From assembly GCA_944324485.1 (NCBI GenBank), contig CALUWM010000014.1, forward strand, positions 1 through 47,516: a stretch of 47,516 bases of DNA. Direction: 5' to 3'. Shown piece by piece: positions 1 through 47,516 of this stretch. Each line of letters begins with the position of its first letter. The first letter of the stretch is position 1. This DNA is from Candidatus Gastranaerophilales bacterium (GTDB lineage Bacteria; Cyanobacteriota; Vampirovibrionia; Gastranaerophilales; Gastranaerophilaceae). The position numbers and the translations under genes were made by a program. The notes under the pieces were generated by a model. That model worked only from the letters and a program-made list of their open reading frames with translations, ran no database searches and was not told the DNA's origin.

Positions 1-77
1 ACGTTTAAATGATGTCCGCCTTTTTCAACATAACCATCTAAAAGATTAATTAGGTTTTCTTCTTGTTGTGTTGTCAT
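1..77 (-). CDS. grcA: Stand-alone glycyl-radical domain of pyruvate formate-lyase (5' part only)
   Basis: Only the first 25 codons are in the window; the gene runs off the left edge. The peptide starts MTTQQEENLINLLDGY and continues VEKGGHHLN, which matches the stretch just before the glycyl-radical loop of pyruvate formate-lyase and of GrcA/YfiD-type spare-part proteins. In the family, this domain carries the glycine that the PFL-activating enzyme converts to a radical. The ATG at 77 has an AAGGAA ribosome site a few bases upstream. It lies just downstream of the PFL body gene, on the same strand and 68 bases away, with a hairpin between. Because that PFL body has no glycyl-radical region of its own, this protein probably completes the enzyme rather than repairing a damaged one (inference). 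The RVSGYAV-like radical loop should lie outside the window and is not seen. Confidence 0.8.
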   Translation of the reverse strand, partial: MTTQQEENLINLLDGYVEKGGHHLN

Positions 78-112
78 TTTTATATTCCTTTTCTTTTATT
101 TAAACCAAAAAA

Positions 113-137
113 GAGGGTGAAACAGGATTTCACCCCT
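113..137 (-). terminator. Hairpin with U-run between PFL body and glycyl-radical domain genes
   Basis: A perfect 8-bp stem (GGGTGAAA at 115-122 pairs with TTTCACCC at 128-135) with a 5-nt loop. On the minus strand it is followed by TCTTTTTT, the form of an intrinsic terminator. It sits after the stop of the PFL body gene and before the next start codon, so it may end part of the transcripts and set the ratio of the two proteins. The opposite strand also has a T-rich flank. Confidence 0.7.
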
Positions 138-145
138 TTATTTTA

Positions 146-2191
146 TTATTGAACACTACCGCTGCAACATCCGCAATCAAGCTCAATATTTAAATCTCCC
201 ATAAATACATCGTCTTTACCTAAAGCATTAGGAATGATTGAGAATGTATTTGAGATACCGTCTTGAGCGTCATTAAACGGAAGTTTTGCAACTGAAGCCA
301 AAGATGCAACAGCACCATTGCTATCACGTCCGTGCATTGGGTTAGCACCCGGTGCCAAAGGAACACCTGCTTTTCTTCCGTCCGGAGTGTTACCTGTCTT
401 TTTACCATAAACAACATTAGATGTAATTGTTAAAATTGACATAGTAGGAATAGAATTTCTATATGTATAGTGTTTTCTAATCATAGCCATGAATTTTTTA
501 ACGATATCTACTGCAAATTGATCAGCTCTATCATCGTTGTTACCATATTTTGGATAATCACCTTCAACTTCATAATCAACAACTAAACCATTTTCATCAC
601 GAATTGTTTTAACTTTAGCGTATTTAATAGCTGAAAGTGAATCAGCAACAACTGATAAACCAGCGATACCTGTTGCAAAATAACGTTTTACATCTCTGTC
701 ATGAAGAGCCATTTGAGATCTTTCATAACAATATTTATCGTGCATGTAATGAATTACATTTAATGTATTAACATAAAGACCTGCAAGCCATTCCATCATA
801 TCTTCATATCTTTCCATTACTTCATCAATATTTAAATATTCAGATGTAATAGGACGATATTTTGGACCGATTTGTTCTTTTAATCTTTCATCTACACCGC
901 CATTAATTGCATACAATAAGCATTTTGCAAGGTTAGCACGAGCACCAAAGAATTGCATTTCTTTACCTACAACCATTGATGAAACACAACATGCAATAGC
1001 ATAATCATCGCCGTGAGTTACTCTCATCATATCATCGTTTTCATATTGAATTGATGAAGTTTTAATTGAAATATGAGCCGCATATTGTTTAAAGTTATGA
1101 GGTAATCTTTTTGACCAAAGAACTGTTAAGTTTGGTTCTGGAGCAGTTCCTAAATTTTCTAGTGTATGAAGATATCTAAATGAGTTTTTAGTAACCATAT
1201 GGCGACCATCAACTCCAACACCGCCAATTGATTCAGTAACCCAAGTAGGATCGCCTGAGAATAATGAATTATATTCAGGAGTTCTTGCAAATTTAACAAG
1301 TCTTAGCTTCATAATGAAATGGTCAATCATTTCTTGAGCTTGTTCTTCGGTTATAACTCCATTTTGCAAATCATGTTCAATATAAATATCAAGGAAAGTT
1401 GAAGTTCTTCCGATTGACATTGCAGCACCATTTTGTTCTTTTACTGCTGATAAATAACCAAAATATAGCCATTGGATAGCTTCTTTAGCACTTTGAGCAG
1501 GTTTAGAAATATCATAGCCATATATTGCACCTAGCTGTTTCATTTCTTCAAGTGCTCTGATTTGTTCCATGATCTCTTCTTTTAATTGGATTTTTTCAGG
1601 AGTCATTTCGCCATCTAGTGAAGCGTGTTGCTCTTTTTTATCCTCAATTAATCTATCAATACCATAAAGTGCTACACGTCTGTAATCACCAATAATACGA
1701 CCACGCCCGTAAGCATCAGGAAGTCCTGTTAAAATTGCAGCGTGACGAGCTTTTCTCATTTCAGGAGTATAAGCATCAAAAACACCTTGGTTATGGGTTT
1801 TTCTGTATTTTGTAAAAATTTCTGAAACTTCAGGATCAACTTCATAACCATAAGATTTGCAAGAAGTTTCAGCCATTCTGATACCACCAAAAGGTTGAAG
1901 TGAACGTTTTAAAGGTTTATCTGTTTGAAGACCGACAATTGTTTCAAGGTCCTTATCTATATATCCTGCACCATGAGAAACGATTGTAGATACAACTTTT
2001 GTATCCATATCTAAAACGCCGCCATTATCTCTTTCTTGTTTAAATAGATCACAGCATTTTTCCCATAGTTTTGTTGTAGCTTCTGTTGGTCCGGCCAAAA
2101 AGCTGGAATCACCATCATATGGCGTATAGTTCTTTTGAATAAAATCACGAACATTAATCTCCGTTTGCCATTTACCAGGTTTAAAATTCAT
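146..2191 (-). CDS. pflB: Pyruvate formate-lyase body lacking the glycyl-radical domain
   Basis: Formate C-acetyltransferase converts pyruvate and CoA to acetyl-CoA and formate in anaerobic fermentation. The 681-residue protein has the family's PFL barrel, including the catalytic cysteine pair C401-C402 (YAIACCVSS) and the late segment ending [12 protein letters not shown]. Family members are about 740-760 residues and end with a glycyl-radical domain (RVSGY-type loop). Here the chain stops after a Cys-rich tail, CGCCSGSVQ, and the missing domain is a separate gene downstream. The ATG at 2191 has a strong GAAGGAGAA ribosome site and an extended -10 promoter (TGATATAAT) upstream. The activating enzyme is not in the window. 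A frameshift is unlikely, because the downstream piece has its own start, ribosome site and a hairpin before it. The family call is firm; the split is read directly from the sequence. Confidence 0.95.
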
Positions 2192-2226
2192 TATTTTCTC
2201 CTTCTTTAACTTTCACTTTACTAAAA

Positions 2227-2235
2227 ATTATATCA
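2227..2235 (-). promoter_or_regulatory. Extended -10 promoter of pflB
   Basis: On the minus strand the sequence reads TGATATAAT, an extended -10 element, about 36 bases before the pflB ATG. That leaves room for a leader of about 29 nt carrying the GGAG ribosome site. No convincing -35 box is seen. The 29-bp repeat at 2262-2290 lies just upstream. Confidence 0.55.
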
Positions 2236-2261
2236 CAAAAATTTTATGTAAAGTTTTATAA

Positions 2262-2290
2262 AAAATCTTTATTTAATCTTTATAAATTAA
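2262..2290. repeat. 29-bp repeat, copy 1, between pflB and the tolC-like gene
   Basis: The sequence from AAAATCTTTA to TATAAATTAA is repeated exactly at 3608-3636. Inside each copy the 9-mer AATCTTTAT occurs twice, 11 bp apart (2264 and 2275). One-turn direct repeats like this are typical of binding sites for OmpR/PhoB-type response regulators. This copy ends 49 bp before the tolC-like ATG and also lies upstream of the divergent pflB promoter, so it could serve both genes. Confidence 0.6.
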
Positions 2291-2328
2291 TCATTTTTCT
2301 TGTAATAATCAAACTACAATGCTAGCAT

Positions 2329-2334
2329 TATAAT
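2329..2334 (+). promoter_or_regulatory. -10 box directly upstream of the tolC-like start
   Basis: TATAAT ends 5 nt before the ATG at 2340 and no ribosome-binding site is present. A start of transcription 6-7 nt after this box would fall on the start codon. The -35 region is weak. Confidence 0.45.
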
Positions 2335-2339
2335 TTGTT

Positions 2340-3605
2340 ATGAAAAAAATACTTTTTTTAATTTTAATAAGTTGTTTTATTCAAACTGCAAATGCTGAAA
2401 TTATTAAAATTTCAGCCCAAGAAGCTGTTGATATTGCTTTAAATAATAATCTTGAACTTAAATCAAAGAAAAAAGATATTGAAATTAAATATCAAGAAAT
2501 AAAAATTGCAAACGAACTTAAGAATCCGCAATTTCAATCAAATTTTTTAATGGGAAAAGTTACAAGAGGTAATTCAAGCCAATTCGGGGGCTTTTTACCT
2601 ATTGAACTTTTTAAGAGAAAACCAAGAAAAGACCTAACTATTGCAGAACTAAATAAATCCCAAGAAGAAATATCAGCATTTGAACATCAATTAAAAATCA
2701 AAGTTATGAAAGCATATTTTGACGTTTTATATGCAAAATCTATCTTAAAAGTATACCAAGACAGAGAAAAACTCTTCAATCAAATGCAAAATATATCAAA
2801 AACTAAAACCAAAAATAAAAATTATGAAGCCGAACTTTTACAATCAGACATTAAACACAAAAAACAACTTGTTTTTATTAACGGAGCCAAATCTAACCTA
2901 CTTATGGCACAATTTAATTTAAATGATGTCTTAAACTTAAAAGATGATTCAAAAATGTATGACACCATTGAAAATAGTCTTTTTGATGAAAACTTGGACA
3001 TTTTAAATATAACTGTCCCCAAATATGAAACAATCGAAGAAAAAGCTTTAAAATACAGCCATACTTTAAAAATTGCTGATAGCGAAATTGATATAGCTAA
3101 TAAAGATTTAATCATCCAACAACATAAAGTAATTCCTGATATAGCATTAGCCGGCGGGACTGCGTATCAAACAGCGCATCAAACAAAGGGAGAAGCCCTC
3201 CCCGGCGCATTTGTAGGAGCATACGTAGATATACCTATCTTAAACCAATACAAACCTGATATAAACAAAGCAAAGGAAGTTATAGAAAAAACAAAAATAA
3301 ATAAAGAATCCTATGAATGTCACTTAAAAATAGCACTAAAAAAAGACTACAATGAATTTAAATACGCACAAGACAATCTAAAACACTACAAAATAATATT
3401 AAAAGACGCATATGGAATGGTAAAATTATATGAAAATAAATATAAAAAAGGGGAAACAAGCCTTTTAAGCGTTATTCAAATTGAAAATGAATATAAAAAC
3501 ACAGTAGGCGATTATTTAAGTGTAATGAAGCTCTTTTTCACTTCCTATCTTGACTTAATGGAAAATATAGGACACGATATTTTGCTTGATGATAACGCAT
3601 TATAA
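2340..3605 (+). CDS. TolC-family outer-membrane efflux protein
   Basis: The 421-residue protein has a signal peptide (MKKILFLILISCFIQTANA, cleavage before EII). It is followed by two long alpha-helical hairpin halves rich in Lys, Glu and Asn with heptad-like spacing, as in outer-membrane factors. Family members form a trimeric outer-membrane channel with a periplasmic tunnel, working with an inner-membrane pump and an adaptor. No adaptor or pump gene is adjacent, so the substrate is unknown and the partners must be encoded elsewhere. At 421 residues it is near the short end for TolC/CusC-like proteins. The start has no Shine-Dalgarno; TATAAT ends only 5 nt before the ATG, suggesting a leaderless mRNA. 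Copies of a 29-bp repeat flank the gene on both sides. Confidence 0.82.
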   Translation: MKKILFLILISCFIQTANAEIIKISAQEAVDIALNNNLELKSKKKDIEIKYQEIKIANELKNPQFQSNFLMGKVTRGNSSQFGGFLPIELFKRKPRKDLTIAELNKSQEEISAFEHQLKIKVMKAYFDVLYAKSILKVYQDREKLFNQMQNISKTKTKNKNYEAELLQSDIKHKKQLVFINGAKSNLLMAQFNLNDVLNLKDDSKMYDTIENSLFDENLDILNITVPKYETIEEKALKYSHTLKIADSEIDIANKDLIIQQHKVIPDIALAGGTAYQTAHQTKGEALPGAFVGAYVDIPILNQYKPDINKAKEVIEKTKINKESYECHLKIALKKDYNEFKYAQDNLKHYKIILKDAYGMVKLYENKYKKGETSLLSVIQIENEYKNTVGDYLSVMKLFFTSYLDLMENIGHDILLDDNAL

Positions 3606-3607
3606 TT

Positions 3608-3636
3608 AAAATCTTTATTTAATCTTTATAAATTAA
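3608..3636. repeat. 29-bp repeat, copy 2, upstream of the DegT aminotransferase
   Basis: An exact copy of the repeat at 2262-2290, in the same orientation, ending 53 bp before the next gene's ATG. The near-equal distance of both copies from a downstream start supports a regulatory role. It carries the same 11-bp-spaced AATCTTTAT pair. Confidence 0.6.
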
Positions 3637-3689
3637 ATAATAAAATCGTGCTAATATAAAATAATCAGGGAAAAGATGAGGAGAAAAAT

Positions 3690-4817
3690 ATGAAAATTCC
3701 TATTATTAATTCAAAAAGACAGTATGAAACAATAGCACAAAAAGCGGAAGCTGCCGTTCTTGATGTTATGAGAAGCGGTTCTTATATTCTTGGTGCTAAC
3801 AATAAAGAATTTGAAAAAGAAATGTGTGAATACCTCGATGTTAAACACGCAGTAACTCTAAATTCAGGAACAGATGCACTTCATTTAGCACTGCGCGCTC
3901 TTGATATAGGCGAAGGCGATGAAGTTATTTCAACAGCTTTTACTTTTGTTGCAACATCAGAATCAATCGGAATAGTTGGAGCTAAGCCTGTCTTTGTTGA
4001 TATTGACCCTGACACATTTAATATTGACGCATCAAAAATTGAAGCAGCAATTACACCAAAAACCAAAGCAATAATCCCTGTTCATTTATATGGTCAACCA
4101 TGTGATATGGATATAATTACAGATATTGCAAAACGTCATAATCTTTTTGTAATCGAAGATGCTTGCCAAGCAATAGGTGCGGAATACAAAGGTAAAAAAG
4201 TTGGTACAATAGGTGATATAGGATGTTTTAGCTTCTATCCTACCAAAAATCTTGGCACAATGGGTGATGGCGGACTTCTTACAACAAATTCTCAATACTT
4301 GAAAGATAGAGTTATAGCTCTCAGAAACCATGGCGGTGCTATTCGTTATCACCACGATGAAATTGGAGTAAATTCAAGACTTGATGAAATCCAAGCAGCG
4401 ATATTAAGAGTAAAATTACCATATATAGACTCTTGGAACAAAGCAAGAAGAGAACATGCCGCATACTACAATGAATTATTCTCAAAATGCGATCTAATAG
4501 AAACACCAAAAGAACTTGATAATACTTATTGCGTATATCATCAATACACTGTCAAAGTTCCAAATCGCGATAAAGTTCATCAAATGCTTGCAGACAAAGG
4601 AATAGGAGCTATGATATATTATCCAATTCCTCTACATTTACAAAAAGTACATGCTAAATATAACTTCAAAGAAGGCATGCTACCTATAACCGAAAAAAAT
4701 ACAAAACTTGTTCTTTCACTTCCAATGTTTGCAGAAATAACAAAGGAAGAACAGGAAGAAGTAGCTAAAACGCTAATTGAATGTGTTAAAGAAGTAAATT
4801 CAACAGTTAGTGTGTAA
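3690..4817 (+). CDS. DegT/DnrJ/EryC1-family sugar aminotransferase
   Basis: A 375-residue PLP-dependent fold type I aminotransferase. Visible signatures are [11 protein letters not shown] near residue 60 (cofactor phosphate region), the [14 protein letters not shown] stretch with D157, and SFYPTKNLG with K186 as the likely PLP lysine. Enzymes of this family transaminate keto-sugar nucleotides for lipopolysaccharide, glycan or antibiotic sugars. The exact sugar cannot be told from sequence, and no sugar-nucleotide partner gene is adjacent. The ATG has a strong GAGGAG ribosome site (GATGAGGAGAAAAATATG). It is expressed separately from the preceding gene, with the 29-bp repeat in the 84-bp gap, and is followed by a strong terminator. 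Confidence 0.88.
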
Positions 4818-4830
4818 AAAATACATAATA

Positions 4831-4862
4831 AAAAACACTCCCTGAATTCAGGGAGTGTTTTT
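4831..4862. terminator. Bidirectional terminator between the DegT gene and the thioredoxin gene
   Basis: A perfect 32-bp palindrome centred on GAATTC (ACACTCCCTGAATTCAGGGA in its core) with A-runs on one side and T-runs on the other. It serves both converging genes. Confidence 0.9.
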
Positions 4863-4878
4863 TATTAGATAAAATCTA

Positions 4879-5391
4879 TTATTTAATTGCATCGAGTGCA
4901 TTATTTTTAATCACTTCAACGCTATCATCATTAAAGAATGTATTATTATCAAGATGAATTCTCTTACCATCTTTAGTTACAACAAAAACAGTAGGGAAAC
5001 CTTGAACTTCATATTCTTCAACATATTTAGCATTTTTTTGATCTTCGCAATTAACATACGCTACTGCAAAATTATCTTTAATTTTTTTGTCTTTTGTAAC
5101 TTTATCAAAAGTTTTAATAAATCTTTGACAGAAACCACACCAATCAGTATAGAAAAATACAATCATTGGTTTCTTTGTTGCAATAGCTTTATCAAGACTT
5201 CTGCCTTTATCGTATTGTTTTGAAATAACAACAGCTTTAGGTTCCGAAGGAACAGCGCCGCCTTTAAAAGAAATAAGCGATAAAATTAACGAAGAAATTG
5301 AAAACAAAAGTGAAATTATAACCAATACAACAAGCAAGGTAAACTTACATTTTTTTTCAACTTTTTCTTCAACTTGATTTTCTTGTGACAT
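4879..5391 (-). CDS. Membrane-anchored thioredoxin-like protein
   Basis: The chosen start at 5391 gives 170 residues and has AAGGAG six bases upstream; a longer frame to 5418 lacks such a site. Residues about 17-42 form one transmembrane anchor, leaving a short charged cytoplasmic tail. The rest is a thioredoxin fold outside the membrane, with active site WCGFC (C85, C88) and a GFPTVF segment supplying the cis-proline. The CGFC pair is unlike the CGPC of general thioredoxin and closer to DsbD-C-terminal or TlpA-like reductants. It probably reduces or relays disulfides in the periplasm (inference). It stands alone, convergent with the preceding aminotransferase gene. Confidence 0.82.
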   Translation of the reverse strand: MSQENQVEEKVEKKCKFTLLVVLVIISLLFSISSLILSLISFKGGAVPSEPKAVVISKQYDKGRSLDKAIATKKPMIVFFYTDWCGFCQRFIKTFDKVTKDKKIKDNFAVAYVNCEDQKNAKYVEEYEVQGFPTVFVVTKDGKRIHLDNNTFFNDDSVEVIKNNALDAIK

Positions 5392-5460
5392 ATAAAACTC
5401 CTTAAAATAAAATAACAATTTACCTATATCATAAAATTTAATTTTTTGAAAGACTTTTAT

Positions 5461-6720
5461 CTACAAATTCTTTCCGCAACATTTTTTATATTTTAAACCC
5501 GAACCGCATGGGCATAAATCATTTCTCCCGACTTGTGAATTCTGTTTATCTTCTTTTTTTTCTTCAATTCCTAACATAGCAGAAAACAATTCCGAATTAA
5601 AAAGAACAACAACCGGAGAATATACACCTGAATCTATATATGCAGCTTTTGTATTAAACAATAACTCTTCAAGGTTATCAAATTTTGTATTCAAAGCTTC
5701 ATTAACTACATCAAAAAATTTTTCGTATTTTTCACATGCGTATTTTATAATGCTCGGCGGAATTTTATCACTTGTTAAAAACTCTCTCACGCATTCATTT
5801 TTACCCTCAACCTCTTCTTCAAAACACTTAAAAAAAGTTTTCAAAAAAGGAACTATATATAAACCTCTTTTTTTATCCATCCATAAAGCAACATCATAGA
5901 TTTCTTTGTGCGAAGCAAAACCACCAACTGCATTTTGCATAAAAGTATCGTCATCACAATTAAATTCATCGATTTTCATATACTTATATTGTTTAACATC
6001 TTCAATTAATTGACTATATTCTTCCTTTTTTCCTGTTAAACGGTATGTATTAAAAAATTCAATCAAATTATCAACTTTTTTATTTGTTGTTATAACAAAT
6101 TCTGATGAAAAACATTCACTAAATTTTTCCCTAAAATCCTCTACGCTTTTTTCAAGCTCAAGTTTCTTTTTGTCATTTTTATAGTATGCAGTTTTAGGAT
6201 TTTGAAGCATATATTTTATTGCTGTTGATGTAGCTTTATATACATCAAACTCAGAAATAACATCGTAAATTTCAAGAATATATTGAACATTGTTTAATTC
6301 TATTATTCTGGCTTGTATATAATCAAATTTACCAATTTGTTTTAAATGGTTCATTTTAACCATTGGTATAATTGTTAAATCAACATTAGAAGTTAAACAA
6401 GTAACATCAAAAGCATTAGATAAAATCTTATTAACCTTAAAAACAGAGCAAAAAGAATTCAAAAGGGCATCAATAACTTCATCATAGGTCTTATTGTTTC
6501 TTCTATAATATTCTAAAACCCTAAGGCCGCTTTGCATCTTCATATCCAAAACATATTGGATTATTACATTATTAAATTCTTTTTCAGATTCTATCTCAAT
6601 ACCATTTATTTCAAGATATTGCTGAAAATCATCAGCCAAGACTTTATCATTAGCAACAAAATCCAAAATACTTTCCATTGTTTTGCTAATTATGTTTAAT
6701 GTATCAATAACTCCTGCCAT
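5461..6720 (-). CDS. SEC-C motif protein of unknown function
   Basis: A 419-residue soluble protein. Only the C-terminus is recognisable: RNDLCPCGSGLKYKKCC is a SEC-C zinc-binding motif (CxC...CC), as at the end of SecA and in many uncharacterised proteins. The rest is mainly helical and I do not recognise it. It is the last gene of the tatD/85-aa/tlyA run; its ATG overlaps the tlyA stop by one base (TAATG), so translation is probably coupled. It is not SecA: the length is far shorter and no ATPase motifs are seen. Confidence 0.7.
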   Translation of the reverse strand: MAGVIDTLNIISKTMESILDFVANDKVLADDFQQYLEINGIEIESEKEFNNVIIQYVLDMKMQSGLRVLEYYRRNNKTYDEVIDALLNSFCSVFKVNKILSNAFDVTCLTSNVDLTIIPMVKMNHLKQIGKFDYIQARIIELNNVQYILEIYDVISEFDVYKATSTAIKYMLQNPKTAYYKNDKKKLELEKSVEDFREKFSECFSSEFVITTNKKVDNLIEFFNTYRLTGKKEEYSQLIEDVKQYKYMKIDEFNCDDDTFMQNAVGGFASHKEIYDVALWMDKKRGLYIVPFLKTFFKCFEEEVEGKNECVREFLTSDKIPPSIIKYACEKYEKFFDVVNEALNTKFDNLEELLFNTKAAYIDSGVYSPVVVLFNSELFSAMLGIEEKKEDKQNSQVGRNDLCPCGSGLKYKKCCGKNL

Positions 6721-7502
6721 TAATTTCCCCTCTTTAAATAGATTAAATATTCTATATTTTTACTTTTTGCACCTTGAATAGGGCTTTCTGTTAACCCTAA
6801 GGTTAAAAAACCAATATTTTCACAATATTCTTTTATGTCTTTAACTATTTTCATTCTTGTTTTTTCATCTTTTACAACCCCGCCTTTATCAATTTCATCT
6901 TTTCCAGCTTCAAATTGAGGTTTAATTAAAAGAACACACTCGGAATTTTTTGCAATTAACTTTTCACAATTTTCCAAAACTTTTTTTATTGATATAAAAG
7001 ATAAATCCATACTCATAAAAGTAGGTAGATTTTTATCATCAAGTTCATCTGTTCCGTATACATCTTTAAAAGAACAGTTTTTTACGTTTATTTTTTCAAT
7101 AGATTTAATTCTTTTATCATTTCTTAATTTCCACGCCAACTGATTGTACCCGCAATCAAGAGCATATACAAATTTAGCGCCATTTTGCAACATGCAATCA
7201 CAAAACCCGCCTGTTGAAGCTCCCATATCAATACAAATTCTACCCTCTAAATTAATGTTAAATTCTTTTATTGCATGAGCCAACTTCAATCCACCTCTTG
7301 AGACATATGGAATTGAATCTATTTCAATATTTGCAGGTTTTTCAGGATTAAACAAAATGTCTTCATCAAACATTGTGCCAGATTTTGTTACAATTTCACC
7401 ATTTATTTTAACATTATGTGCCAAAATATTAGCACTGGCAGCACTTTTTGTTTCAAAAAAACCGTGTTCAAAAAGTATTAAATCTAATCTTTTCTTTGTC
7501 AT
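6720..7502 (-). CDS. tlyA: TlyA-family rRNA 2'-O-methyltransferase
   Basis: A 260-residue protein with an S4 RNA-binding domain in residues 1-60 (MTKKRLDLILFEHGF, VKINGEIV) followed by an FtsJ-like SAM methyltransferase. The SAM site is IDMGASTGGF at 91-100, and FMSMDLSFISIKKV and LLIKPQFEAGKDE follow, as in TlyA. Known members methylate riboses in 16S and 23S rRNA; the name haemolysin is historical. It sits in an operon with tatD and an 85-aa protein upstream and the SEC-C gene downstream, separated by 5 and -1 bases. Confidence 0.92.
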   Translation of the reverse strand: MTKKRLDLILFEHGFFETKSAASANILAHNVKINGEIVTKSGTMFDEDILFNPEKPANIEIDSIPYVSRGGLKLAHAIKEFNINLEGRICIDMGASTGGFCDCMLQNGAKFVYALDCGYNQLAWKLRNDKRIKSIEKINVKNCSFKDVYGTDELDDKNLPTFMSMDLSFISIKKVLENCEKLIAKNSECVLLIKPQFEAGKDEIDKGGVVKDEKTRMKIVKDIKEYCENIGFLTLGLTESPIQGAKSKNIEYLIYLKRGN

Positions 7503-7507
7503 TTTAA

Positions 7508-7765
7508 CTATTCTTGAGAAAGATACCTTTCCTCTTGAAGGGCAACTCCTACTATATTACTGGATAATAAAGATGCTTTTTTGATTGGTCCGTTTGGTTC
7601 AAATTCAACCATTTTTACTTCTGTTGAATTAATTAAAGTTTTTAAATCCTCATAAACTTTTTGCGCATTATCAAAATATAAAACCATAGGATTACTTACA
7701 TCGCGACAAAAAACTAAAACTGCCATTCTTGTCTTGATTGTTCCTTGAATTTGTTGTTGAGACAT
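7508..7765 (-). CDS. Conserved small hypothetical protein (85 aa)
   Basis: I do not recognise the family. The 85-residue soluble protein reads like a compact alpha/beta domain (TRMAVLVFCRDVSNPMVLYF, then VYEDLKTLI, then VKMVEFEP). It has no signal peptide or membrane segment. The ATG follows directly on the tatD stop (TAAATG), with a very strong GAGGAGG ribosome site inside the end of tatD, and tlyA starts 5 bases after it. Tight packing between tatD and tlyA argues for a real, highly translated protein. Confidence 0.75.
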   Translation of the reverse strand: MSQQQIQGTIKTRMAVLVFCRDVSNPMVLYFDNAQKVYEDLKTLINSTEVKMVEFEPNGPIKKASLLSSNIVGVALQEERYLSQE

Positions 7766-8524
7766 TTATACCTCCTCTAAATTAAAAAATTCTCTTGCAT
7801 TTTTTGCTGTCTGCGTTACAACACTATCATAAGGTATATTTTTAATTTTAGCAATTTCTTTCGCAACAAAGCCGATATACTTAGGTGAATTTTCCTCTCC
7901 TCTAAATGGATGCGGGGCAAGATAAGGACAATCTGTCTCAAGCATCAAATCCGATAAATCGACATTATACGCTACTTCCTTAATTGTTTTTGCATTTTTA
8001 AAAGTAACAACTCCGCCAAGTGCAATTTTATAACCCAATTTAGTACATTCCAGCATAAATTCAGATGAACCCGAAAAACAATGCAGAAGAACTTTTTCTA
8101 CTTTTTCAGATTTCAAAATCTCAAGCGTATCAAAATGAGCATCCCTATCATGAACTACAATAGGTAAGTTCAACATTTTTGCTATTTCTATTTGATTAAT
8201 AAAACAATGTTTTTGAATATCTTTATTTTCTTTTGTATAATGGTAATCTAAACCGATTTCGCCAATTCCAACAACTTTTTTATCATTAGCAAGACTTATA
8301 ATTTTTCTTGCTGTTTCATCATTAAATTTTTCACAGTCTTCAGGATGAACTCCTAAAAGAGCATAAACTTTATCATATTTATGACAAATCTCAAGAATAT
8401 TTGTAAAATCATCTTCTGATGCAGAAGGTATTATTATTTCACCCACTCCGGCTTTTCTCGCTTCAATTATACCTTCATCAGGATTCTTTAACATATTTAT
8501 ATGTGCATGAGTATCTATAAGCAT
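7766..8524 (-). CDS. tatD: TatD-family metal-dependent DNase
   Basis: A 252-residue TIM-barrel amidohydrolase-type nuclease. It starts MLIDTHAHIN (metal ligands H6, H8), with GIGEIGLDYH, VVHDRDAH, HCFSGS and ETDCPYLAPHPFRG following in the family order. TatD proteins are 3'-5' exonucleases with proposed roles in repair or turnover. First gene of a four-gene operon. A promoter (TTGTCA, 17 bp, TATAAA) lies about 55 bases upstream on the minus strand. The start has no clear Shine-Dalgarno. Confidence 0.93.
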   Translation of the reverse strand: MLIDTHAHINMLKNPDEGIIEARKAGVGEIIIPSASEDDFTNILEICHKYDKVYALLGVHPEDCEKFNDETARKIISLANDKKVVGIGEIGLDYHYTKENKDIQKHCFINQIEIAKMLNLPIVVHDRDAHFDTLEILKSEKVEKVLLHCFSGSSEFMLECTKLGYKIALGGVVTFKNAKTIKEVAYNVDLSDLMLETDCPYLAPHPFRGEENSPKYIGFVAKEIAKIKNIPYDSVVTQTAKNAREFFNLEEV

Positions 8525-8578
8525 AATATAAGTTTAACAAAAAAATTTCTTTAAAGAAGTAAATAATATCTTTACAAA

Positions 8579-8607
8579 TTTATAAAAAATCAATTAATAC
8601 TTGACAA
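8579..8607 (-). promoter_or_regulatory. Promoter of the tatD operon
   Basis: On the minus strand TTGTCA (8607-8602) is followed, after exactly 17 nt, by TATAAA (8584-8579). This gives a leader of about 50 nt before the tatD ATG at 8524. Confidence 0.65.
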
Positions 8608-8647
8608 TTCAATTTATATGTAAACTAACAATTTATTTTATATAAAT

Positions 8648-8675
8648 AATTCAGGTCCCAGTCGGGACCCGAATT
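8648..8675 (-). terminator. Terminator of the 59-aa gene
   Basis: The inverted repeat is AATTC, GGTCCC, loop AGTC, GGGACC, GAATT, with one unpaired base on each side of the GC-rich core. It directly abuts the stop codon of the 59-aa gene. The following T-tract on the minus strand is weak, so it may also be an mRNA-stabilising hairpin. Confidence 0.6.
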
Positions 8676-8855
8676 TTAAGCTAAAATATCAAGTTTTAAA
8701 CCGTCTCGAGTTAATGAACGAACCTCGTTACAGTTGATATTTAACTTTTCCCCTTTGCTTAAATTTGTAGTATTTTTATAAGCTCCTTGGGGATTCAAGG
8801 CAATTGGATTTGAAACCATTGTCTTGCCTGCGATTGCTTTAAGCGGTTGAATCAT
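8676..8855 (-). CDS. Small hypothetical protein (59 aa)
   Basis: The start at 8855 is chosen because GGGAGG lies 5 bases upstream; an in-frame extension to 8930 would run through the predicted promoter. The peptide begins MIQPLKAIAGKTMVSNPIAL and ends GLKLDILA. I do not recognise it. It is soluble, without signal or membrane segment, and has one Cys. It is transcribed divergently from der, with its own -10 box (TGTTATACT) and a palindrome at the likely transcription start, and it has its own terminator. That isolated, well-punctuated unit suggests a separately regulated small protein. Confidence 0.65.
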   Translation of the reverse strand: MIQPLKAIAGKTMVSNPIALNPQGAYKNTTNLSKGEKLNINCNEVRSLTRDGLKLDILA

Positions 8856-8885
8856 AATGCCTCCCTTGCTTAAAAAGCACACACT

Positions 8886-8906
8886 TACTACAAGTAGTAT
8901 AACACA
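8886..8906 (-). promoter_or_regulatory. -10 box and palindromic operator of the 59-aa gene
   Basis: On the minus strand TGTTATACT (extended -10) runs directly into TACTACTTGTAGTA, a 6-bp-arm palindrome at 8899-8886. A symmetric site overlapping the start of transcription is a common repressor operator layout. The regulator is unknown. Confidence 0.45.
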
Positions 8907-8960
8907 ATAATAACAAAACCGAAACATCATTTTTTTTGCTCAAAATATAAAATTTTATAT

Positions 8961-8966
8961 TATAAT
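8961..8966 (+). promoter_or_regulatory. -10 box directly upstream of der
   Basis: TATAAT ends 6 nt before the der ATG at 8973 and no ribosome-binding site is present. It fits a leaderless transcript starting at the ATG. A weak TTGCTC lies 19 bp upstream. Confidence 0.45.
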
Positions 8967-8972
8967 TTCTTT

Positions 8973-10295
8973 ATGAAAGAAAAAATTATAGCAATAGTCG
9001 GACGTCCTAATGTCGGAAAATCCACACTGGTAAACAGAATAGCAGGAAAAAGACTTTCTATCGTTGATGATAAACCAAACATCACAAGAGATAGAATATA
9101 TATCGATGCACAATGGCAAAATAAAAATTTTATCTTAATAGATACCGGTGGTATTGTTGAAGGTAATGATGACGAATTTGTCAAAAATATTAACTCTCAA
9201 GTTAACCTTGCAGTTGAAGAAGCAGATACAATATTGTTTATAGTTGATGCTAAATCAGGATTAAATCCTTATGATTATGATATAGCAAATAAATTAAGAC
9301 AAACAAAAAAAGAAATTCTACTTGTCGTTAATAAAGTTGACTCTAACTCGCAAAATGATTTAGCAAGCGAATTTTGGGCGCTCGGCTTTGACAATATGTA
9401 TCCCTTAAGCGCACTCCATGGTGATTGTGGCGTTGGCGATCTTTTAGATGTTATTACAAAGGATATAAAAACAGAAGAAAAAACAGAACAAGAAGAAAAT
9501 AAACCCCTAAAAATAGCCATAGTGGGAAAACCCAATGCAGGAAAAAGTTCAATATTAAATAATCTTTTAAAAAAAGAAAGAGCAATTGTAAGCGATGTTT
9601 CCGGCACTACAAGAGACAGCATAGATGAAGAAATCATATATGATGATAAGATTTTTCGCTTAGTTGACACTGCAGGAATCAGAAAAAAATCCAAAGTAGA
9701 TTATGGCGTTGAAATGTTTGCAGTTGATAGAGCAATAAGAGCAATAAGGGAATGCGATGTGGCACTCCTTGTAATTGACGCTAAAGAAGGCTTATCAGAC
9801 CAAGATAAAAAAATTGCCTCAATATGTGAAGAAGCAGGCTGTGGTTTAATTTTGGCATTTAATAAATGGGATTTAATTAAAAATGTACAGACTCACAAAT
9901 TTGAAGAAGATATAGAAAAAGAAGCGCCCTTTTTAAATTATGCTCAAAAGATTTTTATCTCCGCCAAAACAGGTCAAAGACTTGAACAGATATTTAAAAT
10001 GGCAATCGAAGTTCAAAAAGAACGTGAAAAAAGAATTTCAACAGGTTTGTTGAATAAAGTTATAAATGAAGCTTTTGATTTAAATCCTCCAACGTCAATC
10101 AAAGGCAAGCTTTTAAAAATATATTATTCAACTCAAGCAAAAATAAACCCTCCGACTTTTGTAATATTCATAAACAATAAAGATTTAATACAAGAACATT
10201 ATAAAAGATATATAAATAAAAAATTAAGAGAAAACTTCGGTTTTAAAGGCGTACCTATTGTTGTTTCGTACAGACAAAAAGGAGATAAACAGTGA
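8973..10295 (+). CDS. der: Ribosome assembly GTPase Der (EngA)
   Basis: A 440-residue protein with two tandem GTPase domains and a C-terminal KH-like domain, the arrangement unique to Der. The first G1 motif is GRPNVGKST at residues 10-18, with DTGG and NKVD following. The second is GKPNAGKSS near residue 185, with DTAG and NKWD. Der is essential for 50S subunit maturation. The stop codon overlaps the start of plsY (GTGA), so the two are translationally coupled. The gene has no Shine-Dalgarno; a TATAAT box ends 6 nt before the ATG. Confidence 0.97.
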   Translation: MKEKIIAIVGRPNVGKSTLVNRIAGKRLSIVDDKPNITRDRIYIDAQWQNKNFILIDTGGIVEGNDDEFVKNINSQVNLAVEEADTILFIVDAKSGLNPYDYDIANKLRQTKKEILLVVNKVDSNSQNDLASEFWALGFDNMYPLSALHGDCGVGDLLDVITKDIKTEEKTEQEENKPLKIAIVGKPNAGKSSILNNLLKKERAIVSDVSGTTRDSIDEEIIYDDKIFRLVDTAGIRKKSKVDYGVEMFAVDRAIRAIRECDVALLVIDAKEGLSDQDKKIASICEEAGCGLILAFNKWDLIKNVQTHKFEEDIEKEAPFLNYAQKIFISAKTGQRLEQIFKMAIEVQKEREKRISTGLLNKVINEAFDLNPPTSIKGKLLKIYYSTQAKINPPTFVIFINNKDLIQEHYKRYINKKLRENFGFKGVPIVVSYRQKGDKQ

Positions 10296-10900
10296 ATTTA
10301 ACCATATATATACTAATATTTTCAATAATTGCATATTTAATCGGCTCTATTCCCACAGGATATCTTATAGTTAAAGCAAAAACCGGAGACGATATAAGAA
10401 AAATAGGTTCAGGTTCAACGGGTGCCACTAATGTTAAAAGAGTTCTGGGCAAAAAATGGTTTTTCATAGTTATGCTGTTAGATGCAATAAAAGGAGCAAT
10501 TCCTGTTGTTATAGGAAAAATTCTAACACCTTATACAAATGACAAAATAGGCATCATTGCTGTTTGCTGCGCTGTTTTTGTTATCATAGGTCATTCAAAA
10601 CCAATTTTTCTTCAATTCAAAGGCGGAAAATCAGTTGCTTCCGGAGTTGGAACAATTTTAGCCCTTAATCCTTTTGTAGGAATCTCAATAGCTATAATTT
10701 GGGGAATCATTACTTATATTTCAAAATATGTTTCATTGGGTTCAATAATAGCTTTGATTTTGTCACCAATTCTAATGTATTTATTTAAAAACCCGCTTTG
10801 TTATATTATATACTGCGCTATTGCAGCCATCTATATAGTATATTTGCACAGGGAAAACATAAAACGTCTTGTAAAAGGTGAAGAAAATAAAGTTAGATAA
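10292..10900 (+). CDS. plsY: Glycerol-3-phosphate acyltransferase PlsY
   Basis: A 202-residue polytopic inner-membrane protein. It has the three conserved PlsY motifs: GSIPTGYLI early, then GSGSTGATNVKRVLGKK, and HSKPIFLQFKGGKSVASG in the middle, plus several hydrophobic helices. PlsY transfers the acyl group from acyl-phosphate (made by PlsX) to glycerol-3-phosphate, the first step of phospholipid synthesis. It uses a GTG start at 10292, with AAGGAG seven bases before it inside der, and overlaps der by four bases. A strong terminator follows. Confidence 0.95.
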   Translation: MNLTIYILIFSIIAYLIGSIPTGYLIVKAKTGDDIRKIGSGSTGATNVKRVLGKKWFFIVMLLDAIKGAIPVVIGKILTPYTNDKIGIIAVCCAVFVIIGHSKPIFLQFKGGKSVASGVGTILALNPFVGISIAIIWGIITYISKYVSLGSIIALILSPILMYLFKNPLCYIIYCAIAAIYIVYLHRENIKRLVKGEENKVR

Positions 10901-10922
10901 AAAGAGCCTTTTGGCTCTTTTT
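10899..10922. terminator. Bidirectional terminator between plsY and the NTF2-like gene
   Basis: AAAAAGAGCC pairs with GGCTCTTTTT around a TTTT loop, with A/T runs on both sides. It separates converging genes and includes the last bases of the minus-strand stop codon. Confidence 0.9.
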
Positions 10923-11382
10923 ACTTAGCATTTAAAAATGTTTGAACATTTGTTGTCAGGCTTTCTTCTTTAATTTTCCACTTATCACCTTGTTTTGTAA
11001 ATATAAAATAGCAAGGCAAACCATCTTTATCATTTCTTGGAAGTCTTGTTGCTGTTAATTTATAATCATTATCAACCTTTTGCACTTTTCGGTTTTCATA
11101 TCTGTTTGTGTATCTTACTGTTTTAGCAAGCGCAGCACGACTTTTTAACTCATTTAAATATCTGTCAAAAGGGATAACTATAACTTTTTGCCCACCTTGT
11201 TTTTTATTTACTACACGTAAAATTTTTGCATTAGGTGCATAATAAGAAGGAAGAGAAGTAGAATATGTATTTGCAGCCTGAACATATTTATCAAAAACCG
11301 CCAATATATCCTCTTTATCTCCGGCAAAAACCGATGTTGAAAATGCAAACATCATAGCTAATATAAAAAATATTTTCTTCAT
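10921..11382 (-). CDS. Secreted NTF2-like (SnoaL/DUF4440-type) protein
   Basis: The start at 11382 (MKKIFFILAMMFAFSTSVFA) gives a clean signal peptide with GGAGG five bases upstream; a longer start at 11400 would disturb both. The mature part is about 133 residues: a helix (DKEDILAVFDKYVQAANTY) and then strands ending in a KWKIKEES-type segment. This cone-shaped fold is typical of nuclear transport factor 2-like proteins. Members bind small ligands or act in unknown envelope roles, so no function is assigned. Monocistronic, with a TATAAT box about 30 bases before the start. Confidence 0.6.
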   Translation of the reverse strand: MKKIFFILAMMFAFSTSVFAGDKEDILAVFDKYVQAANTYSTSLPSYYAPNAKILRVVNKKQGGQKVIVIPFDRYLNELKSRAALAKTVRYTNRYENRKVQKVDNDYKLTATRLPRNDKDGLPCYFIFTKQGDKWKIKEESLTTNVQTFLNAK

Positions 11383-11411
11383 TTTTCCTCCAAAAACCAA
11401 CGGTCTTTATC

Positions 11412-11417
11412 ATTATA
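11412..11417 (-). promoter_or_regulatory. -10 box of the NTF2-like gene
   Basis: TATAAT on the minus strand, leaving a leader of about 23 nt that contains the GGAGG site. The -35 region is not convincing. Confidence 0.45.
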
Positions 11418-11488
11418 CACCAAATAAATATAATTTAACCAGATAAACGGGTAAATATTTAAATACAAGCTAAAATATTGATATATTT

Positions 11489-14314
11489 TTACAAATATTT
11501 TTTAAGATACTCACCTGTGTAACTATTTTTACATTTTATAATTTGCTCCGGAGTGCCTTTAAAAACAACATTGCCACCAGCATCTCCACCTTCGGGTCCT
11601 AAATCAATAATCCAATCAGAACATTTAATTATATCCATATTATGTTCAATGATTAAAACGGTGTTTCCGTTATCTGCCAACTGTTGAAGCATTTTCATTA
11701 ATTTATCAATATCGTAAAAATGAAGCCCTGTTGAAGGTTCATCAAGAACATACAAAGTCTTTCCCGTTGCCCTTTTATTCAATTCAAGAGCTAATTTTAC
11801 TCTTTGAGCTTCACCGCCTGATAAAGTTGTTGCACTTTGTCCAAGTTTTATATAATCCAATCCAACATCATATAAAGTTTGTAATCTATTTGCAATTTTT
11901 GGAACATTTCTGAAAAAATCTAATGCCTCTGCAACACTCATCTCAAGAACATCAGCTATATTTTTACCTTTGTATTTAACTTCAAGAGTTTCCTGATTAT
12001 AACGTTTTCCTTTGCAAACATCGCAAGTAACATAAACATCAGATAAAAAATTCATCTCAATTTTTAAAAGTCCATCACCGGAACATTTTTCACACCTACC
12101 GCCTTTAACATTGAAAGAAAATCTACCCTGTTTATAACCTCTCATCTTTGCTTCTGGGGTTTGAGCAAAAAGCTCTCTTATATGCGTAAAAACTTCTGTA
12201 TAAGTTGCAGGATTTGATCTCGGAGTTCTTCCGATTGGTGATTGATCAACTATAACCAACTTATCTATGTTCTGAAAACCTTTGATTATATCAACACCTT
12301 GGGGCTTTGGTTTATTTTTTAAGAGTTCATGACGAGCATATTCAGAAATAATATCGCCAACAAGAGTTGATTTACCTGAACCCGAAACACCGGTTATTGC
12401 AACAATTTTACCCAATGGAATATTTACATCAATATTTTTTAAATTGTTTAAATGGGCGTTTTTAACTTCCAAAAACTCTCCGCTGCCTTCTCTTCTTTTT
12501 TTTGGAACAGGAATTTTTCTCTCTCCTGAAAGATATTGACCCGTTAAAGATTTTGAACAATTTTTAATATCATCAATCGAACCTGATGCAACAATTTTTC
12601 CGCCTTTGACACCAGCATAAGGTCCAATATCTACAATATAATCAGCAGCCTTCATGGTGTCTTCATCATGTTCAACAACAATCAAAGTATTTCCAAGATT
12701 TCTTAATTTTAAAAGGGTGGAGATTAGCATATTATTGTCTCTTTGATGTAAGCCTATTGAAGGTTCATCAAGCACATATAAAACTCCGGATAAACCCGAG
12801 CCAATTTGTGTTGCAAGACGAATCCTTTGAGCCTCTCCACCCGATAAAGTTCCAGAAGAACGAGCAAGGGTCAAATATCCTATACCAACATCCATCAAAA
12901 ATTTTAATCTTGCACGTATCTCATCAAGTATTTGTTTTGCAATTTTTAACTTAAATTCATCTAAAGTTAAGTATAATTCTTGAATAAAATCATACTCTTT
13001 TACAATAGACATCGAACAAAATTCAAAGATATTCTTTTCTTGTATTTTAACACTCAAAGCAAAGCTGTTTAATCTACCACCACCACAGGCCTTGCAAGGG
13101 TTTGAAATCATATATTTTTCTATTTCTGCACGAACAATATCTGAATCAGACTCGTATTTTTTCATTAAATAAGGAATGACACCCATATAGCTCATAACAT
13201 GAGTCCTATAATTTTTTGTACCAAAATCAGCATACCTTATTTTAATCTTTTCATCACCGTTGCCATATAAAATTATCCCTTTTTGAGCAGGAGTCAATGA
13301 TTTGAATGGTTTATCAAAATCAATATTATAATGTTCACAAACACTTTCTAAAATATCAGAATAGTAAGGATTTGTTGTTTTTGCCCAAGGATATATTGCT
13401 CCTTGCTTTAAAGATTTCTCGCTATCAGGCACAACCAAATCCGGACTTATTTCATAATGTGCTCCGATTCCATGACAAACAGGACAAGCTCCATAAGGAT
13501 TATTAAAGCTCATCATTCTCGGAGTCAACTCTTCAAAACTAATATTGCAATCAGGACAAGCTAATTTCTCAGAAAATATTATATCCTTATTATCATTGAT
13601 TTTATTAACAATCAACAGTCCATCCGCACGCATAAGAGCAGTTTGAGCAGAGTCAAAAATTCTTGATTTTGCACTTTCTTTGACTATTATTCTATCTACA
13701 ACAATTTCAATTGTATGCTTTTGAGTTCTGTTTAAATCAATTTCATCCTCTTCCAAATTATAAATAGTTCCATCTATTCTAACCCTAACAAATCCTTCCG
13801 TTAAAAGACCCGACAGTGTTTGTTTATATTCGCCTTTTTTCGAACGAATTACAGGAGCCAAAATAAGGATTTTTTCTCCTTCAGGCAAGCTCATTATTTT
13901 TTCAACAATTTCATCTATTGTTTGAGTTACAATTTTTCGACCGCATTTAGGGCAATGAGGAACGCCAACACGAGCATACAAAAGTCTTAAATAGTCATAA
14001 ATTTCTGTTATTGTTCCAACAGTAGAACGAGGATTATTTGAGGTTGATTTTTGATCTATTGAAACAGCAGGAGAAAGCCCATCAATACGTTCAACATCAG
14101 GTTTATCCATTTGACCTAAAAATTGCCTTGCATATGTTGAAAGACTTTCCACATAGCGCCTTTGACCTTCAGCAAAAATTGTATCAAACGCAAGAGAACT
14201 TTTCCCTGAACCCGATACACCCGTAAAAACCGTTAACTCATTTTTTGCTATTTTTAAATTTACATTATCAAGATTATGCTGGTTTGCACCATAAATTTCA
14301 ATAAAATCGTTCAT
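11489..14314 (-). CDS. uvrA: Excinuclease ABC subunit A (UvrA)
   Basis: A 941-residue damage-recognition ATPase of nucleotide excision repair; it loads UvrB on lesions. Two ABC modules are visible: Walker A GVSGSGKSS at 32-40 with signature LSGGEAQRIRLA, and Walker A GVSGSGKST near 640 with signature LSGGEAQRVKLA. The first zinc module has CPKCGRK, then CPDC and CPVCHGIG; the second has CEKCSGDG and CDVCKGKRY. Length is normal. No Shine-Dalgarno is present; a TATAAT box ends 6 nt before the ATG, suggesting a leaderless message. uvrB and uvrC are not in the window. Confidence 0.98.
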   Translation of the reverse strand: MNDFIEIYGANQHNLDNVNLKIAKNELTVFTGVSGSGKSSLAFDTIFAEGQRRYVESLSTYARQFLGQMDKPDVERIDGLSPAVSIDQKSTSNNPRSTVGTITEIYDYLRLLYARVGVPHCPKCGRKIVTQTIDEIVEKIMSLPEGEKILILAPVIRSKKGEYKQTLSGLLTEGFVRVRIDGTIYNLEEDEIDLNRTQKHTIEIVVDRIIVKESAKSRIFDSAQTALMRADGLLIVNKINDNKDIIFSEKLACPDCNISFEELTPRMMSFNNPYGACPVCHGIGAHYEISPDLVVPDSEKSLKQGAIYPWAKTTNPYYSDILESVCEHYNIDFDKPFKSLTPAQKGIILYGNGDEKIKIRYADFGTKNYRTHVMSYMGVIPYLMKKYESDSDIVRAEIEKYMISNPCKACGGGRLNSFALSVKIQEKNIFEFCSMSIVKEYDFIQELYLTLDEFKLKIAKQILDEIRARLKFLMDVGIGYLTLARSSGTLSGGEAQRIRLATQIGSGLSGVLYVLDEPSIGLHQRDNNMLISTLLKLRNLGNTLIVVEHDEDTMKAADYIVDIGPYAGVKGGKIVASGSIDDIKNCSKSLTGQYLSGERKIPVPKKRREGSGEFLEVKNAHLNNLKNIDVNIPLGKIVAITGVSGSGKSTLVGDIISEYARHELLKNKPKPQGVDIIKGFQNIDKLVIVDQSPIGRTPRSNPATYTEVFTHIRELFAQTPEAKMRGYKQGRFSFNVKGGRCEKCSGDGLLKIEMNFLSDVYVTCDVCKGKRYNQETLEVKYKGKNIADVLEMSVAEALDFFRNVPKIANRLQTLYDVGLDYIKLGQSATTLSGGEAQRVKLALELNKRATGKTLYVLDEPSTGLHFYDIDKLMKMLQQLADNGNTVLIIEHNMDIIKCSDWIIDLGPEGGDAGGNVVFKGTPEQIIKCKNSYTGEYLKKYL

Positions 14315-14320
14315 AATAAA

Positions 14321-14326
14321 ATTATA
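14321..14326 (-). promoter_or_regulatory. -10 box directly upstream of uvrA
   Basis: TATAAT on the minus strand ends 6 nt before the uvrA ATG. No ribosome site lies between. The hexamer 17 nt further upstream is TTATAC, a weak -35. No LexA-type operator is recognised. Confidence 0.5.
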
Positions 14327-14383
14327 ACATCAAGGAAAATATTGTATAAAAATCAAAAATATTTTAACTTTTATTAAATTTTT

Positions 14384-14413
14384 TTGTTTGTTTTATCATG
14401 TTTTTGTTACAAT
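14384..14413 (+). promoter_or_regulatory. Promoter of rpsO
   Basis: TTGTTT (14384-14389), an 18-nt spacer and TACAAT (14408-14413), about 38 bases before the rpsO ATG. Confidence 0.55.
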
Positions 14414-14451
14414 TTATAAGCGAGTATAACAAAATAAAAAAGGAAACAAAA

Positions 14452-14721
14452 ATGTCAATCAACTTGAAAAACAAACAAGAAATTATCAAAAAATTCGGAA
14501 AAACCGAAAAAGATAGCGGCAATATTGAAGTTCAAATTGCAATGCTTTCTCAAAAAATCTCTGAACTAACAGAACACTTAAAAACTAACAAAAAAGATTT
14601 CCAAGCAAAAAGAGGTCTTTTAGTTATGGTTGGAAGAAGAAAAGGTATGCTTACATATCTTAAAAATGCAAATCTTGAAAAATACCGTGCATTAATAAAA
14701 GAATTAGGCATCAGAGGTTAA
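14452..14721 (+). CDS. rpsO: Ribosomal protein S15
   Basis: The start at 14452 gives MSINLKNKQEIIKKFGK and 89 residues, the standard S15 length. AAAAAAGGAAAC lies in the ribosome-site position; an upstream in-frame ATG would add 18 non-conserved residues. Family hallmarks are DSGNIEVQIAMLSQKI, LTEHLKTNKKDFQAKRGL and a C-terminus containing YLKNANLEKY. S15 binds 16S rRNA early in 30S assembly and often represses its own mRNA. Own promoter and terminator; pnp is not adjacent. Confidence 0.98.
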   Translation: MSINLKNKQEIIKKFGKTEKDSGNIEVQIAMLSQKISELTEHLKTNKKDFQAKRGLLVMVGRRKGMLTYLKNANLEKYRALIKELGIRG

Positions 14722-14743
14722 AATTAAAAATAAATTTCAAGTT

Positions 14744-14775
14744 AAATGCTACAAGAGTTATACCTTGTAGCATTT
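14744..14775 (+). terminator. Terminator of rpsO
   Basis: A 12-bp perfect stem (AAATGCTACAAG with CTTGTAGCATTT), an 8-nt loop, then TTATTATT. Confidence 0.85.
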
Positions 14776-14803
14776 TATTATTAAAATATAAAAACTTATA
14801 AAC

Positions 14804-14840
14804 CAAGGCTTGCCTTTGATATCCTCAAAAGCAAGCCTTG
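14804..14840 (-). terminator. Terminator of the flagellin gene
   Basis: CAAGGCTTGC pairs with GCAAGCCTTG, and the inner TTTGA pairs with TCAAA, giving a hairpin of about 15 pairs. On the minus strand it is followed by GTTTATAAGTTTTTAT. It lies 30 bases after the flagellin stop. Confidence 0.8.
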
Positions 14841-14870
14841 CGGAGAGAAAGTTATAACTGTTTAGTTATT

Positions 14871-15737
14871 TTAGCCGCCAAGTAAAGAAAGTGCTGTTTG
14901 CTGCATACTATTTGCAACTGATAGAATTGACACATTAATTTGTTGCATTATTTGTTGCGAAGTTAAGTTTGTCGCCTCTTCAGCTATATCAGTATCGGTA
15001 TAAAGACTTTTGGCTGATTCAAGAGACTCTATACGAGTAGACAAACTATCGTATGAACTTTCCATTCTGTTTTCGTAAGCTCCCAATAAGCCCCTTCTGG
15101 TTGCAAGCTCAGAAATTGCATCTTGAACAGCCGCCAAATAATTCCTACAATTTTCATTAGACGGATCAAAAGCAGGATCATCAGGATTTAAATTATCCGG
15201 CAGCAATGCACCTAAAGCACTTACGTGACAATCAGTTAAAGCAGGTGAAATATCTAATGTTGATAATTCTGTTTCATCTGGTCCCATCTGAACTATAATC
15301 TGAGCATTTTCAGCGGAGCCATCCAGCATTGTCCTGCCATTAAAATTTGTTGATTCAGCCAATCTGTTGATCTCATCCAGACGCTCTACAATCTCTCTTA
15401 CCGCTGCAGTTCTTGAATTAATGTCATTTGTGTCATTTGCCATGTTAGTTAACAAATCATTAATTCTCTGAAAATGATCGCCAATTGATACCATTCCATC
15501 TTCAGCAACATTCAAATAACTTTCAGCTGTTTGAATATTATTCATTGCCTGTCTTGAACTGCTGATAAATGCTTTCATGTTCTCAGAAATTACAAGCCCT
15601 GCTGCATCATCACCTGCCCTGTTAATTTTTAAACCCGAAGATAATCTTTCCATTGTGGAAGTTAAATCACTTGTTACGCTATTAAGTTTCATGCGGGTAA
15701 CGAATGCAGGTACATTTGTCCCTAATGTGATAGCCAT
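14871..15737 (-). CDS. Flagellin
   Basis: A 288-residue flagellin. The N-terminal D0/D1 signature is complete (LSSGLKINRAGDDAAGLVIS, then AESYLNVAEDGM), and the C-terminal helix ends NSMQQTALSLLGG. The central part (about 140-205) is short, so the outer D2/D3 domains are mostly absent, as in small flagellins. Two cysteines, C170 and C197, sit in this central part; flagellins usually lack cysteine. The ATG has ATGGAGAG upstream and a sigma-28-like promoter with two palindromes. No other structural flagellar gene is in the window, so the rest of the apparatus must be elsewhere. The symbol is left blank because fliC, hag and fla cannot be told apart. Confidence 0.95.
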   Translation of the reverse strand: MAITLGTNVPAFVTRMKLNSVTSDLTSTMERLSSGLKINRAGDDAAGLVISENMKAFISSSRQAMNNIQTAESYLNVAEDGMVSIGDHFQRINDLLTNMANDTNDINSRTAAVREIVERLDEINRLAESTNFNGRTMLDGSAENAQIIVQMGPDETELSTLDISPALTDCHVSALGALLPDNLNPDDPAFDPSNENCRNYLAAVQDAISELATRRGLLGAYENRMESSYDSLSTRIESLESAKSLYTDTDIAEEATNLTSQQIMQQINVSILSVANSMQQTALSLLGG

Positions 15738-15767
15738 TTTTTTCTCTCCATTTTTTCCACACTTTCT

Positions 15768-15794
15768 ATATCGAAAATATTTTTTTATACTTTA
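15768..15794 (-). promoter_or_regulatory. Sigma-28-like promoter of flagellin
   Basis: On the minus strand TAAAGTAT is followed, after 11 nt, by TTCGATAT. The known flagellar sigma factor consensus is TAAA, 15 nt, GCCGATAA/T, so the spacing is exact and the -10 matches at six of eight positions. The predicted transcription start lies about 24 nt before the ATG. Confidence 0.7.
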
Positions 15795-15819
15795 GTATAT
15801 TGTTTTCATACTTTAGTAT
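15786..15819. repeat. Two palindromes ATACTTTAGTAT upstream of flagellin
   Basis: Identical 12-bp palindromes lie at 15787-15798 and 15808-15819, 21 bp centre to centre, which is two helical turns. The first overlaps the -35 element of the sigma-28-like promoter. The layout suggests a dimeric regulator binding cooperatively. Confidence 0.6.
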
Positions 15820-15932
15820 AAAAAAATAAGCAAAACTCAATACTAGCAATGCTTTTAAGAACTTTAAAATTAATTTAAAATATCCTACAAATGTATGAGA
15901 AAAGTTATTTTATGTGTTAAAATTATAACGTT

Positions 15933-16658
15933 ATGCCACATTTTTTAATACAAAAAGAAGAAATTAAAGAAAATTTTATTGAATTAAATGATAATGAAAA
16001 CCTTTTTCATCTAACCAAAGTACTAAGAGTTAAAATTGGTGAAGAAATTAAATTTATAGATGCCAACCAAATAATTTATCTAACTAAAATAATAGATATT
16101 AAAAAAAACTTTATAAAAGCAGAGATAATTGAAAAATCTAAAAGTGAAAGGGTTTTAAAAACCGAGCTTTGTCTTGTTCAATCTATTCTAATGTCAGACG
16201 CCCAAAACTCAGCAATCGCGAATGCAACTCAATCTGGAGTTAAAGAAATTTATCCCGCTTTTTCAGACAATGTCTCTGCACCATTAAACTCAACAAAAAA
16301 CAAAACAAATAAATGGGAAAAAATAGCTCTCGAAAATTTTAAACAATGCGAAAGAGCAGATATTCCAATAATCCATGAAGTTTCTGATTTAAAAACAGTT
16401 CTCAAAAATTTCAAAAAAGAAAACATTCTAATTTTTGCAGAAAAATTCGAAAACACAGACATTAACAACTGTCTTGCTGACATAAACAAAAATGAAAAAA
16501 TAGCAATTGTAATAGGACCTGAAGGCGGATTTTCAGACTGCGAATTCAACTACTTTAAAGAACAAAATTATAAATTAATAAGTCTGGGAAAAATGATATA
16601 CAAAGCACCAAATGCCATTACGGCGGCAATTTCAAATATTATAACAAGAATTGAATAG
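15933..16658 (+). CDS. rsmE: 16S rRNA m3U1498 methyltransferase RsmE
   Basis: A 241-residue SPOUT-class methyltransferase with an N-terminal PUA-like region (HLTKVLRVKIGEEI). The C-terminal knotted SAM site shows VIGPEGGFSDCE near residue 190 and LGKMIYKAPNAITAA at the end. The usual final motif is LRTETA, so YKAPNA is a mild deviation. It methylates N3 of U1498 in the decoding centre. No Shine-Dalgarno is seen; TATAAC lies just before the ATG. The CCA-adding enzyme gene follows after 2 bases. Confidence 0.92.
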   Translation: MPHFLIQKEEIKENFIELNDNENLFHLTKVLRVKIGEEIKFIDANQIIYLTKIIDIKKNFIKAEIIEKSKSERVLKTELCLVQSILMSDAQNSAIANATQSGVKEIYPAFSDNVSAPLNSTKNKTNKWEKIALENFKQCERADIPIIHEVSDLKTVLKNFKKENILIFAEKFENTDINNCLADINKNEKIAIVIGPEGGFSDCEFNYFKEQNYKLISLGKMIYKAPNAITAAISNIITRIE

Positions 16659-16660
16659 AT

Positions 16661-17971
16661 ATGTTTAAAGATGATGTTTTAAATTCTATAAATAAAATCA
16701 CAAAAAATGAAGAAATTTATCTTGTAGGAGGTTATTTAAGGAATTACTTTCTAAAAAAAGAAATTTCAAAAGATAGAGACTTGGTTTGTATAAACAATGC
16801 AAAAGAAATTGCAAAAGAAATTGCAAAAGAACTAAATGCAACATTTATAGAACTTGACGAAAAAAATCAGATATATAGAGTTGTATTACAGGATAAAGAA
16901 AATTATTTTGATATTTCTAATGCGCTTGAAAATGATATTCTAAAAGATGCCAAAAGAAGAGATTTTACTATAAACTCAATATTTTATGACATAAACAAAA
17001 AAGAAATCTACGATCCCCTCAATGGCATTAATGATATTAAAAACAAAATAATAAAAACATCCAATTTAAACAATCTTGACGAAGATCCTCTAAGATACTT
17101 AAGAATGTATCGTTTTATGTCGCAAACAGGATTTAGCATAGAAAAAAATCTTGAAATATATTCAAAAAACAATTTTAAAAAAGTCCTAACTTGTGCCAAA
17201 GAAAGAATAAATTATGAAATTTTACAAATTTTTTCAGGCAATTTTTTAACGGAAACACTCTTAAAAATGCACGAAAACAATGAACTGGAAGTAATTTTTC
17301 CTTTCGTCAAAGAAATTAAAAGAATTCCCCCAAATTCTCATCATCATCTTGACTTAGTCAATCACTCAATAGAAACCGTAAAAAATATAAGAACAAACAA
17401 TCCACTGCTAAAAATAGCGGCTTTTTATCATGATATTGGAAAACCCTCTACATGGACAATTGAACCCCAAGGAAGACACCGTTTTATAGGTCATGACATA
17501 AAAGGAGCTGAGCTTGCAAAAAAAGAATTATACGAACTCAAATTTTCAAACAAACAAATTGCATACATATCAAAAATGATAAAATACCACATTTATCCTG
17601 CTAGCCTAATAAACTGTAACGACAACAAAAAAGCATATGCAAGATTTATAAGAAAACTTGGTAATGAAACACCGGATATTATAGAACTATCAAGAGCTGA
17701 TAGGCTTGCAGCACAAGGTGAAGCAGTAAGCAAAGAAATGATTAATATGGCTTTAGACCACTTAAACAAGCTTTTAAATTACTACATCGAAATTCAATCA
17801 ATTATCAAAAATCCAAAAAGTCTTTTAAACGGCAATGAAATTATGAAAATTTTAAACATAAAGCCTTCAAGAAAAATTGGAATAATAATACAAATGATAC
17901 AAGAAGCGCAACTATCGGGAGAGATTACAACAAAAGAAGATGCGATTAACTATATAAAAAATATAAAATAA
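16661..17971 (+). CDS. cca: CCA-adding enzyme / poly(A) polymerase family with HD domain
   Basis: A 436-residue class II nucleotidyltransferase. The head has LVGGYLRNYFLKKE and SKDRDLV, the family's GG...RD and catalytic DxD, then KRRDFTINSIFYD and LRMYRFMSQTGF. Near residue 265 is an HD phosphohydrolase motif, AAFYHDIGKP. It adds or repairs the 3' CCA of tRNAs. The two tRNA genes in this window lack an encoded CCA, so such an enzyme is needed. It follows rsmE with a 2-base gap and is probably co-transcribed. A poly(A) polymerase role cannot be excluded from sequence. Confidence 0.9.
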   Translation: MFKDDVLNSINKITKNEEIYLVGGYLRNYFLKKEISKDRDLVCINNAKEIAKEIAKELNATFIELDEKNQIYRVVLQDKENYFDISNALENDILKDAKRRDFTINSIFYDINKKEIYDPLNGINDIKNKIIKTSNLNNLDEDPLRYLRMYRFMSQTGFSIEKNLEIYSKNNFKKVLTCAKERINYEILQIFSGNFLTETLLKMHENNELEVIFPFVKEIKRIPPNSHHHLDLVNHSIETVKNIRTNNPLLKIAAFYHDIGKPSTWTIEPQGRHRFIGHDIKGAELAKKELYELKFSNKQIAYISKMIKYHIYPASLINCNDNKKAYARFIRKLGNETPDIIELSRADRLAAQGEAVSKEMINMALDHLNKLLNYYIEIQSIIKNPKSLLNGNEIMKILNIKPSRKIGIIIQMIQEAQLSGEITTKEDAINYIKNIK

Positions 17972-17972
17972 A

Positions 17973-17994
17973 GCCGTTAAATTTCTTTAACGGC
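17973..17994. terminator. Terminator between cca and the 125-aa gene
   Basis: GCCGTTAAA pairs with TTTAACGGC around a TTTC loop. The U-rich tail is better on the minus strand (TTTATTTTATATTTT). It serves converging genes. Confidence 0.75.
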
Positions 17995-18039
17995 ATAAAA
18001 TTAAACAATAGAGGAGAATAAGGAAAACTTCTCTTGACT

Positions 18040-18417
18040 TTACTCAGCAGCAAATATATGAGCTGCAAAAGCAAGTCTGTTATCAGCTGATAGCATTGGA
18101 AATTCTTCTTCAAGTACGTCTGCTATTTTGCCTACACCGGTTTCAAATTCACCCATCATGGCTTCAATATCTGCTATTCTGTCTTCCGTTAAAAATTCCG
18201 CAGGATTTACTTCTTTTTTAGACACAATATTAACTTGTGCCAAATTTTGTAGTCCCTGCGTTTCCATAGCACCAAGCATCTTTTCAGGATTAAATGTGCT
18301 AATGCTTTCCTTTCTTAATTCTTCCGCTTTGCTTTCTTCCGGTCTTTCTTCTTTTGCCTGTCTTGCACCAGAATTACCAATCGAAAAATTGCCAAATCTC
18401 ACCTGATTAATGTCCAT
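18040..18417 (-). CDS. Hypothetical 125-aa protein with a flagellar-type promoter
   Basis: I do not recognise the family. It is soluble and acidic, begins MDINQVRFGNFSIGNSG, has a charged linker (EERPEESKAEELRKES) and ends in a helical domain (EDRIADIEAMMGEFETGVGK and on to AHIFAAE). The ATG has AAGGAG 9 bases upstream. A sigma-28-like promoter (TAAAGTTT, 12 nt, GACGATAC) precedes it. Flagellin, the nearest other gene with such a promoter, lies about 2.3 kb away on the same strand. It may belong to the motility regulon (inference). The RFGNF segment resembles the N-terminal F-x-G motifs of neighbouring lineage-specific proteins. Confidence 0.7.
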   Translation of the reverse strand: MDINQVRFGNFSIGNSGARQAKEERPEESKAEELRKESISTFNPEKMLGAMETQGLQNLAQVNIVSKKEVNPAEFLTEDRIADIEAMMGEFETGVGKIADVLEEEFPMLSADNRLAFAAHIFAAE

Positions 18418-18461
18418 TGTCGAAGCTCCTTATTCCTATATCTTTATTGTCTACATAAGGA

Positions 18462-18489
18462 GTATCGTCAAATATTCAAATAAACTTTA
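18462..18489 (-). promoter_or_regulatory. Sigma-28-like promoter of the 125-aa gene
   Basis: On the minus strand TAAAGTTT (a perfect match to the E. coli FliA -35 element) is followed, after 12 nt, by GACGATAC (six of eight to GCCGATAT). The spacer is one base longer than usual. Confidence 0.5.
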
Positions 18490-18522
18490 GGATTCAAAAA
18501 AATCTTTTTACAATTTGTTACA

Positions 18523-19110
18523 TTATTCTTTTGATTTTTTTACAATCAAATAAAACTCTTGTCCTTCTTTAATATCTACTTGATGCCCATATTCAACATA
18601 AGATAAAAAAGAATCATCATAAACTTGTTTTACTCCGGATTTAAGCCTGTTATCTTCTTTATTTTCTTTCACTCCATCAACAAAAGACACTCCGTATGAA
18701 AATCCGGTAACAAACAAATTTCCTACTGTGCTCACTGCTTTTTTTGCTATTTTTTTTGGAGGAGTTTTTTTCACTTCTTCAACAGATAAAACTTTTTGAG
18801 CGTACTTTGCAACCATTTTAGGCTTTATTTCATGTGTTCCTTTTTTATCAGAATAACTTACAACATCAAAATAAATCTTAGCATCTCTTTTTGCCCTTGT
18901 TGGTTTAGTTATTTTTTTTAAAGTACAGTTTAAGATATCTCCTCTTAGCATATAAACATCGTTTAAAATTCCATCTTCAATTAACATAACTTGAAAATTA
19001 GCCGTGGGGTTGACTGTACTAAAATCATTCATAGCACTAACATGTAATTTATCTGCCGCAAAAACAGGACTCATCATTATTAACATCAAAAAATATATTA
19101 TTTTTTTCAT
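18523..19110 (-). CDS. Secreted hypothetical protein (195 aa)
   Basis: The signal peptide is MKKIIYFLMLIMMSPVFA, followed by ADKLHVS. The mature part is about 177 residues, rich in Lys and beta-prone, with no lipobox. I do not recognise it. Segments such as RAKRDAKIYFDVVSY and the end VDIKEGQEFYLIVKKSKE suggest an envelope protein with a C-terminal beta domain. A stretch near 140-160 (KAVSTVGNLFVTGFSYG) is weakly hydrophobic. It is monocistronic, with no obvious link to its neighbours. Confidence 0.65.
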   Translation of the reverse strand: MKKIIYFLMLIMMSPVFAADKLHVSAMNDFSTVNPTANFQVMLIEDGILNDVYMLRGDILNCTLKKITKPTRAKRDAKIYFDVVSYSDKKGTHEIKPKMVAKYAQKVLSVEEVKKTPPKKIAKKAVSTVGNLFVTGFSYGVSFVDGVKENKEDNRLKSGVKQVYDDSFLSYVEYGHQVDIKEGQEFYLIVKKSKE

Positions 19111-19203
19111 AATACTAACCCAAAAAACTATTCCTAATATAATTTATAGCACATGGCAAAATAATTAAAATGATTAATTTAAAGTATATAATTTACTCAT
19201 CTG

Positions 19204-21195
19204 CTAAGATGCCAATTTATCAATAAACTTATAATATCCGGACATAAATCCTTCTTTATGTTCTTTTTGATATTTTTCAAGTTCTTCTTTGGTCATTTTC
19301 CTAGATGGCATTCCGGTAAGTATTCTTGAAACCGAATCAGTCAAAATCGTGCTCAATGCAACCACAATAGCAGCAGATTTTATAGAACTGTTGTATTGTT
19401 TTTGGAATAAACTGTTAAGTGAGCCTGATATTATTATTTGAACTGTCATTCTAAAGAACTTATTTATTCCTCTTAATCTGGCATCTTTTTGAGCTTCATA
19501 TTTTGTGCTTCCATTTCTTATAGACGAATTAAATTCATCATTCATATTAAACCACATGCCGGATAAAGTACCCAAAGTCTGTGCTGCTACTGCTATTTTA
19601 GAATTATTACAAGATGATGAAGTAACATTATTATTTGATAATAAACGCATTTTATCAAAATACTTCATAAACTCTTCTTTAGCTTTATCTTTATCTGGAT
19701 ATTTTTCTTTAAATTCCATAAAGGTTTTATATATATTTTTTATTCCATATTCATCTTTTATATATTCACTCTTTTGCTTTGCAGGAGTTTTTCTTATTGC
19801 ATCAATAAACTTAGAAAACATTTTATAAGGATATGAAACAAGTTCTTTAACAAACCTAAAAGGAGCAGTCTTTAATGCCTTTAAGTCCTTAAGTTTAACT
19901 TCTATACCAAATATTTTTTTAGTTTTATAATCTCTTCCGATAATGATTTCATTTGAATTAGACTTAATATCATATAATGCACGATTAAATTTTGTAGTTA
20001 GACAATATTCTTTTCTACCCCCTAATATATTCATTAACTCTTCTAAATCTTCTTTTTTTGCAACTATATCTTCTGTTACACTTTCATTAAATTTATTAGA
20101 TTTTTCTTTTAATTTATTACCAATAATTTCTCCGACTTTTGTATGACCCTTTAAAAAACTTAAAAAATACCCAGCTGCAATACTTGTTGCGCAAAATAAA
20201 AGAATATTTTTAAAACTTAATAAAGGTTTTTTATTATTCGTTTTAGTTTTTAAAGTTTGTTTCTTTTCTTCTAACTCTTTTATTTTATTTTCTCTGGCTG
20301 CATTCATATATTCATTCATAGTCAAATTTGAAGAATTATTTTTATCCTCAGCTACTTTAATTCTCCTAATGGGCATTTTACTTGTTTTTCTTGAAACTAT
20401 ACGAGATACTAAACCTATTAATGTACCTATTACAGCAGAACCCCAAATGCTCTTATTAACTGTTTTTGAAAAACAAGCAAACACTGCAAATTGAGTCAAT
20501 GCTTCACAAATATTTTCTTTTATTTCTTGACCCTGTTTTAAATACTGTTCTTTTCTTGCTTCTTCTTTGGTTTTTCCTTTTTGAATAGATTTATTATAAA
20601 AATCATTTCCCAAAAACAAAGCAGCAGTAAAGCCTGAAACTATCCTTGCCCAAAATCTTTCTTTTTTAGTATCATAAACTGCCTTATCATCCGCCATTGA
20701 GCTATTTAATAATTCATTTAGTTTACTGTTAATTTTGATACTGGCTTGATTACAGCCATTATTACACATTATTTCAAAATTTTTCTCTGATGGGGAAATC
20801 CCTTTAAGAGCATTTATACCGTTTTCTTGCATCCCTTGAAGAGCCCTTATTGTATCTTCAAGCTCAACAGACTCTCTATATTGTTGTAAAAATTTAGAAT
20901 TATTTAAAGCAGAATCAGGAAATTTTTTACCTATGGCATCAATTATATCCATAGGTATACCCAAAAAAGATTTTAATCCGCTTATTACTTTTCTTTTTTT
21001 TGAATCATCAAGGATAAATTTATTTCCATCGATTGTTTGGGTATTATTACCTACCCTTTCAAGTAATCTATCATATAGTCCACCCATCCCCTTATTAATA
21101 GAATTTTTTACACGTAGCAAATCATCAGCACTTTGTACAACCTTGCCTTTAAATTGCATATTAGATTTACTAAAATTTAAATTAACGTTTTTCAT
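19204..21195 (-). CDS. Membrane protein with internal duplication, lineage-specific
   Basis: The start at 21195 (MKNVNLNFSKSNMQFKGKVV) is preferred: it places an FKG motif at residues 15-17, as in neighbouring lineage-specific proteins. A longer frame to 21264 lacks a ribosome site and would read through a hairpin. The 663-residue protein contains two related modules, about residues 181-280 and 535-634. Each has a hydrophobic helix, then NDFYNKSIQKGKTKEEARK or NDEFNSSIRNGSTKYEAQK, then two hydrophobic segments ending in SRIVSRKTSKMP or SRILTGMPSRKM. A third hydrophobic stretch lies between. I do not recognise the family. It is probably an integral membrane protein of unknown role. Confidence 0.7.
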   Translation of the reverse strand: MKNVNLNFSKSNMQFKGKVVQSADDLLRVKNSINKGMGGLYDRLLERVGNNTQTIDGNKFILDDSKKRKVISGLKSFLGIPMDIIDAIGKKFPDSALNNSKFLQQYRESVELEDTIRALQGMQENGINALKGISPSEKNFEIMCNNGCNQASIKINSKLNELLNSSMADDKAVYDTKKERFWARIVSGFTAALFLGNDFYNKSIQKGKTKEEARKEQYLKQGQEIKENICEALTQFAVFACFSKTVNKSIWGSAVIGTLIGLVSRIVSRKTSKMPIRRIKVAEDKNNSSNLTMNEYMNAARENKIKELEEKKQTLKTKTNNKKPLLSFKNILLFCATSIAAGYFLSFLKGHTKVGEIIGNKLKEKSNKFNESVTEDIVAKKEDLEELMNILGGRKEYCLTTKFNRALYDIKSNSNEIIIGRDYKTKKIFGIEVKLKDLKALKTAPFRFVKELVSYPYKMFSKFIDAIRKTPAKQKSEYIKDEYGIKNIYKTFMEFKEKYPDKDKAKEEFMKYFDKMRLLSNNNVTSSSCNNSKIAVAAQTLGTLSGMWFNMNDEFNSSIRNGSTKYEAQKDARLRGINKFFRMTVQIIISGSLNSLFQKQYNSSIKSAAIVVALSTILTDSVSRILTGMPSRKMTKEELEKYQKEHKEGFMSGYYKFIDKLAS

Positions 21196-21234
21196 AAAAA
21201 AGCTTGTATCGAAAATTAAAGTTTCTACAAGCTT
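21196..21234 (-). terminator. Hairpin with U-run abutting the start of the duplicated membrane protein
   Basis: AAGCTTGTA (minus strand, 21234-21226) pairs with TACAAGCTT (21208-21200). An inner GAAA/TTTC pairing is possible, and TTTT follows immediately before ATG at 21195. It could terminate the upstream 151-aa gene or act as a leader element for the gene below. Confidence 0.55.
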
Positions 21235-21304
21235 TATAATGTATGTAAATATAATAAATTGCATTAAAATAACAATTTATTAATAAATATTAACAAATTA
21301 AAAA

Positions 21305-21760
21305 TTAATCAGGAAAATAAAAATCACAAAGTTCCATTAGTGCCGTTACTCGGGGTTTTTCCGGTTCAGAATTTATATTCGAGGATCTACGCTTACCATT
21401 ATTAAATCTTTCTTCAGGCGGTTCTGCTAAAATTTCATTAATCGTATTTGTTTTCAATCCAAATAAAGTTAATCCTTCTTTATCTTTTATAGGTAAATTC
21501 TTATACAAATCGGATACGCTTACTTCAAGTCCATTTTTAATAAGAAATTCTGCATCTATATTAGCTGCTATTCTTCCGTCAGGCAATGTATATGCTTCAA
21601 TAAACTCAGCTTCATCTATACTTTTAAAAAATTTTTGTGGATAATAGCCTTCATTCTCTACCCATTTTGCCGCTTTGTTTCTGGTTTCTTCGTCTCTAAA
21701 TTTCCCAAAACTTACTTTTTTTGGATTGTACCTATTCATTGAAATCGGTGAAATTCTCAT
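21305..21760 (-). CDS. Hypothetical protein (151 aa)
   Basis: I do not recognise the family. It begins MRISPISMNRYNPKKVSFGK, so the N-terminus ends in an F-G-K motif like the FKG motifs of its neighbours. The remainder is soluble and acidic: RNKAAKWVENEGYYPQKFF, then EAYTLPDGRIAANIDAEF, then a Pro/Arg/Ser-rich linker (EPPEERFNNGKRRSS) and a last helix ALMELCDFYFPD. The frame starts with GAGAGG-like sequence 10-15 bases upstream. It lies alone between the tRNA genes and the membrane protein gene. Confidence 0.6.
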   Translation of the reverse strand: MRISPISMNRYNPKKVSFGKFRDEETRNKAAKWVENEGYYPQKFFKSIDEAEFIEAYTLPDGRIAANIDAEFLIKNGLEVSVSDLYKNLPIKDKEGLTLFGLKTNTINEILAEPPEERFNNGKRRSSNINSEPEKPRVTALMELCDFYFPD

Positions 21761-21980
21761 AACCTAACAACCTCTCTTTATTTACTACAAACCTCATATT
21801 ACAAAAATAATAGAAATCAAAAACAAATGCAATAACTAAATTATATAAATTATATTTTTATATAATATAAACACCTAAAACGCACTTATAAACAATTCAA
21901 ACGTACATTAAGAAATGTTACTAAACAAACTTACAATAAAAAATAAATCAAAGTTAATCATATATATTAAAATAAAAATC

Positions 21981-22053
<73 letters not shown>

Positions 22054-22100
22054 AGAACATGTATACTATAAAATAAGTTTGTGTTAAAATCAAGTCAAAT

Positions 22101-22174
22101 GTCCACGTAGTTCAGATGGATAGAACGTCACCCTCCTAAGGTGAATGTCGGAGGTTCGAATCCTCTCGTGGACA
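22101..22174 (+). tRNA. tRNA-Arg (anticodon CCT)
   Basis: Acceptor GTCCACG / CGTGGAC, D arm GTTC...GAAC, anticodon stem TCACC/GGTGA with loop CTCCTAA, T arm GGAGG TTCGAAT CCTCT, discriminator A. No 3' CCA is encoded. It lies 153 bp upstream of the helicase-HNH operon. I looked for a repeat of its 3' end after that operon and saw none. Confidence 0.95.
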
Positions 22175-22327
22175 TTCTTTTAATGCTTATAAATTATCCG
22201 AAATGAATATCAAAACACTTTTTTCTCAAGTATTTTTCAATATAAATTTAAAGTTTTATTTTATACGAAATTAATTAACAAAAAATATTATTCACAAGTA
22301 TTAAATAAATAAAACGAGAGAAAAACT

Positions 22328-25039
22328 ATGCTAACACCAATACAAAACATTACTTTTACGCTGTCAGGAATTAAAAGACAACCTAAGAAAAACAAAAAAA
22401 TATGCAAAGAATGCACTCCTTTACATTTATCAATATATTCAAAAAACGTTAATTTTAAAGGATATTATCAACCACATCAACCCAGTTTTCAAGACACATT
22501 AAATGAAAACTACTTTCAATTACCAAAAATTAAATTTAAAGATGGCTCAACTTATCAATTAAGACCTGACCAACACCAACTTGAATGTGCAAAAAAATTA
22601 TATAAAGGCGACTCTGTGGTCTTCTGTGCACCCACAGGAACAGGTAAAACCGCAGTAGCGCACTATGCAATAACATCAAACTTAAAAAAAGGCAAAAAAA
22701 CAATATACACAACCCCCCAAAAAGCACTTGCTAATGATAAACTAAGAGAATTTAGAAAAATATACGGAACAGACAATGTAGGGCTTCTAACCGGAGACAT
22801 AAAAATAAACACAAACGCACCTATCCAAATAATGACAACGGAAATATACAACAATCAATCAAGCGAGTTAAAAGAAAACTCAAAAAACATTGGAACTGTC
22901 ATTTTTGACGAGGCTCATTATATTTCAGATGAAGACAGGGGTAACGTTTGGGAAAATTCAATTATAAACACTCCTTTTGATAAAATTCAAATTTTATGTT
23001 TATCTGCAACGATAGGAAATAGCGATGAACTTACAAATTGGATACAATCCTTAAGTACCAAAAGGCAAGTATCAAAAATAGAGGTCAATCCAAAAGAAAG
23101 ATTTGTCCCTCTTGTCTGGTATATACACCAAGAAAATGAAGATATAAATGCCCCTAAATTCATACCAATTAAAGAGGGGTTTATTAATTTAGATAATTTA
23201 GATTCAAAAAATCCAACAGAAAGACAAAAAAGAGCACTTGAAGTAATATTTAAAGCTCAAAACGACATAGATGAATACTATGAAATGACTTTTGAACAAT
23301 ATGAAAAAGAAGCCAACAAACTAAAATCATACTTTAAAAACAAAGGAGAAATCAACGAAGATGATTTTAGAGAACTTTTAAGCAGCAACTATCCAAAACT
23401 AAATAAAGTTCAAAAAGAAGAAATTATACAATTCTTAATTGATACAGAAAACCAACAAATCAAAAAATTACACCCAAAACATCACGAAGACAACTATAAA
23501 AGCCTTATTCAAGATTTACAAGAAAGCGACATGCTACCTGCTTTAATATTTAAATTATCCAAAAAAGCATGCAGTGATATTGCACAAACTTTAAAAGAAG
23601 AAAAAGTTGACCTTACAACAGACGAAGAAAAAGAACAAATTTCAAAAATCATACAAGATTACCTATCTAGAAATATCTATCTTGGAGTAAATTTTGATAA
23701 GGAAATGCTTTTAAAAGGTTTTGCTTTTCATCATGCAGGAATATTACCTTCATACAAAAAACTTATTGAAGAACTATTTTCAAAAAAATTATTAAAAGTT
23801 GTAATTGCAACTTCTACACTTTCAACAGGTATAAACATGCCTGCTAAAACAACCGTAATCTCAGACACTTCATTTAAAAAATATAACCCGCTCACAGAAG
23901 AAATTGAATATTTTGACCTATCTGCAAATGATTTTCATCAAATGACAGGAAGAGCCGGACGAAGAGGAATTGACTCATTAGGAAACGCTGTTTTGTATAA
24001 CTTAAGAACACCTGATTATGGCTTTGAAAAACCTAAAAATAAACAAACAGAAAAACAAAAAGAAGAAAAACCTGATGAACTTCAAAAAGCATATGAATTA
24101 ATTAATTCACAAGCAGACAACTTAAGAAGCTACTATAAACCCGATTGGCAAATACTTGCTAAATATTTTGAAGACAACTCCGATATGGATAAACTAAAAG
24201 AAATAATTGCTTCTTCATTTAAAATTTATTTATCAAAAGACCCCGAAAAAACCAAACGTTCACTTTTAAACAAATTTGAAAATTATAAACAAGTTCTTTT
24301 GAAACAAGGTTTTGTCCAAAAAGACAACAAAAATCAAATTACAATAACTCCAAAAGGAAGAATTTTAACCCTTAGTCAAGGATTAAATCCTCTTATGCTT
24401 GCAAGTTTAATATATGACGAAAAATTAAAAAATCTTAACTATGCACAATTATGTCAAATAATAAGCTACATTGCAGGTTCATCAGAACAAAAAGAAACGG
24501 AAGAAATGCCGATTTTAATCGATCAAAGGCTTTCCGGTATATTAAAATATGAAGCTGATTTTGAAAGCCAAAAAACTGATTTCGATGAAGCAAGAAAAAT
24601 ATATGAAGAAACAGAAAATAAAATCATTAGAAGCTTAATGGAAAGCAAAATTTCTCCAAAAGAAATCGTTTATTCAGATAGCTTTTCAGGATATTGCGGC
24701 TATCTTTGGGCACATTTAAACGATAAAAACGATGATTCAACAATTTCCAATTTCAGAAAAATAACCGGTTCAGGTTACAATCCTTTAACTCAAAAACAAA
24801 TTGCCGATATGAAAGATTCAGCATATGAATATTTAAGAAAAAGCTCTGAAGGAACTGTTTATGGTATAATTTCCCAAATGATTAGTATTTTAAAACAAAT
24901 TGATAAGATATGTGATTTCGCAATCCAAAACAAAGAACTGTATCCAAATCAAGAATACTACTCAGAGTTAAAAGAAAATGCTCAACTTGCAATGATTTTA
25001 ATTAAACAAAACCCAATTTATGATGAGATGTCTTTATGA
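22328..25039 (+). CDS. Ski2-like DEAH-box superfamily 2 helicase
   Basis: A 903-residue SF2 helicase. Motif I is APTGTGKT (101-108), motif II DEAH (194-197) and motif III SAT (226-228). The second RecA domain shows FHHAGILPSY (467-476), ATSTLSTGINMPAKT (494-508) and QMTGRAGRRG (538-547). The HHAG and TGINMPA forms are typical of the Ski2/Mtr4/Hel308 group, which unwinds RNA or DNA. Residues about 300-460 are an unusual charged insertion between the two RecA halves. The C-terminal third is helical, with no clear zinc or nuclease motif. The N-terminus carries a CKEC pair (26-29) and NVNFKGYY (41-47). Its stop overlaps the next gene (ATGA), so it is coupled to the HNH proteins. It could be a housekeeping RNA helicase, as found in cyanobacteria, or part of a nucleic-acid-processing or defence unit. 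Confidence 0.9.
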   Translation: MLTPIQNITFTLSGIKRQPKKNKKICKECTPLHLSIYSKNVNFKGYYQPHQPSFQDTLNENYFQLPKIKFKDGSTYQLRPDQHQLECAKKLYKGDSVVFCAPTGTGKTAVAHYAITSNLKKGKKTIYTTPQKALANDKLREFRKIYGTDNVGLLTGDIKINTNAPIQIMTTEIYNNQSSELKENSKNIGTVIFDEAHYISDEDRGNVWENSIINTPFDKIQILCLSATIGNSDELTNWIQSLSTKRQVSKIEVNPKERFVPLVWYIHQENEDINAPKFIPIKEGFINLDNLDSKNPTERQKRALEVIFKAQNDIDEYYEMTFEQYEKEANKLKSYFKNKGEINEDDFRELLSSNYPKLNKVQKEEIIQFLIDTENQQIKKLHPKHHEDNYKSLIQDLQESDMLPALIFKLSKKACSDIAQTLKEEKVDLTTDEEKEQISKIIQDYLSRNIYLGVNFDKEMLLKGFAFHHAGILPSYKKLIEELFSKKLLKVVIATSTLSTGINMPAKTTVISDTSFKKYNPLTEEIEYFDLSANDFHQMTGRAGRRGIDSLGNAVLYNLRTPDYGFEKPKNKQTEKQKEEKPDELQKAYELINSQADNLRSYYKPDWQILAKYFEDNSDMDKLKEIIASSFKIYLSKDPEKTKRSLLNKFENYKQVLLKQGFVQKDNKNQITITPKGRILTLSQGLNPLMLASLIYDEKLKNLNYAQLCQIISYIAGSSEQKETEEMPILIDQRLSGILKYEADFESQKTDFDEARKIYEETENKIIRSLMESKISPKEIVYSDSFSGYCGYLWAHLNDKNDDSTISNFRKITGSGYNPLTQKQIADMKDSAYEYLRKSSEGTVYGIISQMISILKQIDKICDFAIQNKELYPNQEYYSELKENAQLAMILIKQNPIYDEMSL

Positions 25040-27279
25040 AAATAAATTTTCAAACAACAACAATAAAAAATAAAATATATCCAAAATTTAAAAAAACAAA
25101 CATAATACATTTTCAAGCAATGAAATGCAGTGAAAAAAACTTTGAAATAAAAAAAATACAAGATTTACACTGTCCAATTTGCGGTCTTTTGATGTTAAAT
25201 GACAATGAACAAAAAGCATTTATAGACGATGTAACAAACAAAAGAGGACAAAATCTTAAAGATGCACTTGAAAAATATGAAGACGAGTCTGTATTTATCA
25301 GAAATCAAGAAAACAATAGAAAAAAAACAATATACAGACCTCAAAAACAACAAGTTGTAAATATTTTAAAAGATTTAGCTCTAGCGTATCCTACATTAAG
25401 TATCGCAGAACTTGTCAGAATAAAATCAGAAGAATGTCTTAAAAGATTAATAGATAAGCAATTTGTTGTAATTAACGAATTAGAAAACTACATCAATACA
25501 TCCGAAATATCGCAAGAAGAAAAAGAAGCATTCTTTAGAGTTCTAAATGAATACAAAAACAGAGTCCTTGGAAAATCAGAAACCAGATTTAAAAGGAAAA
25601 GCTTTATACATGACATTCAAACTCCAATAAAAGACCCTGCAATTAAACAAGAAATAACAAAAATCGCAAGTAAAATTCCAACTTCAGACACAGAAGTTGA
25701 TGCTTTCTTTGTAAAATATTCAGATTCTAAACGCTCAGACAGAGAAATCGCAAGTAAATTAGTAAAACAAACCACTCCAAGTGCTGAACATTTAATACCC
25801 AAATCAAAACAAGGACCCAATAAAACAAACAATTACATTTGCGACTGCGAAGACTGTAATTCCTCAAGAGGAAATATTTTATTTGATGAATGGATAAAAG
25901 ACAAAAAAGACATTCAAAAAGGTTTACAAGAATATTTGGAAGAAGTCCAAAAAGCTTTAGATTTTGGAAAACTTAATCCAAAATACGATAGCTACATTGA
26001 TGAAATTATAGAAACCATTTCACAAATTAGCCATGGAAAAATCAAGCTATCTGCTCCAAAAACATATAATGACGATAAAAGAAAAACAATACTTGAAAAA
26101 AGAAGAAATGAAATCAACAAAGTCAATCTCGAAATGATTAGATTAATAGAAAGAATAAGAACTCTCAGACAAGAAATTGCTCAATTAAAAGAAAATCCTC
26201 AGTTTGAAAATATTTCTCAATACTCTATAACACAAACAAATATCAAAAAACTAAAAGAAAAAGAAGCCGAACTCAGAAGAGAGCTTGAAATTGCTCAAAA
26301 AGAAAAAGAAGCTTCAATGAACACCATTGCCGACATAAATAGATTGGAGCAAAAAGCAAAAAAAGAAAATTCAGAAGAACTTGAAGCACAAATTCAAGAC
26401 TTTGATAGAAGTGGCGAATCTCTAAAACTTGAACAAAGCAATAATAAAATAATTAAATTAAAAATAGAGCTCAATGATATTGAAAATCAAATTAGCAACC
26501 TAACAAATAAATTAAGCACACTCAAAAAATTAATATCAGAAGATAAAACAAAAACATCGCTTGAAGCACTTGAAACTACGATAGGACAACTGGAATCGTT
26601 AACAAAACAGATTAATACAATTAAAAATTCAATATTTGATGAAAAAATCTTAAAAGAAAGACTGAAATCAATTGAAAAGGAAAGAAAAGAACTTGAAAAT
26701 GAAAATGTTGCAATTCTTCAAACAAACAAAATAAATCCAAAAAATAATACAGAATATCTAAAATATTGTCATTTCGAAGAGTTATACGAAGCAGCAAGTA
26801 AAATTAGCGAGTATCATTCATTAAGAAATGGAGAAATTTCACCACACAACGCTTCAGAAATAGCAGATATTGCCCAAAAAGAAATAAGGAAAAAAGTTAT
26901 TAAACTTTCTCAAAGAAATGATGTGAGATATTTTATGAATCTTGCAAGAATATCAGAAAACCAAGAAGAAGAAGCAATTATAAGAATAAGACTGGAAGAA
27001 ATTAAACAAATTACTCCGGAACTTGAAAAATTAAACCTTGAATATGCAAAAATCAGCCAAAACAGAAGCCTTGATGAAATTAAATCTTTATATGAAAGTT
27101 TAAAATCACAACAAACACTTGAACAAAAAATCCTAAACATATCAGAATTAACATCTGAACTTCAAAATCTTCAAGATACATTATCTTATAATCAAAAAAT
27201 CCTAGGAAAACTAAGAGTGAAATACAGAGCCCTTAGCAACGAAGAATACAGAAAATTAATGAGCCTAATATATTGTTAA
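25036..27279 (+). CDS. HNH-nuclease-like protein with long coiled coils, paralogue 1
   Basis: A 747-residue protein overlapping the helicase stop by four bases. Residues 46-49 are CPIC. About 200 helical residues later comes SAEHLIPKSKQG (H252) with NKTNNYICDCEDCNSSRGN (N266, C271, C274, N275, R278). This is the HNH pattern, with His as the likely general base and the CPIC and CEDC pairs as plausible zinc ligands, although HNH domains normally keep the two pairs close. Residues about 340-747 are almost continuous coiled coil (many EKEAELRR, IENQISNL-type heptads), as in SMC/Rad50-like arms, but no ATPase motifs are present. It begins with IIHFQAM in the position of the neighbours' FKG motif. 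The next gene is its paralogue. Activity is inferred, not shown. Confidence 0.72.
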   Translation: MKINFQTTTIKNKIYPKFKKTNIIHFQAMKCSEKNFEIKKIQDLHCPICGLLMLNDNEQKAFIDDVTNKRGQNLKDALEKYEDESVFIRNQENNRKKTIYRPQKQQVVNILKDLALAYPTLSIAELVRIKSEECLKRLIDKQFVVINELENYINTSEISQEEKEAFFRVLNEYKNRVLGKSETRFKRKSFIHDIQTPIKDPAIKQEITKIASKIPTSDTEVDAFFVKYSDSKRSDREIASKLVKQTTPSAEHLIPKSKQGPNKTNNYICDCEDCNSSRGNILFDEWIKDKKDIQKGLQEYLEEVQKALDFGKLNPKYDSYIDEIIETISQISHGKIKLSAPKTYNDDKRKTILEKRRNEINKVNLEMIRLIERIRTLRQEIAQLKENPQFENISQYSITQTNIKKLKEKEAELRRELEIAQKEKEASMNTIADINRLEQKAKKENSEELEAQIQDFDRSGESLKLEQSNNKIIKLKIELNDIENQISNLTNKLSTLKKLISEDKTKTSLEALETTIGQLESLTKQINTIKNSIFDEKILKERLKSIEKERKELENENVAILQTNKINPKNNTEYLKYCHFEELYEAASKISEYHSLRNGEISPHNASEIADIAQKEIRKKVIKLSQRNDVRYFMNLARISENQEEEAIIRIRLEEIKQITPELEKLNLEYAKISQNRSLDEIKSLYESLKSQQTLEQKILNISELTSELQNLQDTLSYNQKILGKLRVKYRALSNEEYRKLMSLIYC

Positions 27280-27280
27280 A

Positions 27281-29413
27281 ATGAAAATAGCAAACTATAA
27301 CAACTTTAATAAATTATATTCAAAACCACAAAACAAGCAAATTTTTAAAGGCTTTGATTGCAAAGAATTTGATTTTGAAATAAAAAATCTATACGAGCTT
27401 CCCTGCCCTGTATGTTCAATTACCATGTTGCAAAGAAATCAAATTGATAACTTTGTAAACACGGCTCAAAATGCAAAAGGCGAAGAACTTATTTCGATAT
27501 TATCAAAATATAGAAAATATTTTCATCAAAAAGAATTAAATGCGGCAGATATTTTAAGTTTTGAAGCACAAAAACACCCAAATAAAAACATAGCAGAACT
27601 TGCTCAAATCTACCTCGATGAAAATCTTTCAAAATATAGACAACAACAAGAATATGCACTTGAAAGAGCAAAAAAAATAGCAACAAACCTTCCAACACAA
27701 TATAGAAAAAAAACACATTCTATTCTGGAAGAGTATGAAACAAAACTTAAAAACAACGGTAATCCAAACAAAAAAGCGGTTATTCAAGCACTAAACGAAC
27801 AAATACAATGTGAATATTCTACAAAAAAGAAAATAATAAAAGCAATTCAAAATATGCCGGATATTGAAGATGATAATCTTGAATTCTTCATAAAATACGC
27901 TCAAAAAAGTCAGGCAGAAATTGCTTCACGTCTGGTTACCCCATCTTTTATAACTTGTGATCATATTAAACCAAAATCAAAAGGCGGAAAAGATAACACT
28001 GAAAACTACCTTGCAGAATGCGAAGAATGTAACTCAAAAAGAACAAATACACCTCTGCTTCAGTGGGTAGGAAATATACCTAATTTTATCCAAAACTTAA
28101 AAAATTATTTTGATGTAGTCGCATCAAAAATACAGTCTGGCGAAGTATCAGAAAAATATTCAACTTACTTGGAAGATGTATCAAAAACCATAGCAGAAGA
28201 AACAAAAGGCAAAGTTAAAATCAATCCGCCCCAAATAGAAAATATAGAAAACACACATCAAAACAATATAGAAGAAAAAATATTACAAATAGAACAAGCA
28301 TTAAAAAAACAGATAAAAAATTTAGAAGACGCAAAAAAATTAAGAGTAAGAATAAAACAAAACGAACAATTTGAATTAATATCAGAATATATAGCCCTTA
28401 AATCAAGAAGGGAAAATCTTGAAGTACAAAGAAAAGCAAAAAAAGATGAGGTAAACAAAAAGAAATCTTTTTTAAACAAATATTATAATAAACTATCTGA
28501 ACTTGAAAAGAGAAGAAAAGAGCTTGAAAATAAAAATCTAACTACAAGAGAAAAAGAAAACATAAAAATTCAAATAAATAAAATTAAATCGTTCTTAGAC
28601 TCAAAAAATCCAAAAGCTCTTAACGAACAATTAGTTAAGGCGCAAAAAGAACTGGCAGAAATTCAAAACAATTTAAGAGAAACAGAAAATAGAATAAATG
28701 CAATAAAAGAAAAAATTGATTTTCCTGATGATATTAAAAGACAAATTGAACTACTCAAAAACCAACTATACGAAATAGAATCCATAGAAAAAGAAATTAT
28801 AATGCTGGATGCAACAATTAATGAAAATCAAGACATCCTTCAAAGAATAAAAGGAAAAGAAGCTCAAATTCAAGTATTGCTTCAAGAAAACCAAAATACT
28901 AACATTTCTGAAAGTAACGAGGATGATTTAGATACTTATCAAAAAATGACAGAAGTAATCAAGAGAGCAGAAGAAATCAAAAAGGACAATAAAACTCCAC
29001 GAATAGACAGCCTTGTATACGAACTTGCAAAACAAAAAGCCGAAGAAGTCATTTCAAAACTAACAGAAACAAACGGTTCCGTAAGAATTCAAAGAAATCT
29101 AGACAAAATATCAAATATGCTTAAAGATTTGAATAATGATTATAATTTATTAAACAAAAAACAAATCGCAGAATCAAAAAGAAAAGAGTTAATTGAAAAA
29201 CTTAATTCCCTGACTCCAAAAGAAGAAATTGAATCAGAAATCGATATGCTGACACAAAAGCTTGAAGAAATAAAAGTTATTTTTGATTCTATAAACATAA
29301 ATGCAAGAATCGAAAATCTTGAAAAATCAGCAGAACAAAAAAGAAGAATGTTATCCAGAATAAAAGCGGCAAAAACAGAAAACGAAATACAGCAGCTGCT
29401 ATTCGAACTTTAA
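27281..29413 (+). CDS. HNH-nuclease-like protein with long coiled coils, paralogue 2
   Basis: The 710-residue paralogue of the preceding gene, starting 1 base after its stop. The N-terminus has KQIFKGFD (19-26), then PCPVC (C42, C45). After about 180 helical residues comes ITCDHIKPKSKGGKDNTENY (D227, H228, P231, N242) with CEECNSKR (C247, C250, N251, R254). This copy keeps the usual DH.xP form of HNH nucleases more faithfully than paralogue 1, which has EH. The shared block FFIKYAQKSQAEIASRLV / FFVKYSDSKRSDREIASKLV just before the HNH confirms recent duplication. The rest is coiled coil to the end. No terminator is seen straight after. It may act as a heterodimer with paralogue 1 (inference). 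Confidence 0.72.
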   Translation: MKIANYNNFNKLYSKPQNKQIFKGFDCKEFDFEIKNLYELPCPVCSITMLQRNQIDNFVNTAQNAKGEELISILSKYRKYFHQKELNAADILSFEAQKHPNKNIAELAQIYLDENLSKYRQQQEYALERAKKIATNLPTQYRKKTHSILEEYETKLKNNGNPNKKAVIQALNEQIQCEYSTKKKIIKAIQNMPDIEDDNLEFFIKYAQKSQAEIASRLVTPSFITCDHIKPKSKGGKDNTENYLAECEECNSKRTNTPLLQWVGNIPNFIQNLKNYFDVVASKIQSGEVSEKYSTYLEDVSKTIAEETKGKVKINPPQIENIENTHQNNIEEKILQIEQALKKQIKNLEDAKKLRVRIKQNEQFELISEYIALKSRRENLEVQRKAKKDEVNKKKSFLNKYYNKLSELEKRRKELENKNLTTREKENIKIQINKIKSFLDSKNPKALNEQLVKAQKELAEIQNNLRETENRINAIKEKIDFPDDIKRQIELLKNQLYEIESIEKEIIMLDATINENQDILQRIKGKEAQIQVLLQENQNTNISESNEDDLDTYQKMTEVIKRAEEIKKDNKTPRIDSLVYELAKQKAEEVISKLTETNGSVRIQRNLDKISNMLKDLNNDYNLLNKKQIAESKRKELIEKLNSLTPKEEIESEIDMLTQKLEEIKVIFDSININARIENLEKSAEQKRRMLSRIKAAKTENEIQQLLFEL

Positions 29414-29525
29414 AATATAATATATATTAAGTTATGTAACAAAAATAATCTCTTTTGAAATTCAAACTTTTATATCGTTTTTATATAAATGTAATGCACG
29501 ATGTATCTATTCAAAGGAGATAAAA

Positions 29526-29693
29526 ATGGTAAACACTGTAAACCTAAACACAAACACCAACGCAAAACCTGAAACAACAGGAACAATAGCAGTTAATTCA
29601 AATCCACCATCAATCTTTTCAACAGAAACAGCAGGTTCAATTGCAAGTTCAGCACCAAGTTCAACATCGGGCTCTTTTTCTGCAATGGCATAA
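29526..29693 (+). CDS. Small Ser/Thr/Asn-rich protein (55 aa)
   Basis: The ATG follows a strong AAAGGAGATAAAA site. The peptide starts MVNTVNLNTNTNAKPETTG and ends SSTSGSFSAMA. It is of low complexity, without Cys, signal peptide or membrane segment, and nearly without charge. I do not recognise it. It has a 112-base leader region of its own after the HNH genes. Twenty-two bases later a second small gene follows with its own ribosome site and a similar C-terminal flavour (SAFSG). The pair is probably one transcript, closed by the palindrome at 29881. Confidence 0.6.
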   Translation: MVNTVNLNTNTNAKPETTGTIAVNSNPPSIFSTETAGSIASSAPSSTSGSFSAMA

Positions 29694-29715
29694 AATTAAA
29701 ATAGAGGAAAATAAG

Positions 29716-29856
29716 ATGACAGAAACCGGACTAACAAACCTTCTTTTAGGAGCACTGGTATTAATTTCTTGCACAATATTTATATGGACCATAAACTATA
29801 TTCAAACATCAAATACAATACAACCCCCAACCGCAATTTCAGCTTTTAGCGGATAA
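29716..29856 (+). CDS. Small single-pass membrane protein (46 aa)
   Basis: It starts MTETGLTNLLLGALVLISCT at 29716, behind an AGAGGAAAA ribosome site. Residues about 6-29 form a hydrophobic helix (LTNLLLGALVLISCTIFIW). A short polar tail ends IQPPTAISAFSG. I do not recognise it. The size, single helix and pairing with a secreted-looking low-complexity peptide gene resemble small toxin/holin-like or regulatory membrane peptides, but nothing proves this. An earlier ATG at 29641 in this frame lies inside the preceding gene and lacks a ribosome site. Confidence 0.6.
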   Translation: MTETGLTNLLLGALVLISCTIFIWTINYIQTSNTIQPPTAISAFSG

Positions 29857-29880
29857 TACGCTAAATAATCAAATAATTGA

Positions 29881-29910
29881 AAATAAAGGAATTTATAAAT
29901 TCCTTTATTT
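29881..29910. terminator. Bidirectional terminator after the small-protein pair
   Basis: A perfect 30-bp palindrome (AAATAAAGGAATTTA and its complement) followed by TTT on the plus strand and preceded by A-rich sequence. The stop of the O-methyltransferase on the minus strand lies within it. Confidence 0.85.
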
Positions 29911-30516
29911 TTTCCTTGAAATCATCATCCCTGCGCCAATTTCTAATATTTGAGACTGATAATTTAAATTATCAAAAAGGGTATTTATATATGGCAAAGT
30001 TTTTTCATAGTGCGTTAAGATATTATCTGCAAGGATTATTCCGCCCGACTTTAAAATTTTATCTACAATTTTAAAATATTCAATATATTCCTTCTTGTTT
30101 GCATCAATAAAAACAAAATCAAATTTATCTCGCTTTAAATCTTTAATTTCTTGCTCCAAATCTTCAAGAATTAAAATTGCAGAACCAATTTTAGGTTCAA
30201 CCTCAACATTATCAGCACAAAGTTCAAAGTTTTTTCTTGCAACACTTTGTCTTTTTTCCCAAAATTCAATAGTTGTAAGCCTTCCTTTAGTTTCTTCAAG
30301 TGCCTTTAAAATCCAAATACCGCTATATCCATTCGAAGTGCCTATTTCTAAAACATTTTTTGAATTATTGATTTTAATTAACATATTCAAAAAATTGGCA
30401 CTTGGCCTATCTAAATTCCAAAAATTTTCTCTCGTCTCTTCAAGAGAAGCAAGTATTCTTTCTGTTTTTTCATCAAAATAAGAAGAATTTATTTTTTTAA
30501 CATTGGTTTCTAACAT
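29905..30516 (-). CDS. O-methyltransferase family 3 (class I SAM)
   Basis: A 203-residue class I methyltransferase. SAM motif I is VLEIGTSNGYSGIW near residue 56; FDFVFIDANKKEYIEYF and GGIILADNIL follow, as in the COMT-like bacterial O-methyltransferase family (also the TrmR tRNA-modification group). The substrate cannot be told: it could be a catechol-type small molecule or tRNA wobble cmo5U. It is the last gene of the grpE-dnaJ run, starting 3 bases after the beta-propeller gene's stop. Confidence 0.85.
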   Translation of the reverse strand: MLETNVKKINSSYFDEKTERILASLEETRENFWNLDRPSANFLNMLIKINNSKNVLEIGTSNGYSGIWILKALEETKGRLTTIEFWEKRQSVARKNFELCADNVEVEPKIGSAILILEDLEQEIKDLKRDKFDFVFIDANKKEYIEYFKIVDKILKSGGIILADNILTHYEKTLPYINTLFDNLNYQSQILEIGAGMMISRKK

Positions 30517-30519
30517 AAT

Positions 30520-31974
30520 CTAGAGTCTTTGTGCTTTATCAATTATTATTATATTTGCTACATCAATGTATGATTCTTGTTTTTTAACTATTTGCATTTT
30601 ATCAAGACTATACAAAAGATAATTCTTTGCATTAATTCCGGTTATTAAAATATTATTTTCGTTCGGAATCAAGGTCATTTTTGAATAAAAACCATCCTTT
30701 GAAAGTTGTTCTCTTGATATAACTTTCCCCTCAACCGTGTCAAAAATATCCATATAGCCTTCTTTTGAGCACAATATAAACAACTTTGTGCCATACATTA
30801 TAGCATCTGTTGGCTTTTTATCTAATTCAACAGTATTAATTAACTTTCCATGAACCTTATCAAAAACCAAAAGTTGGTCTTGTGTTCTAGAAATTGCATA
30901 TATATTCGCAACATCAGCCATAACTTTTGAAACATTATTTACTGTTCCCATCGGCTGTACTACATATTCATCACCATTTCTTGTTACATTAAAAACTTTT
31001 TGCAAAAATTCGTCATAAAAAGCAATAGACTCATCCATTTCACAGTAAGTTATTTGAGAAGGCTTCTGATCAACCCTGATAACCTTAACAAGTGCCATTG
31101 AATCTAAGCTTATAACATAAATAGAATTAGCATTTTGACTGGTAACATAAGCTATATTTTCCTTTTTATTATAAGCTACATCACTTGCATTTGCATCAAT
31201 AGGAATTGTTGCGATTGTACGCTCATCTTTTAAATCAATTATTTCAAGGTTTTTACCACTCCAATACAATACAAGCGCGACTTTTGTCTTTTCAGAAGTT
31301 AATATTTTTAAAGGCATTGATGATAATTTTAATTCATACAAAGGGCTTTGACTTGTGCTATCATACACTTCCAAAAATTTTGAATTTTTAGGATTAATAA
31401 AGGTTTTTTTATTTTTGAATTCAACGGTAGGGACAAACTCATTCCTTTTTACAACAGGATTATAAGGACTTTTCATCTTCTCTTTTTCTGAGTCATTTAA
31501 TGTTAATGTATTATCCTCTTTAGAAGGAATCAAAAGATCACCCAAAGTAAGTTTCAAACTTTCCGGTATTTTTAAACCCGCAGGAGTTAACATATCCTGT
31601 GGCATTAAACCAAGACGAACTTTAACAGGCAAATCATCCTTTTTTGTTAAAGTATAATTACCATCTTTATCTTTAAAAACTTTAAGCAAAGAATATCCAT
31701 TATTAAACAAAATAACTTCAGGTAGTAAATTTAATGATTTTTCAGGATACGAATATTCAACAGAAATTTTATCTACTGATTTTTCTGAAGGAGGATATAG
31801 AGGAATATACATAACATCATCAGAAATTGTAACAACACTGTCAAATCTTTGCTTCGCAGCAGGAATTTGGGCTTTTATAAATTTCCAAACATCATCAGGA
31901 AGCTTTGAAGCAAAAGCACAATTTGAAAATGCTACAAACAAAAACAAACAAGATATATATTTTTTTATATTCAT
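30520..31974 (-). CDS. Secreted beta-propeller (YVTN-like repeat) protein
   Basis: A 484-residue protein with signal peptide MNIKKYISCLFLFVAFSNCAFA. The second half has repeats of the YVTN type: ATIPIDANASDVAYNKKENI, AYVTSQNANSIYVISLDSMA, VKVIRVDQKPSQITYC, and so on, giving several propeller blades. The N-terminal part (about 25-190) is not recognised. Such proteins are usually periplasmic or surface binding modules; no enzyme site is seen. AAAGGAG precedes the ATG, 21 bases after dnaJ, so it is probably in the grpE-dnaJ transcript, an unexpected partner for a heat-shock operon. Confidence 0.75.
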   Translation of the reverse strand: MNIKKYISCLFLFVAFSNCAFASKLPDDVWKFIKAQIPAAKQRFDSVVTISDDVMYIPLYPPSEKSVDKISVEYSYPEKSLNLLPEVILFNNGYSLLKVFKDKDGNYTLTKKDDLPVKVRLGLMPQDMLTPAGLKIPESLKLTLGDLLIPSKEDNTLTLNDSEKEKMKSPYNPVVKRNEFVPTVEFKNKKTFINPKNSKFLEVYDSTSQSPLYELKLSSMPLKILTSEKTKVALVLYWSGKNLEIIDLKDERTIATIPIDANASDVAYNKKENIAYVTSQNANSIYVISLDSMALVKVIRVDQKPSQITYCEMDESIAFYDEFLQKVFNVTRNGDEYVVQPMGTVNNVSKVMADVANIYAISRTQDQLLVFDKVHGKLINTVELDKKPTDAIMYGTKLFILCSKEGYMDIFDTVEGKVISREQLSKDGFYSKMTLIPNENNILITGINAKNYLLYSLDKMQIVKKQESYIDVANIIIIDKAQRL

Positions 31975-31995
31975 ATAGACTCCTTTAATTGGAAT

Positions 31996-33123
31996 TTACT
32001 TGCCTAAAGCGGATTTCATCCTATCCAATAAACCACTTTGTTGTTCTTTTGAAATTGCAAAAAGTTCCTTATATAAAGTCTTTTCACGGTCTGATAGTCT
32101 TTTTGGAATACCAATATTTATTGTAACGTAATGATTACCTTTTTGCGAGTCGCTACCAAGATAGAAAACACCTTGTCCTTTTAAAGTAATCCTGTCGCCA
32201 TTTTGAACTCCTGATGGAATTTTAGCAAGTGTTTCTCCATATATTGTCTTTATTGGAATTTCATCCCCTAAAACAGCTTGAGGAACAGAAATTTCAACCT
32301 CTGAAAATATGTCAAAACCCTGTCTTACAAACTCTTTTGAAGGTTTCACGTAAACAACTACATACAAATCTCCGGGGCGACCACCGTTTCTACCTGCATT
32401 ACCTTCATGGGCAACACGCATTTTTGAGCCGGATTCAATACCTTTAGGGATTTTAATAGTTAATTTCTTTTCTTTTGCAACAGCGCCTTCACCATTACAC
32501 ACCTTACAAAAAGCTTTCGGATTTTTGCCACTACCATGGCAATTAGGACAAGTTGTAACAGACGTAAAAGAACCTAAAATAGTTTGAGTGCTTTTTTGAA
32601 CTCTGCCTTGCCCATGGCAAACAGGGCAAACCGTATCTTTTGCGTCTTTATCTAATCCTGTTGAATTACAAGCTTCGCAAGGCTCCAAATGTTTAATTTT
32701 AATTTCTTTTTCAAGTCCAAAACAAGCTTCAAGAAAATCGATTTCTATATCTAATCTCAAATCTTCGCCATCAATAGGTGCATTCGGATTTCTTTCGTAA
32801 CCCCTTGAAAATCCGCCAAATCCCCCGAAAAATGAAGAAAAAATATCAGATAAATCAATATCATCCATGCTAAATGAATGTGGATTAAAACCGGCATTTG
32901 AAAGCCCTTCTTCACCATATCTATCGTATATTTGTCTTTTATTATCATCAGACAAAGTCTCATATGCTTTTCCGATTTCTTTAAACTTTTCGGCAGCATC
33001 CGGAGCTTTATTCACATCAGGATGATATTTTCTTGCAAGCGTACGAAATGCCTTTTTAAGTTCATCTTTAGTAGCATTTCTATTTACACCAAGTATTTCA
33101 TAATAATCCATTGTGCTATTCAT
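31996..33123 (-). CDS. dnaJ: Chaperone DnaJ
   Basis: The start at 33123 ([12 protein letters not shown]) overlaps the end of grpE by 8 bases and uses AAGAAGGA in grpE as ribosome site. The 375-residue product is type I DnaJ: J domain with HPDVNK (HPD motif), a Gly/Phe-rich linker ([14 protein letters not shown]), four zinc repeats ([32 protein letters not shown]) and the C-terminal substrate-binding domain. It stimulates the DnaK ATPase. dnaK is not in the window. Confidence 0.97.
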
Positions 33124-33697
33124 TTTCCTTCTTCTTTGCAACGCCGACTAAAGCCGGTCTTAAAACTTTATCTGCTAATTTATAACCCTTTTGAGCCACT
33201 ACTGCAACATGGTCTTCATCAAATTCATCTGTTTGAACTTGCGTAATTGCTTCATGCTCATTAGGGTTAAACTCTTTACCTAATGCTTCAATTTCTTGCA
33301 AACCAACTTTTTTCAATGTATCCAATAATTGCTTATAAGCAACTTCATAGCTTTCTTTAACTTTTTCACAATTATCAATATCTTTTAGTGAATCTTTTGC
33401 TCTGTCAAAAGTATCCAAAACAGAAGTTAGTTTTGATAAAACTTCAGAAGCTCCATACTTTAATAACTCTTGTCTTTCTTGCACTGTTCTTTTTCTATAA
33501 TTGTCAAAATCAGCAGCAAGTCTGATGTATTTATTGTTTAAATCTTCATATTTTTGCTCAAAATCTTCTTTATTTTCTTCTTGATTTTCAACATCTTCTT
33601 CTACGGAATCAGCTTCCATTTTAGTGTTTTCTTCAGTATTATTTTCTTCGATTATTTTTTCTTCGTTTTCATGAAAAGGATTTTTATTTTCTTCCAT
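33116..33697 (-). CDS. grpE: Nucleotide exchange factor GrpE
   Basis: A 193-residue protein. An acidic, coiled-coil N-terminus (residues 1-65, Glu/Asn-rich) leads into the GrpE core: [36 protein letters not shown] and [10 protein letters not shown], ending in VLRPALVGV. GrpE releases ADP from DnaK. First gene of grpE-dnaJ-propeller-methyltransferase. It has TAAGGAGG upstream and a promoter TCGACA, 16 nt, TATAAT. A half-site resembling CIRCE (AGCACTC) overlaps the promoter, but its partner half is absent. Confidence 0.95.
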
Positions 33698-33732
33698 GAT
33701 TTCCTCCTTATAAAAATATTTAATCTAACAAT

Positions 33733-33760
33733 ATTATAAAATATGAATAAACAATGTCGA
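33733..33760 (-). promoter_or_regulatory. Promoter of the grpE operon
   Basis: On the minus strand TCGACA (33760-33755) and TATAAT (33738-33733) are separated by 16 nt. The leader is about 30 nt and carries TAAGGAGG. Confidence 0.6.
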
Positions 33761-33789
33761 GTGCTCCAAAGAAGTAATTACAAAAATAA

Positions 33790-33813
33790 AAGGCACAAAC
33801 AAAATTGTGCCTT
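33790..33813 (-). terminator. Terminator of sepF
   Basis: On the minus strand AAGGCACAA pairs with TTGTGCCTT around a 6-nt loop, followed by TTATTTTTG. It lies 50 bases after the sepF stop. Confidence 0.8.
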
Positions 33814-33863
33814 CCTTAATGATTAACTCTCTATTTAAATCCGTAATGCTATTTACCCAACAC

Positions 33864-34361
33864 TTAGGCTTTTGTCCACATAGCATCTGATGATAATTTT
33901 GAATTAACAAATTCTTGAGAAATGTTTATATTAGATGGAGTAAAGATGAATACGCTTTCGCCGATTTTTCTTTGTGAACCGTCAAGAGCGTGAGTGCATC
34001 CGCACAAAAAGTCAACTATACGTTGAGATTGTTCTCTATCAAGAAGTTGTAAATTTAATATTACTGTTTTTCTTTCTTTTAATGCTTCCACTATTGTAAT
34101 TGATTCGTTATACGCCTTTGGCTCAATTACAACAACTTCGTAAGCACCTGCTTTTGGTTGGGGTAAAACTCTCAGATTTGCTCTATTTTTTCTAATAGGA
34201 TTTGTTTCAGTAAAGCTTGGTTGAAGTGCAGCATTTCTGTCTGTCGGATAGTCTGAATCATATCCATTTTCAATTTCTTCTTCATAAGCATCTTCACCCA
34301 TCGGATTTAAAGAATCCGTTAAAGCTCCGATAATTTCCTTAATTTTTTCTGAAAGTGCCAT
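33864..34361 (-). CDS. sepF: Cell division protein SepF
   Basis: A 165-residue protein. A short amphipathic N-terminus (MALSEKIKEIIGAL) suits membrane binding. It is followed by an acidic linker and the SepF domain: EVVVIEPKAYNESITIVEAL, KTVILNLQLLDREQSQRIVD, FLCGCTHALDGSQRKIG and VFIFTPSNI. SepF tethers FtsZ to the membrane in Gram-positives and cyanobacteria, which lack FtsA. AAAGGAG precedes the ATG, 14 bases after yggS. The pairing of YggS with SepF is conserved in these groups. Confidence 0.95.
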   Translation of the reverse strand: MALSEKIKEIIGALTDSLNPMGEDAYEEEIENGYDSDYPTDRNAALQPSFTETNPIRKNRANLRVLPQPKAGAYEVVVIEPKAYNESITIVEALKERKTVILNLQLLDREQSQRIVDFLCGCTHALDGSQRKIGESVFIFTPSNINISQEFVNSKLSSDAMWTKA

Positions 34362-34375
34362 CTTTTCTCCTTTAA

Positions 34376-35014
34376 TTATTCAAATAAAATTCTGCCTAAT
34401 CTAATCATTGTTGCACCGTTCTCAACGGCGATTTTATAATCATGACTCATTCCCATAGATAGCTCCTTTAAGCAATATTTTTGCTTTAAAGTATTCATCT
34501 CGGAAAAAAGCTTTTGAAGTTCGCCAATGCTATCTGTATAAGGAGCAATGTTCATTAATCCTTCCAATTTAACATTTTTCATTTTCGATACTTCACTGAT
34601 TAAATTTTCAAGTTGCTCAGGACAAATTCCAAATTTTTGAGGCTCACGTGCATTATTCACCTGCAAAAGAATTTTTTGAACAATGCCTTTCTGTTTTGCC
34701 ACTTCGTCTATACATTGTGCGACCTTCAAACTATCTACCGAATGTATATAATCGAAAAAACCGACAACGTACTTAACCTTATTCGTTTGTAAATGTCCTA
34801 TAAAATGATATATCGATTGAGCTTTGGTTGTATCATCTATTTTATTGATTTTTTCGATACTTTCCTGTGCTCTACTTTCCGCAAAATCTCGCAATCCTGC
34901 TTCAAATGCTTCCATCATTTTATCGATATTATAATATTTGCTAACTGCGATAATTTTTGGTCTATATTTTTCTGTTTCTTTTAAAACCTTGATTAAATTA
35001 TCTTTAACAGTCAT
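34376..35014 (-). CDS. yggS: YggS/PLPBP-family pyridoxal phosphate homeostasis protein
   Basis: The start at 35014 (MTVKDNLIKVLKETEKY) has AAGG eight bases upstream; an in-frame ATG at 35050 has none. The 212-residue single-domain PLP-binding barrel shows IIAVSKYYN (PLP lysine), HFIGHLQTNKVKYVVGF, LLQVNNAREPQKFGICPEQ, LEGLMNIAP and LSMGMSHDYKIAVENGATMI with RLGR. These proteins buffer PLP and affect amino-acid metabolism; they are not racemases. A promoter (TTGCAA, 16 nt, TATAAT) lies about 60 bases upstream. It heads the yggS-sepF unit. Confidence 0.95.
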   Translation of the reverse strand: MTVKDNLIKVLKETEKYRPKIIAVSKYYNIDKMMEAFEAGLRDFAESRAQESIEKINKIDDTTKAQSIYHFIGHLQTNKVKYVVGFFDYIHSVDSLKVAQCIDEVAKQKGIVQKILLQVNNAREPQKFGICPEQLENLISEVSKMKNVKLEGLMNIAPYTDSIGELQKLFSEMNTLKQKYCLKELSMGMSHDYKIAVENGATMIRLGRILFE

Positions 35015-35077
35015 TTTAAAAGCCTTAATAATACTCCCAATTATTCGCATTTAAGGAACTAACTGCCCCTTGTTTTA

Positions 35078-35105
35078 ATTATAAAATATTGTTTTTAACT
35101 TGCAA
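35078..35105 (-). promoter_or_regulatory. Promoter of yggS-sepF
   Basis: On the minus strand TTGCAA (35105-35100), 16 nt, TATAAT (35083-35078). This sits downstream of the hairpin at 35140-35180 in the direction of transcription. Confidence 0.65.
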
Positions 35106-35139
35106 AAAATTTATTTAAACAAGTTTTATTAAATTAAAA

Positions 35140-35180
35140 AACATGCTAAAACCATGTCATGGTGCATGTTTTAGCATGTT
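35140..35180 (-). other. Long hairpin in the yggS / dCMP deaminase intergenic region
   Basis: AACATGCTAAAAC (35140-35152) pairs perfectly with GTTTTAGCATGTT (35168-35180) around a 15-nt loop. The loop start overlaps a second small palindrome, ACCATG/CATGGT. On the minus strand the stem is followed by TTTTAATTT, so it looks like a terminator with no gene before it. It may end a short antisense or leader RNA, or be an operator. Confidence 0.55.
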
Positions 35181-35272
35181 ACATTTTGTGTAATATTTCT
35201 TAATATGATAGGATTTCAGGATTATTTTGGCATGCTTCTATGGTAACATTTTATTAAGTAAAGGAATTTAAA

Positions 35273-35743
35273 ATGGAAAACAATAAACCAATCGAATGGA
35301 ACGAATATTTTTTAGAAATAGCTCATACCGTTGCAAAACGTTCCAACTGTTTAAGAGCACAAGTCGGTGCAGTAATTGTAGGACCTGACAAAAAAATCAA
35401 AGCAACAGGCTACAATGGAGTCCCTTCAAAAGTAGTCTCATGTATGGAGCTTGGAGAATGTTACAGGATTAAAAACAATATACCCTCAGGAACAAGATAT
35501 GAAACCTGCAGAAGTATTCATGCGGAACAAAATGCTATAATTCAAGCCGGTCAAGACAGATGCCAAAACGGAACTATGTACATTTGGGGACATAACTTTA
35601 TTTGCATTTTATGTAAAAGATTTATAGTACAATCAGGAATTGAAACCATATTTTTAAGAAAAGACAACAATTCCCCGATTGAAATGGTTACTGTTGAACA
35701 ATTAAAGCAAGAATTATCCGATGATGCTTTAATTAAGCTTTAA
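35273..35743 (+). CDS. Deoxycytidylate (dCMP) deaminase family protein
   Basis: A 156-residue zinc-dependent cytidine deaminase-fold protein. It has LRAQVGAVIVGPDKKIKATGYNG, IHAEQNAIIQA (zinc His and catalytic Glu) and FICILCKRFI (zinc Cys pair, CxxC). The order and length match dCMP deaminase / ComEB, which makes dUMP for dTMP synthesis. The usual P just before the first Cys is replaced by I. AAAGGAAT precedes the ATG. It is monocistronic, divergent from yggS. tRNA adenosine deaminase is less likely given the RCxxxxxxSGTRYETCRS region, which fits dCMP deaminases. Confidence 0.88.
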   Translation: MENNKPIEWNEYFLEIAHTVAKRSNCLRAQVGAVIVGPDKKIKATGYNGVPSKVVSCMELGECYRIKNNIPSGTRYETCRSIHAEQNAIIQAGQDRCQNGTMYIWGHNFICILCKRFIVQSGIETIFLRKDNNSPIEMVTVEQLKQELSDDALIKL

Positions 35744-35793
35744 GTTTAGCCGACAATACCTTTTTATACATAAAAATACTTAAAAATCAGATA

Positions 35794-35799
35794 TATAAT
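35794..35799 (+). promoter_or_regulatory. -10 box directly upstream of the vWA gene
   Basis: TATAAT ends 6 nt before the ATG at 35806, with no ribosome site between. It fits a leaderless transcript. Confidence 0.45.
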
Positions 35800-35805
35800 A
35801 AAACC

Positions 35806-36570
35806 ATGAAAAACAAAATAATCTCGGGAATAATATTTTTATTTTTTTTAACAGCAATTTTTTGCCAAAAAGCAAAAACTGAGCCAAATTACGATTACAA
35901 AATATATGCCCCGAATAATATAACAGGTGTATCTCAAAGTGTCGCAAAAGCACAGAAAGATTCTCAAATTATATTCATCGTTGATTTTTCAAACTCAATG
36001 AATGATACAATAGATGGAAAAACAAAAATAAACATGGCAAGAAACACTCTGGCTGAAATTTTACCAAAAATTCCTGCCAATGTTAAAACCGGTCTTAGAG
36101 TATACGGACACAAGGCAGGTTTTACATATCTGCAAGGTTGTCAAGCTTCTAGCCTGACTGTCCCTTTAGGAACAAGTAATTATCAGCAAATTTTAACAAG
36201 TTTATACAAAACAAATGCAACCGGCTGGACTCCAATTACATATTCTCTAAAACAAGCGATTAACAATGATTTCATCGGAACAACAGGAAAAAAGCACATA
36301 ATTCTCTTAACTGACGGAGGGGAAAATTGCGATGAAAGTCCTTGTACATATGTAATAAATCTAATGAAAACAAGAGATGATGTTAAAATCGATGTAATAG
36401 CCTTTGATATTCAAGACATAGAAGCAAATAACCAACTCAGATGTACCGCTCTTATGACAAGCGGAAAATTTCTCAGTGCTCAAAATGAACAAGATCTTTC
36501 TAATTCACTATTTGAAACAGTCGGAATAAATAAAGACGTTAGAGGAAGTATAAAAATTCCAAAACAATAA
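35806..36570 (+). CDS. Secreted von Willebrand factor A domain protein
   Basis: A 254-residue protein with an N-terminal signal segment (MKNKIISGIIFLFFLTAIFC). The vWA domain has the metal-ion adhesion site: IIFIVDFSNSMND (DxSxS), a Thr in GWTPITYSL and LLTDGGENCDESPC. Six Cys in the mature part suggest disulfides outside the cytoplasm. It is probably an extracytoplasmic protein-binding module; the partner is unknown. There is no clear lipobox. No Shine-Dalgarno is seen; TATAAT ends 6 nt before the ATG. Confidence 0.85.
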   Translation: MKNKIISGIIFLFFLTAIFCQKAKTEPNYDYKIYAPNNITGVSQSVAKAQKDSQIIFIVDFSNSMNDTIDGKTKINMARNTLAEILPKIPANVKTGLRVYGHKAGFTYLQGCQASSLTVPLGTSNYQQILTSLYKTNATGWTPITYSLKQAINNDFIGTTGKKHIILLTDGGENCDESPCTYVINLMKTRDDVKIDVIAFDIQDIEANNQLRCTALMTSGKFLSAQNEQDLSNSLFETVGINKDVRGSIKIPKQ

Positions 36571-36595
36571 TTTAGCCTAAATAAAAATTTTTTGT

Positions 36596-36601
36596 TAAAA
36601 T
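36596..36601 (+). promoter_or_regulatory. -10-like box directly upstream of the family 2 glycosyltransferase
   Basis: TAAAAT ends 6 nt before the ATG at 36608. The rest of the gap is T-only and has no ribosome site. It is weaker than the other examples. Confidence 0.3.
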
Positions 36602-36607
36602 TTTTTT

Positions 36608-37381
36608 ATGGCAAAAAATGATTTTAAAATTAGCGCAATAATTACAACACATAATTCAGAAAAAACTCTCTGTGAAGTAATTGAAGCAATAAAAGATTCT
36701 GCTGAAATTATTATTGTTGATTGTCACTCAACGGATGACACAATAGAAATAGCAAAAGAATATAAAGCAAAAATAATATATTCAGACAAAAATAATCTAG
36801 AAAACACCTTAAATAATGCTATTGATGAAGCTTTATTTGATTGGATTCTTTTTTTAGAAGATGATGAAATAGTTCCTCAAAAACTAATTTTTGAACTTGA
36901 AAAATATATTGAAGCTCCAAAGAAAAATAAATTTGCTATAACCATAAGCAAAAAAACTTTTCTTTTAAACAAGGAAATCAAAGCTGCAAGAATCAATCAA
37001 GAATTACGTTTTTTTAAAAAAGGATTTGCAATTTTCAACAAAAACAACAGTATAAAATTAAAAATAACCTCGGGAAAACTTTATAAACTGAATAAAAATT
37101 TTAAAATAAAAAATTTATATATTTTGAAATACCAAAATTTTGATATTTCAAAAAAAATCAATGACTATATTGATGAAAATAAAAGTCTCTTAAAAAATAC
37201 AAAAACAAAAAAAGCCTCTGTTTTTATAAAACCAATGCTTATATTTTTATATAATTATTTTATAAAAGGTGCATTTTTAAACGGAAAATTAGGTTACATA
37301 TATGCAAAGGAAGAAGCAATAAAAAGCTTTATTTTTGAAGTAATGTTACTTGAAAAACTAAGGAGTAATTATGATATTTGA
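36608..37381 (+). CDS. Family 2 glycosyltransferase (WaaE/KdtX-like)
   Basis: A 257-residue GT-A fold enzyme: KISAIITTHNSEKTLCEVIE, IIIVDCHSTDDTIEIAKEY (first Asp motif) and WILFLEDDEIVP (DDE, metal-binding). It resembles the small single-domain enzymes that add a sugar to the lipopolysaccharide core, but the acceptor is unknown. The C-terminal half is Lys-rich and helical. The end overlaps the next gene by 11 bases. Confidence 0.85.
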   Translation: MAKNDFKISAIITTHNSEKTLCEVIEAIKDSAEIIIVDCHSTDDTIEIAKEYKAKIIYSDKNNLENTLNNAIDEALFDWILFLEDDEIVPQKLIFELEKYIEAPKKNKFAITISKKTFLLNKEIKAARINQELRFFKKGFAIFNKNNSIKLKITSGKLYKLNKNFKIKNLYILKYQNFDISKKINDYIDENKSLLKNTKTKKASVFIKPMLIFLYNYFIKGAFLNGKLGYIYAKEEAIKSFIFEVMLLEKLRSNYDI

Positions 37382-37826
37382 TAATTTAAACAATATGGAA
37401 CAATACTATAAATTAAATGAAAACTTTAAAATAGGATTTGAATTTCTTTTAAATAATGATTTAAAATCGCTTAAAGACGGTAAATATCAAATAAAAGGCG
37501 ATGAAGTTTTTGCAAATATTCAAAGTCTTACAACAAAAGAAAAATCTCAAAAAAAATGGGAAGCACACAAAAAATATATAGATATCCAATATGTAATATC
37601 AGGAAAAGAATGTATGGGATATGGAATATATGAAGACTTTAAAACAAGTGAAAAATATGATGAAATTAAGGATGTAGAGTTCTTAGAAGGTGAAAAATAT
37701 AACTATATAAATGTCGAAGAAAATGAATTTGTTATTTTTTATCCGAATGATGTACATGCTCCAATGCTATGTGTTGAAAATCCAGAACAAATTAAAAAAG
37801 TCATTGTCAAAATAGCTATTGATTAG
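37371..37826 (+). CDS. YhcH/YjgK/YiaL-family (DUF386) protein
   Basis: A 151-residue cupin-like protein. Family features are EKSQKKWEAHKKYIDIQYVI (His, Asp, Gln near the metal site), SGKECMGYG, and FVIFYPNDVHAPMLC with the distal His. In the family these bind a divalent metal and are linked to sialic-acid or other sugar catabolism, possibly as anomerases. The ATG overlaps the glycosyltransferase end and has AAGGAG seven bases upstream. The last 11 bases overlap the convergent comEC gene. Confidence 0.88.
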   Translation: MIFDNLNNMEQYYKLNENFKIGFEFLLNNDLKSLKDGKYQIKGDEVFANIQSLTTKEKSQKKWEAHKKYIDIQYVISGKECMGYGIYEDFKTSEKYDEIKDVEFLEGEKYNYINVEENEFVIFYPNDVHAPMLCVENPEQIKKVIVKIAID

Positions 37827-40389
37827 CTTTTATAAAATCCTGAACATATTTTGTTTTGTGAAAGGGGACAGGATTTTGCCTGTCAAACATAACTTTTTCT
37901 AGTCTTTTTTTAGAATTTTCAAAATGATAAAACTTGTAATTTAAATTTTTATCTATGATTAGTTTGCAAAAGCCATAATTTCTGGTTGAAATTGTTTTGA
38001 TTTTATATTCATTAAGAAGATTAATAGTTGAGTAATGAGGATGACCGAACTTATTGATACCGGTCGAAATCAAAGCATAATCAGGTCTAATACGGTTTAG
38101 TATTTCTTTATTCAATACATCTTTTGCGCCATGATGTCCAACTTTTATAACATCAATCTTTTCAGGCAAATATTTCTCAATGGATTTAAACCCTAAAATT
38201 CCGGCATCACCCATAAAAAGAAAATTTCTGTTTTTATAAGTTACAAGCACAATAATTGACGTTTCATTTTCAAATTTATCATCATCACCATTATTTTTAG
38301 TGTTGATTTTAGGAACAAAAGTCCTGACCTCTAAATCAGGTTCTTGATAAATAATTTCATTATTATTTGCAATTTTATAATTAAAATCATTTTCTTTAAT
38401 ATAATTCAGTATTTCCTTTGCCAATTCAGACTTTGCCGAATTTTTCCTTATTATAATTTCATCAGTTTTAATTGTTTTTAAAACATCAATCGCACCACCA
38501 CAATGATCCATATCAAAATGTGTTATTATTAACTTTTTCAATCTTGAAATTCTTTCATTTTTAAAATAACGATTTAAAATTATTTCACCACTTGATATTC
38601 CCTTATATGGTTTCTTGCCTGTATCAATAAGAATATAATTTCTTTTAGGAGTTTTTATTAAGAAACTATCAGCATTTTCAACATCAAACATATTTATTTC
38701 AAAATTATTCTTATAATTATCAAACTTAATAAAAGTCAAAGCAAATATCAAAATAAAAGAAACAAAAACAAAAACTAATCTTCTGTTCTTGAAGTCATAT
38801 TTTAAATTTAATAGAAAAAGCAAAATTAAAGCCCAAACCCCAAACATTTGAAACACATTTAATCCCGTAACACTTAACATTGAACATTTAAAAGAAGCAA
38901 AGAATTCACTAATTTTAACAAGCAAAGTAAGCATCGGTTTTGCAATTAAATCAAACAAATATACCATCGGTTCATTCAAATAAGGAACAAGGGAAATAAT
39001 TGAACTAACAAAACCAATAAAGCTTAACATTCCTATAAAAGGAATAACTGCAATATTAGCAGGAACACTGAACAACGCAAAATTATTAAAATAGTGCATT
39101 TGTAATGGTATTACCCAAATTTGCGCAACCAAAGGAACAATAAGTGCCGAAACAACGTTAACCGGAGAAAAAGCATAAGCTAAATATTTAACAAATGTTT
39201 TTGAATTTTTATATTTTTCCTTAAATTTCTTATCCTTATCAAGAATTTTTGAAACTATAACAGGACAAGAAATAATTAAACCCAAAGTTACGATAAAAGA
39301 TAATTGAAATCCAACATCAAAAATCATCTTAGGATTAAATAACAAAATCAAAAAACCAACAAAAAATACTAAAGCAACAGGATTAACATTTCTGTCTATC
39401 AACTTACCAAACAAAACAAACAACAACATACAAGATGCTCTTAAAATAGAAGGAGGAAAACCTGTCATAAAAGTATATAGGATAACAAATACTGCTCCAA
39501 GAAAAATTGAGAAATTATATGGAATACGAAAAAGCATTGCAATCCACCACCATATTCCAAATATCAAAGCCACATTTAAACCACTTGCAGCAAGAAGATG
39601 TAACAAACCTGAATTTTTAAAATCTTCTTTTATCTTTTCATCAGGATTTATTGTTTCATTTCCAAAAACTATTCCTCCTAATATCTCAAGCTCCGGATGT
39701 TTTATATACTTTGCATGACGATCAATAACTTTTTGTCTTGTAATTTCAAATTCTTTTAAAATAAAATACCAACTGTCATTAATATTTGAAATATTAAAAC
39801 TCGGTTCTTTTATTTTCTTTATAGATTCAGGCTCTGCATACAAAACATTTATGCAATCATTATTCAAAAGATACCTTCTATAATTAAATTGATGAGGATT
39901 CTTGGCTTCCTTAGGCGAAGACAATCTGCCTTCAACTTCAATATAATCTCCGATTGTTATAGTATTTTTATTATCGTTTTCATCAATGTAACTTACCAAA
40001 ACTTTTGAATTAAGATTATCAAAATTTCTTCCTAAAATTTTTGCTTTATTAACATTAATATTAAATCTTATTCTTTTATATTTATTTGAAATTTCTTTTG
40101 AAGATACAACTCTTCCTGTAAGTACTACATTATTTGCATTGACATTTTCTAATGACTTATCTAAGTTTTCACTATCTGTCGCCCTTATAATTCCAAGAAA
40201 AAATATCAAATATAAGATTACAGTTCTTCTAAAACCGAAATTCGAAAACAAAGTAACAAAAATCAAAACAACAAGAACAATGATTGAAACCAAAAGTGTA
40301 CAGTTATAAAAAGAAGCAAAAAGACCAGATATATAAAATACTGAAAATAAAATAGTAAATATTTTTGTATATGAAAATTTTTCTTCCAT
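37816..40389 (-). CDS. comEC: ComEC/Rec2-family DNA uptake channel
   Basis: An 857-residue inner-membrane protein. It has an N-terminal DUF4131-type domain with transmembrane helices and an OB-like stretch (LTGRVVSSKEI). The central competence domain has many helices (GLLHLLAASGLNVALIFGIW, PPSILRASCMLL). The C-terminal metallo-beta-lactamase-like domain reads KLIITHFDMDHCGGAID (HxxDH), FLMGDAGILG and KVGHHGAK. ComEC carries single-stranded DNA into the cytoplasm in natural competence. Its presence with intact motifs suggests possible transformability; other competence genes are not here. It follows ftsY with a 2-base gap as the last gene of a five-gene run. Confidence 0.93.
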   Translation of the reverse strand: MEEKFSYTKIFTILFSVFYISGLFASFYNCTLLVSIIVLVVLIFVTLFSNFGFRRTVILYLIFFLGIIRATDSENLDKSLENVNANNVVLTGRVVSSKEISNKYKRIRFNINVNKAKILGRNFDNLNSKVLVSYIDENDNKNTITIGDYIEVEGRLSSPKEAKNPHQFNYRRYLLNNDCINVLYAEPESIKKIKEPSFNISNINDSWYFILKEFEITRQKVIDRHAKYIKHPELEILGGIVFGNETINPDEKIKEDFKNSGLLHLLAASGLNVALIFGIWWWIAMLFRIPYNFSIFLGAVFVILYTFMTGFPPSILRASCMLLFVLFGKLIDRNVNPVALVFFVGFLILLFNPKMIFDVGFQLSFIVTLGLIISCPVIVSKILDKDKKFKEKYKNSKTFVKYLAYAFSPVNVVSALIVPLVAQIWVIPLQMHYFNNFALFSVPANIAVIPFIGMLSFIGFVSSIISLVPYLNEPMVYLFDLIAKPMLTLLVKISEFFASFKCSMLSVTGLNVFQMFGVWALILLFLLNLKYDFKNRRLVFVFVSFILIFALTFIKFDNYKNNFEINMFDVENADSFLIKTPKRNYILIDTGKKPYKGISSGEIILNRYFKNERISRLKKLIITHFDMDHCGGAIDVLKTIKTDEIIIRKNSAKSELAKEILNYIKENDFNYKIANNNEIIYQEPDLEVRTFVPKINTKNNGDDDKFENETSIIVLVTYKNRNFLFMGDAGILGFKSIEKYLPEKIDVIKVGHHGAKDVLNKEILNRIRPDYALISTGINKFGHPHYSTINLLNEYKIKTISTRNYGFCKLIIDKNLNYKFYHFENSKKRLEKVMFDRQNPVPFHKTKYVQDFIKANQ

Positions 40390-40391
40390 TC

Positions 40392-41342
40392 TTAATCAAA
40401 AATAGCATTTATAAAATCATTTTTGCTAAATTCTGCAAGATCATCTATACCTTCACCAGTTCCTATTAATTTTGTAGGTATCTTTAAATTTTTTGCAATA
40501 GATAAAATTATGCCACCCTTAGAGCTTCCATCTAACTTTGTAATTGCAATAGAAGTTATATCAACAGCCTCTTTAAACACAAGCGCCTGACTTAAACCAT
40601 TTTGTCCTTGTGAACCATCTAGAACCAAAATAGTCTCTAAAATAGCATCATCAAGCTTTCTTAAAATTACATTCTTAATTTTTTTTAGTTCTTCTATTAA
40701 ATTAAATTTATTTTGCAATCGCCCTGCACTATCTATAATTATTACATTATAGTTTTCTTTTCTTGCCAAATCTATTGCTCTATAAGCTAAAGAAGCACTA
40801 TCTGCCTTATCTTCCCTTAAAATATCAACATTTGCCCTTTTTGACCAAATTTCAAGTTGCTCTTCAGCGGCCGCCCTAAAAGTATCGCCCGCTACCAATA
40901 AAACCTTATTGCCATCTTTTTTAAATTTGTTTGCAAGTTTACCTATTAAAGTAGTCTTTCCTGCACCATTTACGCCAACTACAAAATAAATATTTAATTT
41001 ATTTTTATCAAATTTTAAATCTTCTTCCTTATCCACATCAAGAATTTCACTAAATTCTTTTTTCAAAAACTCCTTTAATTGAGATGACTTAACTTTTTCA
41101 TCTTTTATTTTATTTACCACCTCGACAGCTAAATCAACTCCCAAATCAGCTTTAATTAGCATAGTTTCAATATCTTCAAGCTCAAATTCATCAACAAGTT
41201 TATCACCTGTTATAGAATTCGTAACACTGTTTACCAAAGAATTTGCGGTTTTTGATAGAATATTCTTCAAAATCCCAAAATTAGAATTATTTTGAGACTT
41301 TTCCTTATTTTGTTCATCTTTATTTTTGAAAAAATTAAACAT
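40392..41342 (-). CDS. ftsY: Signal recognition particle receptor FtsY
   Basis: A 316-residue SRP-type GTPase. A short charged N-terminus (MFNFFKNKDEQNKEKSQNN) replaces the long acidic A domain of E. coli FtsY. Then come the N helices (LEDIETMLIKADLGVDLA) and the G domain: VGVNGAGKTTLIGKLA, GDTFRAAAEEQLEIW, IIDSAGRLQNK and TKLDGSSKGG. It docks ribosome-SRP complexes at the membrane. It overlaps nusB by 8 bases and is followed by comEC. Confidence 0.97.
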   Translation of the reverse strand: MFNFFKNKDEQNKEKSQNNSNFGILKNILSKTANSLVNSVTNSITGDKLVDEFELEDIETMLIKADLGVDLAVEVVNKIKDEKVKSSQLKEFLKKEFSEILDVDKEEDLKFDKNKLNIYFVVGVNGAGKTTLIGKLANKFKKDGNKVLLVAGDTFRAAAEEQLEIWSKRANVDILREDKADSASLAYRAIDLARKENYNVIIIDSAGRLQNKFNLIEELKKIKNVILRKLDDAILETILVLDGSQGQNGLSQALVFKEAVDITSIAITKLDGSSKGGIILSIAKNLKIPTKLIGTGEGIDDLAEFSKNDFINAIFD

Positions 41343-41988
41343 TCTTTTCGACTACCCTTGCCAAAATACCATTTATAAAAGAAGGGGAATCATCGGTTGA
41401 ATATTTTTTAGCCAATTCCAAAGCCTCATCTATTACAACTTTATGAGGTGTGTCTTTTATATATGCAAGTTCAGTTATAGCAATTCTTAAAATATCTTTA
41501 TCAATTTTAAAAAGCCTATCTATATCCCAACCAAAAGCAAAGTCGCTAATCATTTTATCTATATCTTGCTTATGTTTTTGATAGTTAAAACATATCTCCA
41601 TAATATAATTGCGTACATCTTCTTTATTTGCCAATGTACATAGCTCAGCAACATCAAGAGCAGATAATGTTTTTTCTGCTGCACTCAATAAAACGTCAAT
41701 CTTTCCTTCCAAATCCGAAGTAAGAGGGAGCGTTACAGGTATATTTTCGCAATCAATCGGACGAGAAAGATTATCTTCATGGTTATTTTCATATTCTATA
41801 ATTTGGTTTTTTATATTGTTCAACTCAGAAACACTCAAAGAAACTTCGTCATAAGAGCTTGAAACCAAAGTCCTAACTGATTTTAAAACAATTTGGGTAA
41901 AGTCTTCATCTTTATATTTTTCTAAATTTTTATCTAATTGCGAAAATAATATTAAAGCTAATTCTCTGCTTGCTCTTCTTGCTTGCAT
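41335..41988 (-). CDS. nusB: Transcription antitermination factor NusB
   Basis: A 217-residue protein. It starts MQARRASRELALILFSQLDK, the NusB helix 1. The C-terminal half has RLFKIDKDILRIAITELAYI, PHKVVIDEALELAKKYS and PSFINGILARVV. It is about 60-80 residues longer than typical NusB because of an insertion around 40-120, as in cyanobacterial homologues. NusB with NusE binds boxA of rRNA transcripts. AAGGAAT precedes the ATG; the gap to the upstream GT4 gene is 50 bases. Confidence 0.93.
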   Translation of the reverse strand: MQARRASRELALILFSQLDKNLEKYKDEDFTQIVLKSVRTLVSSSYDEVSLSVSELNNIKNQIIEYENNHEDNLSRPIDCENIPVTLPLTSDLEGKIDVLLSAAEKTLSALDVAELCTLANKEDVRNYIMEICFNYQKHKQDIDKMISDFAFGWDIDRLFKIDKDILRIAITELAYIKDTPHKVVIDEALELAKKYSTDDSPSFINGILARVVEKNV

Positions 41989-42038
41989 TTTATATTCCTT
42001 CTTTTTTGTCTTTAGAATTATTATATTTTAAAAATATC

Positions 42039-43118
42039 TTATTTCATAGAAATTTTTACAAGATTTTCAAAATATTTTGACATAACTTTTTCTTTTTCAT
42101 AATTTTTTATTGTATTTATAGAATTTTCACTAATTTCTTTCAAATTAGTTCCTTTTATTTTATATAAAACATCAACAACCGAATCAATAGAAGGTTTTAT
42201 TAAAAAACCATTTTCTCCATTTTGAATAATTCCATCTATTCCGGTATTTTTAGTTGCAACAACAACTAAACCTCTGGATAATGCCTCTAGATAAGCAACT
42301 CCAAAAGTTTCATCCACAGAAGGCAAAATAAAAACATCATTTTTATCTAATTTTGTATATATTTTATTGTGTTCAATAAAACCATTGATTTTAATTTTGT
42401 TTTCAAGTTTATAAGCCGAAATAAGATTTTTAAGATATTTTTTTTGAGGACCATCGCCATATATATTGTATTCAAAATCAAAATCTATTTTACTTAAAGC
42501 CTTAATGACAACATCTATATTTTTTCTTTTTATTAACTTTGACAATGTAATTAATCTTAATTTATCACCCTTAAAAATTTTTTCTTCCAATATATTTTCT
42601 TCCAAAACAAAAGAAGGTAGAACAAAATCAGCTTTAAATTTATTCATCAGAAAAATATTTCTTGCCCCTACTAAATTTGAATTCAAAAGAGCATTTTTTA
42701 ATCTTTTTTTAAAATAAAATTTATATTTAAAATTCTCCAAAACTTTTAAATCACTTTGATGAACAATAGAAACATGTGCTATATTAAGATATTTATTTAT
42801 TAAATCAGAATATATATGCCCTGATGGCATATGTGAAATTATAAGATTAAATTCTTTAAGGTTATTTATAAAATTTTTACTTTCACAAACAAAAGGTAAA
42901 ATAAAATTTCTGTTATATACTTTTATACCATTTTTAAGATATATACCTGTTTTTACAAATTTATGTTTTCTCAAAAAGGTATTTAATAAAAAATTTGGCC
43001 TAATAACTTCAATTTTTTCAACTTTTTGTTTCAATGCAAGCGCAAAATCCTCAACCACAAAAGGAATAGACCTATCAGATATTAAAGGATATAAATCACT
43101 TACAACTAAAATTTTCAT
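42039..43118 (-). CDS. Family 4 glycosyltransferase
   Basis: A 359-residue GT-B enzyme. The N-terminal Rossmann half starts MKILVVSDLYPLISDRSIPF. The donor half has RLITLSKLIKRKNIDVVIKA, YNIYGDGPQKKYL and VFILPSVDETFGVAYLEALS with the EX7E pattern. GDTs of this family use nucleotide sugars to build glycans; the acceptor is unknown. The ATG follows the glyS stop directly (TAGATG). The coupling with glyS is odd but may only be chance packing. Confidence 0.88.
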   Translation of the reverse strand: MKILVVSDLYPLISDRSIPFVVEDFALALKQKVEKIEVIRPNFLLNTFLRKHKFVKTGIYLKNGIKVYNRNFILPFVCESKNFINNLKEFNLIISHMPSGHIYSDLINKYLNIAHVSIVHQSDLKVLENFKYKFYFKKRLKNALLNSNLVGARNIFLMNKFKADFVLPSFVLEENILEEKIFKGDKLRLITLSKLIKRKNIDVVIKALSKIDFDFEYNIYGDGPQKKYLKNLISAYKLENKIKINGFIEHNKIYTKLDKNDVFILPSVDETFGVAYLEALSRGLVVVATKNTGIDGIIQNGENGFLIKPSIDSVVDVLYKIKGTNLKEISENSINTIKNYEKEKVMSKYFENLVKISMK

Positions 43119-45176
43119 CTAAAGTTTTTCAAAATCGCAAATAACTGTATATTTATTTTTTAGAAGATTTAACAATGCCAAACGATTATTTTTGATTTTT
43201 TCATCTTTGTCCATAACAAGAACTTTCTCAAAAAAGTCTGATGTAGGACAAATCAAAGACTCTAAAGATTTTATATATTCATCTAAATCCTCAGAGGAAG
43301 TACTATGTTTTTTTACAGCCTCATAAAGAGCCTTTTCTTCATCTAAAACAAATAAAGAACTATCAATATCAACTCTAATAACGTCTTTTAGAATTCTTGA
43401 AACTCTGTTTGCATTTTCTTTAATTTTATTAAAGTTTTCATCATTCTGATATTTTACTAAAATTTCTGCACGTTTTATAAAACCAACTAAATCACTTAAA
43501 GGATTTGTCTTTTCCAATGCAGAAATAATTTTTGAACTGTAATCTTTTTCATACATAACATTCAATCTTTGAATGAAAAATTCTTTTAGTTCGTCCATAA
43601 TCTGATCTTCAAGAGCAATAGAAAATTCATCAGATAACAAATCCAATGAATATCTGATAATCTCTTCAAGATCAATCTTCAAATTTTTCTCGATTATCGT
43701 CCTTAATATACCAATAGCAGCACGCCTTGCCCCAAGAGGGTCATTAGAGCCGGTAGGACGCTTTTTCTTTTTATCGCCTTGACTGGATACAAACAAAGCA
43801 CAGATGGTATCAACTTTATCTGCGATAGAAACTATCTGTCCTTCAATAGAAGATGGCAAATCAGAGTTTGCTCCCAATGGAAAATAATGTTCGCATATTC
43901 CTTTTGCTATATTTGATTTTTCGCCATCCTTCAGAGCATAATTTTCGCCTATAAAACCTTGAAGTTCTGTAAATTCAAAAACAAGACTTGTCGAAAGGTC
44001 GCATTTTGCAAGCTTTGCACAGCGTAAAACATCATCTTTTTGTTGAATATTCAACAATTCACAAATTTTATCAGACAATTTTAACATTCTTTGAGTTTTA
44101 TCAAACAATGTTCCTAAGCCCTTTTGAAAAGTCATTCCCTTTAATTTATCAAATTTATCAATTAATTTTGTTTTTGTATCTTCATTATAGAAAAATATAC
44201 CATCTTCAAGACGAGCAGTAATAACTCTTTGATTTCCTGCTTTAATGTTAGAAAATTCATCTCCAACATAATTCGCCATGGTTATAAATTTATTCGATAA
44301 ACTGCTATCAAGGTTCCATAACGGAAAATACCTCTGATGACAAGACATAACAGTTGTTGTGACTATTGCGGGTATTTCAAGATATTTTTTATCGAACTCA
44401 CACATAACAGGAATAGGCCACTCTGTAATATAAGTAACTTCTTCCAATAAATCAAGCATATCATCGAAATTAATTTTAAGATTTTCTTTTAATGCACATT
44501 TTGTGGCACTTTCAATAATAATATTTTTTCTTTCTTCCTGATCGACAATGACATTTGATTTTCTCATTAATTCAACATAATTCTTAGGTTTATCAATAGT
44601 TATTTCTCTATTTAAAGAAAATCTGTGTCCTTGGGTTTTATTTGTGGCTTTTTTGTCTATAACCGTTAAATCAACCACTTCACCGTCTAAAAGAGCGACA
44701 ATATTTTCTATGGGACGTGAAAATTTTTCATCAAAATTCTTCCAACGCATAAAATGGGAACCTTGAAGCTTTAAGATTATACTTTCCACATTATTTTTTA
44801 AAATTTCAATAGCTGAATTTCCTTTAATTTCAACTTTTGCCCAAATATAATTATCCTTTTCATATAAAGCCGGAACATCCACCCCATTTTTTTTAGCAAA
44901 GCCGAGCGCAGCAGGAGAAAAATCTCCATTTGCATCTTTTGCAATAGTTAAAATAGGTCCTCTTAAATCTTTTTGAATATTATCTTGGCTAACAGCCAAA
45001 GAACTCACAATAACAGCCAAACGCCTTGGTGTGCCATAAACTGTGATTTTATCATAGTCAAGTGCATTATCTTTAAAAAGTTTTTCAAAAGAGTTTTTAA
45101 GTTGTTCTATTGCAGAAGGAATAAACTTATAGGGCAGCTCTTCAACCTGTATTTCCAATAAAAAATCTTTCTTCAT
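43119..45176 (-). CDS. glyS: Glycyl-tRNA synthetase beta subunit
   Basis: A 685-residue protein. It begins MKKDFLLEIQVEELPYKFIP, the GlyS N-terminal signature, followed by YGTPRRLAVIVSSL, FMRWKNFDEKFSRPIENIVAL and YITEWPIPVMCEFDKKYLEIP. The central HD-like region includes LARAAIGILRTIIE-type helices (DPLGARRAAIGILRTI). The C-terminal part is anticodon-binding. The alpha subunit glyQ is not in the window. First gene of glyS-GT4-nusB-ftsY-comEC; no Shine-Dalgarno is seen, and TACAAT lies 8 nt before the ATG. Confidence 0.97.
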   Translation of the reverse strand: MKKDFLLEIQVEELPYKFIPSAIEQLKNSFEKLFKDNALDYDKITVYGTPRRLAVIVSSLAVSQDNIQKDLRGPILTIAKDANGDFSPAALGFAKKNGVDVPALYEKDNYIWAKVEIKGNSAIEILKNNVESIILKLQGSHFMRWKNFDEKFSRPIENIVALLDGEVVDLTVIDKKATNKTQGHRFSLNREITIDKPKNYVELMRKSNVIVDQEERKNIIIESATKCALKENLKINFDDMLDLLEEVTYITEWPIPVMCEFDKKYLEIPAIVTTTVMSCHQRYFPLWNLDSSLSNKFITMANYVGDEFSNIKAGNQRVITARLEDGIFFYNEDTKTKLIDKFDKLKGMTFQKGLGTLFDKTQRMLKLSDKICELLNIQQKDDVLRCAKLAKCDLSTSLVFEFTELQGFIGENYALKDGEKSNIAKGICEHYFPLGANSDLPSSIEGQIVSIADKVDTICALFVSSQGDKKKKRPTGSNDPLGARRAAIGILRTIIEKNLKIDLEEIIRYSLDLLSDEFSIALEDQIMDELKEFFIQRLNVMYEKDYSSKIISALEKTNPLSDLVGFIKRAEILVKYQNDENFNKIKENANRVSRILKDVIRVDIDSSLFVLDEEKALYEAVKKHSTSSEDLDEYIKSLESLICPTSDFFEKVLVMDKDEKIKNNRLALLNLLKNKYTVICDFEKL

Positions 45177-45335
45177 AATTCAAAATTGTAGTATAAAAAA
45201 ACTCAAAACGGAATATAATTTTAATTTTTATTATTAAGAAAATGCAACAAATTATAAAAAATAGCTTAATTTTTTTTGAAAATTATTCTTATGTGTGTCA
45301 AATTATAAATAAAAGAGTTATTGGTTTTAAGATAA

Positions 45336-46940
45336 ATGTTGGACGTAGATATTATTGAAATAAATGACGAACAAGCGCATGATGCCAAGCTTTTAGCAAG
45401 CTCCTTATCGACTGCTCAAACAAGAAAAAGGGGCATGATTGAAATGCTTGGAATTTCTTGTGCAATAAGTTACTTACATGCCAGAAAATTCAGAATTGAC
45501 ACCAGAAGAAGCGTCTATAAAATACCTCTTCTATTTGAAGAATTTAAACTAAGCGATATATACTACGGCAACTGGCGAATTGATGTTATAACTCTATATA
45601 AAGAAAAAACTATTAAGATACCAAAAGTCCATGTTGATATGGATATTATGCCTAATTTTTATTTTGTTGTTCAAATCGGCGCCAAAATAAAAGAAGCCAA
45701 GATGATTGGCTTTATTGATGCCAAAAACATTTCGGCATGCTCACATGATTCAAAATTCTATTATCCAACTTTGGATATGATTTTTGATATTAAAAAATTC
45801 GCAACACTAACAAAACACTCTATTGCAACAAAAACATTACTTGGAAAACATGTTGATTGTATGGGACTGTTTTTAAAATTTATAGACAATGACTTATCTT
45901 CAGTATATAAAAGGCAACTAATTCAACATTTAATGAACTGCGACTCTTGCAGAGCACGTTTTATTGATGCAATTGAATTTGAAAAACTTGCAAACAACAT
46001 AAAATTTTATCCTAATTTATTAAGAAAAAATGAACAAAAAATTCCTGCAATGGCGGTATCTACTTCATTTGAAAAACAAAATAATTTCAAATCTTTTGAA
46101 GAAGGCTTAAATAGCGTCATTATTGAAGAACAACCAACAAATAATCTATCTGAAAGTTTTATAAATGTAGGACCTGAATACGAAACAAATACTATAAAAA
46201 ATACGCCAAAAACAGTTCAAATGTTTGATTTAATAGATAAAAATGATAAAAAACAAGCAAGTAAAAAAGTAATTGATGCTATTTTTGATGAAATACCAAA
46301 AGTCGAACTTCCGCCTATTAAAACAATAATCAGTGCCAAAAATAAACGCACATTAATGATTGCTGTTGTAATTTTCTTTATTTTAAGTAGTTTTGCATTA
46401 ATCTCGATAAAGGGAACTTCGGAAATCATTGAAGAAAATAAAGAAATGGCTTCTTTTGAAGAACCCTTTGAAGATTTAAACGAAAGCTATCCGGAAAGTT
46501 ATGATTTTCCGACAGGAGAAGCAAAATTAATACCAAAAGAAGAAAACTTGGAAAATTTCTCAATCAGACAACCGGCACCAAGTCAACCCGCCTACGCTCC
46601 AACAATAACAAGAATAGCTTGGGAAGCACCGGAAAGCATTACAAAAAAAGATGCTTATAAAAAATATCTCCAACTTACAGGTAAAAACATAAAATTAAAT
46701 CTGCAAAACGAACTTTTACTTGTTAATGATATTCCGGTAAACAAAAGCGTAAAAGCAGACATTAAAATAGCTTCCAATGGAGATATTGATTCAATTAAAA
46801 TAACCACATCATCAGGTTCTCAATTAATTGATGCTTCAGTTAAAAAAGTTATTACAGATACTCTTACATATATGAAACCCCCAAGCCATGGGATTATATC
46901 AAGACCAATTAACATAACATTAACAGCTGAAATGAACTAA
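45336..46940 (+). CDS. Membrane protein with DUF1822-like domain, anti-sigma-type zinc motif and TonB-like C-terminus
   Basis: A 534-residue protein. Residues 1-135 resemble the cyanobacterial DUF1822 family (KVHVDMDIMPNFYFVVQIGA, AKMIGFIDA). Residues 198-205 are HLMNCDSC, the HxxxCxxC of zf-HC2 anti-sigma zinc domains. Residues 339-359 form one transmembrane helix (TLMIAVVIFFILSSFALISI), and an acidic, Pro-rich linker follows. The final 75 residues resemble a TonB C-terminal domain (VKADIKIASNGDIDSIKITT, ending NITLTAEMN). The layout suggests a cytoplasmic sensor half and a periplasmic TonB-like half. No sigma factor gene is adjacent. The start has no Shine-Dalgarno. Function is unknown; domain calls are by eye. 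Confidence 0.62.
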   Translation: MLDVDIIEINDEQAHDAKLLASSLSTAQTRKRGMIEMLGISCAISYLHARKFRIDTRRSVYKIPLLFEEFKLSDIYYGNWRIDVITLYKEKTIKIPKVHVDMDIMPNFYFVVQIGAKIKEAKMIGFIDAKNISACSHDSKFYYPTLDMIFDIKKFATLTKHSIATKTLLGKHVDCMGLFLKFIDNDLSSVYKRQLIQHLMNCDSCRARFIDAIEFEKLANNIKFYPNLLRKNEQKIPAMAVSTSFEKQNNFKSFEEGLNSVIIEEQPTNNLSESFINVGPEYETNTIKNTPKTVQMFDLIDKNDKKQASKKVIDAIFDEIPKVELPPIKTIISAKNKRTLMIAVVIFFILSSFALISIKGTSEIIEENKEMASFEEPFEDLNESYPESYDFPTGEAKLIPKEENLENFSIRQPAPSQPAYAPTITRIAWEAPESITKKDAYKKYLQLTGKNIKLNLQNELLLVNDIPVNKSVKADIKIASNGDIDSIKITTSSGSQLIDASVKKVITDTLTYMKPPSHGIISRPINITLTAEMN

Positions 46941-46953
46941 TTTAAAGCCTCGC

Positions 46954-46982
46954 TTGCAAAACACTTTTAAAAAAAGTATAAT
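46954..46982 (+). promoter_or_regulatory. Promoter of dapL
   Basis: TTGCAA (46954-46959), a 17-nt spacer and TATAAT (46977-46982). It is the cleanest promoter in the window. The predicted start lies near 46989-46990, at an ATG that opens a four-codon frame (ATGAAAGTGGGGTAA) just before dapL. Confidence 0.75.
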
Positions 46983-47005
46983 TCCAATAATGAAAGTGGG
47001 GTAAA

Positions 47006-47516
47006 ATGAAAATTAATGAAAATTACAAAAAATTAGCAGAAAGCTACCTTTTCTCAACCATAGCAAAGAAAGTTAATGAATACTCAAAGAATAACCCCGA
47101 CAAAAAAATTATAAAGCTTGGTATAGGAGATGTTACAAAACCTTTATGCAAAAGCGTAGTTGAAGCAATGCAAAAAGCCGTGGCTGAAATGGGTACTCAA
47201 GAAGGTTTTAGAGGTTATGGACCCGAACAAGGATATGACTTTTTAAAAGAAAAAATCCAAAAATATTATGAAAAAATAAATGTCAAACTTAAACTTGACG
47301 AAATATTTATCTCCGATGGAGCAAAATCAGACCTAGGAAATATCTTAGATTTATTTTCTGAAGATAATACTGTTTTAATACCTGATCCTGTTTATCCTGT
47401 ATATGTTGATACAAATACAATGCAAAACAGAAAAATTGTTTTTTTAGAAGCAAATCAAGATAACAATTTTCTTCCCATGCCAAAAGATAATATAAAGGCT
47501 GATATTGTTTATTTGT
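47006..47516 (+). CDS. dapL: LL-diaminopimelate aminotransferase (5' part)
   Basis: 170 codons are in the window; the gene runs off the right edge. It starts MKINENYKKLAESYLFSTIA and has the DapL signatures IIKLGIGDVTKPLC, GFRGYGPEQGYDFLKEKI, FISDGAKSDLGN and VLIPDPVYPVYVDTNT. This fold type I PLP enzyme makes LL-diaminopimelate directly from tetrahydrodipicolinate, the short route for lysine and peptidoglycan found in plants, cyanobacteria, chlamydiae and some others. The SD is GGGG at 46998-47001; the ATG at 46990 opens a frame that stops after four codons. The assignment is firm although the active-site lysine is beyond the edge. Confidence 0.95.
   Translation, partial: MKINENYKKLAESYLFSTIAKKVNEYSKNNPDKKIIKLGIGDVTKPLCKSVVEAMQKAVAEMGTQEGFRGYGPEQGYDFLKEKIQKYYEKINVKLKLDEIFISDGAKSDLGNILDLFSEDNTVLIPDPVYPVYVDTNTMQNRKIVFLEANQDNNFLPMPKDNIKADIVYL

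What the first reader, a model, noticed from the sequence alone, without database searches (positions are those of the whole stretch)
22328..29413. Candidate undescribed system: Ski2-like helicase plus two HNH/coiled-coil proteins
Three genes totalling about 7 kb are packed with a 4-base overlap and a 1-base gap. They encode a helicase with a large insertion and two paralogous proteins that each join an HNH-like site to several hundred residues of coiled coil. Helicase plus nuclease plus SMC-like arm is a common recipe for nucleic-acid processing or phage defence, but this exact set is not one I know. Two paralogous HNH proteins suggest an asymmetric dimer. It lies beside a tRNA-Arg gene, a frequent integration site, though no att repeat was found.
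Basis: partly seen in the sequence, partly recalled or inferred. Interest (0 to 1): 0.75.

Follow-up and report, generated by a model that had tools for sequence, protein, structure and literature searches.

The report
Gut-bacterial Ski2 helicase with paired HNH nucleases
In uncultured gut bacteria related to cyanobacteria, an RNA-type helicase is inherited together with one or two unusual DNA-cutting (HNH) proteins that carry long coiled-coil arms; the set behaves as one machine and has not been described as far as I could find, but what it does is unproven.

Summary
In detail: helicase 22328-25039, HNHA 25036-27279 and HNHB 27281-29413, with a 4-base overlap and a 1-base gap. The organism is a Candidatus Gastranaerophilales. 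The helicase is a full-length Ski2/Mtr4-type RNA helicase fold (Z 31), not specifically HamB-like; the genome's housekeeping Ski2 scores higher on HamB profiles. HNHA and HNHB belong to a large order-specific family. Its HNH fold is Cas9-like, and a helical insert of about 165 residues splits the zinc knuckle. All metal and catalytic residues are invariant in 26 of 26 members. The set has no Walker A motif in the HNH proteins, no specific defence match, no defence island, no phage or plasmid relatives, and no tRNA integration signature. The linked helicases form one clade (14/14, support 1.0), the HNH trees branch congruently, and the genus shares one locus: mostly vertical inheritance with losses. 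The trio's dN exceeds that of its neighbours at similar dS. All 21 genomes found with a full coiled-coil HNH carry a long-linker tagged Ski2 helicase, 8 of them at another locus; one relative at this locus lost both the helicase and the coil. The genes act as a unit. A nucleic-acid conflict role (defence-like) is my best guess, not shown.

The parts
22328..25039 (+). Ski2/Mtr4-type helicase, 903 aa
   Evidence: Pfam DEAD, Helicase_C, DSHCT; predicted fold aligns to Mtr4/Ski2/FRH over residues 53-903, Z up to 31.2
22448..22462 (+). N-terminal tag VNFKG of the helicase (residues 41-45) at the end of a disordered leader
   Evidence: motif scan; residues 1-49 pLDDT under 50
23111..23536 (+). long linker between RecA1 and RecA2 (residues 262-403), fast evolving
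   Evidence: length comparison; dN 0.26-0.30 against 0.06-0.07 in RecA1
25036..27279 (+). HNHA, 747 aa: tag, split HNH, coiled-coil arm
25171..25182 (+). HNHA first zinc CxxC (C46-C49)
   Evidence: invariant in A2
25786..25860 (+). HNHA HNH core EH...N...CxxCN (residues 251-275)
26071..27276 (+). HNHA coiled-coil region (residues 346-747)
   Evidence: composition and alignment to the HNHB arm
27281..29413 (+). HNHB, 710 aa: tag IFKGF, split HNH, coiled-coil arm
27404..27415 (+). HNHB first zinc CxxC (C42-C45)
   Evidence: invariant in 26/26
27959..28033 (+). HNHB HNH core DH...N...CxxCN (residues 227-251)
   Evidence: invariant H228, N242, C247, C250, N251; Cas9 HNH match by fold
28265..29410 (+). 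HNHB coiled-coil arm (residues 329-710)
   Evidence: helices 330-709 in the model

Best explanation
The three genes encode one helicase-nuclease machine. The Ski2-type helicase, a diverged paralogue of the housekeeping Ski2, recognises and unwinds a nucleic-acid structure. It couples to HNHA (and HNHB where present) through the nucleases' coiled-coil arms and probably through its own long RecA1-RecA2 linker. The HNH heads, perhaps a pair held by the arms, then cut the strand. I think its most likely purpose is an accessory nucleic-acid conflict function, that is, destroying foreign or aberrant nucleic acid with the same sensor-helicase plus effector-nuclease logic as Hachiman. Shown: gene structure, folds by prediction, invariant catalytic residues, co-inheritance, co-occurrence even when unlinked, and fast evolution. 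Inferred: physical complex, substrate, cleavage, and the defence role.
For: The three genes overlap or abut. Linked helicases form one clade, 14/14 with support 1.0, and the HNHA and HNHB trees branch in a matching order. In the family sample all 13 genomes with a full coiled-coil HNH have a long-linker tagged Ski2 helicase, against 24 of 146 overall (hypergeometric 2e-12 per genome, 7e-4 per genus). Eight further genomes of the genus also have both. In 8 of the 21 the helicase lies at another locus. G230 (L157) has at this locus a 362-aa HNH without coil and no long-linker helicase, while G198 (L156) at this locus keeps the coil and has the helicase elsewhere. HNH catalytic and zinc residues are invariant. 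Trio dN is 0.145-0.275 against 0.036-0.143 for neighbours at similar dS. The HNH family is multi-copy and specific to the order.
Against: No defence island, no mobility, mostly vertical inheritance in a fixed place. The helicase is closest to RNA helicases while HNH enzymes usually cut DNA (general knowledge), so the substrate is unclear. G127 has the linked helicase with a 385-aa HNH lacking the coil, and G057 has a shortened coil without the helicase. Fast evolution can also mean relaxed constraint. No complex was modelled.
Confidence: 0.42

Rival explanations
1. Housekeeping nucleic-acid processing: a lineage-specific RNA or DNA maturation, decay or repair complex built on a duplicated Ski2 helicase, not defence.
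For: Syntenic locus and congruent vertical trees; HNH family in 178 of 182 good genomes of the order sample; Ski2/Mtr4 RNA-helicase fold; housekeeping neighbours; purifying selection, dN/dS 0.11-0.26.
Against: Linked pair absent from most genera; repeated loss of HNHB, of the helicase and of the coil; faster protein evolution than most neighbours; a dedicated housekeeping Ski2 is already present.
Confidence: 0.3
2. The proteins are part of a lineage-specific set bearing an N-terminal F-x-G tag that sends them to a special site (a compartment, the envelope or export), and the helicase-HNH pair acts there, for example on incoming or competitor DNA.
For: A motif like VNFKG after a disordered leader is shared by the helicases, the HNH proteins, an AAA/M41 protease directly upstream of the pair in G002 and G042, ankyrin and FHA proteins, and two window neighbours. 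The tag F is invariant in 26 of 26 HNH proteins. Enrichment in the first 70 residues is 2.0-3.0 fold in Gastranaerophilales against 0.5-1.4 in three outgroup genomes.
Against: The motif is short and the sample small; no export apparatus was identified; an ATP-dependent helicase outside the cell would lack fuel. No paper on such a tag was found.
Confidence: 0.18
3. The HNH proteins are selfish or homing endonucleases and the helicase is a passenger.
For: Multi-copy HNH family with tandem copies in some genomes.
Against: Stable synteny, no intron or intein context seen, no relatives in phages, plasmids or viral contigs, co-inheritance with the helicase.
Confidence: 0.05

Closest known systems
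Hachiman (HamAB) and AbpAB
   Same: Two-gene logic of a Ski2-like SF2 helicase plus a nuclease (PMC12278908)
   Different: Nuclease is HNH with coiled coil, not DUF1837 HamA or AbpA; the HamB N-terminal helical bundle is not there (residues 1-49 disordered); helicase is closer to Mtr4/Ski2 (217 bits) than to HamB (52 bits)
Ski2/Mtr4 exosome helicases and the bacterial housekeeping Ski2
   Same: Full-length fold, motifs, DSHCT match
   Different: Long RecA1-RecA2 linker, N-terminal tag, operon with HNH nucleases; no exosome in bacteria (general knowledge)
Cas9 and IscB HNH domains
   Same: HNH fold: AceCas9 8d2k Z 9.3, rmsd 3.2 A, 111 residues; AnaCas9 4oge Z 8.9, 24% identity; IscB profile 28.5 bits
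   Different: No RuvC match and no sign of a guide-RNA part; the two CxxC pairs are about 200 residues apart; long coiled-coil arm
Septu (PtuAB), Lamassu, Wadjet, Rad50/SMC systems
   Same: Coiled coil with a nuclease theme; coiled-coil resemblance to JetABC, Lamassu and Smc5/6 chains (long helices match many unrelated coiled coils at this Z)
   Different: No Walker A in HNHA or HNHB; the ATPase is a separate SF2 helicase

Membership tests
Ski2/Mtr4-type helicase | SF2 motifs I, II, III, VI | tested here: met
   APTGTGKT 101, DEAH 194, SAT 226, QMTGRAGRRG 538
Ski2/Mtr4-type helicase | DSHCT domain and whole-chain fold | tested here: met
   PF08148 28.2 bits, cut-off 22.7; Mtr4/FRH/Ski2 Z 30-31 over 633-640 residues, above Hel308 at 25.3
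Hachiman | HamA (DUF1837) nuclease partner | tested here: not met
   Partners match HNH only; no HamA match in Pfam or PADLOC
Hachiman | HamB N-terminal helical bundle that binds HamA | tested here: not met
   Residues 1-49 disordered, RecA1 begins near 66 (feature from PMC12278908)
Hachiman | HamB profile match | tested here: inconclusive
   103.6 bits, but the housekeeping Ski2 of the same genome scores 115.2
HNH endonuclease | Catalytic H and N plus zinc cysteines | tested here: met
   C42, C45, H228, N242, C247, C250, N251 invariant in 26/26
HNH endonuclease | Nuclease activity | not testable with these tools
   Needs purified protein
Cas9/IscB | RuvC domain | tested here: not met
   No RuvC match in Pfam or NCBIfam
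Cas9/IscB | Guide RNA | not tested
   No RNA search was run
SMC/Rad50-type ATPase | Walker A nucleotide-binding head | tested here: not met
   No GxxxxGK[ST] in HNHA or HNHB
Septu (PtuAB) | PtuA ATPase with PtuB HNH | tested here: not met
   No PtuA or PtuB match for HNHA or HNHB at E up to 1; the helicase is SF2, not PtuA-type

The most novel reading that the evidence does not exclude
A previously undescribed helicase-nuclease system in which an RNA-type Ski2 helicase controls a new class of split-zinc-knuckle HNH nucleases through coiled-coil arms, with all parts sent to one place by an undescribed lineage-specific N-terminal tag.
Probability: 0.25. Interest if true: 0.8.

Novelty: new variant of a known kind. 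Interest (0 to 1): 0.52.

Why it matters
Helicase-nuclease pairs recur in prokaryotic immunity, but with other helicases and nucleases. Here an exosome-type helicase is tied by inheritance to a large HNH family that almost every Gastranaerophilales genome carries and that no curated family names specifically. If the pair is an immune or DNA-uptake machine, it opens a first molecular look at nucleic-acid conflict in these abundant uncultured gut bacteria; if it is an RNA machine, it is a lineage-specific nuclease partner for a Ski2 helicase. Natural losses of coil and helicase together give a ready test of how the parts dock.

Tried and rejected
Hachiman membership: rejected on the partner and the N-terminal domain; the PADLOC HamB hit was shown to be non-specific by a housekeeping control. 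tRNA-anchored island: rejected, as the tRNA pair is syntenic, no att repeat was found and GC is 0.286 against 0.295. A PADLOC 'mad3' hit 8 kb upstream is UvrA. Mobile or phage origin: no relatives in viral contigs, phages or plasmids. SMC ATPase: no Walker A. A 660-690 aa HNH subfamily in other genera looked like a counter-example to the coil-helicase link, but it is a duplicated head domain with HNH at the C-terminus and no coil. Whether only paired helicases have the long linker: no, an unpaired clade has it too. Foldseek on the whole HNHB gave nothing below E 0.001; other folds not listed there are not excluded. Literature searches on Gastranaerophilales or Melainabacteria with HNH, helicase or an N-terminal motif found nothing relevant.

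Full report
Observation. The window is contig C14 of a 1.72 Mb genome. Named relatives with the same locus are Candidatus Gastranaerophilales metagenome-assembled genomes. HNHA and HNHB are paralogues. Each has an N-terminal CPxC, a helical stretch of about 165 residues, an HNH core, and a coiled-coil arm of about 365-400 residues.

What the helicase is. By sequence it is nearest to Ski2, Mtr4 and FRH (217 bits for Ski2; Hel308 104; HamB 52). By predicted structure (pLDDT 84, pTM 0.82) it aligns over residues 53-903 to FRH, Mtr4 and Ski2 with Z 30-31, above Hel308 at 25. The genome also has an untagged 776-aa housekeeping Ski2 on contig C5. That control protein scores higher than the window helicase on HamB profiles (115 against 104 bits), so the HamB match says nothing specific. 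The window helicase differs by a disordered tagged leader and a long RecA1-RecA2 linker (141 against 59 residues).

What the HNH proteins are. In 26 aligned members C42, C45, H228, N242, C247, C250 and N251 (HNHB numbering) never change. The predicted HNHB model (pLDDT 89) matches the HNH domains of AceCas9 and AnaCas9 at Z 9 with about 110 aligned residues spread from model residue 27 to 310. The match therefore seems to use the N-terminal CxxC piece and the HNH core and to skip the insert. The family is near-universal in the order sample (178 of 182 good genomes), often multi-copy, and outside the order only weak generic HNH matches appear. Most members are 320-480 aa without the coil.

Unit of inheritance. 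In the family sample, 11 of 146 genomes from 4 genera have helicase and HNH side by side. The helicases of the main linked group form one clade (14/14, support 1.0), and HNHA and HNHB branch in the same order. A second, divergent linked pair occurs in G015 and G051. In the window's genus the locus usually lies between the CCA-transferase side and the O-methyltransferase, WD40 and DnaJ side. HNHB is missing in L051 and L105, and the helicase is missing at this site in L108, L156 and L157. Every genome found with a full coiled-coil HNH (21) has a long-linker tagged Ski2 helicase: 13 linked and 8 unlinked. In G145 the unlinked helicase (L067) falls in a different clade from the linked one. At this locus G230 has a 362-aa HNH with no coil and no long-linker helicase in the genome, while G198 keeps the coil and has the helicase elsewhere. 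This suggests that the coil is what ties nuclease to helicase. Exceptions: G127 (linked helicase, HNH without coil), G130 (503-aa HNH, helicase unlinked) and G057 (shortened coil, no such helicase). The statistics (2e-12 per genome, 7e-4 per genus) ignore finer phylogeny, and the hit lists were truncated at weak scores.

Selection. Between the window and two relatives dS is similar across the region (0.86-1.31). dN is 0.145-0.275 for the trio against 0.036-0.143 for six neighbours; the O-methyltransferase (0.128-0.143) comes close to the helicase (0.145-0.160). Arms, linker and leader evolve fastest, heads and helicase core slowest. All are under purifying selection overall.

Surroundings. Neighbours are RsmE, CCA transferase, UvrA, flagellin, GrpE, DnaJ and an O-methyltransferase. 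The tRNA-Lys/tRNA-Arg pair is part of the conserved backbone. One relative (L052) has type I restriction genes nearby, a single case. No relatives were found in viral contigs, phages or plasmids.

The tag. A short motif, hydrophobic-polar-F-x-G, ends a disordered leader in the helicases and HNH proteins and also occurs in otherwise unrelated proteins of this lineage. It is enriched 2-3 fold in the first 70 residues in Gastranaerophilales and not clearly so in three outgroup genomes. Its meaning is unknown; it hints that the trio shares a location or partner with other tagged proteins.

Judgement. That the genes form a co-inherited unit with intact catalytic sites is well supported. A physical helicase-HNH machine is likely. 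The purpose is open. I lean to a nucleic-acid conflict role because of fast change, loss and expansion and the helicase-effector logic, but fixed synteny, vertical inheritance and the RNA-type helicase keep a housekeeping role nearly as likely.

Noticed in passing
window 18040-18417, 19204-21264, 21305-21760 (-); many loci: Lineage-wide short N-terminal motif (for example VSFGK, MQFKG) after a disordered leader in unrelated proteins; enriched 2-3 fold at N-termini in Gastranaerophilales, not clearly so in three outgroup genomes.
   Followed up: partly
window 19204-21760; L051:12147-13178; L102:278-1735: The gap between tRNA-Lys and the c24 gene (window 18523-19110) holds different tagged genes in different species (two in the window, ankyrin-type in L051, a 485-aa one in L102, none in L101): a variable slot.
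   Followed up: partly
L054:12176-15025, L055:5285-8257: In G002 and G042 a tagged AAA plus peptidase M41 (FtsH-like) protein overlaps the start of the helicase gene, making a protease-helicase-HNH operon.
   Followed up: partly
L151:1278-3296, L152:2595-4667, L153:2703-4685, L154:1841-3901: A separate HNH subfamily of 660-690 aa appears to have a duplicated head domain with the HNH at the C-terminus.
   Followed up: partly
L080:8857-12673, L076:4386-7019: Tandem runs of two or three short HNH paralogues without any helicase.
   Followed up: no
L107:6682-9873: A 1063-aa version of the linked helicase with extra insertions in the linker and in RecA2.
   Followed up: no
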